Source of the DNA: Oceaniferula marina
GTDB taxonomy: Bacteria; Verrucomicrobiota; Verrucomicrobiia; Verrucomicrobiales; Akkermansiaceae
Direction of reading: 5' to 3'
Assembly: GCF_013391475.1 (NCBI RefSeq)
Contig: NZ_JACBAZ010000001.1
Location: forward strand, 62,001 to 126,000
DNA: 64,000 nt
A program made the translations under genes and the position numbers. Of this stretch, positions 1 to 64,000 are shown in pieces. Position 1 is the stretch's first letter. Each line of letters begins with the position of its first letter. A model generated the notes under the pieces. It made no database searches, had not been told where the DNA came from, and saw only the letters and a program-made list of their open reading frames with translations.

Positions 1-2
1 GA

Positions 3-173
3 CTGTTCCGCGCTTTTCACAAGTCAGCCAAAGAGGCAGCACACAGCAAGCCCGGAGTGGGGCTGGGCTTGGCCTTGAGCCGCCGCTTGGCGCGTGCGCT
101 TGGCGGAGATCTGGTGATTGTTCCTCGTGAGCGTGGGGCGTGTTTTGAATTGCGTCTCAAAGGCTTGGGCTAG
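3..173 (+). CDS. Sensor histidine kinase, C-terminal end only (cut by window start)
   Basis: Reading frame 3 is open from the window edge to the TAG at 171-173 and gives 56 residues. They match the end of an HATPase_c domain: FRAF (F-box region), then GVGLGLALSRRLA, which is the G2 ATP-lid box, then GGDL and a final beta strand ending FELRL. This is the ATP-binding end of a two-component sensor kinase. The dimerisation and sensor parts lie outside the window, so the stimulus and partner regulator cannot be named. The gene converges on the leftward sugar phosphorylase gene 38 bp away. Confidence 0.8.
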   Translation: MFRAFHKSAKEAAHSKPGVGLGLALSRRLARALGGDLVIVPRERGACFELRLKGLG

Positions 174-211
174 GGCGGAGAAGCTTAAACCCGCAAGGGC
201 TGATTTCGGGC

Positions 212-3199
212 TCAACCGTGGTTGGAAATCCAGACACAACCGTAGGGTGGGAGATGGATCGAGGTGTCGTTCTGGTCGTAGTGGTCACCGTTGAGGACAT
301 CATACCAGGTTTCGGTCGCAATCAGGTTCAATTCAACCAAGGGAATCGTCTGTGGCTGGTCCGAGATGTTATGCAAGGCAAAGATCGACTGGCTACGATC
401 CAAACTTTCTCTCCAGAAGGCAAAGACCTGGGCTCCGAAGTGCAGTGTGTACTGGGTGGCATTCGGGTGGAAGGCCGATTGTTTTCTCCGGATATCGATT
501 CGGCGGCGAAGCTCGTCAAAGATGATTTTGTGATGGCTATCCGGGGTGTTCAGTTGTTCTTGGAGTGCCTCGGCCGACCATTGATGGCGGTTGATGGACC
601 GTGGTTCTCCACTCTCGGCCATACCTTGACGATCGTTTTCGGTCGCTAACAGGCTGTGGATGTAAAATGCCGGTAGACCTTCCAATGCGAGCATGATGGT
701 GTGGGCACAGATGTAGCGATCTTGTTGCCACTGGTCCTCACCGTTAGCAATGGTTCCGGCCATGGACGAGTAGAGAGAAATATTGGCTTCATAGGGGGTG
801 AGTTCACCTTCCGGTGTTCGACGCATGGAGATCTCTCCTCCAAAGGCCCGGATGGTTTCTATCAAGTTGTGCTGTTCGGTGCCGGAAAGTAATCCTTCGG
901 CTGGGCGCAGGCCGATGCCGTCGTGGGAGGCAATGAAATTGAGGTAGGCTCGACCGCGCCTAGCCGGTGGCATGGACATCATCCATTTTTTCAAGTGCTG
1001 GCAGTTGCCGCTGAGCATCGTGTAGAGTAAAAGCGGAGGCAGCGAAAAATTGTAGATGAGATGAGCTTCGTTGCCGTTTCCGAAGTAGCTTAGGTTTTCT
1101 TTGTTAGGGACGTTGGTTTCTGTGATCAGAATGGCCGCGGGTTCGAGATGTTCGATGATGAGCCTGAGCAGCTTGATTAACTCGTGGGTCTCGGGTCGAT
1201 GGACACAGTTGGTTCCGTCTTCTTTCCATAGGAAAGCGACGGCATCGAGTCGGAAGACATGAATCCCTTTATCCAGATAGAGCTGGATGATGTGGATGAT
1301 TTCCATCAGGACTTCGGGGTTGGCAAAGTTCAGATCGACTTGGTCCTCACTGAAGGTGCACCAGACTTCTTTTTCCCCGTCGACGGTTTGCACGCTGCTA
1401 AGTAGCGGAGTGCTACGCGGTCTGACCACCTGACTGAGGTCGTTGAATTGGGCGGCATCAATGAAGTAGTCTTTGCCTGGTGTTGTGTTGGTGCAGAAGT
1501 TTTTGAACCAGAGGGATTCGCGTGAGCAGTGGTTCAGGACCAGGTCAGCCATCAGGTTGAAATGTTTGTGGAAGCGTTCGATGTCATGCCAGTCACCGTG
1601 GTCAGGGTTGACGCTGGTGTAGTCGATCACTGAAAAACCGTCATCCGAGCTGTAGGGGCAGAAGGGGAGGATGTGCAGGTTGTTGATGTGTTGTTTGAGT
1701 TCCCGTTGGCTGAACTCATAGAGGGTGCGGAGTGGTGCTTCACCGGGGCGTTTGATGCTGTCGGCGTAGGTGATGGCAAGGACGTCGTTTTCCGTCCACT
1801 TATTGAGTTCGGGGGTCCTGTGAATGGCTTTGGTTTCAAGCGGAGCCATTTGAAAGATCCGGTCCGTGACAGCGTCTACGTTGTCTTCGCCGTAGACGTT
1901 GCGGACGCGCTCTTCGACACGTTGACGTAACTGCACCACTTTCGGGTGGCTTGCCATATTGTAACTGGCTCCTTTGCCAAACTCTCTTTTGTCTTCCTCT
2001 ACAGCGTCGAGAAGCATATCCATGATGTTAGGGACGGCTGCAATCACGCGTTTCCAGCTGGGCATGAAGGGGGTCGCCATCGATTGTTCGGGGTCGAGGA
2101 AGTCGTTACCCGCCTGCATGATATTTTCGGCAAAGACCTCGATGGCCGAACCTTCGGTATGCATATCGTAGTTCAGGCCGTTGATGGCGGCATCGCTGTG
2201 GTAGCTATCCACCAAGTCCAGTGCAATGCGGTAGTAGGTGGCTTTGATTGTCCGGATGCGCTCTTGAGTGAAGACTTCGCCCTGGGTTGCCATTTTCCGG
2301 TAGAGGGATTTGGAAATATCGCAGCTCATCTTCGATAGACCTCTGGTTTTGTCTTCGAGTGAGAGGTCTTGGTGCTTGTGGTCGTAGGTGTCGGCGATGT
2401 CGACCTGGCAGATCTGGTTGGTGGCGTAGTTACGATGCATTTCCGAAAGGGTTCCCATTTCGAGTCCCCAGTCGGATGGAATCCGTATGTCTTCGATCAC
2501 ATCCCGGGAGAGGGAAAATTCGCCTGCGAGCGGATAGCGGAAGCTGTCGAGAAATTCAAGGTAGTCGTTTGGTCCGCAGACTTTTTTCAGCGCCCGAAGC
2601 AAGGGGGTGACGAGCAGGCGGCAGACGCGGCCGTTCATCGAGTTGTTTGCAACTCTGGCGTAGTATCCTTTACAGAATTTGTAGCTGAGGTTCGGGTTGG
2701 CCACCGGGTAGATCAGGCGGGCGAGCATCGAACGGTCATAGGTGGTAATATCGCAATCGTGCAGTGCCACGGTTTGGGCTTTTCCCGATGCGAGAATATA
2801 GCCGAACATGTACCAGACGTTGCGGCCTTTCCCTGGCTCGAGTGGTGCCAGCCCCTTGTCTTGGAGGAGTTGATCGATTTTCCTCAGGCGGGGGCCATCG
2901 TTCCAAAGCACATCGGGGTGCTGGGGGAGTCGGTCAAAAAACTGGAGCGCGTAGCGATACTCGGATTCGTTTGCTCGGTCGAGTCCAACGACGATCTGGT
3001 CGAGGTAGGGGACTCTGGCGATTTCATCGACGATGGCATTAAGTGCCGGGCCTTCCAGTTCCGAGTAAAGCGATGGCAGCACCAAGGCCATGGGTTTCTT
3101 TTTTCTGAACTGCAGTAAGTCGTCTTCCAGGTGCTCCAGCGGGCGTTGGTTGAGTTGGTGCAGGGTGGTGATAATTCCGAATTGGTGAAAGTCTCCCAT
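212..3199 (-). CDS. Fusion: glucosyl-3-phosphoglycerate synthase-like GT + GH13_18 sugar phosphorylase
   Basis: The open frame runs further upstream, but the 67 extra residues are low-quality and overlap the phosphatase gene, so the ATG at 3199 (MGDFHQFGII) is chosen; 995 residues. Residues about 35-400 look like a GT81/GpgS-type glycosyltransferase: LVLPSL start, DCD metal motif at 148-150, and FRYPLAGEFSLSRD followed by GLEMGTLSEM. Residues about 435-995 are a GH13_18 phosphorylase of the sucrose / glucosylglycerate phosphorylase group: LPFCPYSSDDGFSVIDY, nucleophile Asp652 in FRLDAVAF, acid/base Glu694 in ITETNVP, and Asp760 in ASHDG. By family knowledge the first half would join glucose to 3-phosphoglycerate and the second would phosphorolyse a glucoside such as glucosylglycerate. 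The acceptor specificity of both halves is inferred. It follows the phosphatase gene by 23 bp, probably as one operon. No strong ribosome site is visible. Confidence 0.8.
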   Translation of the reverse strand: MGDFHQFGIITTLHQLNQRPLEHLEDDLLQFRKKKPMALVLPSLYSELEGPALNAIVDEIARVPYLDQIVVGLDRANESEYRYALQFFDRLPQHPDVLWNDGPRLRKIDQLLQDKGLAPLEPGKGRNVWYMFGYILASGKAQTVALHDCDITTYDRSMLARLIYPVANPNLSYKFCKGYYARVANNSMNGRVCRLLVTPLLRALKKVCGPNDYLEFLDSFRYPLAGEFSLSRDVIEDIRIPSDWGLEMGTLSEMHRNYATNQICQVDIADTYDHKHQDLSLEDKTRGLSKMSCDISKSLYRKMATQGEVFTQERIRTIKATYYRIALDLVDSYHSDAAINGLNYDMHTEGSAIEVFAENIMQAGNDFLDPEQSMATPFMPSWKRVIAAVPNIMDMLLDAVEEDKREFGKGASYNMASHPKVVQLRQRVEERVRNVYGEDNVDAVTDRIFQMAPLETKAIHRTPELNKWTENDVLAITYADSIKRPGEAPLRTLYEFSQRELKQHINNLHILPFCPYSSDDGFSVIDYTSVNPDHGDWHDIERFHKHFNLMADLVLNHCSRESLWFKNFCTNTTPGKDYFIDAAQFNDLSQVVRPRSTPLLSSVQTVDGEKEVWCTFSEDQVDLNFANPEVLMEIIHIIQLYLDKGIHVFRLDAVAFLWKEDGTNCVHRPETHELIKLLRLIIEHLEPAAILITETNVPNKENLSYFGNGNEAHLIYNFSLPPLLLYTMLSGNCQHLKKWMMSMPPARRGRAYLNFIASHDGIGLRPAEGLLSGTEQHNLIETIRAFGGEISMRRTPEGELTPYEANISLYSSMAGTIANGEDQWQQDRYICAHTIMLALEGLPAFYIHSLLATENDRQGMAESGEPRSINRHQWSAEALQEQLNTPDSHHKIIFDELRRRIDIRRKQSAFHPNATQYTLHFGAQVFAFWRESLDRSQSIFALHNISDQPQTIPLVELNLIATETWYDVLNGDHYDQNDTSIHLPPYGCVWISNHG

Positions 3200-3222
3200 G
3201 GTGATGGATGCTTGGTTTTGTG

Positions 3223-4056
3223 TTATTTGAGAATGTCGAGCACAGCCTGGTTCCAGCCTTTGGATGCCGGATAGGATGCGTATTGGATGTGAGGTGCGTT
3301 GAGGGGAATTCGCGGGCCTTTGTCGTGTGGGATGATCACTCCGATATCTGCAGCTTCGAGCATCGACAGGTCGTTCGGGCTGTCGCCGAGAGCGAGGCAT
3401 GTCCAGAGTGTATGGGGTTCACTCATGTGGTAGAGGTCGCAGACGGTTTTCAGTCCATCTGATTTATCGGCGTTTCCCATGAGGTGAATGAAGCGGCCGC
3501 CATGCAGTGCCCTGATGCCATGGGGTTCGAGTTGCTGATAGAAGTCTTCCCAATGTTGGGGGGTGTCATTCCAGAGAATGGGTTCGGATACATGACGGTC
3601 TTTTGCCATGACCGCTTGGTGTTTGCTCAAGCCGGTGACTGCGGCGAGTTCAGTGGGTGTCCAGTCAGCAAAGCCATCGAATTGATAGTCGAATGCGGAG
3701 CGAAGCGCATGTGCATGTTGCAGGATGATCCCCCTGTCGAGTCCCGTTTGAGTCGTCCAGTAATCCTGATGTTTGGTCCATGTTCCGTCTTTTGCTGATT
3801 TGCAAAGTTGGGCAAGCGGTGATTGGGCCGGCACGGCGACGATGCCTCCATTTTCCGAGACAAGTGGGGTGTCGAGTTGAAGCTCATCAATCAAGGCTGT
3901 AAGTTCGGGAATGGTTTTACTCGAGTTGAAAACCAGGGGGAAGCCTTCTGCTTTGAGGGCTTCTACCGCTTCCAGCGCGTCGCTGTAGCTGTAGTCGTCG
4001 TTCATGAAGCAGGCATCCAAGTCTGAGATAACGAGTAATTTTTGAATGTCTGGCAT
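3223..4056 (-). CDS. HAD-IIB phosphatase of the mannosyl/glucosyl-3-phosphoglycerate phosphatase type
   Basis: 277 residues from ATG 4056. It has the MPGP-type layout: motif I DLDACFMND at residues 13-21, NSSKT (motif II region), an ENGG signature after VSE, and a late ALGDSPNDLSMLEAAD (motif IV, metal Asp). The family removes phosphate from mannosyl- or glucosyl-3-phosphoglycerate to release the free compatible solute. The next gene encodes a GpgS-like synthase, so glucosyl-3-phosphoglycerate is the likelier substrate (inference). Motif I is unusual: the usual DxDGT is DLDAC, with Cys in the Thr/Val position and Ala for Gly. Both catalytic Asp residues are kept. It is the first gene of the two-gene leftward unit; the 220 bp upstream presumably hold its promoter. 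Confidence 0.8.
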   Translation of the reverse strand: MPDIQKLLVISDLDACFMNDDYSYSDALEAVEALKAEGFPLVFNSSKTIPELTALIDELQLDTPLVSENGGIVAVPAQSPLAQLCKSAKDGTWTKHQDYWTTQTGLDRGIILQHAHALRSAFDYQFDGFADWTPTELAAVTGLSKHQAVMAKDRHVSEPILWNDTPQHWEDFYQQLEPHGIRALHGGRFIHLMGNADKSDGLKTVCDLYHMSEPHTLWTCLALGDSPNDLSMLEAADIGVIIPHDKGPRIPLNAPHIQYASYPASKGWNQAVLDILK

Positions 4057-4276
4057 AGATATGTTGGGGGCAGATCCTTTTTTTTGAGGCGGGGTTCAGC
4101 AAGAGGTTGGCGCATGTGCCGCCTCATTTCGATTCTGCCAAGATAGGGAACGGGTATCGTATGAGCAATCAAGATGCCAGTCATACAAAAAATCGTAGAG
4201 CTTGGTTCGGATGCCCTATTGAGGGGCTTGCACCGCAGGGAGGCAGAGGGGGCGAGGGCGGTGCCGTTGATTTGCC

Positions 4277-4966
4277 TTATGATTTTGGCGATGATGGAGT
4301 TGCTCGCGGCGGGAGCCTCAGCCATCCGGCAACCGTGGGATGGTGAATCATCCAACGTTTACCGGATTGTTCCAGCGGGAGGTTCTCCCGGGTTTTAGCT
4401 CCGACATTTTGTTGAACAATTTCAATACGGTCTTTTTTCACCTGACTGATGATGGCGACATGTCCGTACTGGCCATAAACAAAGACAAGCAGATCTCCGC
4501 TGGCAGGGCGTGTTTGCTTGCCGTTGCTATACTGGATGAGTCCGCGGGTTGGGTTGAGTGTCCCGTGGGCGACGGATGGATCGAAAAAGCTTCGCGCATG
4601 TCCCCAGCCGTCGGGCATGCGGTGGCCGAAGTGGTCGTAGTAGTAGCGTTTGACAAATTCCACACATTGCCAGCGATGGCCATAGTAATAGCCGTCGTCG
4701 GAAAAATGCCTGCCATGACTGGTGTAGGTATCGTGCCCATTCGAGTAAACCACCACGCCATTGAATTCGTCAATGGCGGTTCCGAGTGGCTGAATCTGGT
4801 TTTGATTACGGTGAATTTCGATCAAGGCTCCGTACCAGATCATACTGATGGCTCCGATGGTGCCGAGAGCGAGGATCGAGATGAGCACCCACTTTTTTTT
4901 GCGGGCTGGTGGTGGGGAGCTTGTATTTGAGGTGGATTGGGCAAGCTGCTTACTCGGACGAGGCAT
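4277..4966 (-). CDS. Membrane-anchored CHAP-domain amidase/peptidase
   Basis: ATG 4966 (MPRPSKQ) is preferred over an upstream in-frame TTG at 5008; 229 residues. A cytoplasmic Lys/Pro-rich start (PPPARKKK) is followed by one membrane helix (WVLISILALGTIGAISMIWY), which predicts a periplasmic C-terminal domain. That domain has the CHAP fold signature: Cys in HRWQCVEFVKRYYY, then GDLLVFVYGQYGHVAIIS with the catalytic His. CHAP enzymes cut peptidoglycan stem peptides or glutathionylspermidine-type amides; the target here is not known. It is transcribed away from the pilB-like gene, and the 135 bp between them must hold both promoters. Confidence 0.78.
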   Translation of the reverse strand: MPRPSKQLAQSTSNTSSPPPARKKKWVLISILALGTIGAISMIWYGALIEIHRNQNQIQPLGTAIDEFNGVVVYSNGHDTYTSHGRHFSDDGYYYGHRWQCVEFVKRYYYDHFGHRMPDGWGHARSFFDPSVAHGTLNPTRGLIQYSNGKQTRPASGDLLVFVYGQYGHVAIISQVKKDRIEIVQQNVGAKTRENLPLEQSGKRWMIHHPTVAGWLRLPPRATPSSPKS

Positions 4967-5101
4967 GGCGGTATTGGATACTGGATAAGAGTGCTCTGAA
5001 TTGAGCAAGATTCGAGAAAGTTCGCAACTTTTCTTTGAATCCGGGGATTTACAGACAGATGGTTGCCATTACGGCGTTATTGTTCATAGTGATTGCGACG
5101 C

Positions 5102-6805
5102 ATGACTGATTTACTCATTGCACCAGCCCGCGAGAGCGGATGTGAAGACATGGAATCTTTGACGGAGGTGGTTGAAGCCGCCGCCGGTCAACAACGTTCT
5201 CCCATCGATGATATCCTGGATTCAGGAACCGTCGATGAGGAGGCCTATTTACGCGCCATGGCCGATAATATCGGCATGGAGTGGGTTTCCAGTATCCCTG
5301 AATTTGAAGGCGTGGATGTGCTTCGTGATGCCTGTGGCCCTCGGGTCGCTTTGGCTCATCGATTATTGCCACTGGATCTCGAGGGGGATGAGGGGAGCCA
5401 AAGTCTGGTGCTTTTGACCTATGATCCCTTGAACCTTGTCGCTCGACAGTCAGCGAACCAGCAGATCCAATTGCCGATCATCTGGAAAATGGCTTCCCGT
5501 CGCCGAATCCACGAAGCATTGCGCAAGCTGTATGGTGTGGGTGCTGATACATTCGAGCAAATCCTAGAAGGTCGCGACTTGGATTATGATAATCTGGAGC
5601 GCAATGATGAGGCGAATGTGATTGATGCCGATGAGGACGAGGAGGCCAGTGTGGTCAAGTTTGTCAACCAGATCATCCGGGAAGCCTTGCAACAGCAGGC
5701 AACGGATATTCACGTCGAACCTCTGCACGATAACCTGCGTATCCGTTACCGGATCGACGGCTTACTGATTGAGGTGACGGTTCCCGATAACATCAAGGCC
5801 CTGCAGAGTTCGGTGATCGCCCGATTGAAGATCATGGCGCATCTCGATATTGCTGAGCGGCGCCTGCCACAGGATGGCCGGATCAACTTGCAATTTGAAG
5901 GCGGCTCGATTGACGTCCGGGTGGCGACCGTTCCGACGGTCGAAGGTGAGAGTGTGAGTTTACGATTGCTCAACCAGCAGAAATTCACGATTTCGAGGCT
6001 TCAGATGGAGTCCTTCGTCGAGGATAAAATCAACCAACTCCTTAAATTGAGTAACGGGATTGTCCTGATTACCGGACCTACCGGGTCGGGTAAATCGACG
6101 AGTCTTTACTCTTTCCTTAGTGAGGTGAACTCACCCGACACTCGGATTGTGACGATCGAGGATCCGGTTGAGAACAAGCTGCCCGGGGTGATGCAGATTG
6201 CGGTGAAGTCCGAGATCGGGCTCACCTTTGCCAGTGGTTTGCGTTCGATCCTTCGGGCCGACCCCAACATTGTCATGCTCGGTGAGATTCGAGACCTTGA
6301 AACGGCGGAGATCGCCATTCGCGCATCCTTGACGGGACACTTGGTTTTCAGTACCTTGCACACCAATGACGCGATGGGCGGAGTTTCACGTCTCACGGAT
6401 ATGGGAGTGGAGCCCTTCCTCGTTTCTGCATCCGTTCGGGCATTTTTGGCCCAACGTCTGGTCCGTCGTTTGTGTCCAAGCTGTAAGAAACCACATGAGT
6501 TGACTCGTCACCAGCGCGAAGAGTTGGAGATTCCGGAGCACATTACCGGGCAATGTTATGACGCCGTTGGCTGTGACCGTTGCCGGAATACCGGGTTCAG
6601 CGGCCGTTTGGCGATTTATGAAGTCGTATTGCTGACCGAGCCGATGCAGGATTTGATTGTCAAGGGGGCAGATAGCCGGGCATTATTTGATCAGGCTTAC
6701 CGTGATGGATATGTGCCGATGCGTGAGTATGGCTGGCACAAGGTGATGGGAGGGGAGACTACCCTTGAGGAAGTGATATCGGTGACCAGTGCCGAACTTT
6801 GTTAG
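5102..6805 (+). CDS. pilB: Type IV pilus / type II secretion assembly ATPase (PilB/GspE family)
   Basis: ATG 5102 is preferred to the TTG at 5093; 567 residues. An N-terminal GspE/MshEN domain (about 1-145) precedes the ATPase core: Walker A GPTGSGKS at 325-332, Asp box RIVTIEDPVE at 348-357, Walker B VMLGEIRD at 391-398, and the His box SGLRSILRADP. A zinc-binding tetracysteine follows (CPSC at 458-461, CDRC at 491-494), as in PilB and GspE but not PilT. It powers pilus or pseudopilus polymerisation at the inner membrane. A linker of about 25 residues rich in Asp/Glu precedes the core. It is paired with a PilC/GspF gene 25 bp downstream. No pilin or secretin lies nearby, so T4P versus T2SS is not settled. 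Confidence 0.88.
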   Translation: MTDLLIAPARESGCEDMESLTEVVEAAAGQQRSPIDDILDSGTVDEEAYLRAMADNIGMEWVSSIPEFEGVDVLRDACGPRVALAHRLLPLDLEGDEGSQSLVLLTYDPLNLVARQSANQQIQLPIIWKMASRRRIHEALRKLYGVGADTFEQILEGRDLDYDNLERNDEANVIDADEDEEASVVKFVNQIIREALQQQATDIHVEPLHDNLRIRYRIDGLLIEVTVPDNIKALQSSVIARLKIMAHLDIAERRLPQDGRINLQFEGGSIDVRVATVPTVEGESVSLRLLNQQKFTISRLQMESFVEDKINQLLKLSNGIVLITGPTGSGKSTSLYSFLSEVNSPDTRIVTIEDPVENKLPGVMQIAVKSEIGLTFASGLRSILRADPNIVMLGEIRDLETAEIAIRASLTGHLVFSTLHTNDAMGGVSRLTDMGVEPFLVSASVRAFLAQRLVRRLCPSCKKPHELTRHQREELEIPEHITGQCYDAVGCDRCRNTGFSGRLAIYEVVLLTEPMQDLIVKGADSRALFDQAYRDGYVPMREYGWHKVMGGETTLEEVISVTSAELC

Positions 6806-6830
6806 TGCGGGGAATTAAGTTGAGCAGAAC

Positions 6831-8132
6831 ATGGCGGCATTTACATATAAGGCTCTCGGAGCCAACGGGGCAGTAAGCACGGGTGAGATTAAGGCGGATG
6901 ACCGGTCTGAGGCTCTCCGTGTACTTAGCAAACGGGGGTTGCAACCTGTTAACCTGCGTGAAAGCTCAGCTACGGAAAAATCGGAGAAAAAGCAAAAAAG
7001 CAAACCCACCGGACGGGGGGATGCTGTGGCTAAGCCTGAAGAGAAGTCGGATGGGAAATCTGCTCCCCGCGATGCGAATGGGTTGCTAAAGCTCAAGCGC
7101 AACGAAGTGGTGTTGTTTACCGAGGAGCTCAGCGAGATGCTGGGTGCCGGCTTACAACTCGAGCCTGCATTGAAGTCCATGGAAAACCGTGAAGAGTTGG
7201 GATCTCTCAAAGATGTCTCACGCAGCGTGCGTCAACTCGTTCGTGACGGCAGCAGTTTTTCCCATGCCTTAAAGAAAGTGAGCGAGAGTTTTGGCCCGTT
7301 GTATTGCAGTCTTGCGGCTGCTGGTGAAGCGAGCGGGGCCTTGGATACCATCCTCAAACGTCAGGCACACTACTTAAAAACGCTTCAGGAAGTGCAGAGC
7401 AAGGTGACCTTGGCCTTGATTTATCCAGCGTTCCTCGTTCTCGCCGGTATTGGTGTGGGGGTGATTTTTGTTACCAAACTGATCCCTCAGTTGACGGATC
7501 TGATTTCGAGCACCCCAGGGGGTAAAATTCCGCTTGGGGCAAAAATTCTGATCGGCGCCAGCGATTTTTTCCAAAATTGGTGGCTGGTGATTTTGCTGGT
7601 CATCCTCGGTGGTTCCCTGGTGTTCAAAGCTTGGAAAGATGCCGAGGCGAATAAGATGACCTGGGACCGGGTGAAACTTCAGATTCCACTGATGGGTAAG
7701 GTGATTGAAAGCCGGTTTTACGTGCAGTTTCTTGAGACCTTGGCGAACTTGGTAGGAAACGGCTTACCCTTGTTGCGTTCGTTGGAGTTGGCGCGTGATG
7801 CTACCCAGAACCTGCATATTCGCCAGCATATGGATGGTGTCATCGAGATGGTGGGGGACGGGCGATCGTTTTCGCGCTCCTTGATTCGCTCCGGGATTTT
7901 TCCTCCTCTTTTGATCGATATGGTCTCAGTAGGGGAGAAAACCGGTAAGCTTGACCAATCGCTGCGCCGTGCCGCCGAGCGTTACGACACCGAGTTGAAT
8001 AAAAACCTATCGCGGGTGATGGAATTGATTATGCCCATCGTGCTGGTGGTGATGGCCCTGCTGATTGGCACCATGGCTTATCTGATGATCACCGCTATCT
8101 TCCAGACGATCGATAACCTTGGAGGTCGATAG
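6831..8132 (+). CDS. pilC: Type IV pilus / T2SS inner-membrane platform protein (PilC/GspF family)
   Basis: 433 residues from ATG 6831. The start MAAFTYKALGANGAVSTGEI is the typical GspF N-terminus. Two T2SSF domains follow (about 90-215 and 290-415), with hydrophobic segments near LALIYPAFLVLAGIGVGVIF, WWLVILLVILGGSLVF and a final IMPIVLVVMALLIGTMAYLM. The paired GE(A/K)(S/T)G motifs (AAGEASGALD and SVGEKTGKLD) are present. The region at about residues 40-85 is a Lys/Ser/Glu-rich insertion (EKSEKKQKSKPT) not usual for the family. The protein forms the membrane platform that couples the PilB ATPase to pilin assembly. It is in an operon with the ATPase gene. Confidence 0.9.
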   Translation: MAAFTYKALGANGAVSTGEIKADDRSEALRVLSKRGLQPVNLRESSATEKSEKKQKSKPTGRGDAVAKPEEKSDGKSAPRDANGLLKLKRNEVVLFTEELSEMLGAGLQLEPALKSMENREELGSLKDVSRSVRQLVRDGSSFSHALKKVSESFGPLYCSLAAAGEASGALDTILKRQAHYLKTLQEVQSKVTLALIYPAFLVLAGIGVGVIFVTKLIPQLTDLISSTPGGKIPLGAKILIGASDFFQNWWLVILLVILGGSLVFKAWKDAEANKMTWDRVKLQIPLMGKVIESRFYVQFLETLANLVGNGLPLLRSLELARDATQNLHIRQHMDGVIEMVGDGRSFSRSLIRSGIFPPLLIDMVSVGEKTGKLDQSLRRAAERYDTELNKNLSRVMELIMPIVLVVMALLIGTMAYLMITAIFQTIDNLGGR

Positions 8133-8221
8133 AGAAAAAATGTAGGGCAGGTTTTAACCAGCCGACATGTCAGGGAAGTTGTCGGTAAATTTTACCCTGA
8201 CCGTGATGCTCAAAGGTTGCC

Positions 8222-8240
8222 GACAGCTTGGAAAGCTGTC
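8222..8240 (+). terminator. Possible intrinsic terminator after pilC-like gene
   Basis: An 8-bp perfect stem (GACAGCTT / AAGCTGTC) with a 3-nt loop is followed by CTACTTTT. It lies between the convergent ends of the pilC-like and DUF1844 genes. The T tract is short and interrupted. A second palindrome, GGTAAATTTTACC, lies about 30 bp upstream. Confidence 0.4.
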
Positions 8241-8501
8241 CTACTTTTCGGCGATGTTGGCGTAGAGTGCTCGGATATTGAGCAGGGCTTTTTCGAGGAG
8301 TTCGGCCTCTTCCTTGGTCAGGTTGCCTTGGGTTTTTGCTGCGAGCATTTCCAAGGAGTCGAGCACGCTGCTGGCAGCTTTCAGGTTGACCGAGGTTTCG
8401 CCGGTGCTGGGGTTGGGCAGTTGTCCGAGAAAGAACCCGGCATTCTGTGCCTGGAGGTAGACGAATTCGTTGAAACGGTTATCGGGCTTAGGTGTGTTCA
8501 T
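8241..8501 (-). CDS. DUF1844 small protein
   Basis: 86 residues from ATG 8501. The sequence NEFVYLQAQNAGFFLGQLPNP, followed by a helical stretch with LDSLEMLAAKTQGNLTKEEAELL, is the DUF1844 pattern. These small helical proteins are widespread in Planctomycetota, Verrucomicrobiota and related groups, and their function is unknown. It sits 59 bp downstream of the M16 peptidase gene on the same strand and is probably co-transcribed. No signal peptide or membrane helix is seen. Confidence 0.7.
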   Translation of the reverse strand: MNTPKPDNRFNEFVYLQAQNAGFFLGQLPNPSTGETSVNLKAASSVLDSLEMLAAKTQGNLTKEEAELLEKALLNIRALYANIAEK

Positions 8502-8560
8502 GGTTGATTGCTAGAATGGAGTTGGGGTTGATTGGAGGATGATTGGATTTTAGAAAATAT

Positions 8561-11077
<2,517 letters not shown>

Positions 11078-11536
11078 GGCTGTAACTTGCTCGTAGATGG
11101 GTCCGATGCGCAAGTGTCGATTGCCCGACTGTCAACAAATAATTGAAGAATTAGTTTTTACAGAAGTGCATTATCGGGTTGCAGAAATCGGCCCTCAGGA
11201 CTAATTTGCGCACGCTTCTGTGTGCGTCCGCTAATGGTAGCATGCCCGAACCGATAGACTATTACTGGGGGCGGCCCCTCTGGACTGATGTCATGCCTTT
11301 TTAGGAAGACAGAGGATCGGAGGATGTCCCCAACCTGTTGAGCAACGGGAACGTGGCTCTAGCTCCATGGACGGCACAGCGGCACTTTTTGATTTCTGGG
11401 GTATGGCGGGGGAAACCACGCAAAAAATGGCCATGCACGCAAAAAACAATGTTCATCATTGTAAATGTGTGAAGAATACCGAATCTTCCCGGTGCCGGGA
11501 CCTTTGTTTGTAAAGATTGGCAGTGAACGAATACGC
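11078..11536. other. 459-bp divergent intergenic region, M16 peptidase / metX
   Basis: I see no convincing gene. The stretch holds the promoters of two divergent genes and, on the metX side, a long leader with several possible hairpins (CCCGGTGCCGGG at about 11499-11510, CGCAC/GTGCG at about 11208-11225, and CCTCTG pairing with CAGAGG at about 11277-11313). No known SAM riboswitch pattern could be recognised. Short open frames on the minus strand here lack any protein-like character. Confidence 0.5.
11417..11446. repeat. Two direct repeats CACGCAAAAAA upstream of metX
   Basis: CACGCAAAAAA occurs at 11417-11427 and 11436-11446 with a 19-bp period, separated by TGGCCATG. They end about 90 bp before the metX start. 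They could be an operator, but no regulator is identified. Confidence 0.5.
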
Positions 11537-12685
11537 ATGAAACCGACCACCCAGACAACCTTGATTCATCGTCTCGATGAGGAACCTCTTGAGCTGCGAT
11601 GTGGTGGCTCTCTTCCTGTCGTGGATATCGCCTATCAGCGCTGGGGCGAGATGAATGAGGATAAATCGAATGTCATCCTGTTGTCACACGCACTATCGGG
11701 TTCCCATCACGCATCGGGATACAATCCATCGCTTCCCGAAGCCGGAGACCTTTGGAAAGAAGAGCTGCATGACGGCTGGTGGAATGATTTTCTCGGGCCG
11801 GGCAAGGCCATTGATACGGATCAATTCTGTGTCCTCTGTGTGAACTACCTCGGCGGTTGCTATGGCAGCACCGGTCCATCATCGATCAATCCGGAAACGG
11901 GTAAAGCCTATGGGAAGTCGTTCCCCCAGATTTCGATCTCAGACCAGGTGGCCATTCAAGTGGCTTTGCTCGATTCGATGGGTGTGGATGTGTTGCATGC
12001 GGCGATTGGGCCGTCGGTTGGCGGATTGGTTTCGCTGACCTTTGCCACCTTGCATCCCGGGCGGGTTAAAAACGTGATTCCGATTGCCAGTAGCATGAAA
12101 ACGACGGTGCTGAATCGTCTGATTTTGTTTGAGCAGATCCTCGCGATTGAAAACGATCCTCATTTCAACGGTGGCGATTATTACGACGGAGCCCACCCGG
12201 ATTATGGTTTGGCTCTTGCCCGGATGATTTCTCATAAGACCTTTGTGCATTTGGACGCGATTGAGCGCCGCGCTCGCCAAGAGGTCCATCAGGACAGTGA
12301 GACCCTGGCATGGTATCAGGTTCAGGATACCTTCCAGAGTTATATGCTCCACCAAGGAAAGAAGTTTGTGAAACGCTTCGATGCCAATACCTACCTCAGA
12401 ATCATCGACATGTGGTCGCGATACGATGCTTGTCGGGAGATCGGGGTGGAGACGCCGAAAGAGTTGTTTGACCGCTGTGCCGCCCATGGTCAGAAGTTTC
12501 TGGTTTTCAGTATTGATTCGGATTTTTGTTTCTACCCGGAAGAGCAGGCTGCGATTGTGTCCGGCCTTGAGGAAAGCGGAGTGGAAACCATGCATATCAC
12601 CGTACACTCGGACAAAGGGCATGACTCGTTTTTGCTCGAGCCCTCACTTTACACTCCACACATTGCTTACGCGTTGTCGTTGTAA
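11537..12685 (+). CDS. metX: Homoserine O-acetyltransferase
   Basis: ATG 11537 (MKPTTQTTLIH) is chosen over an in-frame ATG at 11465 because the family begins just before the LELRCGG strand; 382 residues. It is an alpha/beta-hydrolase of the MetX type: SHALSGSHHASG, LGGCYGSTGP, nucleophile Ser in IGPSVGGLVSL, Asp in SIDSDFCFYP, and His in DKGHDSFLLE. It acetylates (or succinylates) homoserine as the first committed step of methionine synthesis in the cytoplasm. No partner MetY or MetZ gene is next to it; ppnP follows 123 bp later. The long leader suggests regulation, but no riboswitch was identified. Confidence 0.88.
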   Translation: MKPTTQTTLIHRLDEEPLELRCGGSLPVVDIAYQRWGEMNEDKSNVILLSHALSGSHHASGYNPSLPEAGDLWKEELHDGWWNDFLGPGKAIDTDQFCVLCVNYLGGCYGSTGPSSINPETGKAYGKSFPQISISDQVAIQVALLDSMGVDVLHAAIGPSVGGLVSLTFATLHPGRVKNVIPIASSMKTTVLNRLILFEQILAIENDPHFNGGDYYDGAHPDYGLALARMISHKTFVHLDAIERRARQEVHQDSETLAWYQVQDTFQSYMLHQGKKFVKRFDANTYLRIIDMWSRYDACREIGVETPKELFDRCAAHGQKFLVFSIDSDFCFYPEEQAAIVSGLEESGVETMHITVHSDKGHDSFLLEPSLYTPHIAYALSL

Positions 12686-12702
12686 GGAGAGAGCCAAGGG
12701 TA

Positions 12703-12720
12703 AGCACCATCAATGGTGCT
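12703..12720. repeat. Inverted repeat after metX
   Basis: AGCACCAT-CA-ATGGTGCT is a perfect inverted repeat 17 bp after the metX stop. It could form a tight hairpin, but a G-rich sequence follows rather than a T tract, so it is not a clear terminator. Confidence 0.4.
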
Positions 12721-12808
12721 CTGGCGGCGGGCGGCGGCCAATGTTTGTGCTGGCATTTTGACAAGCTTTTCTCTTGTCGCGATTCTGGGGATGCGCTGAA
12801 TTGTGGGT

Positions 12809-13129
12809 ATGCAATTCTCCAATGTAACAGCTGAAGCCAAGGCCAATGTGTATTTTGATGGTAAGGTCGTGTCCCATGGGATCACCCTGGAGGACGGATC
12901 AACCAAGACTTTCGGGCTGATTTACCCTGGGGTGTATCACTTTGCCACGGAAGCTGCCGAGAGAATGGAAATCATCGATGGTGAGTGCATCGTGGTTCTC
13001 GATGGCAGCGATGATTCCAGCGTCTACGCTGCGGGTCAATATTTTGAGGTCCCAGCCAATGCGGGCTTCACCATCACGGTGAGTGAGGGGATTGGTCAGT
13101 ATATCTGCTCGTATATCGAGACTGTCTGA
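12809..13129 (+). CDS. ppnP: Pyrimidine/purine nucleoside phosphorylase (PpnP / DUF1255 family)
   Basis: ATG 12809 (MQFSNVTAEAK) is chosen; a GTG two codons upstream is the alternative. 106 residues, close to the roughly 95 usual for the family. It matches the small cupin family of E. coli YaiE/PpnP: VYFDGKVVSHGITLEDGS, LIYPGVYHFATEAAERMEIIDGEC, and the end YICSYIE. The family phosphorolyses several nucleosides to base plus (deoxy)ribose-1-phosphate for salvage. It is followed by a strong bidirectional terminator. Confidence 0.85.
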   Translation: MQFSNVTAEAKANVYFDGKVVSHGITLEDGSTKTFGLIYPGVYHFATEAAERMEIIDGECIVVLDGSDDSSVYAAGQYFEVPANAGFTITVSEGIGQYICSYIETV

Positions 13130-13211
13130 TAGCGTTTAGGGGTATGGGGCGTGATGACGCCAATCTCCGCTCGGACGTTCACTTTTCCTCTACAAAGGAG
13201 AAAGCACAATA

Positions 13212-13246
13212 AAAAAGGGGAAGGCCTCTCGGACCATCCCCTTTTT
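13212..13246. terminator. Bidirectional intrinsic terminator between ppnP and the Rid gene
   Basis: AAAAAGGGGAAGG and CCATCCCCTTTTT form a stem with one mismatch and a roughly 9-nt loop. A-tract and T-tract flanks let it work for both convergent genes. Confidence 0.85.
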
Positions 13247-13274
13247 GTGGTAGATTGTGTTTTGTGGGCTGAGA

Positions 13275-13733
13275 TTATTCGACTTCGACCACCATGTTGA
13301 TTTCAACGGAGACGTTCAGAGGCAGGGCTGCTGCTCCCATTGCAGTGCGGGAGTGGATGCCTTTGTCACCAAAAATTTCAACCAGCAAATCAGAGCAGCC
13401 ATTAATCACTGCGGGGTGTTGATAGAAGTCCGGCTCAGAGTTGACAAAGCCGCCAACGTTGACAATGCGCACCACTTTGTCGAGGTCGCCGATTTCTTCT
13501 TTCACGACGGCGAGTCGGTTTAAGGTGATCAAGCGGGCCGCTTCCTGGGCAGTTTCCAGCGAGGTGTCTGTTGGAACCTTGCCGAGATAGGTATCGGTGT
13601 CAAATGGGGGAATACCACCGGCGAGGAAGAGCTGGTTGCCAGAGCGAACGCAGTTAACATAAGAACCGGCTGGTGCCGGGGCTTCGGGTAAGGTGTATCC
13701 GAGGGATTGGATTTTTTCTTCGATAGCAGACAT
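13275..13733 (-). CDS. Rid family (YjgF/L-PSP) protein
   Basis: 152 residues from ATG 13733. It belongs to the longer Rid subgroup (about 150 residues): GSYVNCVRSGNQLFLAGGIPP, the ITLNRLAVVKEEIGDLDKVVRIVNVGGFVNS segment, and the end GAAALPLNVSVEINMVVEVE. The canonical RidA enzymes hydrolyse reactive enamine/imine products of PLP enzymes. In this member the deaminase Arg (usually in RA-x-VGV) is replaced by SRTAMGAAALP, which keeps an Arg in nearly the same place. Activity is therefore plausible but unproven. It converges on ppnP and lies just downstream of pyrG, 63 bp away on the same strand. Confidence 0.82.
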   Translation of the reverse strand: MSAIEEKIQSLGYTLPEAPAPAGSYVNCVRSGNQLFLAGGIPPFDTDTYLGKVPTDTSLETAQEAARLITLNRLAVVKEEIGDLDKVVRIVNVGGFVNSEPDFYQHPAVINGCSDLLVEIFGDKGIHSRTAMGAAALPLNVSVEINMVVEVE

Positions 13734-13796
13734 GAGCTGTGGATGTTGGAGTTGTCGTGGAACAGATGATGCGGGGTGGATCGTTTCGACGGGTTT

Positions 13797-15413
13797 TTAT
13801 TGTGACGAATGAGTCAGTGCCGCGGCAATGAAGCCGGAGAAGATCGGGTGAGGGTTGTTTGGTTTCGACTGGAACTCCGGGTGATATTGCGCCCCAATGA
13901 AAAATGGGTGCTCCGGGATTTCAACCACTTCGACAAGTCCTTCCTGGGCCGAAACGGCACTGATCTTGAGTCCCTTGGATTCCAGTTGCTCCCGGTATGC
14001 CGGGTTGAATTCATAACGGTGTCTGTGGCGTTCGCTGATGGTTTCCTTGCCGTAGAGCTCGGCGGTTTTTGTGCCGGGCAGGATATTCGAGTCGTTGGCT
14101 CCAAGTCGCATGGTCGCTCCCATATCCTTGATGCCTTTTTGCTCTTCCTGTAAGGAAATGACTGGATCGGGGCTGTCTTTGTCGAATTCGGTTGAGTTGG
14201 CCTCGGGCATGCCGCAGACATTGCGGGCAAACTCGATGGTCGCAATTTGCATCCCCAGACAGATTCCGAAGTAGGGGATGTGGTTTTCCCGGGCGTATTG
14301 GCAGGTGAGGATTTTGCCTTCGGTGCCCCGGTCGCCAAATCCACCTGGGATGAGGATACCATTGACTCCGCTCAGGTGGGCTGCGGCACCCTCTTTTTCG
14401 ATGGCTTCGGCATCGACCCGCGTAATGGTGACTCGGGTGTCATGGGCTGCACCTGCATGGGTGAGTGATTCGTAGATCGATTTGTAGGCGTCCTGCAGTT
14501 CGATGTATTTGCCGACGACGGCGATCCTGACTTCGTGAGTCGGGTTGATGATGTGGTCAACAAAGCTTTGCCAATCACTCATATCCGGGGTTGGAGATTC
14601 GATACCAATTTTATCGCAGACCATGCGGTCGAGGCGGTCGCGGCGCAAGTCGATCGGGCATTCGTAAATCGTGTGGTCGACATCGCGGAAAGCCACGACA
14701 TTTTTTTTCTCAACGTTACAGAACATGGCGATTTTCCGTTTGTTGTCCTCGTCGAGGTCATGTTCCGTCCGGCAGACGATGATATCGGGCTGGATTCCGA
14801 TTTCACGCAATTTGGCGACCGACTGTTGGGTTGGTTTGGTTTTGATTTCACCGGCAGCCTTGATCAGAGGCAACAGGGTAACGTGAATGAAGCAGACGTT
14901 TTCTCTACCGACATCGAGGGAGAACTGCCGTAATGCTTCAAGGAAGAGGTGACCTTCGATGTCTCCTACGGTACCACCGATTTCGGTGATGATAATATCG
15001 GCATCAGTGCGTAGGGCCACATCGTTGATCCGAGCTTTGATTTCGTCGGTGCAGTGGGGGATGAACTGAACGGTTTTTCCGAGATACTCACCGCGGCGTT
15101 CTTTGCGGATGACGTTTTCAAAGACCTGGCCCGATGTCAGGTTGTTGAACTTGGACAAGGTGCAGTTGGTGAATCGCTCGTAGTGACCAAGGTCGAGGTC
15201 GGTTTCGGCACCATCATCAAGGACGTAGACTTCACCGTGTTGGAATGGTGACATGGTGCCGGGGTCAACATTGAGGTAGGGGTCGAATTTTTGAAGCATC
15301 ACAGAAAGTCCTCTGTGCTCGAGCAAGGTTCCGAGGGATGCTGCGGCGAGTCCTTTTCCGAGGGAAGAAACGACACCACCGGTGACGAAGATATATTTGG
15401 TTGGCTGAGGCAT
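13797..15413 (-). CDS. pyrG: CTP synthase
   Basis: 538 residues from ATG 15413, the normal length. The N-terminal amidoligase domain starts [16 protein letters not shown] (P-loop) and holds the [35 protein letters not shown] signature region. The C-terminal class I glutamine amidotransferase domain has the nucleophile Cys in YFGICLGMQ and the His/Glu pair in QYHPEFQS. It aminates UTP to CTP with glutamine. It follows kdsB by 51 bp on the same strand, and KdsB consumes CTP, so the pair is a sensible operon. Confidence 0.97.
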
Positions 15414-15464
15414 GAGTAGATCTGGTAAGGTTTGGGATGGGCGTTTTTTATCGAGAGTGTGACG

Positions 15465-16208
15465 TCAGATTAGCAGGGCTTCGATGGCTTGGGCTTGTTC
15501 GAGGGTGTCGACCCCCGGCGATTCGTCATCGGTAATCAAGACTTTGATGCGGGCATTGTTTTCGAGTGCCCGGAGTTGTTCGAGGGATTCGGCAAGTTCG
15601 AGTGGGCTTGGGGGCCATGAGACGAACTGTTCGAGAAAATCGCGGCGGTAGGCATAGATTCCTTTGTGCCGGTAGAGTGTAAGTTCCGGACTCTTTGAGC
15701 GCTGGAAAGGAATGGCGCTACGGGAAAAATACAGGGCATCGCCATTGAGAGCCAAGACGACCTTGACCACATTCGGGTCTTTGATCAGATCGTCATCCAT
15801 GAGGGGGTTGGCTGCAGTAGCCATGGAGATACCAGGATCCTCACAGAGGCTATCGGCAAGCTGGTCGATGAGTGCGGGATCGATCAAGGGTTCGTCCCCC
15901 TGGATGTTGATGACATGGGAGGCTTGGGGGAATGCCCGGGCTGCCTCGGCGATCCGGTCGGTGCCAGTCGGGTGGCTGTCTGATGTCATGATGACGGAGG
16001 CTCCGAATGCAGTGGCGGCCTCGCAGATGCGCACATCATCCGTGGCGATGGCGATGGCATCGAGGTTCCGGCACTGTTGACAGCGTTCCCACACGTGTTG
16101 GACCAGAGGTTTTCCGGCAATCAGGTGGAGGGGTTTTCCAGGGAAGCGGGTCGAGGCCCAGCGAGCTGGGATGATGCCGAGGATGTGATGTTTTCCAGAA
16201 CTAGCCAC
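15465..16208 (-). CDS. kdsB: 3-deoxy-manno-octulosonate cytidylyltransferase (CMP-KDO synthetase)
   Basis: 247 residues from a GTG start at 16208. Motifs fit KdsB closely: IIPARWASTRFPGKPL at the N-terminus, IATDD, TGTDRIAEA, and VINIQGDEPLIDP. It activates KDO with CTP for attachment to lipid A, so the organism is expected to make a KDO-containing outer-membrane lipid. Upstream of pyrG in a likely two-gene operon. The start region is divergent from the symporter gene 125 bp away. Confidence 0.93.
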   Translation of the reverse strand: MASSGKHHILGIIPARWASTRFPGKPLHLIAGKPLVQHVWERCQQCRNLDAIAIATDDVRICEAATAFGASVIMTSDSHPTGTDRIAEAARAFPQASHVINIQGDEPLIDPALIDQLADSLCEDPGISMATAANPLMDDDLIKDPNVVKVVLALNGDALYFSRSAIPFQRSKSPELTLYRHKGIYAYRRDFLEQFVSWPPSPLELAESLEQLRALENNARIKVLITDDESPGVDTLEQAQAIEALLI

Positions 16209-16332
16209 GATGCGTAAATCTGGAATTGAGTTATGAATGATGTGGGGAAAACGACAAGACTCTTTTTACATTACTTTGAAGTTTTCAGTTTGGGGGTTGA
16301 TGCGGGCATCGGTTCTGCTAGTTTCCGCGTCT

Positions 16333-17922
16333 ATGGATCGAGCGGTGCACACGTATTTTACTTCCTGGGATTGGGCTGTGGTTTTGGTGTATATGCTGTT
16401 CACCACGTGGCTCGGTCACCGGCTTTCCGGCAAGCAGGCAAACATCAAGGATTTTTTCCTCGGGGGGAAAACCTTGCCATGGTGGGCCGTGAGCGGGTCG
16501 ATGATCGCGACCGAGATCAGCGCTCTGACTTTTATTGGTGTTCCTGGGATCGTCTATGGCCTGGAAGGCGATTGGACCTATTTACAGTGGGGGCTGGGAT
16601 CGATCGTTGCGCGTTTCGCCGTCGCTTATTGGCTGATTCCTTTATATTATGAGAAAGAGATTTTCAGTCCTTATGATTTTATGGGGGACCGGCTCGGGGA
16701 GGGGGTGAAGCGTTTGGTCACTTTGCTGTTTTCTCTTGGAGCCATCCTTGGCCAGAGTGTTCGGGTGCTGGTGACGGCGATTATTCTTCAGGTGGTCACC
16801 GGGATGGATGTTTGGTTGTGCATTTGTGCGATCGGTTTGGTTGCGGTGATTTGGACATTTATGGGGGGGATGCAGACGGTGATCTGGACGGATGTGATCC
16901 AGTTCTGTCTCTTTATCTTTGGCGGATTACTCGCATTTGGCATGCTGGTTGGCCAGCTTGGCTGGACTGAGATCTCTGCGCTGAACCAGATCGAGGTGAA
17001 TGGGAGGTCCATCGACAAGCTTCAGATTCTCGATTTGACCACTCCATTCTCGGATCCGGCATTGAAATACACCTTGTGGGTGGGCTTGTTGGCGATGCCT
17101 TTTCAGAATGTTGCCGCGTTCGGGGTGGACCAACTCAATACCCAGAGGATGTTTTGTTGTGGGAGTGTCAAGGAGGCTCGCAAAGCGATGTGCTGGAGTA
17201 GCGTATCCATTCTTATTACCGTGCTGATGTTGGCCGTAGGCAGTGGACTATTTGCCTGGTATCAAAGTTACCCACCATCCGGTTCGATTTTGAAGAGCTT
17301 TGAGTCCGATCCCAATAATGTTTTCCCGACTTGGATTACTCTGGAGGTGCCCGTGGGGGTCAGCGGCTTGATCCTTGCCGGAGCCTTCGCCGCAGCTATT
17401 TCCAGCCTGGATTCCATTTTGGCTGCCTTGAGCCAGACCAGCTTGTCTGTTCTTTTTGGACGTGAGCGGCTGGAAGCCGAAGGCAAGGGGGCCGAAATGG
17501 TCAGGCTCTCCCGAATTGCTGTTTGTGTCTGGGGGGTGATATTGACCCTGGCTGCGCTCGGACTGATGGAAATCAGGAGCCGGAACACTGACAGCGATCT
17601 GATTAAGCTGGCCTTCGGGATGGTTGCCTACACCTATGGACCACTTTTGGGCGTTTTGTTGGCTGCTCTTTGCCCTATACGAAGCCATCTCACGGGTCTT
17701 CTGTTAGGGACTTTTTGTTCCGTCTGTCTGGTTGCCTGGTTCCGTCCCGAGTTGCCGCTCGTTTTGGAGATGCTTGATTTTGAATACCTTGCCGACAAGG
17801 TGAAGGATTCTCGACCCGGCTTGGCCTCAGAATGGTTTTTCCCGCTCAACGCCGCACTGACTTTCGGCTTTGGAATCCTCAGCGGTTGGCTGTTTCCTGA
17901 TAAATCAAGGTTGCCGGGCTAG
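16333..17922 (+). CDS. Sodium:solute symporter family (SSS) transporter
   Basis: ATG 16333 (MDRAVHTYFTSWDWAV) is favoured because the first helix begins just after it; in-frame starts at 16237 and 16300 are possible. 529 residues with about 13 hydrophobic segments. SSS features: DFFLGGKTLPWWAVSGSMIATEISALTFIGVPG in the first helices (sodium-site region), a WTFMGGMQTVIWTDVIQ segment in the middle, and AGAFAAAISSLDSILAALSQTS in the later core. The family moves sugars, carboxylates or amino acids with sodium. The neighbours (kdsB on one side, dnaA on the other) give no hint of the substrate. Confidence 0.88.
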   Translation: MDRAVHTYFTSWDWAVVLVYMLFTTWLGHRLSGKQANIKDFFLGGKTLPWWAVSGSMIATEISALTFIGVPGIVYGLEGDWTYLQWGLGSIVARFAVAYWLIPLYYEKEIFSPYDFMGDRLGEGVKRLVTLLFSLGAILGQSVRVLVTAIILQVVTGMDVWLCICAIGLVAVIWTFMGGMQTVIWTDVIQFCLFIFGGLLAFGMLVGQLGWTEISALNQIEVNGRSIDKLQILDLTTPFSDPALKYTLWVGLLAMPFQNVAAFGVDQLNTQRMFCCGSVKEARKAMCWSSVSILITVLMLAVGSGLFAWYQSYPPSGSILKSFESDPNNVFPTWITLEVPVGVSGLILAGAFAAAISSLDSILAALSQTSLSVLFGRERLEAEGKGAEMVRLSRIAVCVWGVILTLAALGLMEIRSRNTDSDLIKLAFGMVAYTYGPLLGVLLAALCPIRSHLTGLLLGTFCSVCLVAWFRPELPLVLEMLDFEYLADKVKDSRPGLASEWFFPLNAALTFGFGILSGWLFPDKSRLPG

Positions 17923-17956
17923 TCTGTGCATTCAAGATCAATGGGTTCGGTGTCGC

Positions 17957-17976
17957 GACCCTTCGGGGTCTATTCT
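17957..17976 (+). terminator. Possible terminator after the symporter gene
   Basis: GACCC-TTCG-GGGTC, a 5-bp GC stem capped by a stable UUCG tetraloop, is followed by TATTCT. The T tract is poor. Confidence 0.4.
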
Positions 17977-18010
17977 GTCGTGTGACAGATTTGTCAGAGT
18001 GTTGAAATTG

Positions 18011-18050
18011 AATGTTAGGTGATGTTAGGTGGTGTTAGTTGTAGTTAGGG
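18011..18050 (+). repeat. Four tandem 10-bp repeats upstream of dnaA
   Basis: Units are AATGTTAGGT, GATGTTAGGT, GGTGTTAGTT and GTAGTTAGGG, in exact 10-bp register, so one face of the helix repeats the GTTAG core four times. They lie 250 bp before the dnaA start and directly before an AT-rich tract. Confidence 0.75.
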
Positions 18051-18300
18051 TGAGTCATTTCACTCCTATGTATTAAATTTTGAGTCAAGTTTTTTAAAAT
18101 TTTTCTGTGGAACCGTTGTGGAATGGCTCGTTTGAGAAAAAAGACACCGCAGGGGTTGAAAAGTTTTGCGAAAAACGGTCGATCAGGCTTGGATGTCGTT
18201 GCTGCTCGATCAGCGCCTGCGCTCATCTGAGACCGCAGGGGGAGATCGGTAGTTCACCCTAATTTTTGACTATTTCACCACCCAAATCTTGAAGAATTCC

Positions 18301-19803
18301 ATGAATCAAGCCTCGATCCCGACAGACGACACCCCCGCAATCAACGATGACCTTTGCTCCACGCTGGTGGAAGACATGAAGCAATTATGGGAGAGTGTAT
18401 CGGGGGCCTTGAAAGGGCTTGTTAGTGGGGACGCCTTCAGTCGCTGGTTTTTGTCTGCAGAGTTGGTGGACATGAATGAGACCGAGGCCGTGCTCGCGGT
18501 TGAGAGTGATATGCATCAGGTATGGATCGAGACCAATTACATGCCTGAGGTTCAGACGGCTTTTTCCCAGGTTTCGGAAATGCCACGCAAGGTGCGAGTG
18601 GTCGTTGCGGATGAACAGGAGGTTCAAATGAGCCAGCCGAAGGCGAAGGAAGCCAAAGCTGAAGTCCCCGTGGTGGATCGGCAGCCCATTCAAGTCCCCG
18701 GGCAGGGGAAGGGTGAGTCCACCCATTCTGGTGGCGGTCAAGCCGGAGGGCAGGATGTGATGCAGAAGAAGCTTCGTTCTGCCGGATTGAATCCACAGTT
18801 TAGCTTTGACCGTTTTGTTGTCGGACAGAGTAATGAATTTGCCCAGGCCGCCTGTGTCGCTGTGGCATCGGCCAAGCAGGCGGTATACAACCCATTATTT
18901 ATTCACGGCGGGTCCGGGTTGGGGAAAACTCACTTGATGCAGGCGATTGGTCAGCGCTTGATGAAGGAGAATCCATCGGCTCGGGTGGTGTATCTCACGT
19001 GTGAAAAGTTTATCAACGAATTCATTGAGATGGTGCGCAAGGGGGGGCTTGACCGTTTTCGGCGCAAGTATCGCCGAGCGGATATTCTCCTCATTGATGA
19101 TGTTCAATTTCTTGCTGGCAAGGAACGCTCACAGGAGGAGTTCTTCCATACCTTCAATGAGTTGCTGGATTTGCAGAGTCAGGTTGTGCTGACCTCTGAC
19201 CGTCCGGCGTCTGAGATCAAGAATGTTGAACCTCGTTTGATTTCGCGCTTCGAGTGCGGACTGACTGTGGAGCTACAGCCTCCAGGAATGGAGACTCGCT
19301 TGGCGATTTTACAGCGCAAGATGGAAGATTGGGACGTTTCACTTGGCGATGATATTCTGACGATGCTTTCGGAGCGCATTCAGAGTAACGTGCGTCGCCT
19401 TGAAGGTGGCTTGGTGAGGGTGGCAACCTTCGCATCGCTCGGAACGGAACAAATTACGGTAGAGCGTGCGGAATTTCTTCTTAAGGACATTTTGCGCGAG
19501 GAGGGACAAAAACGAGTCAATATCGACTCGATTCAAAAGGCCGTTTCGAAGCATTTCGATCTAAGGCTTGCTGATATGACCAGTCGCCGACGCCCTACCA
19601 ATATTGCTTTCCCTCGCCAAATTGCGATGTATTTGAGTCGTAAACTAACACCAAGTTCTCTGGTTGAGATTGGAGACGCCTTCGGTGGTCGCGATCATGG
19701 AACCGTGATATATGCGTGTAAAAAGGTGAAGGACAGCATTGAGAGTGATGTGCATACCCGGGATTCCGTGGATATGTTGATCACGACATTGCAGAGAAAA
19801 TAG
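18301..19803 (+). CDS. dnaA: Chromosomal replication initiator protein DnaA
   Basis: ATG 18301 is chosen over a TTG at 18289; 500 residues. Domain I is at about 15-100, an unstructured Lys/Glu/Gly-rich linker (domain II) at about 110-160, and the AAA+ domain from NPQFSFDRFVVGQSN: Walker A GGSGLGKTH, Walker B ILLIDDVQFL, sensor SRFECGL, and the arginine-finger region. Domain IV ends with the DNA-binding signature GGRDHGTVIYACKKV. It binds DnaA boxes and opens the origin. The usual PRQIAMYLSRKLT stretch is present. dnaN follows by 192 bp in the same direction, the classic gene order near an origin. Confidence 0.97.
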   Translation: MNQASIPTDDTPAINDDLCSTLVEDMKQLWESVSGALKGLVSGDAFSRWFLSAELVDMNETEAVLAVESDMHQVWIETNYMPEVQTAFSQVSEMPRKVRVVVADEQEVQMSQPKAKEAKAEVPVVDRQPIQVPGQGKGESTHSGGGQAGGQDVMQKKLRSAGLNPQFSFDRFVVGQSNEFAQAACVAVASAKQAVYNPLFIHGGSGLGKTHLMQAIGQRLMKENPSARVVYLTCEKFINEFIEMVRKGGLDRFRRKYRRADILLIDDVQFLAGKERSQEEFFHTFNELLDLQSQVVLTSDRPASEIKNVEPRLISRFECGLTVELQPPGMETRLAILQRKMEDWDVSLGDDILTMLSERIQSNVRRLEGGLVRVATFASLGTEQITVERAEFLLKDILREEGQKRVNIDSIQKAVSKHFDLRLADMTSRRRPTNIAFPRQIAMYLSRKLTPSSLVEIGDAFGGRDHGTVIYACKKVKDSIESDVHTRDSVDMLITTLQRK

Positions 19804-19950
19804 CAGTTTGTCGGGGACCGGAAGGTCTTGTCGACAGATGAGGGATCTTCAGCCGAGTCCGGTTTTGCCTTGGCTCGGCGATGGACGTATTGGGGGTTGA
19901 AAAATGTTCAAGATTTGTTAAAGAGTGCTTGCCTTGGTGCGTGAATGCTT

Positions 19951-19968
19951 CAGTATTTGCGCATACTG
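19951..19968. promoter_or_regulatory. Inverted repeat in the dnaA-dnaN spacer
   Basis: CAGTAT-TTGCGC-ATACTG, a perfect 6-bp inverted repeat, lies 28 bp before the dnaN start. Its position suits an operator or a leader hairpin; neither is proven. A second, longer hairpin (GCCGAG...CTCGGC) lies earlier in the same spacer. Confidence 0.4.
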
Positions 19969-19995
19969 ATTCCTTAACAACCTGATTTACCGTCT

Positions 19996-21093
19996 ATGAA
20001 ATTTTCAATTAGCAAAGAAGCCTTTCTGGAGGCGCTCCAGCAAGTGCAACATGTCGTCAGCACTCGGGCCACGTTACCAATTTTATCGAATGTTCTCATC
20101 GAGGCTGTCGGTGGCAAACTGAAACTGACGACCACGGATCTCGACGTGGGGGTGAGTGGTTCTGTCGATGCCAATATTGAAAAAGAAGGTTCTACGACCT
20201 TACCGGTGAAGCGTCTCGTGAGTATTGTCGCCCAGCTTCCCGCCAGTGAAGTGGAAGTCACAGTGGATGCGAAAAACCATGCGAGCATCAAGTGTGGCCC
20301 CAGTTTTTTCAAGATCATTGGTTTGGGCGAGGAAGAGTTTCCTCCCTTGCCGAAGTTCGAAGAGGCAACCGAGTTTAAAATTGCCCAGAGTGTATTGCTC
20401 GATGCGATTAAAAAAACTTCCTATGCCATTTCCACGGATGAGACCCGCTATGTCTTGAATGGTATTTATGTTTCTTTCAGCGAAGGAAAAATGACCTTTG
20501 TCGCCACCGATGGTCGCCGCTTGGCCATGGTGGAAAACGATCTGGAGTTCCCAGCCAGCCATGAGATGGATATCATCATTCCAGCCAAAGCGATTGGAGA
20601 ACTTCAGCGGATGCTCGGAACTGAAGGTGATGCCTTGGTTCTGCTGAGTGGAAACCAGATTAGTTTCGACATTGGTGGCAGCGTGATCGTCAGCAAGTTG
20701 ATTGAGGGGAACTACCCGAATTACAAGCAGGTGATTCCCGGACAGCGTAAAGAGCGGGTCACGATTAATCGTGAAGAGTTTCTCCACACCGTGCGTCGTG
20801 TCTCACTCCTGACTTCGGAAAGTTCTAATTCTGTAAAGCTGACATTCAGCACGGGCAACATTGATGTCCAAGCGAATTCGAAGGACATTGGTGAGGCAAA
20901 GGAACCGATCGTCGCCGACTATGATGGTGAAGAATTTGCAATTGCCTTTAACCCCGAGTTTTTGATGGCACCTCTGAAGAACCTGAGCGATGAGTCAGTC
21001 TATCTTGATCTCATCGATGGAATGAGCCCCGGAGTGATCCGTTTGGATAGTTCGTTCCTCTATGTCATCATGCCGATGCGGGTGACCTCATAA
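19996..21093 (+). CDS. dnaN: DNA polymerase III beta subunit (sliding clamp)
   Basis: 365 residues from ATG 19996, the normal length. Three clamp domains are visible: MKFSISKEAFLEALQQVQHVVSTRATLPILSNVLIEA opens domain 1, VLLDAIKKTSYAISTDETRYVLNGIY opens domain 2, and REEFLHTVRRVSLLTSESSNSVKL opens domain 3. The family ending YVIMPMRV is intact. The protein forms the ring that tethers polymerases to DNA. It has its own strong terminator, so it ends the dnaA-dnaN unit. Confidence 0.97.
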   Translation: MKFSISKEAFLEALQQVQHVVSTRATLPILSNVLIEAVGGKLKLTTTDLDVGVSGSVDANIEKEGSTTLPVKRLVSIVAQLPASEVEVTVDAKNHASIKCGPSFFKIIGLGEEEFPPLPKFEEATEFKIAQSVLLDAIKKTSYAISTDETRYVLNGIYVSFSEGKMTFVATDGRRLAMVENDLEFPASHEMDIIIPAKAIGELQRMLGTEGDALVLLSGNQISFDIGGSVIVSKLIEGNYPNYKQVIPGQRKERVTINREEFLHTVRRVSLLTSESSNSVKLTFSTGNIDVQANSKDIGEAKEPIVADYDGEEFAIAFNPEFLMAPLKNLSDESVYLDLIDGMSPGVIRLDSSFLYVIMPMRVTS

Positions 21094-21119
21094 GGCGGAG
21101 ATCGAAGAGGAAATGAATC

Positions 21120-21154
21120 GCCCGGTAAGTTTGAGGCTTATCGGGCATTTTCTT
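21120..21154 (+). terminator. Intrinsic terminator after dnaN
   Basis: GCCCGGTAAG and CTTATCGGGC form a 10-bp stem (one G-U pair) with a 7-nt loop, followed by ATTTTCTTTG. It lies 26 bp after the dnaN stop. Confidence 0.85.
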
Positions 21155-21200
21155 TGATCATCACTTTGCAACGTATTAGCTTTGTGTCAGAGTTTTCACT

Positions 21201-21728
21201 ATGAAGAGTGCGGTTGATTGTTTCTCATGTTCGCTACTGGCGGCTGTTTGTTTGTTGTTTTATTCATGTGCCGACCCGTCTGCTGAGAGCCTGCAGGCCG
21301 AGGGTAAACCTCAGCAAGAGGTGCCAGTTGCCAAGGCGGATGAAGGTGGACCAACGCGTGATGCTGTTCAGTCACCCGGGGACCGAGAGGCGGGAGAGAT
21401 TACAGTCATTCGTTTGGAGCATCTGTTTGCTCTGAAACAATCTGGTCAAGTGTTGTTGGTCGATTGCCGGCAGCCTCTGTTTCATCGGATGGGGAGTATC
21501 CCCGGGTCTGTGAACCTTCCAGTTAAAAAGTTTGATTCCACATTTTCTGAAATGAAGCCCTCATTGGACGAGGCCCGGCAAGCGGATCAAATCATCGTGT
21601 TATATTGCCAGAATGAAAAATGTCCGTATGCCTATCAGGTGGCGAAAAAATTATCAGCCAAGGGATACAAGGTCACGATCTACAATGGTGGCTGGGATGA
21701 GTGGAAGCATGCGGGCTTGGAAGATTGA
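21201..21728 (+). CDS. Rhodanese-domain lipoprotein
   Basis: 175 residues from ATG 21201. The hydrophobic N-terminus LLAAVCLLFYSC is a lipoprotein signal with Cys23 as the likely lipidated residue. A roughly 45-residue linker leads to a rhodanese domain: VLLVDCRQPLFHRMGSIPGSVNLP, active-site loop YCQNEKCPYA with Cys as the first residue, and a final YKVTIYNGGWDEWKHAG. Rhodaneses transfer sulfane sulfur; here the domain would face the periplasm. The loop residues NEKCPYA differ from the classical CRxGxR loop. Monocistronic, with the dnaN terminator just upstream. Confidence 0.82.
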   Translation: MKSAVDCFSCSLLAAVCLLFYSCADPSAESLQAEGKPQQEVPVAKADEGGPTRDAVQSPGDREAGEITVIRLEHLFALKQSGQVLLVDCRQPLFHRMGSIPGSVNLPVKKFDSTFSEMKPSLDEARQADQIIVLYCQNEKCPYAYQVAKKLSAKGYKVTIYNGGWDEWKHAGLED

Positions 21729-21812
21729 TAAAAACGCCACAAAGGTGGGGTATAGGAGCTGAGAGTCCAGGCTGGGGGGATGGTAGGATCGAAGGCGTGC
21801 TGAAGCCTTGGC

Positions 21813-22268
21813 TTATGGGTTCTCGATTCGTGCAATTCTCCAATCCGACATGACGGTAGCTCCGAGCGACCGATAGAAATCGATGGCTTTTTGGTTCCAG
21901 TCGAGCACTGCCCAGTCGACTCTCGGGCAATTGTTTTCTCTGGCGTAGCGAAGGACTTCAAGAATGAGTTTTTTTCCAATGCCGGTTCCTCTGTGATCTG
22001 GTCGAACGTAGATGTCCTCGAGGTAAATACCCTGTTTTCCGGTGAAGGAAGAATAGTTGTGATAGAAGAGAGCAAAAGCGGCGAGGCTTTGTGGGGCTTT
22101 GGCTTCTGCGACCAGGCATTTGGCCACGATGGGTTTTTCAAACAATGCTTTTTTGAGATCATCTGATTGGGAGCACACTTTGTGTTCCAATTGTTCAAAG
22201 CTGGCTAACTCACAGATCATGGTATGAATTTCCTGACAGTCGTCTGGTGTAGCGTTTCGGATGGTCAT
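21813..22268 (-). CDS. GNAT-family N-acetyltransferase (diamine/SAT1-like)
   Basis: ATG 22268 (MTIRNATPDD) is chosen; 151 residues. The acetyl-CoA site VRPDHRGTGIGKKLI follows the beta-4 strand QGIYLEDIY. The C-terminal half, NCPRVDWAVLDWNQKAIDFYRSLGA, is the pattern seen in the spermidine/diamine acetyltransferase branch (thialysine/SSAT-like). The substrate, likely a small amine, is inferred. It begins 20 bp after the stop of the FMN glutamate-synthase-like gene and is probably translated from the same message. Confidence 0.8.
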   Translation of the reverse strand: MTIRNATPDDCQEIHTMICELASFEQLEHKVCSQSDDLKKALFEKPIVAKCLVAEAKAPQSLAAFALFYHNYSSFTGKQGIYLEDIYVRPDHRGTGIGKKLILEVLRYARENNCPRVDWAVLDWNQKAIDFYRSLGATVMSDWRIARIENP

Positions 22269-22288
22269 GGTTTTTGTGTGATGTGGTC

Positions 22289-23842
22289 TCAGGCTGGAGC
22301 GGGTGCCGCTTCCTTTGGGCGGTGGCATTCCATCATACGGCGGATGATCTTACAATCTTCGTCACAAGGGCAGGGTGAGGACCGGTCATAACCGAAGAGG
22401 TCTTTGAAGGATGTCGTTCCCAATTGTCCGTCGAGGATTTCAAAGTGATTGGTGGTCAGAAATGCAGGATGGCAAAATCCGGCTGCATGACAGAGTTTGA
22501 TGATTTCATAGCGTAGCGTAACCACATAGTTGGCGAGCCTGGCTGCTTTTAATTGTGGATCTAGCCCCCGCATGAGCCACCGGTTATGGGTTGCGACTCC
22601 TGCTGGGCAGTGACCGGTGTGGCAGCGTTGCGCTTGGATACAACCGATGGAAATCATGGCTTCGCGGGCCACGGAAATCATGTCACAACCGAGACCAAAA
22701 GCGAACAGGGCGTCCATCGGGAAGCCCAGTTTTGCCGAGCCTATAAAAACGATGTTTTGGCTGAGCCCGGCGCGTGCAAAAATGGAGAACACCTGGGGGA
22801 AGGCATATTTAAATGGGAGGGAAACGTGGTCGGAAAAGGCCAGGGGCGAGGCTCCGGTTCCTCCTTCTCCACCATCGATGGTGATGAAATCAACGCCTCT
22901 GGATCCATCTGCCATCAACTCGGCGAGCTCGTCCCAAAACCCGAGTTGTCCGACTGCGGATTTGATGCCCACCGGTAGTCCCGTATGTTTTGCGATGGCC
23001 TCAACAAGGTCAAGCAAGCTGTCAGGGTCGTGGAAAGCACTGTGGTGGGCCGGGCTGTTGCAATCGCGGTCTGTTGGGATTCCCCGGGCACTTGCAATTT
23101 CTTGTGTGATTTTTTGTTTGGGTAGGAGTCCTCCCAATCCTGCTTTGGCTCCCTGACTTAGCTTGATTTCGATGGCTTTAACGTGGGGGTGTTTCTCAAT
23201 GGTATTGAGTAATTGCGCCATTGAAAAGTGGCCGTTGGCATCTCGGCATCCAAAATACCCGGTCCCGATCTGGAGCATCAGTTCTCCTCCATGGCAGTGA
23301 TGCTCGGAGACTCCACCTTCACCTGTATTCTGCAGGCACCCGGCAATGCCACATCCTTCATTGATGGCTCGGGTCGCTGCGCTGCCGAGAGCACCAAAGC
23401 TCATCCCAGAGATGTTGACGATGGAAGAAGGACGAAAGGCCTTCGCTCGTTTCCTGGCAGCGCCCAGAACCTTGGCACAGGGCGCGGGGTGGAGAGGGTC
23501 CGGGGGTTGAGGCGGTGGGTGAGGAAAAGTCGATTGTTTCAGAATCAGATAATTGGGTGTCAATTCCATGTCGTTGTCCGATCCAAACCCAAAGTAGTTA
23601 TTCTCGTTTTTTGATGAGGCATAGATCCAACGACGTTGGTCCCGGTTAAATGGCCGCTCCTCATCGTTGTCGGTTACAATGTATTGCCTGAGCTCCGGCC
23701 CGATGGCTTCTAAAAAATATCGAAAGTGGCCGATGATTGGAAAATTCCTTAATATCGCGTGTCGCTTCTGGATCAAATCATAGACGACCACAATGATCAG
23801 AATAACAATAAAGACGAGGGATAGAATCTGGATGACACTCAT
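22289..23842 (-). CDS. FMN-binding glutamate synthase family protein, membrane-anchored
   Basis: ATG 23842 (MSVIQILSLVF) is chosen; 517 residues. An N-terminal membrane helix is followed by a cytoplasmic segment and a stand-alone glutamate-synthase FMN/Fe-S domain: GEGGVSEHHCHG, IEIKLSQGAKAGLGG, VGIKSAVGQLGF, FITIDGGEGGTGASPL, and the 3Fe-4S cysteines in CIQAQRCHTGHCPAG. The glutaminase and amidotransferase domains of GltB are absent, so it is not a full glutamate synthase. Related stand-alone proteins are common, but their reaction is not established. It has a GNAT gene directly downstream. Confidence 0.85.
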   Translation of the reverse strand: MSVIQILSLVFIVILIIVVVYDLIQKRHAILRNFPIIGHFRYFLEAIGPELRQYIVTDNDEERPFNRDQRRWIYASSKNENNYFGFGSDNDMELTPNYLILKQSTFPHPPPQPPDPLHPAPCAKVLGAARKRAKAFRPSSIVNISGMSFGALGSAATRAINEGCGIAGCLQNTGEGGVSEHHCHGGELMLQIGTGYFGCRDANGHFSMAQLLNTIEKHPHVKAIEIKLSQGAKAGLGGLLPKQKITQEIASARGIPTDRDCNSPAHHSAFHDPDSLLDLVEAIAKHTGLPVGIKSAVGQLGFWDELAELMADGSRGVDFITIDGGEGGTGASPLAFSDHVSLPFKYAFPQVFSIFARAGLSQNIVFIGSAKLGFPMDALFAFGLGCDMISVAREAMISIGCIQAQRCHTGHCPAGVATHNRWLMRGLDPQLKAARLANYVVTLRYEIIKLCHAAGFCHPAFLTTNHFEILDGQLGTTSFKDLFGYDRSSPCPCDEDCKIIRRMMECHRPKEAAPAPA

Positions 23843-23933
23843 GGCTGGATAGACGGATATTGAACATGATAACAGCAGAAAGCGCTCAGTGCGTCGAGGT
23901 GATTCAGAGATTGGCTTTTTTCCATACAATAAG

Positions 23934-23966
23934 AAAGGGGCCCCGGATGTGATCCGAGGCCCCTTT
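23934..23966 (-). terminator. Strong terminator after the histone-like gene
   Basis: AAAGGGGCC-CCGGAT and ATCCG-AGGCCCCTTT make a roughly 14-bp GC-rich stem with a 3-nt loop; on the minus strand it ends in CTTTCTTATTG. It lies 34 bp beyond the stop of the lysine-rich gene. Confidence 0.85.
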
Positions 23967-23999
23967 GAGTGATGATGTGTCAGTAGCGGAACGAGCGCG

Positions 24000-24545
24000 T
24001 TAGCCCTTTTTCTTAGCTACTTTTTTAGCTTTTTTGACCGCCTTTTTTTTGGCTGGTTTGGCTGCTTTTTTAGCTGGCTTTTTAGCCTGCTTAGCGGCTT
24101 TTTTCTTGGCCTTTTTTACGGGCTTTTTCGCGACTTTCTTTTTGGCTGCCTTTTTCGCTTTTTTAGCGACTTTTTTCTTTGCTGCCTTCTTCGCTTTTTT
24201 TACGGCCTTTTTGGCGACTTTCTTTTTGGCTGCCTTCTTCGCTTTTTTTGCTACCTTTTTCTTAGCTGCCTTTTTGGCTTTTTTGACGGGCTTTTTCGCG
24301 ACTTTCTTTTTGGCTGCCTTTTTCGCTTTTTTAGCGACTTTTTTCTTCGCTGCTTTTTTGACAGCCTTCTTGGCTACTTTCTTTTTGGTCGCTTTTTTTG
24401 CTACCTTTTTTACAGCTTTCTTTTTGACCGCTTTTTTAGCAGTCTTTTTTGGAGCTGCTTTTTTGACGGTTTTTTTTGCAGCGCGTTTGGTTGGGGCTTT
24501 TTTAGCCTTTTTCGCGACTTTCTTTTTAGCGGTCTTTTTTGGCAT
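24000..24545 (-). CDS. Lysine-rich histone H1-like DNA-binding protein
   Basis: 181 residues from ATG 24545, almost wholly made of Lys, Ala, Val and a few Pro/Thr/Arg, arranged as repeats of KKxAKKAAKKKVAKKxVKK. About half of the residues are Lys. There is no hydrophobic core or globular domain. The composition matches the C-terminal tail of eukaryotic H1 and the bacterial H1-like proteins (chlamydial Hc2, and similar proteins in planctomycetes and verrucomicrobia) that compact DNA. The repeated protein units are also repeated at DNA level (for example about 24110-24180 and 24290-24350), so length variation between strains is likely. It has a strong terminator and its own long upstream region. 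Confidence 0.8.
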   Translation of the reverse strand: MPKKTAKKKVAKKAKKAPTKRAAKKTVKKAAPKKTAKKAVKKKAVKKVAKKATKKKVAKKAVKKAAKKKVAKKAKKAAKKKVAKKPVKKAKKAAKKKVAKKAKKAAKKKVAKKAVKKAKKAAKKKVAKKAKKAAKKKVAKKPVKKAKKKAAKQAKKPAKKAAKPAKKKAVKKAKKVAKKKG

Positions 24546-24859
24546 AACGTTACGTTAGGTTGTTTCTTGGTGTAGTTGATTCGTTTGTCTCTCTTTTGTT
24601 TAGGTTCTGGATTTGATTTTCCTGGAACTGTTTTTCAATGTTGAGGTAAAACGAACAGCGTTTGTTTCGTTAGAGAGTTCTAGTGTTTTAAGTGGATAGT
24701 TAGTTATGTCACTTAATAGCTACAACTCTCTTATTGACACATACAATGCCCTAACGGATTGGGTAGGTCAAGAAAGGAGTTAAACTTTTATGAAGTTTTT
24801 TTTATGTAAGGTTTTGATTCAGAATGGATAGTTGGCAGTGAAGTGTGTTGGAATCGTCA
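24546..24859. other. 314-bp intergenic region upstream of the histone-like gene
   Basis: AT-rich, no credible gene. It should hold the promoter of the leftward histone-like gene. A nearly perfect palindrome, TAACGT-T-ACGTTA, sits at the histone start codon. A 13-codon rightward open frame (24790-24831, MKFFLCKVLIQNG) has a good AAAGGAG site upstream but is too short to call. Confidence 0.5.
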
Positions 24860-25855
24860 TTAATGAGTGCACCCTTCGTCGTGTGTGTGACCAGGAAGAT
24901 TATTGTTAGTCTTTGCTGGGCGTTCTATTTTCGGGGCGATGGTTTGCAGGTTGTCCCAGAACTCACTTTTTGACGGGTGGCCGTTATAGAGGATCTTACC
25001 TTCGCTTGAGATAACGACCATGGTCGGGATGTCGGTGATACGAAGCAGGTTTGTCAGGGACCCTTGTTTGGGATCTTTGATCCAGGAACATCCGGCATTT
25101 TTTGCATCTTCCTTGCGGACAATCTCGGCATCCTTTAGGACGAAGTCATTGTAACCAACAAGAACAGAGATGACTGCGAGTTTGTTGTTGGTGCATTGCT
25201 GGGAAGTGTGGATGAATTCATCCATGTATTGGTGCACTTCCTGGCTCATGGGGGACCAAAAGTGAAGCACGGCTCCTTGTTTGTCTTTCATCAATTGGCC
25301 AAGGGTAATGGCTTTGCTTCCATCTTGAGGTTGGAGCTCAAGCTCTGGCTTGAGCGTGATTTTAGCCATGGCTTCCTTCATTCGAAGACGGTTGATATGA
25401 GGGGTGAATGCCTGGCCTTGTCGAGGGCTGAGCCAGAATGCTTCGGTGATGTGTTTTTTGAAGGATGCTTTGTCCTTTTGTTCGAGAGCCGCGAGTGCTT
25501 GGGCGTAATGAATAATGGCAAGCCAGTCTTCTTTGACCGCAAAAATTTCAGAGTTATCTGGATTGAATTGGTCTTTTTGTTTGAGTAGTTCAGGGACCAG
25601 TGCCGCCATGGCTTTGAAGTTGTCGTGATCTACGAGATGGAGGAAGTGTCCTTCGAGGATGACCTGTTGGTTGACTCCGGCTTTACGTGCTGTCTCAAGC
25701 GCCGATGGTAGTTCGTCAGGGGTCATCGCTGAAAACAATTTTTCAATGGCAGCTTGTTTGGGATCGCTTGCGGGTTCCTCGTTGCTTGTGGATGTTTGTG
25801 CCTGACTGAGTGTGATGCTCAGTAGGAGTGTAAGAATAGTCCTCATGTTCTTCAT
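24860..25855 (-). CDS. Secreted thioredoxin-fold protein without a redox CxxC
   Basis: ATG 25855 (MKNMRTILTLLLSITLSQA) is chosen because it gives a clean signal peptide cleaved after about residue 19; 331 residues. Residues about 25-170 are helical and repeat-like (possible TPR). The C-terminal part fits a thioredoxin/TlpA fold: AITLGQLMKDKQGAVLHFWSPMSQEVHQYMDEF, then ITDIPTMVVISSEGKILYNGHPSK with the cis-Pro. The usual CxxC after W is SPMS, so disulfide chemistry at that site is not possible. The C-terminus ends GHTHDEGCTH, a His/Cys tail that could bind metal. Function unknown; periplasmic. Confidence 0.65.
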   Translation of the reverse strand: MKNMRTILTLLLSITLSQAQTSTSNEEPASDPKQAAIEKLFSAMTPDELPSALETARKAGVNQQVILEGHFLHLVDHDNFKAMAALVPELLKQKDQFNPDNSEIFAVKEDWLAIIHYAQALAALEQKDKASFKKHITEAFWLSPRQGQAFTPHINRLRMKEAMAKITLKPELELQPQDGSKAITLGQLMKDKQGAVLHFWSPMSQEVHQYMDEFIHTSQQCTNNKLAVISVLVGYNDFVLKDAEIVRKEDAKNAGCSWIKDPKQGSLTNLLRITDIPTMVVISSEGKILYNGHPSKSEFWDNLQTIAPKIERPAKTNNNLPGHTHDEGCTH

Positions 25856-25893
25856 TGTTTGGCTTGGTTGGTTTGAATGGGGTGTTGGCTTGG

Positions 25894-25926
25894 AAATAAA
25901 ACAGGCAGGCGATAAGCGCCTACCTG
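25894..25926 (-). terminator. Terminator after the LysM lipoprotein gene
   Basis: CAGGCAGGCG and CGCCTACCTG pair (one mismatched position) around ATAAG; on the minus strand a TTTTATTT tract follows. It separates the LysM gene from the thioredoxin-fold gene. Confidence 0.7.
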
Positions 25927-25988
25927 TGTGATTCACAATATGATTGAGAGTGGGGCGGTTTTGATACCCTTCTCAACATGCAATGGGA

Positions 25989-26426
25989 TTATTGGCCGGA
26001 TGGAATGTTGAGTGTTTGTCCGATACGGATGGTATTGTCGTTCATTCCGTTGGCTGCCTGAATGGACTCGACGGAGGTTCCGTATTTTTTAGCCAAGGCC
26101 CAGAGGCTGTCGCCTGCGACGACTTTGTGTGCCGTGGTGGGGCCGGTGGGTGCAGCTGGCGCTGCAGCCGTTGCCGGGTCAGAGCCGAGCGGTGGCTGGG
26201 GTGACGGGGCTGGGTTGACGCCGGGAAGTGGCTGGTAGGGCGCTGCGCCCGAAGGTGTGTAAACGCCTGACTCGCCTCCTGCCTGGGGAACGCCATATTG
26301 GTTACCTGAAGATTGGGCTGCTTGTTGCTCTTTCCAAGCCTTGTATTCCGGATCGTTGGTTCCGCATGCGCTGAAGGCCAGACAGGCCAGCCCGGCTGTG
26401 ATCGTGATGGTGGTCGTGGTTTTCAT
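25989..26426 (-). CDS. LysM-domain lipoprotein
   Basis: 145 residues from ATG 26426. Signal peptide with lipobox LAFSAC (Cys21), then a Gly/Pro/Ala-rich linker of about 75 residues, then one C-terminal LysM: HKVVAGDSLWALAKKYGTSVESIQAANGMNDNTIRIGQTLNIP. LysM binds the glycan of peptidoglycan, so this lipoprotein probably tethers the outer or inner membrane to the cell wall, or displays the LysM in the periplasm. No catalytic domain is present. Monocistronic with its own terminator. Confidence 0.85.
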   Translation of the reverse strand: MKTTTTITITAGLACLAFSACGTNDPEYKAWKEQQAAQSSGNQYGVPQAGGESGVYTPSGAAPYQPLPGVNPAPSPQPPLGSDPATAAAPAAPTGPTTAHKVVAGDSLWALAKKYGTSVESIQAANGMNDNTIRIGQTLNIPSGQ

Positions 26427-26514
26427 GATGAAGTGGTATGATAAGGTTGCTAGTTATTTAGCATTTAATCTCAATTTGTAAAACGGAAGTTTTCTCTTTG
26501 ATCTTTCATGGCTC

Positions 26515-27336
26515 TCAGGAAGTTGTGGAAGATTCGGGAAACCTGTAGAATGTTTCCGCGGTGGCCGTGGTGTGTTCTGCCAGGTCTTCCAGCGGTTCGT
26601 TTCTTGCAGATGCGATGCTTTCGGCCGTGTGCCGGGTGTATGCCGGCTCATTGCGTTTTCCTCGATGGGGAACGGGAGCTAGGTAGGGGGAGTCGGTTTC
26701 TAACATGAAAGAGCCTCGAGGGCATTGGCGGGCAGTGTCCAGAACCAGACGGGCATTTTTGAAGGTGGCGATTCCGGTGAAGGAGATCAGGCCTCCGAGT
26801 TCGAGGATGGGGGCTGCTGATGCGAAATCGAAGGGAAAGCAATGGAAGACTGCCCGAACCTTGTCGGCGTGCTTACGGTAAATTTCAAGGGCATCGTCCA
26901 GCGAGTTTTGTCCACTGCGGTCTCTGGTATGGATGACGATATTTTTTTCGAGCTTGTGGGCCAGTTGGAAATGTTGCTCAAGGAATGCGCGTTGTCGGGC
27001 ATGGTAATCGTCATCGCTCCAACCATCCGGTGCCGGATGATAGTAGTCGAGCCCTGTTTCGCCGATAGCGACACAGCGAGGGTGGCGGGCGTGGCCTTCG
27101 AGCTCGGCTAAGTAGTCATCGGGTGTTTCATGAACATCGCAGGGGTGGATGCCGATGCAGGCAAAAACTTCTGGGTGCAGCGCAGCAATATCCAGATTGG
27201 TTTTGGCGTCCTCCAAATTGGTGGCCAAGGTAACCATGCGGGTGACGTCATGGTCTTTGGCCCGCTGGATCAGTTCGGAGATTTCAGGTTCTTTGAATTG
27301 ATGGGATGCCAGGTGGCAGTGGGAATCAATGAGCAT
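26515..27336 (-). CDS. TatD-family metal-dependent hydrolase / DNase
   Basis: 273 residues from ATG 27336. All TatD metal ligands are visible: DSHCHL at residues 4-9, Glu in IGETGLDYY, His in VIHTRDR, His in VFHCFPF, and Asp in LETDSPYLAP. TatD proteins are 3'-5' exonucleases on DNA/RNA and some are D-aminoacyl or quality-control enzymes; the exact role here is unknown. It starts 20 bp after the POT transporter stop, so both are probably in one leftward message with the HAD phosphatase. Confidence 0.9.
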   Translation of the reverse strand: MLIDSHCHLASHQFKEPEISELIQRAKDHDVTRMVTLATNLEDAKTNLDIAALHPEVFACIGIHPCDVHETPDDYLAELEGHARHPRCVAIGETGLDYYHPAPDGWSDDDYHARQRAFLEQHFQLAHKLEKNIVIHTRDRSGQNSLDDALEIYRKHADKVRAVFHCFPFDFASAAPILELGGLISFTGIATFKNARLVLDTARQCPRGSFMLETDSPYLAPVPHRGKRNEPAYTRHTAESIASARNEPLEDLAEHTTATAETFYRFPESSTTS

Positions 27337-27356
27337 GAGCTTGTGAATGAAGTGGT

Positions 27357-29138
27357 TTATTGCTGCATGTAGGTTTTGGTTTTATAGACGCAGGCAAAAG
27401 GAATGAAGATCAAGGAAGTTGCGAGCATGAGTTTGGTGAAAAACCAAAAGTAGGCGGCACCTTCAAGCTTGGTTTGACCACCGGCGTAGTAATCGAGTTT
27501 GAAGGTTTGATCTTTGTCTTCTTTGGCGCCGGTACTCATTTTCCCCTGACGTTGTTTTTCGCGATTGAGCCAGGTATTTTCTTCCTCTTTCTTGGATTTT
27601 TTTGCGGATAAAATGATGCCGAGATCCCATTTCGTCAGATGGGTTTGGTCTGGCCCGTCGGATGAGATACGCGCTTTTTCGTTACTGATCAAAGTGTAGC
27701 GAAGCGGGTTGCCCCACGGGTCCTTGAGTTGATTCAGGGTGCCATTTCCTACTTCTGTTGTGGGGAGAGCTTCTTCTTTGTCGTAGTAGGTTTCGATCTC
27801 TGCAGCGGCTTCGGCGAGTGTCGCTTGGGCTGGAGAGATGATTTTATCATCGGCGAAGCTGAGGTCGTCCTCGGTGCCTTTCTTTTGGTCAAACCCATCG
27901 TGGTGGGTTGATTTTTCCGAGAGTGTGATGCTCGGGATTTCAATGTAGAGGTTGATGACGCCGGTGAGTGCGTTACCTGCGAATACCGAGAGCAGGTAGA
28001 TCCCCATGACGAAGGATTTCATTTTTCGTGGAGATTGGGTGTAGGCGAATTCCAAGCAGACAATGGAAACGAGAATTTCTGCGGTGGTGAAAATGAGGTA
28101 GGCGAGCAATTGCCACCAAACGCTGGGAGTTTCTCCCCGGTCGATCGCTTCCTGGGCCAGCGAAATCACGGAAAAGGAAATGGTCATCAGGAAGAGGCCC
28201 ATTCCAATTTTTCGGAGAGGGGTCAGCGGTACCAGTTTGTTGACTCCAGGGTAGATGATCCATGTGAAAATCGGGATCAGGACAAGAATTAAGAAGGGGT
28301 TGGCGGCTTGGATCTGAGATGGGAGCACCTCAATGCCAAACACGTTGCGGTCCATTTTCTCTGCCTGGAAGACCAGTGACGAAGCCGTTTGGTCGAATAA
28401 GCACCAGAAGACAGCAACAAAGAGAAACAGGGGGACGAGCTTACCGATGGCCGTTAGGCCGTCTCTGCTTTTGAGTTCATCAAAGAAGGCCTCTCCGTGT
28501 GGAGGAACGTGAATGAATTTGTTTCTGCCCAACCAAAAGGCAAAGGTGGCGAGTGCCATCAAGACTCCTGGAATGCCGAATGCCCAGTGGGGGCCATACC
28601 ATTTGAGGATCCAAGGAATTGAGAGATTGGAAATAACAGCACCGAAGTTGATGGAGAGATAAAAGATGTTAAAGACCTTTGTCAGCAGGTGCTGATTGTT
28701 TTTTCCAAATTGGTCACCTACGTGGGCCGAGACGCAGGGTTTGATGCCTCCGGCTCCGAGCGCGATAAGTCCGAGTCCTCCAAGTAACCAGAATTGGACG
28801 ATGCCGCCGACTCCCATGAAGGCGAGTGACAGGTGGCCGAGGCAGTAGACCACGGATAGGCGGACGATGGTGTTGTATTTTCCCCAGAGAATATCCGCGA
28901 GCAAGGCTCCGAGCAGAGGGGTGAGATAGACGGCTGAGTTGAAGAATGAGACGTAAGCGGTGGCCTTGGTTTCACTCATGGATTCCCCTCCGAGAACGCC
29001 AAGGTAGTTTGCCAGAAAAATGGCGAGGGCCGCTTTCATTCCGTAAAAGGAAAAGCGTTCGGCGGCTTCGTTGGAGATGATGTAAGGGATGCCGCCTGGC
29101 ATCGACTTTGTATCACTTGGGTGGCTGCGGTAAGACAT
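27357..29138 (-). CDS. Proton-dependent oligopeptide transporter (POT/PTR2 family)
   Basis: 593 residues from ATG 29138. The POT signature ExxERFxxY is present (NEAAERFSFYGMKA), as is GALLADILWGKYNTI in the first intracellular loop. About 14 hydrophobic segments are seen. A soluble insertion of about 140 residues (about 415-560, rich in Glu/Lys/Asp: KGTEDDLSFADDKII...NTWLNREKQRQGK) separates the last two helices; this is longer than in most family members. The family imports di- and tripeptides with protons. It sits between an HAD phosphatase and TatD in a leftward set. Confidence 0.88.
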   Translation of the reverse strand: MSYRSHPSDTKSMPGGIPYIISNEAAERFSFYGMKAALAIFLANYLGVLGGESMSETKATAYVSFFNSAVYLTPLLGALLADILWGKYNTIVRLSVVYCLGHLSLAFMGVGGIVQFWLLGGLGLIALGAGGIKPCVSAHVGDQFGKNNQHLLTKVFNIFYLSINFGAVISNLSIPWILKWYGPHWAFGIPGVLMALATFAFWLGRNKFIHVPPHGEAFFDELKSRDGLTAIGKLVPLFLFVAVFWCLFDQTASSLVFQAEKMDRNVFGIEVLPSQIQAANPFLILVLIPIFTWIIYPGVNKLVPLTPLRKIGMGLFLMTISFSVISLAQEAIDRGETPSVWWQLLAYLIFTTAEILVSIVCLEFAYTQSPRKMKSFVMGIYLLSVFAGNALTGVINLYIEIPSITLSEKSTHHDGFDQKKGTEDDLSFADDKIISPAQATLAEAAAEIETYYDKEEALPTTEVGNGTLNQLKDPWGNPLRYTLISNEKARISSDGPDQTHLTKWDLGIILSAKKSKKEEENTWLNREKQRQGKMSTGAKEDKDQTFKLDYYAGGQTKLEGAAYFWFFTKLMLATSLIFIPFACVYKTKTYMQQ

Positions 29139-29195
29139 GAATGGGTGTGGTGGATTGATTGGTGAAGGGAAGGGGGAACGTATAGAGGACGACCG

Positions 29196-29849
29196 TTAGT
29201 TCAGACTTTCGAGCAAAGGGATGAGTTCGGTGATATCGTGCAGCAAGTGATGGGGGTGTTCTTTTTCCAAGCGATCTTGGTTGTGGTATCCCCAAGTGGC
29301 GGCAAGCGCCAGCATGCCTGCGTTGTGGGCGGTGGCAATGTCCATGGTGGAATCTCCAACAAAGGCGGTGTCTTCAGCTGGGATGCCGAGAAGCGCCGCG
29401 GTTTCCAAAGCTCCAGTGGGATCAGGTTTGACAGGGACACCCTCCCGTTGACCAATGACAACCATGAAGGTGCCGGGGAAGAGGAATTCGGCAAACTCTT
29501 GGCAAAAATGATGTGGTTTGTTGGAGAAAATTGCGAGTGGTATGCCTCGCTTTTTAAGCTGATCCAGAGTCTCGATGATGCCCGTAAATGGAGGGCTGCC
29601 GGTTTGCCACGTGTCAGCGTAGGCTTTGACCATGTCTTGTTCGATAAGTTGAATTTGCTCATCCGAGTAATCTGCAGGGCAAGCGCGCTCGACGAGTTTT
29701 TTGATGCCGTCGCCAATAAACCCGCGCACAACGGCTTCAGGGTGTGTCGGCAGTTTGTGTTTTTGAAGCACTCGATTAAGAGCTCTAGCCAAACCCGGAA
29801 GGGAGTGAACCAAGGTGCCATCCAAGTCGAAAATAATAGATCGAATCAT
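29196..29849 (-). CDS. HAD hydrolase, phosphoglycolate phosphatase-like
   Basis: 217 residues from ATG 29849. HAD subfamily IA motifs: DLDGTLVHSLPG at residues 8-19, motif II AIFSNKPHHF, Lys in VKPDPTGALE, and motif IV FVGDSTMDIATAHNAG. The helical cap with RALNRVLQKHKL and GFIGDGIKKLVERA is that of the Gph type (phosphoglycolate phosphatase). Gph members hydrolyse 2-phosphoglycolate from DNA repair or photorespiration-like side reactions; the substrate is inferred from family only. First gene of a likely three-gene leftward set with the POT transporter and TatD. Confidence 0.85.
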   Translation of the reverse strand: MIRSIIFDLDGTLVHSLPGLARALNRVLQKHKLPTHPEAVVRGFIGDGIKKLVERACPADYSDEQIQLIEQDMVKAYADTWQTGSPPFTGIIETLDQLKKRGIPLAIFSNKPHHFCQEFAEFLFPGTFMVVIGQREGVPVKPDPTGALETAALLGIPAEDTAFVGDSTMDIATAHNAGMLALAATWGYHNQDRLEKEHPHHLLHDITELIPLLESLN

Positions 29850-30140
29850 GTGGGCGACATCATTAGGGGATCATGGTTGTTGTGCAAGACATACTCATCA
29901 AAAGGAGAGAACTCATGAGGGAAAGGTCAGCCCCCAGGCTGGAGGGCTTGGAGGCTGACTGTGTAGTATTACAACAAACACGCTGGGGGGGCTTGAACTG
30001 ACAATAAAAGCATCACCTAGCGAAGTCGCGAAATTAAACACCACCATTCGCCCAATCAAGCTAAATTATAAAAAATGCAATCTAAATCGGCCGGCGGTGG
30101 TATAAATGTAAATTTAGGAGCCTTTCCGGGTGAGTTTGAG
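29850..30140. other. 291-bp intergenic region, mscS / HAD phosphatase
   Basis: No known RNA or gene recognised. It contains an inverted repeat GTCAGCC...GGCTGAC (29928-29961), a short frame of 28 codons starting at 29914 after AAGGAGAG, a palindrome GCGA-AG-TCGC near 30020, and CGGCCGGCGG near 30090. Base composition shifts abruptly across the stretch (GC-rich to AT-rich), which is unlike the flanking genes. Confidence 0.35.
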
Positions 30141-30971
30141 TTATTGAGTCGCGTCCACTTTGTGGATGTGAACGTCGCTTTGAGGGAAGGGGATTGAGAT
30201 TCCTTTTTGGTCGAAGGCTTTTTTGACGTTTTCGGTGAGGTCGAAATGGATTCCCCAGTAGTTGGAGGCGTCGGCCCAGACCCGGACGACGAGATTCACC
30301 GAACTATCGGCGAGTTCTTTGACAGCGATAAAGGGGGCTGGGTCGGTGTCGATACGTTCATCGGCCTTGATGAGGTTCATGATGATGTCCTTGGCCTGAT
30401 CGATGTCATCGTCGTATCCAATGCCAAAAAGCATGTCGACCCGGCGTTTGGATTCGGCGGAATAATTGATCAGAGCGCCGGTTGCAACGGGTCCGTTGGG
30501 GAGGATGATCCGTTTGTTGTCTCCGGTGTTGATAATGGTATTGAAAATCTGGATTTGGCGGACGGTTCCACTATGACCTTGGGTTTCGATGAAGTCGCCG
30601 ATTTTGAATGGTTTGAGGACGAGCAGGAGAACGCCACCTGCGAAGTTTTGCAGTGTGCCTGAGAGGGCCATGCCGATGGCAAGTCCGGCGGCACCGATGA
30701 TGGCGACCAGAGAAGTGGTGGGGATGCCTGCGATTCCGGCAGCTGTAACAAAGAGCAGGGCTTTGAGTCCCATACCGGTCAAACTGAGCAGGAATGTTTC
30801 GAGCGCTTCGTCGTAATCCGCTTTTTCGAACCAGTGGGCCATGCCTTTGCAGAGCATCTTGATGACTTTCCAACCGATAACAAAGACGGCAAGCGCGATC
30901 AGGAGGTTGGTTCCATGTTCGGTGACGGCTGCGATACCTTGATTAAGTAGGGCGTTGAAGTTAATTTCCAT
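30141..30971 (-). CDS. mscS: Small-conductance mechanosensitive channel (MscS family)
   Basis: 276 residues from ATG 30971, the usual size of E. coli MscS. Three N-terminal membrane helices; the pore helix region reads SLVAIIGAAGLAIGMALSGTLQNFAGGVLLLVLKPFKIGDFIE, with the Gly/Ala packing typical of TM3. A beta domain (IQIFNTIINTGDNKRIILPNGPV) and the alpha/beta vestibule follow, ending DVHIHKVDATQ. It opens under membrane tension to release solutes on hypo-osmotic shock. It fits functionally with the compatible-solute genes at the window start, though they are not adjacent. Divergent from the class III aminotransferase gene. Confidence 0.93.
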   Translation of the reverse strand: MEINFNALLNQGIAAVTEHGTNLLIALAVFVIGWKVIKMLCKGMAHWFEKADYDEALETFLLSLTGMGLKALLFVTAAGIAGIPTTSLVAIIGAAGLAIGMALSGTLQNFAGGVLLLVLKPFKIGDFIETQGHSGTVRQIQIFNTIINTGDNKRIILPNGPVATGALINYSAESKRRVDMLFGIGYDDDIDQAKDIIMNLIKADERIDTDPAPFIAVKELADSSVNLVVRVWADASNYWGIHFDLTENVKKAFDQKGISIPFPQSDVHIHKVDATQ

Positions 30972-31082
30972 AACGCGATCAACTTAGGTGAAGGACTCTG
31001 AGTGACGCAATGCTAAAGCATGTTCTAGAGGTTTTTCTTGCAGGCTCTCGACACTGCGGGATGGGCTGTTTAGGATTGGCTT

Positions 31083-32393
31083 ATGCTTCCCGAGCTGATC
31101 ACAGAAATCCCCGGGCCCGCATCTGTGGCCCTGGCAGAAGAACTCAGGCGTTATGAAAGTCATAACGTAACTTATGTCGATGAGGCTTGGCCGGTATTCT
31201 GGAAGCGGGCCGAGGGCGTCAATGTTTGGGACGAGGATGGGAATCGATTTTTGGATATGACGGCGGCCTTTGGTGTTGCCGGGTTGGGGCATGGGTGGTC
31301 GGCGCCGGCGATGGTCGAGCAGTCGCAAGTGTTGGTGCATGGGATGGGGGATGTGCACCCGACCCGTTTGAAGGTAGAGACTTGTCAGATGTTGTCGGCA
31401 TTGACGTATGAGCGCTGGGGGGCTGGTCGAGGGAAGGTGGTGTTAAGTAATTCCGGTTTTGAAGCCGTTGAATCAGCCATGAAAACGGCGAGGGTGGTGA
31501 CAGGGAGGGCCGGAGTGCTTAGCTTTGCCAACAGCTACCATGGCATGGGTTATGGTGCTTTGTTGGGGAGCGGGTTTGAAAAATTCAGGCAGCCGTTTGA
31601 AGATCAGTTAGCCGCTCGGCGGGTGTCCTTGGCTTTTCCCCGGGATGATGCCGGGATGGAACGGTTCGAAGAGGCGTTGGCGGGAGTGGATGCCTCGGGC
31701 ATTGGCTTGGTTCTGGTGGAACCCATTCAGGGACGTGGTGGTAAGATTGTCCCTCCCGACGCATTTCTTCCGATGTTGCGAAGCTGGTGTGACCAACATG
31801 GTGTGTTGTTGGCATGTGACGAAATTTTTACAGGCTTTAATCGGACGGGTCGATTGTTTGCCTGTGAATGGAGCGGCGTGGTGCCTGATCTGATCTGTGT
31901 CGGCAAATCCATGAGTGGTGGATTTCCGATTTCGGCTTGTGTTGGCAAGGCTGAAATCATGGACGCTTGGCCGGTGTCGAGTGGTGAGGCTCTGCACACC
32001 AGTACCTTTCTGGGTAACCCCGTGGGTTGTGCAATGTCGGTGATGTCGATGAAAGAGCACGCCCGTGCTGAGCTTGCGGAATCGGTTCAAGGGATCGGTG
32101 ATTATCTGAAGGCCCGCTTGCATGGCTTGCGTAGTCCTTTGATCCGGGATGTCAGGGGGCGCGGGCTGATGTTGGGCGTGGAGTTGGCCCATCAGGATGG
32201 ATCACCAGCAAGTGATGTGGCGGGAGGAATTCTTGGAGAAATGATGCAGGATGGCGTGTTTATGTTGGCCGATGGTCCGGCTGGTAATGTGTTGGCCTGG
32301 ACTCCTCCTTTCGGGGTGAACCGTGAGGAAGTGGATTATGTGTTAGCGTGTTTACAAGCTCGCTTGGAGCATCACGGCGGAATCTCTGCATAG
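31083..32393 (+). CDS. Class III PLP-dependent aminotransferase
   Basis: 436 residues from ATG 31083. Class III (omega-aminotransferase/acetylornithine type) features: NVWDEDGNRFLDMTAAFGVAGLGHG, SNSGFEAVESAMKTAR, SYHGMGYGAL, PLP Asp in LLACDEIFTGFNRTG, and Schiff-base Lys in CVGKSMSGGFPIS. The usual C-terminal part with NVLAWTPPFGVNREEVDYV is intact. It moves an amino group between an amine or amino acid and a keto acid. The substrate cannot be told; candidates are 4-aminobutyrate, ornithine or beta-alanine types. It precedes a class IV PLP enzyme by 58 bp in the same direction. Confidence 0.85.
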   Translation: MLPELITEIPGPASVALAEELRRYESHNVTYVDEAWPVFWKRAEGVNVWDEDGNRFLDMTAAFGVAGLGHGWSAPAMVEQSQVLVHGMGDVHPTRLKVETCQMLSALTYERWGAGRGKVVLSNSGFEAVESAMKTARVVTGRAGVLSFANSYHGMGYGALLGSGFEKFRQPFEDQLAARRVSLAFPRDDAGMERFEEALAGVDASGIGLVLVEPIQGRGGKIVPPDAFLPMLRSWCDQHGVLLACDEIFTGFNRTGRLFACEWSGVVPDLICVGKSMSGGFPISACVGKAEIMDAWPVSSGEALHTSTFLGNPVGCAMSVMSMKEHARAELAESVQGIGDYLKARLHGLRSPLIRDVRGRGLMLGVELAHQDGSPASDVAGGILGEMMQDGVFMLADGPAGNVLAWTPPFGVNREEVDYVLACLQARLEHHGGISA

Positions 32394-32451
32394 ATGCGAG
32401 TGGAGTATTCTAGCGATAGAGGTTGACCGCACGTTTGCCAGGAGAATAGAT

Positions 32452-33303
32452 ATGATGCATATGAATCAGGTGACGGTAGTAGCGGATGACGGCCAATTGA
32501 TGCCAGCGGACGAGGTGAGGGTATCACCTTTTGATTTGGGGCTGAGTGTCGGCTTGGGAGTCTTTGAAACAATGCAGTCGTATGACGGTCGGGTGTTTGC
32601 CATGGATGCTCACATGGAGCGACTGGCTGCGGGGGCGAAGCGTTTGTCCTTGTCTCTTCCATCGGGTGCTGAAATTCAACATACGATAGGCGAGGTGCTT
32701 ACCGCGAATAATTTGTTGGTCGGTCGGGGGCGGGTCAGGGTTGCTGTTTCTGACCGGGGGGGGACTTTGACTAAGACCAGCGGAGCATCGCGGGTTCTTG
32801 TCAGTGCTGTTGCTCTCGATCCCCCGATGCCCGATGCCCGGGTGGTGACTTCTCCCTATGAATTTGCAGTGCATGGAGGTTTGGTGGGGGTGAAATCTGC
32901 ATCTTATGCCGGCCATGTGCTGGCTTTCCGGGATGCAATTGCTCGGGGGGCTGATGAGGCTTTGCTGTTTGATGCTCAAGGGCGCTTGTGTGAGGGCGCG
33001 ATGTCCAATGTGTTTCTTGTGGTCGATGGTATGGTGATGACTCCGGCACTGGATTGTGGTTGTTTACCTGGAGTGACACGATCAATGATCGCTGGGATCT
33101 GTGATGGATTGGCATTGGGGTATAAAGAATGTGAGCTTGATCGGAATCTACTGAAGGCTGCGGACGAGGTGTTTCTAACCAGTTCAATCCGAGAGGTTCA
33201 AATGGTGCGATCCGTGGATGATGGTGCCGATTTAACATCGGAAGTGACCGGGAAAATCGCAGCCGTTTATCAGGAGCGTGTTCAGCGGGAGCTTGGCTTA
33301 TGA
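32452..33303 (+). CDS. Class IV PLP enzyme (branched-chain aminotransferase / aminodeoxychorismate lyase type)
   Basis: 283 residues from ATG 32452, preceded by an AGGAG site; the ATG at 32458 is also possible. Fold-type IV features: SPFDLGLSVGLGVFETMQSYDGRVFAMDAHMERL, catalytic Lys in VGVKSASYAGHVLAFRDA, GADEALLFDAQGRLCEGAMSNVFLV, and LPGVTRSMI. These are shared by IlvE, PabC and D-amino acid transaminases. The short length and the FETMQSYDGRVF segment fit PabC-like members best, but the call stays at superfamily level. Its stop overlaps the RNase HIII start by 4 bp (ATGA), so the two are translationally coupled. Confidence 0.8.
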   Translation: MMHMNQVTVVADDGQLMPADEVRVSPFDLGLSVGLGVFETMQSYDGRVFAMDAHMERLAAGAKRLSLSLPSGAEIQHTIGEVLTANNLLVGRGRVRVAVSDRGGTLTKTSGASRVLVSAVALDPPMPDARVVTSPYEFAVHGGLVGVKSASYAGHVLAFRDAIARGADEALLFDAQGRLCEGAMSNVFLVVDGMVMTPALDCGCLPGVTRSMIAGICDGLALGYKECELDRNLLKAADEVFLTSSIREVQMVRSVDDGADLTSEVTGKIAAVYQERVQRELGL

Positions 33304-34205
33304 GTGTTTCCAGTTATACCAGCCCATTGAGTTTGGCACAGGCTGATCAATTAAAGTCCTGCCTTGCCGGGGCTGGATTTGAGTTTAAAGATCGGGCGTA
33401 TGCCTTGTTTTCAGCCAAGAAAGGAAAGCTCAATGTGACGGTTTATGAAAAAGGCCCCAAGGTCTTGATCCAAGGGAAAGAAACCGAGGATTTTGTGCGC
33501 TTTGTCTTGGAGCCTGAAGTGCTTGGAGAGGCTCGCTTGGGGTATGAGCATATTCATGACCCGGAAATGTTTGAACCTCATTTCGGTATCGATGAGAGTG
33601 GTAAGGGAGATTTTTTCGGGCCCTTGGTGATTGCCGGTGTTTATACCGATGCTTCGATTACTCGTTCTTTGATGGATGCCGGGGTGATGGATAGCAAGCG
33701 GATCAAGAGCTCTGCGAACATTGCCAAATTGGCGGAGCTTATCCGGTCGACGCCCGGGGTGGTCTCCGAAGTGGTGAGTCTCGGACCCGAACGCTATAAT
33801 GAAATGTATGGTGACTTTAAGAATTTGAACCGTTTGTTAGCCTGGGGGCACGCCCGAGTGATTCGCAGTTTGTCGGGGAAGATGCCGGGGTGTGGTCGGG
33901 CCTTGAGCGATCAGTTTGCTCGCAAGGAAGTGCTGGAGCGTGAGCTTGCACGGCATGGCGTGGCCATCACACTGGACCAACGCACCAAGGGGGAAAGTGA
34001 TGTTGCAGTGGCGGCGGCTTCGATTTTAGCTCGCGAACGATTTATTCGGTGGATGCAGCAATCGAGCGAAAAGTCAGGAGTCGACATTCCGATGGGGGCG
34101 GGGGCTCAGGTGGTCGAGGCTGCCCGTAAACTGGTCGACGGATACGGGCAGGAAATCCTACCCAAGGTGGCAAAGATGCATTTTAAAACAGCCGGCGAGC
34201 TGTGA
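33300..34205 (+). CDS. rnhC: Ribonuclease HIII
   Basis: 301 residues from ATG 33300. An N-terminal TBP-like domain of about 90 residues (substrate binding, distinguishing HIII from HII) precedes the catalytic domain: FGIDESGKGDFFGPLVIAGVY (the D-E-S-G-K-G-D motif), MDSKRI, and TKGESDVAVAAASILARERFIRW. It removes RNA from RNA-DNA hybrids with metal ions. The overlap with the upstream PLP gene suggests one transcript; functional linkage is not obvious. A 7-bp gap separates it from the convergent EboD-like gene. Confidence 0.93.
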   Translation: MSVSSYTSPLSLAQADQLKSCLAGAGFEFKDRAYALFSAKKGKLNVTVYEKGPKVLIQGKETEDFVRFVLEPEVLGEARLGYEHIHDPEMFEPHFGIDESGKGDFFGPLVIAGVYTDASITRSLMDAGVMDSKRIKSSANIAKLAELIRSTPGVVSEVVSLGPERYNEMYGDFKNLNRLLAWGHARVIRSLSGKMPGCGRALSDQFARKEVLERELARHGVAITLDQRTKGESDVAVAAASILARERFIRWMQQSSEKSGVDIPMGAGAQVVEAARKLVDGYGQEILPKVAKMHFKTAGEL

Positions 34206-34212
34206 TGTCCAC

Positions 34213-35382
34213 TTACGCTCTGGCTTGCAGGGTGTGATGCGTTGCCAACCACTCGATGCATTCGTCGAGGAGTTCGGTGTCCATGTTGTGAACGTCTTCC
34301 CCCTGGCCAATCTCTTTAAGTAAAAGCACGGTGAGTTCTCCTCCCAGATGCTCGCGGAACTCTTCCAGGCCGGTGTAAATGGCTCGCTGAGGAGGCGTTG
34401 CCTGATCGCTTTGTAAATCCAAGGCGTCGTGCCAAATGGGCAGTTTCAGTTCTTGAAGAACGTGGAGGACGCGCATGGCGGCTGATTCGCTGAGTTTACC
34501 ACATTTCCACGAGTAAATGGTGTCCAGAGCCACACCCACGCTGACAGCATCCGCATGGCTGAGTTTGAAGTTTGTGAGTTGCTCCATTTTGTGCGCAGCC
34601 CAATGACCGAAGTCGAGTGGGCGGCTGTTTCCTGTTTCGAAGGGGTCTCCACCGTAGGCAATGTGGGAGGCATGCAGCAGGGCGGAACGTTCGACCGCTT
34701 CCTCCAAGGTGTGAGGGTGAAGCTTGCTGAGTTGATGCGCGTTGTTTTCTATCCACTGGAAAAATGAAGCATCCTTGACCAGCGCCACTTTAACCGCCTC
34801 AACGATGCCGGCTTTGCGTTCCAGGGCAGGCTGACCGTGGATAAAACTGAAATCGTTGACCACGGCGTAGGGCACGGCGAAGGTGCCAAGGAAGTTTTTT
34901 TTGCCGTAGGCGTTGATGCCGTTCTTGACCCCTACGCCGCTGTCGTCCTGAGCCAGTGTGGTGGTGGGGAAGCGGACCAATCGAATCCCCCTGTGAGCGG
35001 TGGCTGCTGCGAGTCCGATCACATCCAGATAAGCTCCACCGCCGATGCAGAGGATGTATGAGTGGCGGTCGATACCTGCTTTTTCGATAGCGTCCCAGGC
35101 TTCTTGCAGTGTTTGCTGGTTGCGTTTGCAGGGTTCTCCTCCGGTTTGAATGATGCATCCGCGGGAGTCGAAGCCCGGCATGCATTCCATGTAGGTATTG
35201 ACCTGTTGTTCAAGCCCTGGAAAGGTTTCAGCCACTCCACGGTCGATGAAGGCAATGACCTTTGCCCGGCCATTGGTATCCAGGAGGTCGATCAGCATGC
35301 GGTTTTCCCGTTGGAACGCGTCGCGGGTGAAGCGGATCCGGTGGGTGCTGCTGATGCGGATGTCGAAGTTTTTACCGTGCAT
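34213..35382 (-). CDS. 3-dehydroquinate-synthase-like cyclase, EboD type
   Basis: ATG 35382 (MHGKNFDIRISS) is chosen; 389 residues. It is a member of the sugar phosphate cyclase superfamily: NAD site CIGGGAYLDVIGLAAATAHRG, PTTTLAQDDSGVGVKNGINAYGKKNFLGTF, metal Glu in AGIVEAVKVALVKD, and metal His residues in LDFGHWAAHKMEQLTNFKLSHADAVSVG. The wording of these motifs resembles EboD of the eustigmatophyte/bacterial 'ebo' clusters more than AroB. No other ebo gene (EboA, EboC UbiA-like prenyltransferase, EboE/F) lies within the window. Product unknown. It follows the ExbD-like gene by 69 bp on the same strand. Confidence 0.7.
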   Translation of the reverse strand: MHGKNFDIRISSTHRIRFTRDAFQRENRMLIDLLDTNGRAKVIAFIDRGVAETFPGLEQQVNTYMECMPGFDSRGCIIQTGGEPCKRNQQTLQEAWDAIEKAGIDRHSYILCIGGGAYLDVIGLAAATAHRGIRLVRFPTTTLAQDDSGVGVKNGINAYGKKNFLGTFAVPYAVVNDFSFIHGQPALERKAGIVEAVKVALVKDASFFQWIENNAHQLSKLHPHTLEEAVERSALLHASHIAYGGDPFETGNSRPLDFGHWAAHKMEQLTNFKLSHADAVSVGVALDTIYSWKCGKLSESAAMRVLHVLQELKLPIWHDALDLQSDQATPPQRAIYTGLEEFREHLGGELTVLLLKEIGQGEDVHNMDTELLDECIEWLATHHTLQARA

Positions 35383-35451
35383 GGAATGATGATACGTGAG
35401 TAGGGAGGGATATCTTAGACTTGATTTGCCGGAGATCAAATGGTCTGGGGA

Positions 35452-35913
35452 TTAGGGGGCTTCGGGCTGAATGAAGGTGACGGCCGAAATATGGTGTTCA
35501 GCTAGTAGGTTAAGGACATCAACAACGCGTTGTTGTTTGACCTCGGCGGAGGCGCTTAATTGGACTTTTGGTTTTCCCTCGGCTGCTTTGACAGCCGCAG
35601 AGTAGGCTTCAAGTTTTGCTTTAAGGAGCGGGAGCTTTTGGTTTGCCGTATCGGCATCAAGCGTTTCTTTCTCGGCGCCTGTCCCCAAATAAATGACGCC
35701 CTTATCATCGATACTGATGACGAGAGGGGCGATTCCTTTGTTTTCCTCTTTTTCCTCTTGGCCTGCATGGATTTCAACCATTTCTTGAGGTTCGCGGTGT
35801 TCCATTTCGATGGGTTGCATGGCCAGTCCTCCGTTTATGGCCTGAACGAATAATCCGATCGAAAGCAGGCTCTGGTGACCATGAAGGCTGATGAGCAAAA
35901 CAGGCAGGTGCAT
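35452..35913 (-). CDS. ExbD/TolR-like protein, partnerless
   Basis: ATG 35913 (MHLPVLLISLHG) is chosen because GAGAGG precedes it; 153 residues. One hydrophobic stretch (SLLSIGLFVQAINGGLAM) stands at residues 15-32. A Glu-rich linker leads to a domain ending VQLSASAEVKQQRVVDVLNLLAEHHISAVTFI, which is the ExbD/TolR periplasmic domain pattern. The N-terminal Asp residue in the ExbD membrane helix that carries protons is not visible. No ExbB/TolQ partner gene is adjacent. Role unclear; it might be a regulator or a decayed member. Divergent from cstA by 85 bp. Confidence 0.5.
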   Translation of the reverse strand: MHLPVLLISLHGHQSLLSIGLFVQAINGGLAMQPIEMEHREPQEMVEIHAGQEEKEENKGIAPLVISIDDKGVIYLGTGAEKETLDADTANQKLPLLKAKLEAYSAAVKAAEGKPKVQLSASAEVKQQRVVDVLNLLAEHHISAVTFIQPEAP

Positions 35914-35998
35914 GCCCCTCTCTATCGTGATGGATAAATAGTCCAAGCGTAATCTTGTGATTGCTATTGCAGGTGTTCTTGTGTCAGGGTTTCCGGGT

Positions 35999-37852
35999 AT
36001 GACAACACTGGCGATCGCGCTTGGAGCAATGGTTTTTTATTTGGTGGCGTACCATACCTATGGGCGGTGGTTGGGGCACAAGATTTTTCGTTTGAGTACA
36101 AGTGCTGAGGTTCCCTCGGTGGCTATGGAGGATGGGAAGGATTACGTTCCCACCAGCAAAGGGGTGGTGTTTGGGCATCATTTTACCTCAATTGCGGGAA
36201 CCGGACCGATTGTCGGGCCGGCATTGGCTGTGATGTGGGGATGGCTTCCAGCGCTGCTCTGGGTTTTGTTTGGCTCGGTGTTCATTGGTGCGGTGCATGA
36301 CTTGGGCGCTTTGGTGGTTTCGATGCGGAACCGGGGGCACACGGTTGGGGACATTGCCGGGCGGGTGATTTCTCCCAGAGTTCGAGTGTTGTTTCTACTC
36401 ATCCTGTTTTTGGCTTTGACGATTGTTCTGGCTATTTTTGGTTTGGTGATTGCCTCGGTCTTCGAAACGTATCCGCAATCGATCGCTCCGTGTTTATTGC
36501 AGATTCCGCTGGCTGTGGCGATCGGGCTGTTGATTCACCGCAAAGGCGGAAACATCATGTGGGCTTCGCTTCTGGCCTTGGCTTTGATGTATCTATCGGT
36601 TGTCTACGGTAATGTAGGCTGGCTTGGCGAAATGAATACCTGGTTGAAAGCCCAGGGGGTGATGTGGTGGGTGTCGGTATTGTTGGTGTATTCGTATGTG
36701 GCCTCGGTATTGCCTGTCTGGGTGCTGCTTCAGCCCAGGGACTATATCAATGCCTTACAGCTTTTGGCCACGTTGGCCTTGGTTGTGATGGGCTTGGTGG
36801 TTGCCGGGGTGTTTGGAGGTGCTGTCGTTGATGGCATTCGACCGGAGTTGAAAATGGTGGCTCCGGCCGTGGAGTCGTCATTGGAGCTCAAGCAGGTGCC
36901 GGCGATTTTTCCGTTTTTGTTTATCACGATTGCTTGCGGGGCGATTTCGGGTTTCCACTGCCTTGTTTCATCCGGGACGTCATCGAAGCAGCTTCGTTGT
37001 GAGACGGATGCCCGGTTTGTCGGTTATGGTTCCATGTTGACCGAGGGGTTTCTCGCGGTGTTGGTCATTTTGGCCTGTGTTGCCGGTCTGGGATTAGGGA
37101 TATCAGGTGCTGGCGGGGAGACCTTGCTTGGGACTGAAGCCTGGGACGCCCGCTACCAAGGATGGGGGAGCATGAACCTCGCGGCCAAAGTCGGAGCCTT
37201 TGTCGATGGTTCCGCCAATTTCCTCAAGGCGCTTGGCTTGTCCGCAGAATTTTCAACCGCTCTCATGGGGGTGTTTGTGGCATCCTTTGCCGCAACCACA
37301 CTGGATACGGCATGTCGTCTGCAGCGGTATGTGGTGCAGGAGTTGGCAACATGCCTGATGCCGGCAGACGGAGTGCGTCGGCCGGGTGTTGGATTCCGTC
37401 GACCTTTGTCATGTTTGGCCAACAAACATGGCGCGACGATTTTTGCCATCGCGGTGGCGTGGTGGATGGCTTCTCTTCCCGGGGCTCCCGGAAAACCGGC
37501 GGGAACCGGCGGCTTGATACTGTGGCCACTTTTCGGGGCGACCAACCAGCTATTGGGGGGGCTTGCCTTTCTCGTGATCTTATTCTGGATGAAACGTCAG
37601 CGTATGCCGCTGTGGTTTCTTATCGTTCCCGCATTTTTGATGTTGGTATTGCCGGCCTGGGCGATGGCCCATCAGATATTTGTCCAGGCAGTGGGAGGAA
37701 CCGAGAGTTGGATCGGGCAGCAGCGCTGGTTACTGGTCGGGATTGGCTTGCTTTCGTTGGTTCTCGAACTGTGGATGATTTTGGAAGCCGTCTGGGCGTG
37801 GAAGAAGCTGAAAGCTGGTGGGCTGGACGAGTCTCAGGAACGAGCGGAGTGA
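35999..37852 (+). CDS. cstA: Carbon starvation protein A (CstA family peptide/pyruvate transporter)
   Basis: ATG 35999 (MTTLAIALGAMV) is chosen; a GTG at 35957 is also in frame. 617 residues with about 16 hydrophobic segments. CstA landmarks: YLVAYHTYGRWLGHKIF, DYVPTSKGVVFGHHFTSIAGTGPIVGPALAVMWGW, IGAVHDLGALVVSMRNRGHTVGDIAG, ISGFHCLVSSGTSSKQL, and FGATNQLLGGLAFLV. The family takes up peptides or pyruvate, often during carbon starvation. No BtsS/YpdA-type two-component genes lie next to it. Confidence 0.92.
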   Translation: MTTLAIALGAMVFYLVAYHTYGRWLGHKIFRLSTSAEVPSVAMEDGKDYVPTSKGVVFGHHFTSIAGTGPIVGPALAVMWGWLPALLWVLFGSVFIGAVHDLGALVVSMRNRGHTVGDIAGRVISPRVRVLFLLILFLALTIVLAIFGLVIASVFETYPQSIAPCLLQIPLAVAIGLLIHRKGGNIMWASLLALALMYLSVVYGNVGWLGEMNTWLKAQGVMWWVSVLLVYSYVASVLPVWVLLQPRDYINALQLLATLALVVMGLVVAGVFGGAVVDGIRPELKMVAPAVESSLELKQVPAIFPFLFITIACGAISGFHCLVSSGTSSKQLRCETDARFVGYGSMLTEGFLAVLVILACVAGLGLGISGAGGETLLGTEAWDARYQGWGSMNLAAKVGAFVDGSANFLKALGLSAEFSTALMGVFVASFAATTLDTACRLQRYVVQELATCLMPADGVRRPGVGFRRPLSCLANKHGATIFAIAVAWWMASLPGAPGKPAGTGGLILWPLFGATNQLLGGLAFLVILFWMKRQRMPLWFLIVPAFLMLVLPAWAMAHQIFVQAVGGTESWIGQQRWLLVGIGLLSLVLELWMILEAVWAWKKLKAGGLDESQERAE

Positions 37853-37933
37853 GCAAAATAAGGGCAGAAATTGATTGTTTGTCAGCGAGTTTACACTCGA
37901 CACCCTCGTGCAAGTGTTGAGAATCTATGCCTC

Positions 37934-38617
37934 ATGCGTGTACGACTACTCATTTTATTGATGCTGGGTCTGCTTGGCCTGGCAAATGCGGCTGAGCACC
38001 ACGTCATCCTCTGTGGGGGGCCTGCTCTGCGGAAGTGGGAAAACTTACGGGTTGAGCGAGACCAGCACGACCGCTGGTGGGCTAATTTCATTCGGGCGTC
38101 CACCCTGAGGATGGTGGAAATTCGTCGAGCCTACGGCAAAGAGGCCAAGATTACCTGGATTGTATACCGCCCCGGTTATGTTGCCCGCGGTGCGGAAGAC
38201 GGCAAGCCGTATACCAAGTGGATTACAGAACAAGCGACAAAGCGCAATGTCACCTTGCGCTGGGTGAGCAGCGGGAGTGCTGCCATCAGTGCGATCAACA
38301 ACCATCCATCAAAATCGGTGGTCACATTTGATTTTTTCGGGCATTCGAATAAGTTCTGTTTCCTGCTCGACTACAGCTCCTACATCATGGGGGTGAGTAA
38401 AGCATGGATCCACCAGAACGAACTCGGAAAGATTCGGAGTAGCATTTTTGCCAGACATGCCCAGTGTCAAAGTTGGGGGTGTCACACCGGAGAAAGCATG
38501 AGTGCCGTTTGGAAACGCCAGACAGGTAAAACCCTGATCGGAGTGCGTGGAAAAACAAACTACGAAGCGGTCGGACAAGGGCGTATGCCCACGGTCAACG
38601 GCAGCTGGGTTCGTTAA
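37934..38617 (+). CDS. Secreted protein of unknown function with a putative His-Cys dyad
   Basis: ATG 37934 (MRVRLLILLMLGLLGLANA) is chosen for its clean signal peptide, cleaved after Ala19-Ala20; 227 residues. The mature part begins HHVILCGGPALRKWENLRVERD and has alternating strands such as ITWIVYRPGY and SVVTFDFFGHSNKF. His in FFGHSN and Cys in CQSWGCHTGESMS are spaced as in caspase-fold (C14/C11/C25-like) peptidases, where a His after a strand and a Cys after the next strand form the dyad. I do not recognise the family. It stands between cstA and bioB, alone in its transcript as far as can be seen. Confidence 0.5.
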   Translation: MRVRLLILLMLGLLGLANAAEHHVILCGGPALRKWENLRVERDQHDRWWANFIRASTLRMVEIRRAYGKEAKITWIVYRPGYVARGAEDGKPYTKWITEQATKRNVTLRWVSSGSAAISAINNHPSKSVVTFDFFGHSNKFCFLLDYSSYIMGVSKAWIHQNELGKIRSSIFARHAQCQSWGCHTGESMSAVWKRQTGKTLIGVRGKTNYEAVGQGRMPTVNGSWVR

Positions 38618-38766
38618 CACACTAAGCCTAAAACAGACACGAGACCGGGGTGATCTGACCGGATCTCACGCACCTCTCCGATTGTATCCTACTTCCCATT
38701 GATGCCTGCCTCAGCGGCACGCCATTCCATTTCCCATTATCAACTACATTTCCTACGCATAACGAT

Positions 38767-39771
38767 ATGAAATTCGAAGAACTCAACGAACTCTACAAAC
38801 TCCCGTTTTTTGACCTGCTTCAGAAGGCCCGTGAATGTCACGTTGCCAACTGGCCGAAAAAAGAAATCCAACTCTGCACCTTGCTTTCCATCAAGACCGG
38901 TGGTTGCTCCGAGGATTGTTCCTATTGTTCGCAGTCGTCCCGTCACAGCTCCAACATTGAACGTGAGCCATTGATGGAAAAAGAAGCCGTCATGGAGCGT
39001 GCGCTCGCAGCACGCTCGAGTGGGGCGACCCGATTCTGTATGGGCGCAGCCTGGAAGGGGGTGCGTAAAAATACCAAAACCTTTGATGCGGTTCTCGATA
39101 TCGTCAGTTCAGTCGCTGATCTCGGTATGGAAGTCTGCGTGACTCTTGGTGAACTCGGACCAGATGAGGCAAAGCAGCTCAAGGAGGCCGGGGTGACCGC
39201 TTATAACCATAACCTCGATACCTCACGCGAGCATTACCCGAACATCGTGACCTCGCATACCTACGACGACCGTCTGCAGACGATTCGCCACGCCCAGGAT
39301 GCCGGAATGAGCGTTTGTTGTGGTGGTATCCTTGGTCTTGGCGAAACGGTAGAAGACCGCCTGAAAATGATCGAGGTGATTTCCGAATTCAACCCCCAGC
39401 CAGAGAGTGTGCCCATCAACTCACTGATGCCCATGCCGGGCACTCCACTTGCGGAAGCGCATTCGGTGGATATTTTCGAAGTCATCAAGATGGTGGCCAT
39501 TGCCCGGATTGCGTGCCCGAAAGCCAAGGTGCGCTTGTCCGCAGGCCGCAGCCAGATGTCTGAGGAGGGACAATCGATGTGTTTCTTCGCCGGCGCCAAC
39601 TCGATTTTCTACGGTGAGAAGCTACTGACCTCCGAGAACTCGGCGATCAAGAAGGACATTTCTCTGATCAACAAACTGGAAATCAACCCGCTTCAGCCCA
39701 ACCCGGACATGGAGGCCCCTGAAGTCGAGTGTGACAAGGAGTTGTCACCTGCTCCATGCTGCGCTGAATAA
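38767..39771 (+). CDS. bioB: Biotin synthase
   Basis: 334 residues from ATG 38767. Radical SAM cluster motif CxxxCxxC in GGCSEDCSYCSQS, then the 2Fe-2S ligands (Cys in FCMGAAW, VCVTLG and the Arg in VRLSAGRSQMS), plus YNHNLDTSREHY and GGILGLGE. It inserts sulfur into dethiobiotin using S-adenosylmethionine. No other bio genes are seen in the window. It starts a rightward set with a ketoacyl synthase (20 bp later) and an L,D-transpeptidase. Confidence 0.96.
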   Translation: MKFEELNELYKLPFFDLLQKARECHVANWPKKEIQLCTLLSIKTGGCSEDCSYCSQSSRHSSNIEREPLMEKEAVMERALAARSSGATRFCMGAAWKGVRKNTKTFDAVLDIVSSVADLGMEVCVTLGELGPDEAKQLKEAGVTAYNHNLDTSREHYPNIVTSHTYDDRLQTIRHAQDAGMSVCCGGILGLGETVEDRLKMIEVISEFNPQPESVPINSLMPMPGTPLAEAHSVDIFEVIKMVAIARIACPKAKVRLSAGRSQMSEEGQSMCFFAGANSIFYGEKLLTSENSAIKKDISLINKLEINPLQPNPDMEAPEVECDKELSPAPCCAE

Positions 39772-39791
39772 CTCATTCATCGCAACCAATC

Positions 39792-41039
39792 ATGCACGTT
39801 GCCATCACGGGAATCGCTGCCGTCAGTGGGCTGGGTGAAAACCTGTCTGTCCATGCGCAGAGGATGGAGGCCGGAGAGAATGCTCTGCGGCCGCTATCCG
39901 CAATGCCTGGTGCCGACGCCCGTTATGAAGCTTTTGACGGTTTGCATGCCGGATGGATTGAGGACCGGGGGCTATTGGTGTCCCGAAAATGGGCACCGGG
40001 GTCCACGCTTTCGTTGCATGTGGCCCGACAGGCGATTGCGGATGCTGGCCTGACATCGGAAGACCTGGTGGACGCCGCTGTGATGGTGGGCAGTAGCCGG
40101 GGAAATGTCGGTGGTTGGGTTGGCCCGTGGCCCGGGCGCAGACCATTCAAGTTGATGGCTGCAAGTAACTCAATGCACGGTGAATTGGCATCGGCTGTGA
40201 GTATTGAGCTTGGGATTCGCGGTCCTTGGCAGGTGATTGCCAGTGGCTGTGCCGCGAGTCTGGATGCCATGGGTATGGCTTGGATGATGATCCGAACCGG
40301 AGTGGTTAAGCGTGCGATTGTTCTAGGGGTGGAGCTTCCATTGATTCCGGAAGTATTGCATACCTACGCCAAGACCGGAGTGCTTGCCACGAGCCCGGTG
40401 AATGACCCGTATTCGCCACAGGCTGGTGGATTTTTCCCCGGAGAAGCGGGGGCGGCCGTGGTGTTGGAATCGGTGACGGCACTGGCGGAGCGTCGCCGAG
40501 CCGCCGAGTCGTCTTACCCGGGTGGGCACGTGGATTCAGCAACAGATGAACAAAGTGTGGCGAAGTCTGTGCCTCTCATGACCGGGTTCTGGTGTAATTC
40601 TGATGCTGATTCTCCGATCGGTATGCCCAATGATGGCGCGGGCGTTCGCGATTGCGTAAAGCGGGCTGTGCAAGAGCTTGAGGGCGAGCCTCCGATAGCT
40701 GCGGTTTGCCCACATGCCAGTGGAACCTTGTTACATGGTATTGCCGAACTCGCAGCATTGCGTGAATCGTTACCACGGGATCAGCAGATTTCCTTACATC
40801 CTTTGAAACCCTACACGGGGCATACCGTTGGAGCCAGTGGTGTGCTGGATGCCGCGATCATGGCTCATTATCTTCGAAAGCAGGCGCTGCCTCCGAATTT
40901 ACCGGGCTTGACCCCTCCAGGTGAGCCGTATGACCTGAGCTCCCGACCTCTCGACTCACAAGGTGCGACGGTGATGAAAATTGCCGTTGGCATGGGCGGT
41001 CATAATTCGGTGATTGCCATGCGTTCTCCTTCTTTGTGA
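39792..41039 (+). CDS. Beta-ketoacyl-ACP synthase-like protein (KAS I/II family)
   Basis: 415 residues from ATG 39792. Condensing-enzyme layout with the active Cys in IASGCAASLDAMGMAW and the two His in VCPHASGTLLHG and KPYTGHTVGASGVLDA, spaced as in FabF/FabB. The segment around Cys differs from the usual VxTACATG in housekeeping FabF (here ASGCAASLD). Such enzymes extend acyl chains on ACP. Its place right after bioB hints at a role in making the biotin pimeloyl precursor, but it could equally be a polyketide-like or lipid enzyme (inference). Ends overlapping the next frame. Confidence 0.78.
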   Translation: MHVAITGIAAVSGLGENLSVHAQRMEAGENALRPLSAMPGADARYEAFDGLHAGWIEDRGLLVSRKWAPGSTLSLHVARQAIADAGLTSEDLVDAAVMVGSSRGNVGGWVGPWPGRRPFKLMAASNSMHGELASAVSIELGIRGPWQVIASGCAASLDAMGMAWMMIRTGVVKRAIVLGVELPLIPEVLHTYAKTGVLATSPVNDPYSPQAGGFFPGEAGAAVVLESVTALAERRRAAESSYPGGHVDSATDEQSVAKSVPLMTGFWCNSDADSPIGMPNDGAGVRDCVKRAVQELEGEPPIAAVCPHASGTLLHGIAELAALRESLPRDQQISLHPLKPYTGHTVGASGVLDAAIMAHYLRKQALPPNLPGLTPPGEPYDLSSRPLDSQGATVMKIAVGMGGHNSVIAMRSPSL

Positions 41040-41059
41040 TTGTTCATTCATCGAGTGAT

Positions 41060-41503
41060 ATGCCGATCCGTGTCTCCATCCGTGACCAGCGTCTGAGATT
41101 GTTCTCTGGGAGCCAGCTCGTGCGGGAGTATGTGATCTCGAGCGCTGCCAATGGAACGGGCTTCGAAGAAGGGAGTTACTGCACACCGATGGGACGCTTT
41201 GAAATCAGCGAAATGATTGGAGCCGAAGAACCAGAAGGTACGATTTTTCGAGCACGTGAAGCGGTTGGGCTCTGGGATGGATCGTCAGACGGAGGCGATC
41301 TGGTTTTGTCCCGGATATTGTGGCTGCATGGATTGGATGCCGACAATGCGAATACCAAAAGCCGCTATATTTATATTCACGGAACGAACCATGAGGATCG
41401 TCTCGGGATTCCCGCAAGCTGTGGATGCATCCGTATGTCCAACGAGGATGTGATCGATCTTTTTGATCGTGTACAGCCAGGTGAACGCGTTGAGATCCTT
41501 TGA
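41060..41503 (+). CDS. L,D-transpeptidase (YkuD family)
   Basis: ATG 41060 (MPIRVSIRDQRL) is chosen after a GAG site; a GTG at 41036 overlapping the previous stop is possible. 147 residues. The YkuD domain is nearly the whole protein: IYIHGTNHEDRLGIPASCGCIRMSNEDV carries the HGT and SxGCIRM motifs with the catalytic Cys. No signal peptide is seen, which is unusual for a periplasmic cross-linker. Family role: 3-3 cross-links in peptidoglycan or attachment of lipoproteins. It closes the bioB set and converges on nuoN. Confidence 0.85.
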   Translation: MPIRVSIRDQRLRLFSGSQLVREYVISSAANGTGFEEGSYCTPMGRFEISEMIGAEEPEGTIFRAREAVGLWDGSSDGGDLVLSRILWLHGLDADNANTKSRYIYIHGTNHEDRLGIPASCGCIRMSNEDVIDLFDRVQPGERVEIL

Positions 41504-41527
41504 GCCGGAGGGAATGGACAAATGGTC

Positions 41528-42970
41528 TTACTGTCCGAGTAGGCAGATAATCGGCTGGGGGAAGATGCCGATTATCACGATGGCGGCCGTCAGCGTGATG
41601 AGAACCGCCTTGGTGATACTCGGAATGGTCAGCGCTTTTTCATTGCGTGCCGCATTCCAATACATGGCTTTAACCACCTTGAGGTAGTAGTAGAATCCGG
41701 CAGCCACGCAGATGAAGGCAATGGTGATCACACACCAGGAGACAGCTTGAGGTTGCGCTGTCAGGGCGGCTTTGAAGATGAAAAATTTCCCCCAGAAACC
41801 GGCGGTCAGCGGAATGCCGGCCATGGCGGCCATGGTGATCGTGGTTGCTGCTGCGAGGAGTGGGTTGCGTTGACCGAGCCCGTCAAAGGCTTCGATGGCA
41901 TCGCTGTCCTCCTGGTTGCGAACCAAGGCAAGGATGAAGAAGGCGGAAAAGGTCATGACCAGATAGGTTGCCAGATAGAAAGAAACCGCGGTGATATCGT
42001 AGCAAGCGATGCCGATGGTGAGGAAGCCTGCGTGTGCGATGGAGGAGTATCCGAGCAAGCGCTTGAAGTTGGATTGTTTGATGGCTCCGAGGTTTCCGTA
42101 AAGCAAGGTGGCTCCCGCCATGATCGACAGAATCAGGAATACCTGAGCCTGGGTAGGGGCATCGGCTTCGAGGAAAGGGTTGAGAATTTTCCACATCACA
42201 ATGAATCCAGCCGCTTTGGAGGCTACCGAGAGATAGGCGGTGATCGGAGTGGGGGCACCTTGATATACGTCCGGAATCCAGAGCTGCATCGGCACGGCAC
42301 CGATTTTGAATCCGAGGGCTATGATCATCAGAGCGAGACCGAAGAGCAGGAAACTGAGGTTGAGGTCCTGGGATGCGAGAGCTGTAGGAATGAGTGCAAG
42401 GTCGGTGGTTCCCAGTGACCCGTAGACCCAGGCGATACCGTAGACAAGGAAGCCGGTGGACAGCCCGCCGAGGATTAGATATTTGACCCCGGCTTCAAGT
42501 GAGCCAACGTTGCGGCGCATGTAGGCAACCAGCACGTAGAAGGTAATCGTGACCAATTCCAGAGCGACAAAGATGGAGACCAGATCTTTGGCTGAGGCCA
42601 TCCACATCAAGCCGGCACAGGCAAAGACAGGGAGGCAGAAAAATTCCCCCATACTCTCTTCACTGCGGTCGCCACAGGTGAAACGGGCAAGAATCTTGCG
42701 GAAGTCGAATGCCATCAGCAGGACCAGAATGGTGCTGACCAGTGCGATCAGTTTGTAGAATCTGGCGAGAGCATCATAGGCGTAAAAACGAGACATCCAC
42801 GAAGGAACCTCGGCATGTAAGGGGGCGGTGCATTGGAGTAGGAGAATGACCGTCAACCCTGCTGCGGCGATCAAAGCGATACGCGATTTCTTGCCATCGG
42901 TGAAGGCTTCGAACATCAGTAGGAAGACACCAAATGCAACGGTGAGGAATTCGAGGTAGTGAGCTTGCAT
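41528..42970 (-). CDS. nuoN: NADH-quinone oxidoreductase subunit N
   Basis: 480 residues from ATG 42970, with about 13-14 membrane helices. Antiporter-like subunit features: VALELVTITFYVLVAYMR, GVKYLILGGLSTGFLVYGIAWVYG, KIGAVPMQLWIPDVYQGAPTPITAYLSVASKAAGF (Lys/His proton path), and LLGYSSIAHAGFLTIG. It pumps protons in the membrane arm of complex I. Last gene of the leftward nuo operon, 51 bp after nuoM. Confidence 0.96.
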   Translation of the reverse strand: MQAHYLEFLTVAFGVFLLMFEAFTDGKKSRIALIAAAGLTVILLLQCTAPLHAEVPSWMSRFYAYDALARFYKLIALVSTILVLLMAFDFRKILARFTCGDRSEESMGEFFCLPVFACAGLMWMASAKDLVSIFVALELVTITFYVLVAYMRRNVGSLEAGVKYLILGGLSTGFLVYGIAWVYGSLGTTDLALIPTALASQDLNLSFLLFGLALMIIALGFKIGAVPMQLWIPDVYQGAPTPITAYLSVASKAAGFIVMWKILNPFLEADAPTQAQVFLILSIMAGATLLYGNLGAIKQSNFKRLLGYSSIAHAGFLTIGIACYDITAVSFYLATYLVMTFSAFFILALVRNQEDSDAIEAFDGLGQRNPLLAAATTITMAAMAGIPLTAGFWGKFFIFKAALTAQPQAVSWCVITIAFICVAAGFYYYLKVVKAMYWNAARNEKALTIPSITKAVLITLTAAIVIIGIFPQPIICLLGQ

Positions 42971-43021
42971 GGTGGGAAAGAGTGATTGGAAAATACAGAA
43001 TCGGATAAGGCCTGGCTGGAC

Positions 43022-44458
43022 TTATTGTTGAGGAAGGAATTGAAGGATGATTTGCGGGTAAATGCCCACGATGAGTAGCACGGCGCCCAGCATGTAGGAT
43101 GGGATTTTACCGCAGAGGCTGAGGTCACTGGCATCTTCGGTGGATTTGACCAGTGGGCCTTGGAAGCAGTCGCGGTAGGCTCGTAGAACATAGACGGCGG
43201 AGATGACCACCCCCCAGAGGGCGATGATGGTGGTTATCTGGACCAGCCCCAGAGGTTCTCCTGCCTTCCAGCTGGCAAAGCCGGCGAGGAAGACCATGAT
43301 TTCGCCTGCAAAGTTGGCCAGGCCTGGCAGTCCGATGGATGCCATCCCGGCGAGACCGAAGATGAATGCCAGTGCCGGAGCCTTTTTGGCAAGTCCTCCA
43401 AGTTGATTGATTTCGAGGGTCCCGGTTTTTTCTTCGACCACGGAACTCAATGAGAACAGGAGAGCGATGGAGATACCGTGGGCAAACATCAGCAGCACAG
43501 CCGCGGGTTCGGCGATCTGGTTGCTAGGATCGGCAGCCAGTGCTGCGATGGCGAGGAAGATATAGCCCATGTGCATCACCGAGGAATTACCGAACATCAG
43601 GTCGAGTCGTTTCTGGTTGATGGTAACCAAGCCTACCCAGATGATGTTGCCCAGCAGTAGTGAGCAGAGCAGTGGCAACCAGTGGGCCATGCCATCGGGG
43701 GCGACATTCATGCCCACGACCAGCAGTCCGTAGAGACCGAATTTTTTAAGCACTCCGGCATGCAGCATGGAGACTGGAGCCGGGGCACTGGCGTATGCCG
43801 GAGCAGCCCATGAGTGCAGAGGGAAGAGGGAGATCAGCGTGCCAAAGCCAATAATAAGAAGTAGGGCGATGGTCTTCTGGGCCTCGAGTGGAACTTTGGC
43901 GTTAGCGAGGTCGGCCATGGCGAAGCTACCGGCGTGGTAGGTGGCCAGCAGGAGACCGGCGAGTAAAACAATCGATCCAAACGCGAGGTAGATGGTGATT
44001 TTCCAGGCAACTTGTTTACGCTCTCCCCGACCGAGGATGCCGATCATCAGAAAGGTGGGGATCAGTGCGAGTTCGTGGAAGGCATAGAAGAAAAAGACGT
44101 CGGTGGAGAGGAAGGCTCCGATGCATCCGGCAGCGATGAACAGGGTGCTTGAAAACCAAAGTTTTTCACGACCTTCCGGGCATTTGCCGGAATACACGGC
44201 GGCCAGGGTGATCAACACGCTGAGAAGCAGCATCACGGCCGAAGCTCCACTGCTGTGAAATCCGAGGCTGAGGTTGATTTCAGGATCTGCAAGAACCTGG
44301 AATCCGGTGTTCCAGTTTGGACTGGACGCATTCATCAGGGGGAAGGATGCCAGCACGATGTTGCCGAGGGCCGCCGCCAAGGCGGTCTTGCGGGCTGGAG
44401 CACCGCAAAGAATGGCGATGGCTGCGAGCAGTGGTAGAAGAATGAGAGTAAAGAGCAT
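43022..44458 (-). CDS. nuoM: NADH-quinone oxidoreductase subunit M
   Basis: 478 residues from ATG 44458. Features: FFYAFHELALIPTFLMIGILGRGERK (proton-path Glu), GTLISLFPLHSWAAPAYASAPAPVSMLHAGVLKKFGLYGL, and NSSVMHMGYIFLAIAAL. It is one of the three antiporter-like proton-pumping subunits of complex I. The spacer before it (towards nuoL) carries a degenerate copy of the two short repeats described separately. Confidence 0.96.
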   Translation of the reverse strand: MLFTLILLPLLAAIAILCGAPARKTALAAALGNIVLASFPLMNASSPNWNTGFQVLADPEINLSLGFHSSGASAVMLLLSVLITLAAVYSGKCPEGREKLWFSSTLFIAAGCIGAFLSTDVFFFYAFHELALIPTFLMIGILGRGERKQVAWKITIYLAFGSIVLLAGLLLATYHAGSFAMADLANAKVPLEAQKTIALLLIIGFGTLISLFPLHSWAAPAYASAPAPVSMLHAGVLKKFGLYGLLVVGMNVAPDGMAHWLPLLCSLLLGNIIWVGLVTINQKRLDLMFGNSSVMHMGYIFLAIAALAADPSNQIAEPAAVLLMFAHGISIALLFSLSSVVEEKTGTLEINQLGGLAKKAPALAFIFGLAGMASIGLPGLANFAGEIMVFLAGFASWKAGEPLGLVQITTIIALWGVVISAVYVLRAYRDCFQGPLVKSTEDASDLSLCGKIPSYMLGAVLLIVGIYPQIILQFLPQQ

Positions 44459-44470
44459 GGTTGTTTTCTA

Positions 44471-44588
44471 TTGAGGCCTGCGGCGCAGACTGGATGAACA
44501 AGATTGTCTTTGGACGATTTACAGGGTTTTGTTTGAGGTGTTGGCGTGAGTTGATGATTCTTGAATCTTCTTGTCTTGTATCTCTTTA
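44471..44588. repeat. nuoL-nuoM spacer with two short interspersed repeats (degenerate)
   Basis: 44471-44527 carries a diverged copy of the GCCTGCGGCGCAGAC-type repeat with two further GGAT/AGATT blocks. 44555-44588 carries TTCTTGAATCTTCTTGTCTTG, the second repeat, which runs into the nuoL stop codon. The same order is seen in two other nuo spacers. Confidence 0.75.
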
Positions 44589-46418
44589 GGCAAAAACAGT
44601 GAAGTAAATGACGAGTAGAACACCTACAGCCATGAGAGCCGCATAGTGGCTCAGACTTCCGTCCTGAATGTAACGACGGAAGAAATTGCCAGTTCCCGCA
44701 GCACAGCGTGAGAGGCCGCCGACAATCAGGCCGTCGATCACAAACTCATCGATGAAGTGAATGATCATGGCAACGCAGTCCTGAGCCACCTTGACCACGG
44801 TCGAGTAGATTTCGTCCAGATAGAATTTATTCTCGAATAGCGGAATGTGGATGGGGTCCTTGTCCTTGCCGAAATAGAGGACATAGGCGGCACCCGCACC
44901 GAGGATGAGGGCGATCAATGAGCAGATGAGCTCGATGCCGACGCTTGGAAGGTAGTGCAGAGGCATGTTCCATTCAGGAGCGACCGGGAAAATCTTGACG
45001 ATGAAGGGGGAAACCAGAGCCATCAGTCCGAGCAGCATGAGAGGTAAGGTCATGATCAGCGGAGCTTCTTTGGCTTCTTCCGCTCCGTGGGCTCGAGGCT
45101 TTCCGAGGAAGGCGATGAAGAAGAGTCGGAGCATGTAGAAGGTAGTCAGGGCTGCGACGCCAACGGCGATCAAGAAGAAAATCATTTTATCGGCCACTAC
45201 AGCAGCGTGGAGAATGCCTTCCTTGGAGTAGAATCCGGAAGTGAAGGGCACGGCGGTCAGAGCTGCGGTTCCGATGAGGAAAGTCATGCCGGTGATGGGC
45301 ATTTTTTTCCACAGACCTCCCATTTTCCAGATGTCTTGTTCGTGATGGCAGGCGTAGATCACGGCTCCGGATCCAAGGAAGAGAAGCGCCTTGAACCAAG
45401 CGTGGGTGAAGAGGTGGAACATTCCGGATTCAGGTGCCAGCAAGCCGACAGCCATGACCATGTAGCCGAGCTGCGACAGGGTGGAGTAAGCCAGGATCTT
45501 TTTGATGTCGTTTTGCTGGGTGGCCATTAAGGCGGCGAGCAGAGCGGTGAGGCCTCCCACCCAGGCGATGGTGTTGGCACTCCAGACAGGGACGATATCC
45601 GTGAGGGCCATGCCCTCGGGGGTGATGGAGAGGAAGAGTCGGGCCATCATGTAGACACCGGCAGCCACCATGGTGGCTGCGTGGATCAAGGCGGATACCG
45701 GAGTAGGGCCTTCCATCGCGTCCGGCAACCAGACGTGGAGCGGAAGCTGGGCGGATTTACCAATCGCTCCGCAGAAGATCAGCAGGATGATGCTGCCGAC
45801 GAGGCACGGGTCACCCAGAGCGGTCAGTTTAGATCCATCCATCTCAGGCGATGAAAAAACGAGTGTTCCCATGACACCCCAGAGCATCAGGATACCGATC
45901 ATGAAGCCGAAGTCGCCAATCCGGTTGGTGAGAAAGGCTTTTTTAGCGGCATCTGCAGCACTGTCTTTCTGATACCAATGACCGATCAAGAGATAAGAAC
46001 TCAAGCCAACCAGCTCCCAGAAGATGAACATCATGATGAAGTTGGATGCCAGAACGATACCGGTCATCGAAAACATGAAGATGGAAAGGCCTGAAAAGTA
46101 GCGGGCTTTGGCTTCATCATCCTTCATATAACCAAGCGAGAAAATGTGTACCAGCATACCGATGCCAGTGACCACGATCATCATCCCGGTGGAGAGTTGG
46201 TCGAGTTGGAAGCCGATATCAAAGGTGTAGTTGCCCACTGTGATCCAGGGGATCGTGTCACCAGCGGTTCCTCCCAGAAGGTTGAGGGAGAAGATAAAGG
46301 TGAGGATGACGGATGCCGTCGAGAGGTAAGCCGAGGCATCGGCCTTGCGTTTCAGCCCGAGCTGAATAATCGCGGCGCTAGCCAAAGGGAGGATGAAAAG
46401 TAACCAGGTTGGATTCAT
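44586..46418 (-). CDS. nuoL: NADH-quinone oxidoreductase subunit L
   Basis: 610 residues from ATG 46418. Features: FIFWELVGLSSYLLIGHWY, GKSAQLPLHVWLPDAMEGPTPVSALIHAATMVAAGVYMM, and YSTLSQLGYMVMAVG. It also has the long lateral C-terminal helix region and last transmembrane segment typical of NuoL. It is the most distal proton-pumping subunit of the membrane arm. It is separated from nuoK by a 160-bp MITE-like element. Confidence 0.96.
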   Translation of the reverse strand: MNPTWLLFILPLASAAIIQLGLKRKADASAYLSTASVILTFIFSLNLLGGTAGDTIPWITVGNYTFDIGFQLDQLSTGMMIVVTGIGMLVHIFSLGYMKDDEAKARYFSGLSIFMFSMTGIVLASNFIMMFIFWELVGLSSYLLIGHWYQKDSAADAAKKAFLTNRIGDFGFMIGILMLWGVMGTLVFSSPEMDGSKLTALGDPCLVGSIILLIFCGAIGKSAQLPLHVWLPDAMEGPTPVSALIHAATMVAAGVYMMARLFLSITPEGMALTDIVPVWSANTIAWVGGLTALLAALMATQQNDIKKILAYSTLSQLGYMVMAVGLLAPESGMFHLFTHAWFKALLFLGSGAVIYACHHEQDIWKMGGLWKKMPITGMTFLIGTAALTAVPFTSGFYSKEGILHAAVVADKMIFFLIAVGVAALTTFYMLRLFFIAFLGKPRAHGAEEAKEAPLIMTLPLMLLGLMALVSPFIVKIFPVAPEWNMPLHYLPSVGIELICSLIALILGAGAAYVLYFGKDKDPIHIPLFENKFYLDEIYSTVVKVAQDCVAMIIHFIDEFVIDGLIVGGLSRCAAGTGNFFRRYIQDGSLSHYAALMAVGVLLVIYFTVFA

Positions 46419-46447
46419 TTTTCGATAGAATTATTATGGAGAGAGTT

Positions 46448-46607
46448 TTGGAGTGCGGTGGCTTGACACCGCTATTGGCAGTGTCGCACTCATGAGTAGT
46501 GCGGATGAGGAAGTCTTGTTGCCTTGGTTTTAGGCGGGGGGATGAGATTGGTGGATGAAGAGTTGATTGGTAGCAATGGAAAGCGGTGTCGAGCCACCGC
46601 ACTCCAA
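46448..46607. mobile_element. MITE-like element between nuoK and nuoL
   Basis: A 160-bp sequence bounded by 26-bp terminal inverted repeats (46448-46473 and 46582-46607), identical except at one position. The ends begin TTGGAGTGCGGTGGCT. Inside, CGCACT-CATG-AGTAGTGCG forms a second hairpin. It carries no gene and starts 6 bp beyond the nuoK stop. No target duplication is obvious. The form is that of a non-autonomous palindromic element; a transposase in trans is assumed. Confidence 0.75.
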
Positions 46608-46613
46608 GTCTGT

Positions 46614-46937
46614 TTATCCCTTGAGCGTTGTAAGTTGATCGGTGTTGATCGTTTGTCTGGCTCGGTAGAGGGAGACGATGATGGCGAGCCCCAGGGCCAC
46701 TTCGGCTGCAGCCACGGTGATGACAAAAAAGACGAGCATTTGGCCGTCGTAGTCGGGGAGCCCTTTGACTGTATTGAAACGGGAAAAGGCAACCAGTGTG
46801 AGCGAAGCAGCAGCAAGCATCATTTCGAGGCACATAAAGATGACGATGATGTTGCGCCGGATGATGACTCCGCCAAGGCCGATGGCGAAGAGGAGGCCGG
46901 AGAAAAACAGATATTCGTTAAGCGTAGGAGTGGGCAT
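46614..46937 (-). CDS. nuoK: NADH-quinone oxidoreductase subunit K
   Basis: 107 residues from ATG 46937; three membrane helices. Typical Nuo[42 protein letters not shown] with the conserved membrane Glu in CLEMML and a second Glu in [13 protein letters not shown]. It forms part of the proton channel at the base of the membrane arm of complex I. Confidence 0.95.
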
Positions 46938-46993
46938 AGGGTTATCCGTTATGAATGAATAATGAGGATAGGTTCGGCTCGGGTGTGCCGAGG

Positions 46994-47563
46994 TTAATCA
47001 GAGGATTTGTTGGATGTTTTTTTCGAAAGGGTAACGCAACCAACCGTCGCAGAGAGGAGGAGAACGGCAATCACCTGAAGCGGGAAATTGTAGTCCTTGT
47101 AGAGTTTTTGTCCGATCAGATGCACATCGGGCAGGCGCTCTGTTTTGAGTTTTTTGTGAATGATACTTTCTTCGGGGTAATCATCGACCGTTTCGGTGAA
47201 ATTGAGTTCGGGGGCGGTGGGGGACGTTTGCTCGGTCATGAGAACTCCAGCCAGTTGAAGCATGAAGACCGACGGAAGAAGGATACCGATAAAAAGAACC
47301 AAGCCATTGTGGTGGATTTTTTCCTCCTTTTTCAGATCGAGCAGCATGATGATGAAAATAAACAAAACCATGATGGCTCCTGCATAAACCAGGATTTGCA
47401 GAATCCCGACGAGATACGCGTTCAGTCCGGTGAAAATACCGGCAAGGCCCAGAAAACTAAGCACCATTGCCAAGGCACTCGATACCGGGTTGCGCAGGAG
47501 CACAACCATCAGACCGCCGGCAATCATCATCGCGGCGAAAATATAGAAAATTGGTGAGATCAT
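46994..47563 (-). CDS. nuoJ: NADH-quinone oxidoreductase subunit J
   Basis: 189 residues from ATG 47563. Five membrane helices with the NuoJ pattern: [50 protein letters not shown] soluble loop of about 40 residues precedes the final helix, which is followed by a basic tail. It lies between nuoI and nuoK; the nuoI-nuoJ spacer contains the composite repeat. Confidence 0.94.
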
Positions 47564-47585
47564 CGTATGGGAAGTGGAAGGTGGA

Positions 47586-47684
47586 ATGCCTGCGGGGCAG
47601 ACAGGATTAACATGATTTTATGAGATTTACGGGAAGTTTCAGTGGAGAGTGCTTGGATCTTCTATCTTGAGTTCTTCTATCTTA
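47586..47684. repeat. nuoI-nuoJ spacer with composite short repeats
   Basis: Next to the nuoJ start lies ATGCCTGCGGGGCAGACAGG plus ATTAACATGATTTTATGAG (47586-47633). Next to nuoI lies CTTGGATCTTCTATCTTG, partly duplicated (47652-47684), and its last bases are the nuoI stop codon. Confidence 0.8.
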
Positions 47685-48248
47685 CTTGAGCTCATTCCAC
47701 TTGTTGACAAGGCCTTCGCGAACGCCTCCGATTTCGTAGAGTTTCTCTTTGTCGTGAACCATCTCTTTGCGGTCGAGCCCGATGACGAGGTAATCTTTGC
47801 GGAGGAAGATCGCTTGTTCCGGGCAGACTTCTTCGCACATGCCGCAGTAAATGCAGCGAGTCATATCGATATCGAATTCCTGAGGTCGTTTTTCGACTTT
47901 TGCCCATGGATCATCGGATTCGATTTCTCCCGGAGTGATGGCGATGGCTTTGGGTGGGCAGATGAATTCGCAGAGTTGGCAGGACACGCAACGCTCCCGT
48001 CCTTGTTCATCGGTCACCAGTGCCGGGGTTCCACGGTAGTATTCCGGAAGGTGGTCATCCCAGCGGGTTTCCGGATATTGCATGGTTACGCCGGTTCCCG
48101 AGCCGTTGAAATTTTCAGCTCCCGGAGTTTTTCCGCGCATCGAATTGATGGCGTGTTTCAGGGTGATGGCCAATCCCTTGAAAACTGCAGGCAGATAGAG
48201 TTTTTCCATCAGCGTGAGCTTGGGGCGGGTAAGTTTTTTAACTGGCAT
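47682..48248 (-). CDS. nuoI: NADH-quinone oxidoreductase subunit I
   Basis: 188 residues from ATG 48248. Two 4Fe-4S ferredoxin motifs: CVSCQLCEFICPPKAI and CIYCGMCEEVCPEQAI, which hold clusters N6a and N6b. The N-terminal helix with LPAVFKGLAITLKHAINSMRG anchors it to the membrane-arm interface. It relays electrons from NuoG to NuoB. Confidence 0.96.
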   Translation of the reverse strand: MPVKKLTRPKLTLMEKLYLPAVFKGLAITLKHAINSMRGKTPGAENFNGSGTGVTMQYPETRWDDHLPEYYRGTPALVTDEQGRERCVSCQLCEFICPPKAIAITPGEIESDDPWAKVEKRPQEFDIDMTRCIYCGMCEEVCPEQAIFLRKDYLVIGLDRKEMVHDKEKLYEIGGVREGLVNKWNELK

Positions 48249-48261
48249 TTTTATGGAAATT

Positions 48262-48367
48262 TGATGCCTGCGGCGCAGACAGGATTAACTGGATGTGTGA
48301 TGGCGATCAGGAGGGGAGTGGAAGTTTTTGATGTCTTGGATCTTCTATCTTGCAGTCTTGAATCTTA
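48262..48367. repeat. nuoH-nuoI spacer with composite short repeats
   Basis: 48262-48297 reads GATGCCTGCGGCGCAGACAGG plus ATTAACTGGATG. 48333-48367 reads GTCTTGGATCTTCTATCTTG plus a second CAGTCTTGAATCTTA that ends in the nuoH stop codon. Same order and strand as in the nuoI-nuoJ spacer. Confidence 0.82.
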
Positions 48368-49489
48368 GTTGCAAAGCATGATGATGCCAGCCGTGATGAA
48401 GATGTTAACCAGTGCCAATTCGAAGAAAACGATCCAGCCTAGTTTCATCAATTGGTCGTAACGGAAGCGGGGGACGGTCCAACGCACCCAGATGAAGAAA
48501 ATAATAAAGGCAATCACCTTCGCGAGGAAGATAAGGATGTGGATCAGTCCTCCCCATGCCAGTTCGTTGATCATGGCATCCAGTCCAAAGCCTGCCGACC
48601 AGCCACCGAAGAAGAGGGTGACAATCACTGCAGAACCAACAACCATGGCGGCATATTCACCGAGGAAAAACAGAGCGAATTTCATCGAAGAGTATTCCGT
48701 GTGGTATCCGCCGACGAGTTCGGTTTCGCATTCAGGAAGGTCAAAAGGCATACGATTGGTTTCGGCAAAGATGGAAGTGGTGAAGACCACAAAAGAGATG
48801 CCGAGCGGGATCAGCAGGAGCCAGCGCTCCATACTCAAGCCTTCACCCCAGAGGGGTAACAAGAGCCAACCGTTGTCGGCCTGTTGTTGCACGATATCAG
48901 AAAGGTTGAGCTGACCAAAGATCATCAGAACCGGAATGACTGAGAGACCGAGGGCAATTTCATAGGAAATCATCTGGGCGCACGAGCGGACACCTCCGAG
49001 GAAGGAGTATTTGTTGTTGGATGCCCAACCGGCGAAGGTGATGCCGTAAACACTGAGTGAAGCGATGGCAAAAACAAAGAGTGGGCCGGCATCGATGTCG
49101 GCAATGACAAGTTTGATTTCTTCTCCGAAGAGCGTGATGCTGCTGCCGAAGGGGATGATGCAGATGCAGAGGAATGCCGGGGCGGCGGTGAGTGCCGGAG
49201 CAATCCAGAAGAAAAACTTACGGACATGTGCCGGGACAAAGTCCTCTTTGAGGAAGGCCTTGAATCCGTCCGCCAGCGGTTGCAGCAGACCTGCGAGATG
49301 GATGTCCTTTTTTCCTCCGAATAAGGTGAGCGGGATACCCACACGGTTGGGGCCGACCCGGTCTTGGATAATCGAGGAAACCCGGCGTTCAGCATACGTG
49401 GAATAGGCAATGATCGGCAGGGTGCAGACAAAGGTGAACACAACAATCTTCACTGCTGTGCTGAGGATGAGGATAAGAAGAGGATCCAT
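48365..49489 (-). CDS. nuoH: NADH-quinone oxidoreductase subunit H
   Basis: 374 residues from ATG 49489. Eight or so helices with the quinone-pocket loops intact: YAERRVSSIIQDRVGPNRVG, GLLQPLADGFKAFLKEDFVP, FAETNRMPFDLPECETELVGGYHTEYSSMKFALFFLGEY, and WVRWTVPRFRYDQLMKLGW. It links the quinone site to the proton pumps. The 5' neighbour, normally nuoG, is separated by the GxxExxY unit. Confidence 0.96.
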   Translation of the reverse strand: MDPLLILILSTAVKIVVFTFVCTLPIIAYSTYAERRVSSIIQDRVGPNRVGIPLTLFGGKKDIHLAGLLQPLADGFKAFLKEDFVPAHVRKFFFWIAPALTAAPAFLCICIIPFGSSITLFGEEIKLVIADIDAGPLFVFAIASLSVYGITFAGWASNNKYSFLGGVRSCAQMISYEIALGLSVIPVLMIFGQLNLSDIVQQQADNGWLLLPLWGEGLSMERWLLLIPLGISFVVFTTSIFAETNRMPFDLPECETELVGGYHTEYSSMKFALFFLGEYAAMVVGSAVIVTLFFGGWSAGFGLDAMINELAWGGLIHILIFLAKVIAFIIFFIWVRWTVPRFRYDQLMKLGWIVFFELALVNIFITAGIIMLCN

Positions 49490-49502
49490 GGGTAGTGGAA
49501 TT

Positions 49503-50021
49503 GATGCCTGCGGCGCAGACAGGATTTCAAGAGGATTAAGGATTTACAGGATGATCGGGTGAGCGTTGATGTAATCTGACAGCTTGAGAAGGGGGCTTTT
49601 TGTAAGTCTTGTATTTTCTTTTAATTTGAAGGCTAGGGGCTCCAAAGTTGAGTAAGAGACCTAAATCGATATCAGTGGCTTTAAGATAGTTAACAACTTG
49701 GGTTTCGTGTATCGGTAACAGGTTTTCGATAGCTTTGAGTTCAAGGATGAGATGGTCGGATATCTTGAAGTCTGCCTTGAATTCACCGATGATTTTGTTG
49801 TCGTAGAGAACATCGATTTTGGCTTCTCGAGTGTATGTGATTTTTGTTTTTTCTAATTCATGGGCTAATGCGTTAGCGTAGACACTCTCCAGAAACCCGG
49901 CACCAAGCGCTCTATGAACTTTCATAGCGCATCCAATGATGGTTTCAGTGGTTTTGTCTTCCATGCAATTTTTATCTCATTTGTTTGAAAATCTTGTAAT
50001 CCTGTCAGCGCCGCAGGCATC
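49503..50021. mobile_element. Repeat-bracketed GxxExxY unit inserted between nuoG and nuoH
   Basis: A 519-bp unit with 30-bp inverted ends: 49503-49532 and, reversed, 49992-50021, matching at 28 of 30 positions and starting GATGCCTGCGGCGC. It fills the spacer almost exactly: its right end is 2 bp beyond the nuoG stop and its left end is 13 bp before the nuoH start. It holds one gene of the GxxExxY family, whose last codons (encoding HPVNP) lie in the repeated ATCCTGTAAATCCT tract next to the left end. Single-ended copies of the same repeat lie in at least three other nuo spacers. Mobility is inferred. Confidence 0.65.
49536..49964 (-). CDS. GxxExxY family protein (PD-(D/E)XK nuclease-like)
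   Basis: 142 residues from ATG 49964. The naming motif is present as GFLESVY (residues 23-29 region), followed by VLYDNKIIGEFKADFKISDHLILELKAIENLLPIHETQVVNYLKAT. D...ELK and the later Glu/His/Gln positions fit the PD-(D/E)XK superfamily, as proposed for this family (PF13366). The catalytic activity is not established. The C-terminal tail QRSPDHPVNP is encoded by repeat sequence. It splits the nuo operon but is on the same strand, so it can be co-transcribed. It has no functional tie to complex I. Confidence 0.88.
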   Translation of the reverse strand: MEDKTTETIIGCAMKVHRALGAGFLESVYANALAHELEKTKITYTREAKIDVLYDNKIIGEFKADFKISDHLILELKAIENLLPIHETQVVNYLKATDIDLGLLLNFGAPSLQIKRKYKTYKKPPSQAVRLHQRSPDHPVNP

Positions 50022-50023
50022 GT

Positions 50024-51775
50024 TTAACCGACGATCTCACCGTTGGCGCGGCGTTGGTTTTCGCGTTCGACCAAGGGGATGGTGACGCCTGTTTCAGTGA
50101 TGACCTGACCGAGGTCGGGGATGCTGGCAAGTTTGATTTCTTGGAATTCATCCACCGTGTTGGCCAGAGTTTCAAAGACGGCGTCGATGCTGCCAGGTCC
50201 CTCATGCGGGGCATCTCCACTCAGGGCGAGAATGAGGTCGGTAATGATTTCCCAATCACTGCGTGCGTCTCCGGGAGGGACACAGGCTGCGTTGAGTTTT
50301 TGTAAGCGTCCGGTGACGTTGACCATGCTTCCTCGTTTTTCGGCGGGGGCGGCACCGGGAAGAACCATGTCGGCCGCCTGGGCGGTGGCACTTGTTTGGT
50401 GATCGATGACAATCAGCAACTCCAGTGCCCGAAGGTCGTCTTCGGTGAAGCTGGCCGCTTCAAGTAGATCTTCGCTGGCAACGACGAGGGCTTTGGTTTT
50501 TCCGTCGCGGATGTTGCCGAGAATGTGACACAGACTCGCTCCCGGATCGTCACTCGCAAGGACGAGTTTGGCTCCGGTCGTGTTGGGATTGCGATCGGAA
50601 GAAATCAGCATATCGTCGGATTCTTGCAAGCGGCTGACGATGCCGATTTGCTCGGTTTCCAATTCCGCGGCGAGAGTGCGCATCATCAGGAGCTCTTCGT
50701 TGGTCTGGCGACCTGAGGCGATGACGGCAATTTCACTTGGGTCAAATTGCTTGAGGGCGTCGGCGGCTCCACGGATGCTTTGATTCCAGCAGGTTTCCTC
50801 GTGAATGCCATCGGCCTTGATCAGCGGGGCCGTGAGTCGGGTTTCATCGGTCGGGCAAGAATAGGAAAGGCGGTGGCTGTCCGGCATCCAGCATGAGTTG
50901 ACATCATCGTTTTGGCGCGGGGTGATACGGAAGATTTTGTTGCCGCGGGTCCAGATGGAAATATTGGTTCCGGTTCCACAATGGGTGTCGATGCTAGGAG
51001 TCTCCTTGAGGAACCAAGTGCGCATCTTGAATCGGAAGTCGTTACTGGTCAGGGCTCCGACGGGGCAGAGATCGACGGTGTTGAGTCCGTAGTTATTGCT
51101 GAGTTCGCGGCCTGGATAGACGCCTACGGTCGTGTGGGTTCCCCGGTCAGAGAATCCGAGCACGGGCTCGTGCGCCACTTCGTCCATAAAGCGGATGCAG
51201 CGGGAGCACATGATGCAGCGCTCGTCGTCGAGGGTGATGCGTGGGCCGATCTTGACGTTTTTCGGCTTTTTCACCTTGTCCTCTTTGAATCGTGACTCGC
51301 CTTGTCCATGTTCAACGGAAAACTCCTGGAGACGACATTCGCCAGCTTTATCGCAGATCGGGCAGTCGAGCGGGTGGTTGATCAGGAGAAACTCAAGGAC
51401 GTTCTCTCTGGATTTTTTGATCGCATCGGTATTGGTGCGGATCCCCATATTTTCGGCCACGGTGTTGGCGCAGGCGATGACCGGGCGGGGCATCCATGAA
51501 ATTTCCTGGTAGCCGTCGTCTTGATAGGCAGGGTCGGCTCCCGGGGCGGGCCTTGGGGGCATGCCCATCTGGACCATACACATCCGGCAGTTGCCCGGAG
51601 ACGACAATTTGGGATGGTAGCAGTAGTGGGGGACTTCTTTTTCCGCTATTTTGCATGCCTCGATCATCCGGGTGCCGCGAGGCACCTGGATCCAGTGGCC
51701 ATCAATTTGGACGTTGACCATGCCCTTTTCAGCGGCGATGTCTTTGGGGCGGGGAGATGTTTCTGTGGAGCTCAT
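50024..51775 (-). CDS. nuoG: NADH-quinone oxidoreductase subunit G
   Basis: 583 residues from ATG 51775. N-terminal 2Fe-2S ligands C52, C63, C66 and a later Cys (about 102); the His-Cys 4Fe-4S site HPLDCPICDKAGEC (H134, C138, C141, C147); a second 4Fe-4S site CIMCSRC...C237. The 35 residues between C66 and C102 are longer than usual. The molybdopterin-like domain is short, so the total is below the 700-900 residues of many NuoG proteins, and the N7 cluster ligands are not visible. It carries electrons from NuoF to NuoI. Confidence 0.95.
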   Translation of the reverse strand: MSSTETSPRPKDIAAEKGMVNVQIDGHWIQVPRGTRMIEACKIAEKEVPHYCYHPKLSSPGNCRMCMVQMGMPPRPAPGADPAYQDDGYQEISWMPRPVIACANTVAENMGIRTNTDAIKKSRENVLEFLLINHPLDCPICDKAGECRLQEFSVEHGQGESRFKEDKVKKPKNVKIGPRITLDDERCIMCSRCIRFMDEVAHEPVLGFSDRGTHTTVGVYPGRELSNNYGLNTVDLCPVGALTSNDFRFKMRTWFLKETPSIDTHCGTGTNISIWTRGNKIFRITPRQNDDVNSCWMPDSHRLSYSCPTDETRLTAPLIKADGIHEETCWNQSIRGAADALKQFDPSEIAVIASGRQTNEELLMMRTLAAELETEQIGIVSRLQESDDMLISSDRNPNTTGAKLVLASDDPGASLCHILGNIRDGKTKALVVASEDLLEAASFTEDDLRALELLIVIDHQTSATAQAADMVLPGAAPAEKRGSMVNVTGRLQKLNAACVPPGDARSDWEIITDLILALSGDAPHEGPGSIDAVFETLANTVDEFQEIKLASIPDLGQVITETGVTIPLVERENQRRANGEIVG

Positions 51776-51784
51776 TTTGTGATG

Positions 51785-51807
51785 GGTCTTATAGGTCCTA
51801 TAGAACT
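51785..51807. repeat. Imperfect palindrome in the nuoF-nuoG spacer
   Basis: GTCTTATAGGTCCTATAGA contains TATAGG-T-CCTATA, an inverted repeat in a 35-bp spacer. It is unlike the other spacer repeats and may be a short remnant of a further repeat family. Confidence 0.35.
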
Positions 51808-51810
51808 CAT

Positions 51811-53205
51811 TTATTGGCTGATGTATTTCATCTGCTGCTTGGCTTCAGCGGAGATGAATTCGTTGTCTTCGGAGGTTTCCGACGTCAGTTCATCGCGGAA
51901 CTTGTCGATGATGGCTTCGACTGGCCAGGATGAGGCTTCACCAAAGGCGCAGACGGTTTTGCCGTCGATTTGGTAGGCGACCTCTTCGAGGGTGGTGATG
52001 TCTTCCGGGGTGGCCTGGCCGTTGGCAATGCGGTCGGAGATCTTTTTCATCCAGCCGTTTCCTTCGCGGCATGGGGTGCATTGGCCGCAGGATTCATGGG
52101 CGTAGAAGTGGTTCAGGTTGTTGAGCACCCAGGACATTTTACGGGAGTCGTCCATGACGATGACTCCTCCGGATCCTGCCATGGAGCCACAAGCGGCGAT
52201 GGTGTCGAAATCCATCGGGATATCAAAGAAGCCGAGTTCTTTTTTATCTTCCCCCTGGCCGATGCTGTAGCTGTCGTCACAGCGCATGATCTTGGCTGAT
52301 GACCCGCCGGGAATCACGGCCTTGAAGCTGCGCCCCTCCTTGGGGCCGCCGCAGACGTCATTGAGCAGTTCGCCCATGGTGATTTTTCCAACTTCTACTT
52401 CGTAGTAGCCTGGTTTTTGAACATCGCCGGAGACACAGAGGATGCGGGTGCCTGTGTTGCGGGCGACTCCGAGTTTGGCGTATTCCTCACCACCCATCCG
52501 GATGATGTGTTTGACATGGCAGAGGGATTCAACGTTGTTGACGATGGTCGGGGCCATGTAAAGGCCGAGAGCTGCCGGGAAATAGGGTGGTTTGATTCGT
52601 GGGTAGGGGCGTTTGCCTTCCAGCGATTCGATCAAGCCGGTTTCCTCACCACAAATGTAAGCTCCTGCTCCACGGTGAACGTAGATTTCGAGATTGAAGC
52701 CTGATCCGAGGATGTTTTCTCCGACAAAATGCTTTGCTTTGGCCTCGGCGATGGCTTGTTCCATGATCTGAGCTCCCTCGGGAAACTCTTCCCGCATGTA
52801 GATATAGGCGGTGTGGGCTCCAACCGCAAAGGCGGAAATAACCATGCCTTCGATCAGTTGGTGCGGGTCCTGGTGGACAATGTAACGGTCCTTGAATGTT
52901 CCTGGCTCGGACTCGTCACAGTTACAGATGAGATAGACTGGCTTGGTGTTGTTGGGTGGGATGAACCCCCACTTGATACCGGTGGGGAAGCCGGCTCCAC
53001 CTCGGCCGCGGAGGCCTGAGGTCTTGACTTCATTGGTGATGGCTTGAGGTTCCATGCCGAGCGCCTGCTTCAGCTGATCATAACCGCCATCCTTGAGGTA
53101 GCAATCAATGGACGTATCCCAACCGGAGCGGTCGACATTTTTGAAGATGAGTCGGTGCTCGCAGGGGTGAGGCTCTTTGCCCGGAATGTAGGTGATTTCA
53201 CTCAT
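51811..53205 (-). CDS. nuoF: NADH-quinone oxidoreductase subunit F
   Basis: 464 residues from ATG 53205. NADH/FMN site LRGRGGAGFPTGIKWGF and LICNCDESEPGTFKDR; GAGAYICGEETGLIESLEG; and 4Fe-4S ligands ESCGQCTPCREG plus a later Cys. It oxidises NADH and holds FMN and cluster N3. 12 bp downstream of nuoE and 35 bp upstream of nuoG. Confidence 0.97.
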   Translation of the reverse strand: MSEITYIPGKEPHPCEHRLIFKNVDRSGWDTSIDCYLKDGGYDQLKQALGMEPQAITNEVKTSGLRGRGGAGFPTGIKWGFIPPNNTKPVYLICNCDESEPGTFKDRYIVHQDPHQLIEGMVISAFAVGAHTAYIYMREEFPEGAQIMEQAIAEAKAKHFVGENILGSGFNLEIYVHRGAGAYICGEETGLIESLEGKRPYPRIKPPYFPAALGLYMAPTIVNNVESLCHVKHIIRMGGEEYAKLGVARNTGTRILCVSGDVQKPGYYEVEVGKITMGELLNDVCGGPKEGRSFKAVIPGGSSAKIMRCDDSYSIGQGEDKKELGFFDIPMDFDTIAACGSMAGSGGVIVMDDSRKMSWVLNNLNHFYAHESCGQCTPCREGNGWMKKISDRIANGQATPEDITTLEEVAYQIDGKTVCAFGEASSWPVEAIIDKFRDELTSETSEDNEFISAEAKQQMKYISQ

Positions 53206-53217
53206 GTTGAAAGTGGT

Positions 53218-53748
53218 TTAGCCTTTGTATTGATTGAGGAGAGCTTCGGCCTTTTCAGGGGCGACAGCTTCGTGGAAGTCATCATTGACCAGGCAGACCG
53301 GCCCGGTTCCGCAGGACGCGAGGCACTCGGCATATTCGACCGACCACTGCCCACAGGGGGAAACGGCGACCGGGTTGTGGTGAGAGTCTGAGTTGGAGCG
53401 GTCGATGCCGGTCAGTTCACAAATGCGCTCCATGAGTTCGGCGGACCCGGCCATGGCGCAGGAGAGGGTGCGGCAAATACGGAAGTGATACTTTCCGGGC
53501 GCGCTTTCACGGAAGCCGGGGTAGAAGGAGACCACTTCAAATACCTGCATCGGTTCAAGTCCCAGTTTGCCAGCGATCCACTCAGTGGCCTCTTTGTTGA
53601 TAAAACCAAACTGATGTTGGATGATATGCAGCAGGGGGAGAACCGCTGAACGTTTTTTGTCGTCCGGATACTGGGCAATACGTTTGTCAGCCTCCGCATC
53701 GATCTCAGCAGTAATTACAAAGGGCGGAAAAGTGGATGTGGTTTCCAT
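53218..53748 (-). CDS. nuoE: NADH-quinone oxidoreductase subunit E
   Basis: 176 residues from ATG 53748. Thioredoxin-like 2Fe-2S protein with the ligands in ICRTLSCAMAG and AECLASCGTGPVCLVNDDF, the usual C-x4-C and C-x3-C spacing. Between them lies an unusually long insertion (TGIDRSNSDSHHNPVAVSPCGQWSVE), which contains an extra Cys. It carries cluster N1a beside NuoF. The start of the gene follows the nuoD-nuoE spacer, which contains a degenerate repeat. Confidence 0.94.
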   Translation of the reverse strand: METTSTFPPFVITAEIDAEADKRIAQYPDDKKRSAVLPLLHIIQHQFGFINKEATEWIAGKLGLEPMQVFEVVSFYPGFRESAPGKYHFRICRTLSCAMAGSAELMERICELTGIDRSNSDSHHNPVAVSPCGQWSVEYAECLASCGTGPVCLVNDDFHEAVAPEKAEALLNQYKG

Positions 53749-53763
53749 TTCTAGGATGTTTTT

Positions 53764-53810
53764 TGCCTGCTGAGCAGACAGGGTTGACAGGTTTCTGTAA
53801 GATTTCCTGA
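53764..53810. repeat. Degenerate copy of the GCCTGC-type repeat in the nuoD-nuoE spacer
   Basis: TGCCTGCTGAGCAGACAGGG then TTGACAGGTTTCTGTAAG; the central hairpin CTGCTGAGCAG is kept. It is positioned just upstream of the nuoE start, as the other copies are for nuoI, nuoJ and nuoM. Confidence 0.6.
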
Positions 53811-53858
53811 TGATTCAGGGGGAGTGGGTCTTGATCTTTTTTTGCGGTCTGGTTTCTG

Positions 53859-55139
53859 CTACCTGTCACATTCGCCGAGCACGAAGTCGAGAGAGCCGAG
53901 GATGGCCGGGACATCGGAGACCATGTGTCCTGGGATCATGTGGTCGAGGATGGACAAACTGACAAAGGATGGGGAGCGGATTTTCATGCGGTGGGGGACA
54001 CCGCCTCCTTTGGAATGAATATAAAATCCAAGTTCTCCCTTCGGGTTTTCAGCGCCGAAGTAGACTTCACCGGCCGGGGCTTCAATCCCCTGGGTTGCGA
54101 TGATAAAGTGGTGAATGAGCTCCTCCATGTTGGTCAGCACCTTGTCTTTTGCCGGGAGCATGTTCTTGCTGTCTGCGACGTTCACCGGGCCTTCGGGCAT
54201 GTCGGCAATGATTTGGCGCAAAATGCGGATGGACTGGCGCATTTCTTCCATACGGACGAGATAGCGGTCGTAGGAGTCTCCGTTTTCACCGATTGGCACA
54301 TCAAAGTCATACTGGTCGTATCCGAGGTAGGGGCTGTCTTTGCGGAGGTCGCGGGCGACTCCCGACCCTCTCAGGTTGGGGCCCGTCAGGCCCCAGGAAA
54401 TGGCATCCTCTTTGGCGATGGTTCCGATATCGCACATCCGGATCATGTAGATCTTATTGCGGTCGAGTAATTGGGAAATCTCATCGATTGATTTTTCGCA
54501 CTCGTCACAGAACTTGGCGAGGTTGTTGAGGAATCCGTCGGGGAGATCCCGGATTTGGCCGCCAACACGGGTATAAGAGGTGGTGAATCGCGCGCCGGTG
54601 AGTTGTTCGCAAAGGTTGTGGGTTTTTTCTCTTTCCGTGTAGCTATAGAGGAAAACCGTCATCGCTCCAACGTCCATAGCGCAGACCCCAACGCCGAGCA
54701 TGTGCGAGGAGATACGGGCAAGTTCGCAGCAAATGACCCGGATGGCCTCGCCACGGGGGGGGAGTTTCCAGCCCATGAGTTTTTCCACCGCACAGGTGTA
54801 AGCCACGTTGTTGGCGAGTGGCGCCAGGTAGTCCAATCGGTCGGTGTAGGGGACAAACTGGTTGTAGTGCATGTTTTCGGCGATTTTTTCGTCGCCCCGG
54901 TGCAGGAACCCGATATCGGGTTGGCACTTGGTGACTTTTTCGCCATCGAGTTCGAGGATGAGACGCAGCACTCCGTGGGTTGCAGGGTGCGAAGGCCCCA
55001 TGTTGAGCACCATTTTTTCACCGAGGATGTCCTGGGTTTCCGCCTGGTAATCGTCTTGGGTGGATTGCTGCTGGGCAGCGTCGAGCCCTGCCTGCGTTTT
55101 GGCAGCGGTGTCGGGGACTTGGTATTCCTGCGAATTCAT
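53859..55139 (-). CDS. nuoD: NADH-quinone oxidoreductase subunit D
   Basis: 426 residues from ATG 55139. 49-kDa subunit signatures: MVLNMGPSHPATHGVLRLILELDGEKV, GFLHRGDEKIAENMHYNQFVPYTDRLDYLAPLANN, and the end LDFVLGECDR. A roughly 40-residue N-terminal tail rich in Gln and Asp precedes the core. It holds part of the quinone-binding site. It is the first gene of the nuo cluster here: nuoA, nuoB and nuoC are not upstream. No ribosome site is visible. Confidence 0.96.
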   Translation of the reverse strand: MNSQEYQVPDTAAKTQAGLDAAQQQSTQDDYQAETQDILGEKMVLNMGPSHPATHGVLRLILELDGEKVTKCQPDIGFLHRGDEKIAENMHYNQFVPYTDRLDYLAPLANNVAYTCAVEKLMGWKLPPRGEAIRVICCELARISSHMLGVGVCAMDVGAMTVFLYSYTEREKTHNLCEQLTGARFTTSYTRVGGQIRDLPDGFLNNLAKFCDECEKSIDEISQLLDRNKIYMIRMCDIGTIAKEDAISWGLTGPNLRGSGVARDLRKDSPYLGYDQYDFDVPIGENGDSYDRYLVRMEEMRQSIRILRQIIADMPEGPVNVADSKNMLPAKDKVLTNMEELIHHFIIATQGIEAPAGEVYFGAENPKGELGFYIHSKGGGVPHRMKIRSPSFVSLSILDHMIPGHMVSDVPAILGSLDFVLGECDR

Positions 55140-55351
55140 GAGATTGAGACGAGGAAAAGGAGGGCCAAAACCGCCTCATAAGCAAGTCATTTGTTAAGCT
55201 TTTTTGTAAGAATCGGAGCCTTCTAGACGTGCATCGAGAGGTGGTCGTGACAGATGGGTGAAAAATAATTCCACAATAGTTAAAAAACTTTCAAAATGGG
55301 GGTTGCAATTTTCTTCGGTCTCTGCTTTTTTGCGCGCGTCTCCAACAATGT

Positions 55352-55438
55352 GCGCACGTGGCGGAATTGGTAGACGCGCATGATTCAGGTTCATGTGTCC
55401 TCACGGACGTGGAGGTTCGATTCCTCTCGTGCGCACCA
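55352..55438 (+). tRNA. tRNA-Leu (anticodon CAG)
   Basis: 87 nt with a complete cloverleaf. Acceptor GCGCACG/CGTGCGC, D arm GGCGGAATTGGTAGACGC, anticodon stem CATGA/TCATG with loop TTCAGGT (CAG), long variable arm GTCCTCACGGAC typical of a class II tRNA, T arm GAGGTTCGATTCCTC, and encoded CCA. A U-rich hairpin terminator follows. Confidence 0.95.
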
Positions 55439-55451
55439 TTTATTTATAATA

Positions 55452-55479
55452 AGCCTCCGGTTAAACTCGGGGGCTTTTT
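55452..55479 (+). terminator. Terminator after tRNA-Leu
   Basis: AGCCTCCG and CGGGGGCT pair (one G-U) around GTTAAACT, followed by TTTTTGTTTG. Confidence 0.8.
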
Positions 55480-55597
55480 GTTTGTATGGCTCGATCGAGC
55501 CTTTAACCACCATGCAGGTGGCTTTTTGGATAAGAAATGGGGATGAGCGCTGTATTTAAGAGAAAACGTGATTTCTACCTATTTCTATCGCTAAGGG

Positions 55598-55612
55598 GGC
55601 CTCAAGGAGGCC
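55598..55612. repeat. Small hairpin upstream of the CotH-like gene
   Basis: GGCCTC-AAG-GAGGCC, followed by two related blocks (GCCTCTAA and GCCTCTAAG). They lie 95 bp before the CotH-like start in an otherwise featureless 268-bp spacer. Purpose unknown. Confidence 0.3.
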
Positions 55613-55706
55613 TCTAATCGTAGCCTCTAAGTCCGCAGTAAGGGGGCGTCAATTTGTTGAATAGGCGGAAAATTCAGCTTCGGTATCTTTTTGGCATCTA
55701 TTGCTT

Positions 55707-58700
55707 ATGATTCATCCCAACATACAACCATTTCGGAGTTCTGTAGCCCGAGCGGCACTTTTGTGGTTTTTTATGTGCTGTCTGGGGCTGAATTGTGCTT
55801 GGGCTCAAGTCGCGGATCATCCGCTTATCAGCGAAGTAATGGCGGACAACGATACGACCCTTGCCGATGCCGACGGAGATTTCTCCGATTGGCTGGAAAT
55901 TTACAACCCGACAGAGCTTGCGTTTGATTTGACTGGATATTATTTGACGGATGATGCTGAGGAACTGACGAAGTGGTCATTTCCAAGTGTTTCGTTGGCT
56001 GCCGGTGGTAGACTTTTGGTTTATGCCTCGGACAAGGCCCCAGCTCAGCCAGGAGGAGAATTGCACACGAATTTCAAGTTGAGCAAAGCTGGGGAATACC
56101 TCGCACTGGTTTCTCCCGATGGCGTCACGGTGATGCATCATTTCTCTCCGATGTTTCCGGCTCAGACGAGTGATGTTTCTTATGGCGTCATCGGTGGGAA
56201 TCCTGAGTATGAGCAATTCATGTCTATTCCGACTCCAGGTGCAGCCAATGACCAGACCCTTCCGGCACCCGGTCCGATTGCTTTTTCCGAACCAAGCCGA
56301 ACTTTTTTCGGAGAATTAAGCGTGCGTCTTAGTTCCAATGAGCCAGAAGCGAGTATCTACTATACGACGGATGGAAGTGATCCTTCGCCTGCTAATGGGC
56401 TGGAATACAGTGGCCCGATTACGGTAAATTCCACAATCCGACTACGTGCCCTTGCCCTTTTTGCTGGCCAGACGGGTGAAATGTCAGGGGTGAGTTACAT
56501 TCGTCTTGCTGCTGACCTTGCGACGTATCAATCGGATTTACCCTTGATGGTAATCGATAACTTTGGGGCTGGAACCATTCCGGCCAAATCTTGGAGTGGG
56601 AACGGTTCCGGGATTCAGCAGGTTGCCCGACAACCCGCCGTATGGGCTACATTCGACCGTGATGAGGTGTCGGGTATGGCCGCGTTGACTGACGCCCCGC
56701 AGATGATGAGTCTTTTGGGGATTCGTGGTAGGGGGGCGTATTCCAGTAGTTGGTCGCAAAAGCCATATAGCGCCGAGGCCTGGAATGAAGTGCAGGATGA
56801 AAAAAATGTGCAGGTTCTGGGCATGCCGTCTCATTCGGACTGGGTGTTGTATTACCCGGATACGGATTCCGACAAAGATCCGGTGATGATGTTTAATACC
56901 TTTATGTATGATCTTAGCGCACGGATGGGGCGTTATGCGCCACGGTTTCGTTGGGTCGAGGCTTTTGTCAATGAGGATGGCGGGGACTTGACACTGGCTG
57001 ACCGGCGTGGGGTTTATGCCATTATTGAAAAAGTTTCACGGAGCGATCAGCGTCTGGATTTTAAAAAGATGAGCGATGATGGGACCGGAGGAGGGTTCTT
57101 GGTGGGCATCAATCGAATGGATTCCATCCCGGTTGGAGGATTCCCTGCGGAAAATGGCGCCACGTCCCCTCAGTTTTTCCATACCAAGGGGGCGAATCGT
57201 ATTGCTGAATCTACTCCGAATGTCGGAGGGGGCGGGGACGATATTCCACGTCAAAGCAATGGTTATCTAAATTTTGATAACCCTGGAGGTTACAAAATCA
57301 ATGCGGCTCAGCGCGCTGCTATCGAGCATTGGTTTTCCAGCTTTGAGGATGTGTTGTATGATGATGCGCGATGGTTGGATCCTGTTGATGGATATACGCG
57401 TTATCTCGATGCCGATGATTTTGTGGATTATTTTATCTATAATAACCTGTCCAAAAATGGTGATGGAATGCTGATCAGTATGTTTCCCTGGGTGGGTGAT
57501 GATGGGAAGCTGAGTATGGGGCCGTCGTGGGACTATAATTGGGGGAGCTATTATCGCTCGGGCTCAGCGACCGGGACGTTGTGGCATCGGGCTGACCGCC
57601 TTTGGTACGGTAGGTTGTTTGCAGATCCTGATTTTGAACAACGTTATATCGACCGTTGGTTTATGCACCGCGACGGGCCCCTTAGTAATGCTGGGATCGC
57701 ACAGGTGATTGACGAACAAGCGGCCGAGATTGGCGCGGAGCGAGCTCAAAGGCAGGGGTTTGCAAGCGAAAGTGCATGGTTGAATGAGCAGAGTACATTC
57801 AAAAACTGGCTGACGACACGTGCAGATTGGTATGATTCTCAGTTTGTCAGCAGACCGGTTTTTGTGACGGCGCCTGGGAATGTGCAGGCGGGTGACAGAG
57901 TGCGTTTTGCTTCGCCTGAAAATGGTATCATTTATTATACCGTCAATGGCACGGACCCAAGGGCAAGTGGTGGGGGCTTGTCCACTGGAGCGATTCAATA
58001 TGACGGCTCGAGTCAGTTGACACCCTTGGTGGGAAGTGGGGCTGCTGTGAAGGTGGTGGTTCCTACTCAGAGCAACCCTGAGACCGGTCTTGGATGGACG
58101 GCCATTGGTTATGATGACTCACATTGGATTTCGGGGGCTGGCGGAGTCGGCTACGACCGTCAATCGACGTATCTTTCCGAGATTCAATTGGACGTCAGGA
58201 ATCAAATGGATGGAGTGAATGCGAGCGCCTATCTGCGGTTAGTGTTTAATGTAGACGATCCTGCAAGCTATGATGTGATGCGCTTGAAGATGAAATATGA
58301 TGATGGCTTTGTGGCTTATCTGAACGGGAATGTAATGGCTTCTGCCAATGCACCTTCGGATCTGGATTGGAATGCAGGGGCTACAACCTATATCAATGAT
58401 TCGGACGCCTTGCAGTTTCAGAGTATCGATGTGTCGGAGCACCTTCAGCATTTGGTTTCAGGAGAGAATGTCCTGGCGATCCATGGTTTGAACTTTAATA
58501 CGAACAGCTCGGATTTTTTGATGGTACCTGAGCTTGAGGCTGGGGTTGTCGCAAATGATGTCGGGATACCGATACCAAGGTCTGCTCTGCTGACCGCCCG
58601 GCGGTATTCGGGAGGGGGCTGGAGTGCCCCCGTGGACGGCTATTACTTCGTGAACGCCGTGCCCGCAGCTTTGGGCAATCTCGTGGTTTCGGAGATTCAT

Positions 58701-59492
58701 TACCGTCCGGAGGATGCTTCCCCTGAAGAATTGGCTGCCGGATTTTCAGACCGGGACGACTTTGAGTTTGTCGAGCTCATGAATGTGGGGGCTCAATCTA
58801 TCAATTTGACCGGTGTCAGGTTTGTTCGGGTCGAGGGTGAGGGTGTTGAGTTTGATTTTTCCAATGTCTACCCTCGGGTGTTAGGCTCAGGGCAACGTAT
58901 GCTGCTTGTGAAGAATCAGGCAGCCTTTGAGTTTAGATACGGGACGGCCGTATCAGCTCAGACAGTGGGATCCTTTTCCGGCAACTTAAGTAATGACGGC
59001 GAGCTGCTCACCTTACTTGCTGATGATGGGCATACGATTCAATCGATTCGTTATAACGATCAACATCCTTGGCCGACAGAGGCGGATGGTGGTGGTGAAA
59101 GTTTGATTCTCATCAGTCCCGAACGAATACCCGATAGCTCGGATTTCGGGAATTGGCGCGTGAGTAAAAGCGATGGGGGAAATCCCGGGTTCAGTGATGC
59201 CTTGCCCTATCTAGGAGGCGACTTGATTGATTACGCTTTAGAGTCTCCTTTGAAATGTGGGGTGATGGACGGAGGGGTGGTATCGGTTTCGTATGCTGAA
59301 ACCTTGGGTGCTGACGACGCAAGGGTGGTTTTACTGTCATCCACGGACATGGGTAGCTGGGAGCCCTTGTCCTCCTCGATCATGGAGAAAAGCTACGTCG
59401 ATGGCAAAGTCATCTGGCAGGGAGTGCTGGATAGTTCACAGGCCAGCGGCAGAGAAAAGCTCTTTTTAAGGCTGTCTGTGACTGAGAAGTAA
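55707..59492 (+). CDS. Large secreted CotH-kinase / lamin-tail-domain protein
   Basis: ATG 55707 is used in place of a TTG two codons upstream; 1261 residues. A signal peptide (LLWFFMCCLGLNCAWA) is followed by a lamin-tail domain (LISEVMADND...DFSDWLEIYNP), a chitobiase-C-terminal-like segment (ASIYYTTDGSDPSPANGLEY), the CotH domain (about 290-690, with WDYNWGSYYR, GPSWDYN and SWSQKPYSAEAWN), a second chitobiase-like segment (GIIYYTVNGTDPRASGGG), a galactose-binding-like part, and a second lamin-tail domain (VVSEIHYRPED...DDFEFVELMNV). CotH proteins are atypical kinases that phosphorylate secreted partners; that activity here is inferred. Multi-domain proteins of this layout are frequent in Planctomycetota and Verrucomicrobiota. 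Convergent with the protease gene, 3 bp apart. Confidence 0.85.
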   Translation: MIHPNIQPFRSSVARAALLWFFMCCLGLNCAWAQVADHPLISEVMADNDTTLADADGDFSDWLEIYNPTELAFDLTGYYLTDDAEELTKWSFPSVSLAAGGRLLVYASDKAPAQPGGELHTNFKLSKAGEYLALVSPDGVTVMHHFSPMFPAQTSDVSYGVIGGNPEYEQFMSIPTPGAANDQTLPAPGPIAFSEPSRTFFGELSVRLSSNEPEASIYYTTDGSDPSPANGLEYSGPITVNSTIRLRALALFAGQTGEMSGVSYIRLAADLATYQSDLPLMVIDNFGAGTIPAKSWSGNGSGIQQVARQPAVWATFDRDEVSGMAALTDAPQMMSLLGIRGRGAYSSSWSQKPYSAEAWNEVQDEKNVQVLGMPSHSDWVLYYPDTDSDKDPVMMFNTFMYDLSARMGRYAPRFRWVEAFVNEDGGDLTLADRRGVYAIIEKVSRSDQRLDFKKMSDDGTGGGFLVGINRMDSIPVGGFPAENGATSPQFFHTKGANRIAESTPNVGGGGDDIPRQSNGYLNFDNPGGYKINAAQRAAIEHWFSSFEDVLYDDARWLDPVDGYTRYLDADDFVDYFIYNNLSKNGDGMLISMFPWVGDDGKLSMGPSWDYNWGSYYRSGSATGTLWHRADRLWYGRLFADPDFEQRYIDRWFMHRDGPLSNAGIAQVIDEQAAEIGAERAQRQGFASESAWLNEQSTFKNWLTTRADWYDSQFVSRPVFVTAPGNVQAGDRVRFASPENGIIYYTVNGTDPRASGGGLSTGAIQYDGSSQLTPLVGSGAAVKVVVPTQSNPETGLGWTAIGYDDSHWISGAGGVGYDRQSTYLSEIQLDVRNQMDGVNASAYLRLVFNVDDPASYDVMRLKMKYDDGFVAYLNGNVMASANAPSDLDWNAGATTYINDSDALQFQSIDVSEHLQHLVSGENVLAIHGLNFNTNSSDFLMVPELEAGVVANDVGIPIPRSALLTARRYSGGGWSAPVDGYYFVNAVPAALGNLVVSEIHYRPEDASPEELAAGFSDRDDFEFVELMNVGAQSINLTGVRFVRVEGEGVEFDFSNVYPRVLGSGQRMLLVKNQAAFEFRYGTAVSAQTVGSFSGNLSNDGELLTLLADDGHTIQSIRYNDQHPWPTEADGGGESLILISPERIPDSSDFGNWRVSKSDGGNPGFSDALPYLGGDLIDYALESPLKCGVMDGGVVSVSYAETLGADDARVVLLSSTDMGSWEPLSSSIMEKSYVDGKVIWQGVLDSSQASGREKLFLRLSVTEK

Positions 59493-59495
59493 TCC

Positions 59496-61073
59496 CTAGA
59501 TCAGCGCAAATGAAAGTGAGACTTCTCCGAGGGTGATATGGTCACCGGGGTTTAGCGGCATGGGCTGATTCGGGGTAAGGCGCTTGCCATTGACGCTGGT
59601 GCTGTTGGATGAGCCGTTGTCTCGGATGTTGAGTTGGCCATTGATCAGGCTGATTATTGCGTGGGCTTTTGAAATACTTGTGTTGTCGATGACCAGATGG
59701 GCGATGCCGGGTTTGCGGCCAATGGTGATATTTCCACCGTAGCGTTGAATCAGTTCCGGGGTTAGTTGGAAATGGATGGGTTTGCTTTTCCCAGCCTCCG
59801 GGTTGTTTCCTTGGAGTGACCATCCGTTGGGTGTGTCGGTTGCGAGTGGTGGTGCACCCGCCGCGTTGGCTGGCATCTGAGGAAATGGGTTTGCTTCAGC
59901 TGCTGAAGGTGCCTGGGGTGTTGGCGGGTTTGCGGGAGCCGGGGGAGCCGGGGGAGGAGAAGCTGGCGGTGTGGGAGGAGAGTTGACAATCTGTCCTCCA
60001 TCCCAGGTCGGGCCTGAGTTGGTCGGAGGCAAGCTGCCGGGGCGGCTCTGCAGGCGGGAGACTCCGGATACGCGTTTGATATACTGGGTGTAGCTTTCGG
60101 TGGATGGCTTTTTCCTTAGTGCGACAAGTAGAGAGGTGAGTGCGGCGAGAGTAACAAGCCCGAGGACAAGCCAGATTTTCCAGTCGACGCCCCCGCCTTG
60201 GCTTGTTTCACACGGCTCATCCGTGGTGACGGCTGAAATGCTCTGTTTTTTGAGAACCGAAATGAGTTCGGTGATACGTGACGAGTTTTTGACATTATCT
60301 GCGACTGAAAATGTCAGCCCCTGAGTGTTGATGCCGATGACCCGGCCGCATTCGTCAAACAAGGGGCCCCCGCTATTGCCATGGCCGATATTGACGTCGT
60401 GGTCGATCACTTCGAGTTCGGTGCTGTATTGGGGGGTCCATTTCCGGATGAGTGTTTTGCGGACTTCTCCACTGGATACCGTCGGGTCGAGGAATTGGAC
60501 GAGGTCTTTGTCCACGTTGTCCAAGACGCCTCGGCGTGAAGAATAGGCAAGTTTGATGAATTCAACTTCGCTGGGACCAATTTTATCGCTGCCTGATCGG
60601 CGGCTGGCATCTGCGGCTGTAGGAAAACCAATGGCATAGGCTTGGCTGCCTTTTTCGATTGGGGCCTCTGATAAGGTCAGGGTGTCGCAACCGATGCCGT
60701 CCACTTTGAGAATGGCAATATCAAGTTCTTTATCCGACCAGGAGACGGAGGCGTCGACGATCTCAATTTGGTTGCTGCTGACCTTGCGTGCCACCACCAG
60801 CTTACCCTTGTCCGCGCCGTCGATGACGTGGTGGTTGGTAATCAGGGTGTTTTCCCCGATGTAAAAACCGGAGCCGCTGCCGTATCCCATCGAAGATGAG
60901 GATTTCATGGCGATGATGACCCGGACGACTCCCTGTTCGGCTTTTTTTGCATCAAACCCTTCTTGTTCCTCTTGGCAGGAACAGATGAGCCCCAAGCTGA
61001 GAAGGCAAAGGATGTGGAACAATGGCCGGAATGATCGGCGTGTCGATTTACGGGGCGGGGTAGCTGGATTCAT
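59496..61073 (-). CDS. Membrane-spanning trypsin-like serine protease with C-terminal FHA domain
   Basis: 525 residues from ATG 61073. A lipobox-like ICSC at residues 30-33 ends the first hydrophobic segment. The chymotrypsin/DegP-type domain has a full triad: H82 in NHHVIDG, D119 in ELDIAIL, and S234 in GHGNSGGPLF. One membrane helix at 299-319 is followed by a long Pro/Ala-rich linker and an FHA domain (about 430-525) with the phosphothreonine-binding residues: IGRKPG, SISKAH and NSTSVNGKRL. The protease should face the periplasm and the FHA the cytoplasm. The FHA would dock Thr-phosphorylated partners, most likely products of the neighbouring kinase (inference). Gap of 11 bp to the phosphatase gene. 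Confidence 0.85.
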   Translation of the reverse strand: MNPATPPRKSTRRSFRPLFHILCLLSLGLICSCQEEQEGFDAKKAEQGVVRVIIAMKSSSSMGYGSGSGFYIGENTLITNHHVIDGADKGKLVVARKVSSNQIEIVDASVSWSDKELDIAILKVDGIGCDTLTLSEAPIEKGSQAYAIGFPTAADASRRSGSDKIGPSEVEFIKLAYSSRRGVLDNVDKDLVQFLDPTVSSGEVRKTLIRKWTPQYSTELEVIDHDVNIGHGNSGGPLFDECGRVIGINTQGLTFSVADNVKNSSRITELISVLKKQSISAVTTDEPCETSQGGGVDWKIWLVLGLVTLAALTSLLVALRKKPSTESYTQYIKRVSGVSRLQSRPGSLPPTNSGPTWDGGQIVNSPPTPPASPPPAPPAPANPPTPQAPSAAEANPFPQMPANAAGAPPLATDTPNGWSLQGNNPEAGKSKPIHFQLTPELIQRYGGNITIGRKPGIAHLVIDNTSISKAHAIISLINGQLNIRDNGSSNSTSVNGKRLTPNQPMPLNPGDHITLGEVSLSFALI

Positions 61074-61084
61074 ATCGGATAGGG

Positions 61085-61957
61085 TTATTGGGATAAGAAA
61101 ATGTAGAACAAAATGATGATGTCGATCACAATGAATGTATAGAAAATAATGAGTAAGGTCGACTTGATGACAGAACGAAGTGGAGACGATTGCGGATGTG
61201 CGGGCGCCTGATGTGATTTGTTGGGGGCTGCTACTTCGGCGATCGCAATGGTGGTGTTATCACCGTCAGGACCGTTTTGTTTGACGGCTTTTGTTACCAG
61301 TCGGTTGATATGATCCTCGAGTTTCCGGTCGCGTGGTCTGCTTGGTAGAATCGGTGCCTTTGCGGGCACACTCTCCCAGTAACCGTCAGAGCAGAGAAGG
61401 AATTGGTCACCTGGTTGATAGGTGCAGGATTGGTAGTCGCTACCTTTGAAGCTCCCTCCTCCGAGGCTTTTGAGGATGCGCCCTTTATCGGGGTGGCTAT
61501 TGAGCTCTTCTTCGGTGATTTTCCCTTGCTCTACCAGAAGTTGAACCACCGAGTGATCTCTGGTTCTGGTGGCAGTTTGACCATTTTGAATTCGATACAG
61601 GCGGCTGTCTCCGCAGTGGATCCAATGGGCTTCGTGCTCATCGAGATATAGTGCGACAATGGTGCTGGCTGGATTGCGTCTTTCTCCAGGGGTAAGTGCT
61701 GCTATCCGTTGGTGGGCGAGCTCTGCAATGTTCTCTAGCGATTGCCGAGGTGAGGAGAATCGGCCATGCTGATGATTCCAGATTTCATCTGCGGTTTCAA
61801 TGACCGTTTTGGCTGCTGCCGCACCTCCGATATTCCCTCCGACTCCATCTGCCAGGACCAGTAGGCAGGTGTGCTCACTGGTCCATGAGTGAGCGGCGTC
61901 TTGTTGTTCTTCTCGGCCCCCAATCGAGGATGCAATGGCGATATGGATAGAGTGCAT
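61085..61957 (-). CDS. PP2C-type Ser/Thr phosphatase with C-terminal membrane anchor
   Basis: 290 residues from ATG 61957. PP2C motifs in order: SIGGREEQQDA, LVLADGVGGNIGGAAAA, HCGDSRLYRIQNG, HSVVQLLVEQGKIT, LLCSDGYWE, and GDNTTIAIAEV, carrying the metal Asp residues. The C-terminus is a hydrophobic helix (STLLIIFYTFIVIDIIILFYIFL), which anchors the catalytic domain to the inside of the membrane. It should reverse phosphorylation by the kinase encoded immediately upstream (5-bp gap). Confidence 0.9.
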   Translation of the reverse strand: MHSIHIAIASSIGGREEQQDAAHSWTSEHTCLLVLADGVGGNIGGAAAAKTVIETADEIWNHQHGRFSSPRQSLENIAELAHQRIAALTPGERRNPASTIVALYLDEHEAHWIHCGDSRLYRIQNGQTATRTRDHSVVQLLVEQGKITEEELNSHPDKGRILKSLGGGSFKGSDYQSCTYQPGDQFLLCSDGYWESVPAKAPILPSRPRDRKLEDHINRLVTKAVKQNGPDGDNTTIAIAEVAAPNKSHQAPAHPQSSPLRSVIKSTLLIIFYTFIVIDIIILFYIFLSQ

Positions 61958-61962
61958 GGTCG

Positions 61963-64000
61963 TTATTCGATAGGTTCTGAGCTTACCCCTGTGATGACTG
62001 GTTGTCCACGGTGGTAGGTGATCTGGTAGGTGTTAAACAGATTGCCACTGTAGGCCTTTCCCGAGTTGGTGTTGCGGGTGCGGTAGTGGAGAACTGCAAA
62101 TGCGGTTAAGGTGTTGCGGCCTGCACCCTTGACCCGGATGGCTTCGGTGATTTGATAACTGCGCTGGTTGTATTTCCCTGCATATTTCAAGAGGTCTTTT
62201 TTGATGTAGTCTTGAGTAGCAGATTCGATTTTGTAGTAGGGGCTTACTTGCTTATCGTAGTAATCGAGCTGTTTGAGGATGGATCCTCTGTCTGAGTTGC
62301 CCGCTTTGATGAATCGGGTGATGAATTCGACGATGTCTTTTTTCTGGGCTTCGGCATTGTAGCGGACCGATGCTTCCTCGAGGACTTCGTTGTTGATCGC
62401 GGAGATGACAGGTTTGTTGTGTTTGGTTCCGATGGAGAGTTTGCTGAGGACTTTACCTGTGCGAGATTCCACACCATTGCTAACTTCGTATTGCAGGGCT
62501 GTTTGCGTGTGGTAGAGATGGGAGGATGCGCGATCAATATGGATGTTGGTGCCTGGTGTGTAATTTCGCTCGGGCCACCGCTGGTTATAATTCCGGCTGT
62601 CGGTGTCGATGGCATTCCGAGGATACGACGGTTTACCAAAGTAGTTGACGTAGTCGGCATAATATTTGAGTTGTTGTCCGGTTTTTCCATCATTGTAGTA
62701 GTCGAGGACGAACTGCCTGATGTCGGAATGGCTGACGGGTTTGAGGTCGTTTTTATTGTCAGTTGAGTCTTGCTGGTTCTGCTGCTGTTTTGATTCGGAT
62801 GTTTTTGTTTGGTGATTGGTTTCTGATTTGAGGGTGTTGGTTTGCTTCGCAGTTTGGTTTTTGTTTTGCTGTTGGTAGTGTTTGACGCCGAGATAGGTTC
62901 CCAGCGTGATGAGTCCGATTAATAAAAAGATGATGCCGCTTAGGAGCACGACCGGTTTTTGTTTGCGGTGGCGTGTTGTCTGTCGGACGGTCGATGGAGA
63001 CCTGCGGTCGGGCTGATGGGGGACGGGCGGTTTCGCTTTGTTGGGGTTCGGTTTGAGGGGGGCGGTGGTTTGCTGATGGTTTGTTTGTTGATGGTTTGTT
63101 TGTTGTTTCGCCGCTCTTGGGCCGATTTGAGCTGCGATATGCCTCAATTCATCTTGCCAGATGCGAGCATTTTGAGGTCGCTGGCGTTCGCTCATCTGCA
63201 TAGCGTGCGCAATGGCGTTCGAGAGTGTTGGCGAGGCTTTGCGGAGCTGGAGCAGGGGAATGCATGGATCTTTTTTTCCATGGCGCAGGGCGTTGTTGCG
63301 GTCCGGGGCCTCAGGCGGAGGCGTGCCCGTGAGCATGAAATAGGCGACGGATGCCAGGGCGTAGACATCGGACCATGGCCCCTGGTATTTTGCTTCGGTC
63401 GAGTATTGTTCGATGGGTGCGTATCCGGGGGAGATGATGGAGGTGATGGCTTGGCTTTTGAGCGCGACGAGATTGCGGGAGGCTCCGAAGTCGAGCAGGA
63501 TCGGCATCTGCTTGCTTTGCTCGAGGATGATGTTTTCGGGTTTAATGTCCCGGTGTAAGATCCCGGCTTGGTGGATGGTGTTGACGGCATCACAGAGAGA
63601 GATCAATATATTGAGACATTGGCCTTCCGTGAAGGTTCCGTAGGCTGCTACGTGACCTTTGATGTCATCGCCCTGAATGTAGGGCATCACCATGTAGGCT
63701 GTGCCGTTTTGCTCAAAAAACTCAAGCATCCGGACAAGGTGGGGGTGTTTGAACTTAGCCAGAGTTCTGGCCTCTTTGATGAACGAGTCGATGGCCCAAC
63801 GGAAATCATCATGCAGCGACTGGGAGTGTGCGCTTACACTGAGGTCATGATGTCGTGTTGCGATCGCCGTGGGAAGCAGCTCCTTGATGGCTAGTTCCGA
63901 GCCCGTATGAATATCTTGTGCTGCATAGGTGATACCAAAGCCACCCTTGCCGATCACCCGCGTGATTTGATAGTGATTGACAATATGTCCAGGAGGGAGC
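61963..64000 (-). CDS. Transmembrane Ser/Thr protein kinase (5' end cut by window end)
   Basis: The frame stays open to the window end; upstream of the GTG at 63957 the sequence still reads LPPGHIVNHYQITRVIGKGGFG, so that GTG is internal and the start lies beyond 64000. Kinase core: GKGGFGITYA (P-loop), Lys in LAIKEL, HRDIKPENII (catalytic Asp), DFGAS, and PIEQY. A Gln/Asn/Thr-rich linker with an NHQQT tandem repeat leads to one membrane helix (VVLLSGIIFLLIGLITLGTYLGV). The roughly 300-residue outer part has two similar blocks (FVLDYYNDGKTGQQLKYYADYVNYFG and FITRFIKAGNSDRGSILKQLDYY). It senses something outside and phosphorylates proteins inside. First gene of the module with the phosphatase and FHA protease. 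Confidence 0.9.
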   Translation of the reverse strand, partial: LPPGHIVNHYQITRVIGKGGFGITYAAQDIHTGSELAIKELLPTAIATRHHDLSVSAHSQSLHDDFRWAIDSFIKEARTLAKFKHPHLVRMLEFFEQNGTAYMVMPYIQGDDIKGHVAAYGTFTEGQCLNILISLCDAVNTIHQAGILHRDIKPENIILEQSKQMPILLDFGASRNLVALKSQAITSIISPGYAPIEQYSTEAKYQGPWSDVYALASVAYFMLTGTPPPEAPDRNNALRHGKKDPCIPLLQLRKASPTLSNAIAHAMQMSERQRPQNARIWQDELRHIAAQIGPRAAKQQTNHQQTNHQQTTAPLKPNPNKAKPPVPHQPDRRSPSTVRQTTRHRKQKPVVLLSGIIFLLIGLITLGTYLGVKHYQQQNKNQTAKQTNTLKSETNHQTKTSESKQQQNQQDSTDNKNDLKPVSHSDIRQFVLDYYNDGKTGQQLKYYADYVNYFGKPSYPRNAIDTDSRNYNQRWPERNYTPGTNIHIDRASSHLYHTQTALQYEVSNGVESRTGKVLSKLSIGTKHNKPVISAINNEVLEEASVRYNAEAQKKDIVEFITRFIKAGNSDRGSILKQLDYYDKQVSPYYKIESATQDYIKKDLLKYAGKYNQRSYQITEAIRVKGAGRNTLTAFAVLHYRTRNTNSGKAYSGNLFNTYQITYHRGQPVITGVSSEPIE
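63074..63103. repeat. 15-bp tandem repeat inside the kinase linker
   Basis: TGATGGTTTGTTTGT occurs twice in tandem, in frame, giving two NHQQT units in the unstructured linker. It probably arose by slippage. Confidence 0.8.

Follow-up and report, generated by a model that had tools for sequence, protein, structure and literature searches.

GxxExxY nuclease-like genes and their inverted word arrays as a probable repeat-dispersal system resembling REPIN/RAYT

What is a gene of the GxxExxY family, common in bacteria and without agreed function, doing between two genes of a nuo operon, enclosed by inverted copies of a repeat that recurs in the same operon? In the window, by which we mean the whole 64,000-nt stretch of Oceaniferula marina DNA analysed here, a 519-bp unit occupies positions 49503-50021 and consists of two 30-nt inverted arms (49503-49532 and 49992-50021; 28/30 or 93% complementary, with 459 nt between them) around a gene for a 142-aa GxxExxY protein. 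The edges of the unit lie 2 bp past nuoG and 13 bp short of nuoH, it reads in the same direction as the operon, and the final codons of the gene (DHPVNP) are encoded by repeat sequence. The nuo gene names of this operon are putative assignments. The features are as follows:

49536..49964, minus strand: GxxExxY gene (TIGR04256 / PF13366 PDDEXK_3), 142 aa; from the ORF, profile matches, alignment and model
49992..50021, minus strand: 5' (gene-upstream) inverted arm, GATGCCTGCGGCGCTGACAGGATTACAAGA on the gene strand; inverted-repeat search
49503..49532, plus strand: 3' (gene-downstream) inverted arm, GATGCCTGCGGCGCAGACAGGATTTCAAGA on the plus strand; inverted-repeat search
49533..49556, plus strand: extra word array directly inside the 3' arm, GGATTAAGGATTTACAGGATGATC; contains the gene's last codons and stop
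44471..44504, plus strand: one-ended arm copy in the nuoL-nuoM spacer; repeat search
47583..47616, plus strand: one-ended arm copy in the nuoI-nuoJ spacer; repeat search
48261..48294, plus strand: one-ended arm copy in the nuoH-nuoI spacer; repeat search
53760..53793, plus strand: one-ended arm copy, more diverged, in the nuoD-nuoE spacer; repeat search
50024..51775, minus strand: nuoG, host gene upstream; ORF and similar genes in relatives
48365..49489, minus strand: nuoH, host gene downstream; ORF and NuoH matches in relatives

A preliminary description of this DNA, made from its letters alone, had reported the inverted ends, the last codons inside the repeat and copies of a single end in other nuo spacers; all of these were found again, the single-end copies being four in number (from 44471, 47583, 48261 and 53760). 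A search for known structured RNA gave no Rfam match at gathering score across 43000-55200. Two other repeats were observed in the operon. The nuoK-nuoL spacer holds a 26-nt inverted pair, GGAGTGCGGTGGCTTGACACCGCT (46448-46473 and 46582-46607), which is found at 13 sites of the genome against 0 for the reversed pattern and whose variants have stem bases altered on both sides, as expected for a REP-like hairpin. Additionally, in two nuo spacers the one-ended ACAGGAT copies have a second repeat, of the CTTCTATCTTG type, next to them (47652-47688 and 48335-48371).

Concerning the protein, the GxxExxY signature and the PD-(D/E)XK residues that had been read in the gene are borne out by profile searches, in which it matches TIGR04256 GxxExxY at 142.9 bits (cut-off 35) and PF13366 PDDEXK_3 at 135.1 bits (cut-off 22), the latter being the only Pfam family found at E up to 0.001. 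In an 18-sequence alignment E26, D65, E75, K77, Q89 and Y93 are invariant. The positions E26, D65, [ED]75 and K77 are complete in 51/52 genes with flanking arms as defined below, D replacing E75 in seven, and the catalytic positions are also complete in 16/18 genes without arms, so arm loss is not generally coupled to loss of the active site. As a separate observation, two related GxxExxY genes (L145 and L150) lack both the catalytic ExK and flanking arms and are possibly domesticated.

The AlphaFold model of the window protein has a mean pLDDT of 86.7. Its best fold match is 4ic1 (SSO0001), which we take to be a Cas4 (Foldseek E = 7.4e-4, the sole E under 0.001; VIA Z = 9.0 over 104 residues, rmsd 5.0), a match that supports the fold class and no more, given that VIA Z values under about 8 may reflect a common arrangement only. 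The Foldseek runners-up are LHK-Exo (4.5e-3) and lambda exonuclease (1.7e-2), the second VIA match is 3ijm, a restriction-endonuclease-like protein (Z = 8.2), and a sequence search for a solved homologue gave none at E up to 1. Residues, model and fold matches agree on the catalytic D...(D/E)xK and the core alpha-beta fold of the PD-(D/E)XK superfamily, and the invariant E, D, ExK and QxxxY positions presumably represent the RecB/Cas4-like nuclease motif. We therefore predict the GxxExxY protein to be a RecB/Cas4-like PD-(D/E)XK nuclease. It resembles RecB, Cas4 and lambda exonuclease in its best fold match and in those invariant positions, but these nucleases have about 200 aa against 142 aa here, the single cysteine of the window protein leaves no place for a Cas4-kind iron-sulfur cluster, and, unlike in any of the three, the gene is encoded within repeat ends. 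Two other identities were considered and rejected: for a defence gene, the best PADLOC match was AbiEii (E = 0.024), which was taken as noise, and for a phage gene, the best PHROGs E was 0.015, a phage collection gave no match and plasmid records gave 8.

Are such arms a general property of the family? Searching 58 related genomes led to 98 family matches in 37 genomes, with none in the other 21/58, and 92 of the 98 were examined (72 higher-scoring and 20 weaker; six were not fetched). Arms were defined as an inverted repeat with a score of at least 14, within 350 bp on both sides of the gene. They were present at 53/72 of the higher-scoring matches against 2/804 control segments, taken both at these loci and at nuo loci, and at 3/20 of the weaker matches, several of which lie in much longer reading frames, giving 56/92 overall. 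The second set came from a GTDB scan with the window's clade, from which the best 80 of 562 loci were taken, belonging to Verrucomicrobiota, Bacteroidota, Chloroflexota, Acidobacteriota, Planctomycetota and other groups. Among these best 80 of 562, arms were found in 52/75 loci with usable flanks (control 7/839), a count that omits 5/80 with short flanks and keeps four near-duplicates that look like loci already seen and reached by two routes; the ACAGGAT word itself is inverted on both sides in 34/75 (control 1/839). Most GxxExxY genes of the higher-scoring and second sets are thus flanked by inverted copies, while 19/72, 17/20 and 23/75 genes, respectively for the three samples, fall below the arm threshold. 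A chance origin of the arms is ruled out by the two controls and, in the window's own genome, by the reversed-pattern count given below.

The arms vary between genes, sharing a design rather than a sequence: a few copies of a short word, for example ACAGGATTA ACAGGATTA or CACGGAATA CACGGAACA. For 96 arms, the autocorrelation is highest at 9 bp (0.425, with 0.273 for shuffled arms), and it has shoulders at 8 and 10 bp and a further rise near 18. In 96 elements the best word pair points into the unit 80 times and outward 10 times, with 6 undecided. As a class the arms are not palindromes, the mean longest stem of 87 arms being 3.14 against 3.51 when shuffled, with a stem of at least 6 in 2/87; the window's 3' arm is an exception in its cap, CTGCG-G-CGCAG, a 5-bp palindrome. 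From outer arm to outer arm, the median unit length is 507 bp (87 elements).

In the window's own genome, the 20-mer end GCCTGCGGCGCAGACAGGAT occurs, with up to 3 mismatches, at 74 sites against 0 for the reversed pattern. Fifty-four of these sites form 27 inward pairs spaced 107-493 bp apart, none form outward pairs and 20 are unpaired. Only the window's pair, 1/27, has a GxxExxY gene inside, most copies thus being gene-less inward pairs, like REPINs. The same genome has two further GxxExxY genes elsewhere; the second gene, L002, has its own CACGGAA-type arms. In an alignment of 13 copies, judged by eye, 12 have longer outer ends in common, CAGGGC...GCCCTG, and resemble a single MITE roughly 180-210 bp in length, which suggests that another enzyme may have spread that MITE. 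A second interspersed element, some 220 bp long (ATACCAAGTAGTAAACAGACGGGACG... in one orientation), is inserted in two of these MITEs (L025 and L032). The shared outer ends of 12/13 copies speak for an explanation in which a transposase encoded elsewhere in the genome, Y1 (IS200/RAYT) or other, mobilises units with the arms as MITE-like ends, the GxxExxY gene being cargo. That the arms as a class are not hairpins (a stem of at least 6 in 2/87) speaks against it; its remaining evidence is taken up below with the word counts.

Comparison of relatives showed that the units are present in some genomes and missing from others at the same site. In 11/11 genus mates with a NuoH match and a junction that was read, nuoG and nuoH are separated by 24-54 bp with no unit between them; two further genus mates gave no NuoH match. 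The window's unit therefore either was inserted in this lineage or has been lost more than once. In a second case, an element common to G042 and G046 is absent in G049, where an array of a different word type occupies the site. In Bacteroides (80 genomes searched), an element sits in the 5' end of a gene in 3/7 junctions read, and in the four others the element is absent and the gene uninterrupted. This is the insertion polymorphism between relatives expected of a DNA transposon, and it may have arisen by gain or by loss. Purely vertical presence at one site is ruled out by the empty junctions at nuoG-nuoH, in G049 and in Bacteroides. The Bacteroides insertion has a 10-12 bp direct repeat on both sides, with a 49-bp new gene start parting the 3' arm from the downstream copy; owing to that distance of 49 bp we do not call it a target duplication. 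None was seen by eye at the window's unit, nor a clean one at the insertions read. Gene-less ACATAAGAACA pairs in Bacteroides have similar copies at different sites. At L294 and L297 (Bacteroides, G058), ACATAAGAACA inverted pairs lie inside CACAGAG inverted pairs, as nested insertions would look.

The empty sites also bear on a homing-type selfish nuclease, in which the protein would cut pre-existing word arrays and host repair would copy the gene unit in, the words themselves having spread otherwise. PD-(D/E)XK homing endonucleases exist, 3r3p being among the structural matches, and words are numerous where the gene is present. However, all three empty sites are without a cognate word array (the 11 genus mates; G049, with its other word type; the four Bacteroides junctions), as judged by eye and for a putative recognition site, and homing should multiply the gene, whereas the closest GxxExxY pairs within a genome have a median identity of 37% and a maximum of 78% (18 genomes; 70 aligned proteins). 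We consider this explanation improbable.

Concerning genomic position, the preliminary description had proposed that insertion between co-transcribed genes, in the operon's own orientation, may be what lets the unit persist. The orientation itself holds, 95/106 GxxExxY genes between co-directional neighbours reading the same way, but it is not special: ordinary genes of the same loci do so in 39/45 cases, nearly as often, so GxxExxY genes lie in operon-like places with no special rule (15/144 loci were without a usable neighbour in this count, and genes were taken from a simple ORF rule). GxxExxY genes occur in the nuo operons of four genomes, in three spacers (G000, nuoG-nuoH; G008, nuoF-nuoG; G043, nuoF-nuoG; G040, nuoD-nuoE). 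Recurrent targeting of nuo was considered for them and rejected, as the four nuo-borne genes together with L036, whose neighbours (read on L171) we take to be leuD-like and synthase-like genes, form one clade (SH-aLRT 96), which makes movement from an old nuo insertion equally likely as target choice. In the three genomes other than the window's own, these window-clade GxxExxY genes (L098, L102 and L103) thus lie in nuo spacers other than nuoG-nuoH.

Repeat and protein vary together. Arm similarity correlates with protein identity among elements with an arm score of at least 14, pairs under 70% identity only being used (Mantel r = 0.571 with all 96 elements, and 0.454 when restricted to the 50 from related genomes; in each case 0/5000 permutations reach the observed value). 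On the protein tree, twelve word labels assigned to 97 genes require 17 changes, against a minimum of 36 in 1000 shuffles, the test omitting 47/144 genes without a clear word on both sides; the tree was built from 121 columns with many forks open, leaves out L040 and L041, and had 6 near-duplicates dropped (1 + 5). Part of this correlation is common descent, the element being inherited whole. Words nevertheless stay alike at 45-70% protein identity, which points to a functional tie of word and protein. Such co-variation could also be produced by a domesticated host factor, a protein binding or cutting dispersed arrays for repair, mRNA processing or regulation, with the arms autoregulating its gene; the unamplified gene and its location between co-directional genes would also suit this. 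Against it stand the patchy presence at orthologous sites, the 21/58 related genomes without a match and the several word types that coexist in one genome, and we regard it as the least probable of the alternatives weighed.

The number of words follows the gene as well. The ten genomes that have an ACAGGAT-type gene contain 2, 2, 20, 22, 30, 31, 32, 49, 61 and 64 word pairs GACAGGATNNACAGGAT (up to 1 mismatch), counts that include a few words of the gene's own ends, gene types having been assigned from the arms; the 48 other genomes contain at most 15, with a median of 0 (p = 8.6e-7, for genomes that are not independent of each other by kinship). In the 35 genomes of at least 3.4 Mb, cognate and non-cognate counts do not overlap. 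The highest count without a cognate gene, 15, belongs to G049, in whose genus two other members hold the element whose site is empty in G049. The CACGGAA word behaves in the same direction but more weakly (p = 0.001), with two exceptional genomes that were not assigned that gene type and reach 58 and 50. Cross-tests of word counts against non-cognate gene types were not significant. The gene itself is not amplified while the repeats are multicopy, no pair of genes within a genome exceeding 78% identity against tens of word pairs.

These counts also return us to the cargo explanation with its Y1 or other transposase. Each of the ten genomes with an ACAGGAT-type gene has Y1 transposases, as do 49/58 genomes in all, and across the 58 there is a weak correlation between the numbers of words and of Y1 transposases (rho = 0.27, p = 0.04). 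However, the effect of the cognate gene stands when the model also takes in genome size and the number of Y1 transposases (t = 5.46), and the Y1 count adds nothing beside it (t = -0.48); the Y1 count is also without effect among the 48 genomes lacking the cognate gene (p = 0.44), and cargo need not have a repeat type that tracks its own protein tree. The cargo explanation is thus unlikely, while being the most credible of the three alternatives.

Our preferred reading, to which we give a chance of roughly two in three, is that GxxExxY genes together with the inverted word arrays on either side of them make up a system of repeat dispersal that works like REPIN/RAYT with an unrelated nuclease. 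It was chosen as the simplest account covering the co-variation, the word numbers, the inward pairs and the empty sites together; recognition, cutting and movement of the words by the GxxExxY protein are what we infer from them. The REP/RAYT-like mobile pair of the preliminary description is supported, the repeat type being tied to GxxExxY genes within and across genomes, and the analogy extends further than was claimed there, to gene-less inward pairs, an unamplified gene with amplified repeats and a repeat type that tracks protein type. Of the two outcomes named there as speaking against it, a repeat no commoner near GxxExxY genes than elsewhere and vertical descent alone at one site, neither was found.

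In the repeat-dispersal account, a small RecB/Cas4-like PD-(D/E)XK nuclease would recognise an array of two to four words of about 9 bp, and two such arrays, mostly inward-facing, would delimit a unit able to move. Units with the gene (median about 507 bp) would be autonomous, gene-less inward pairs would be non-autonomous, and single ends would be what remains of the latter. The nuclease may act on word arrays, perhaps single-stranded or hairpinned, and its action would cause the paired unit to be copied or inserted. New units would persist where they are least harmful, for example between co-directional genes, where the host operon would transcribe them.

As to known systems, REPINs are described as inverted repeat doublets dispersed through the genome, the RAYT gene being not amplified and lying beside its own repeats, with repeat diversity matched to protein diversity (PMC3116915). 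Inverted doublets are found here too, with 27 inward pairs and no outward pair at the 74 sites of the window's genome. The GxxExxY gene is likewise not amplified while its repeats are multicopy, two genomes (G023 and G040) having two genes each under one word label. However, the REP/RAYT enzyme is a Y1 (HUH) transposase and the protein here a PD-(D/E)XK one; the REP repeat is an imperfect palindrome, whereas direct arrays of about 9-bp words, not palindromic as a class, are found here; and the GxxExxY arms bound the gene closely as ends of a unit of about 500 bp, unlike in REPIN/RAYT. Since enzyme and repeat design both differ, the GxxExxY system is not a REPIN/RAYT member. MITEs and IS200/IS605-type elements are similar in their short gene-less units, inverted ends and many copies, but the ends of GxxExxY units are repeated words that vary with the nuclease lineage, and by the Pfam scan the gene inside the window's unit is not of a transposase family.

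To our knowledge, no class of element combines word-array ends with a PD-(D/E)XK nuclease as its only enzyme. The TIGR04256 and PF13366 descriptions give the protein motif and the nuclease superfamily, with no biological role and no repeats. The family name or an accession occurs in PMC9756366 and in other papers, and the passages of these other papers concern neither role nor repeats. A published description of the GxxExxY-repeat pairing was not found in a literature search that took in few subscription journals and no preprints.

In a broader form, which we hold as evenly balanced between true and false, GxxExxY proteins would be mobility or maintenance enzymes of an unrecognised bacterial repeat superfamily, made of inverted, protein-read arrays of about 9-bp words with an own word for each lineage. 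If true, this would be a class of mobile elements whose only driver is a PD-(D/E)XK nuclease, and it would offer a natural set of word specificities from which a recognition code might be read. A family present in many phyla would receive its first function, the origin of a class of short bacterial repeats would be explained, and a nuclease-only route would join the known ways in which repeats spread. Apart from this, the natural word-protein pairs allow the question of recognition to be tested directly, and a compact family of nucleases that appears to have many specificities would be of interest for studies of nuclease recognition.
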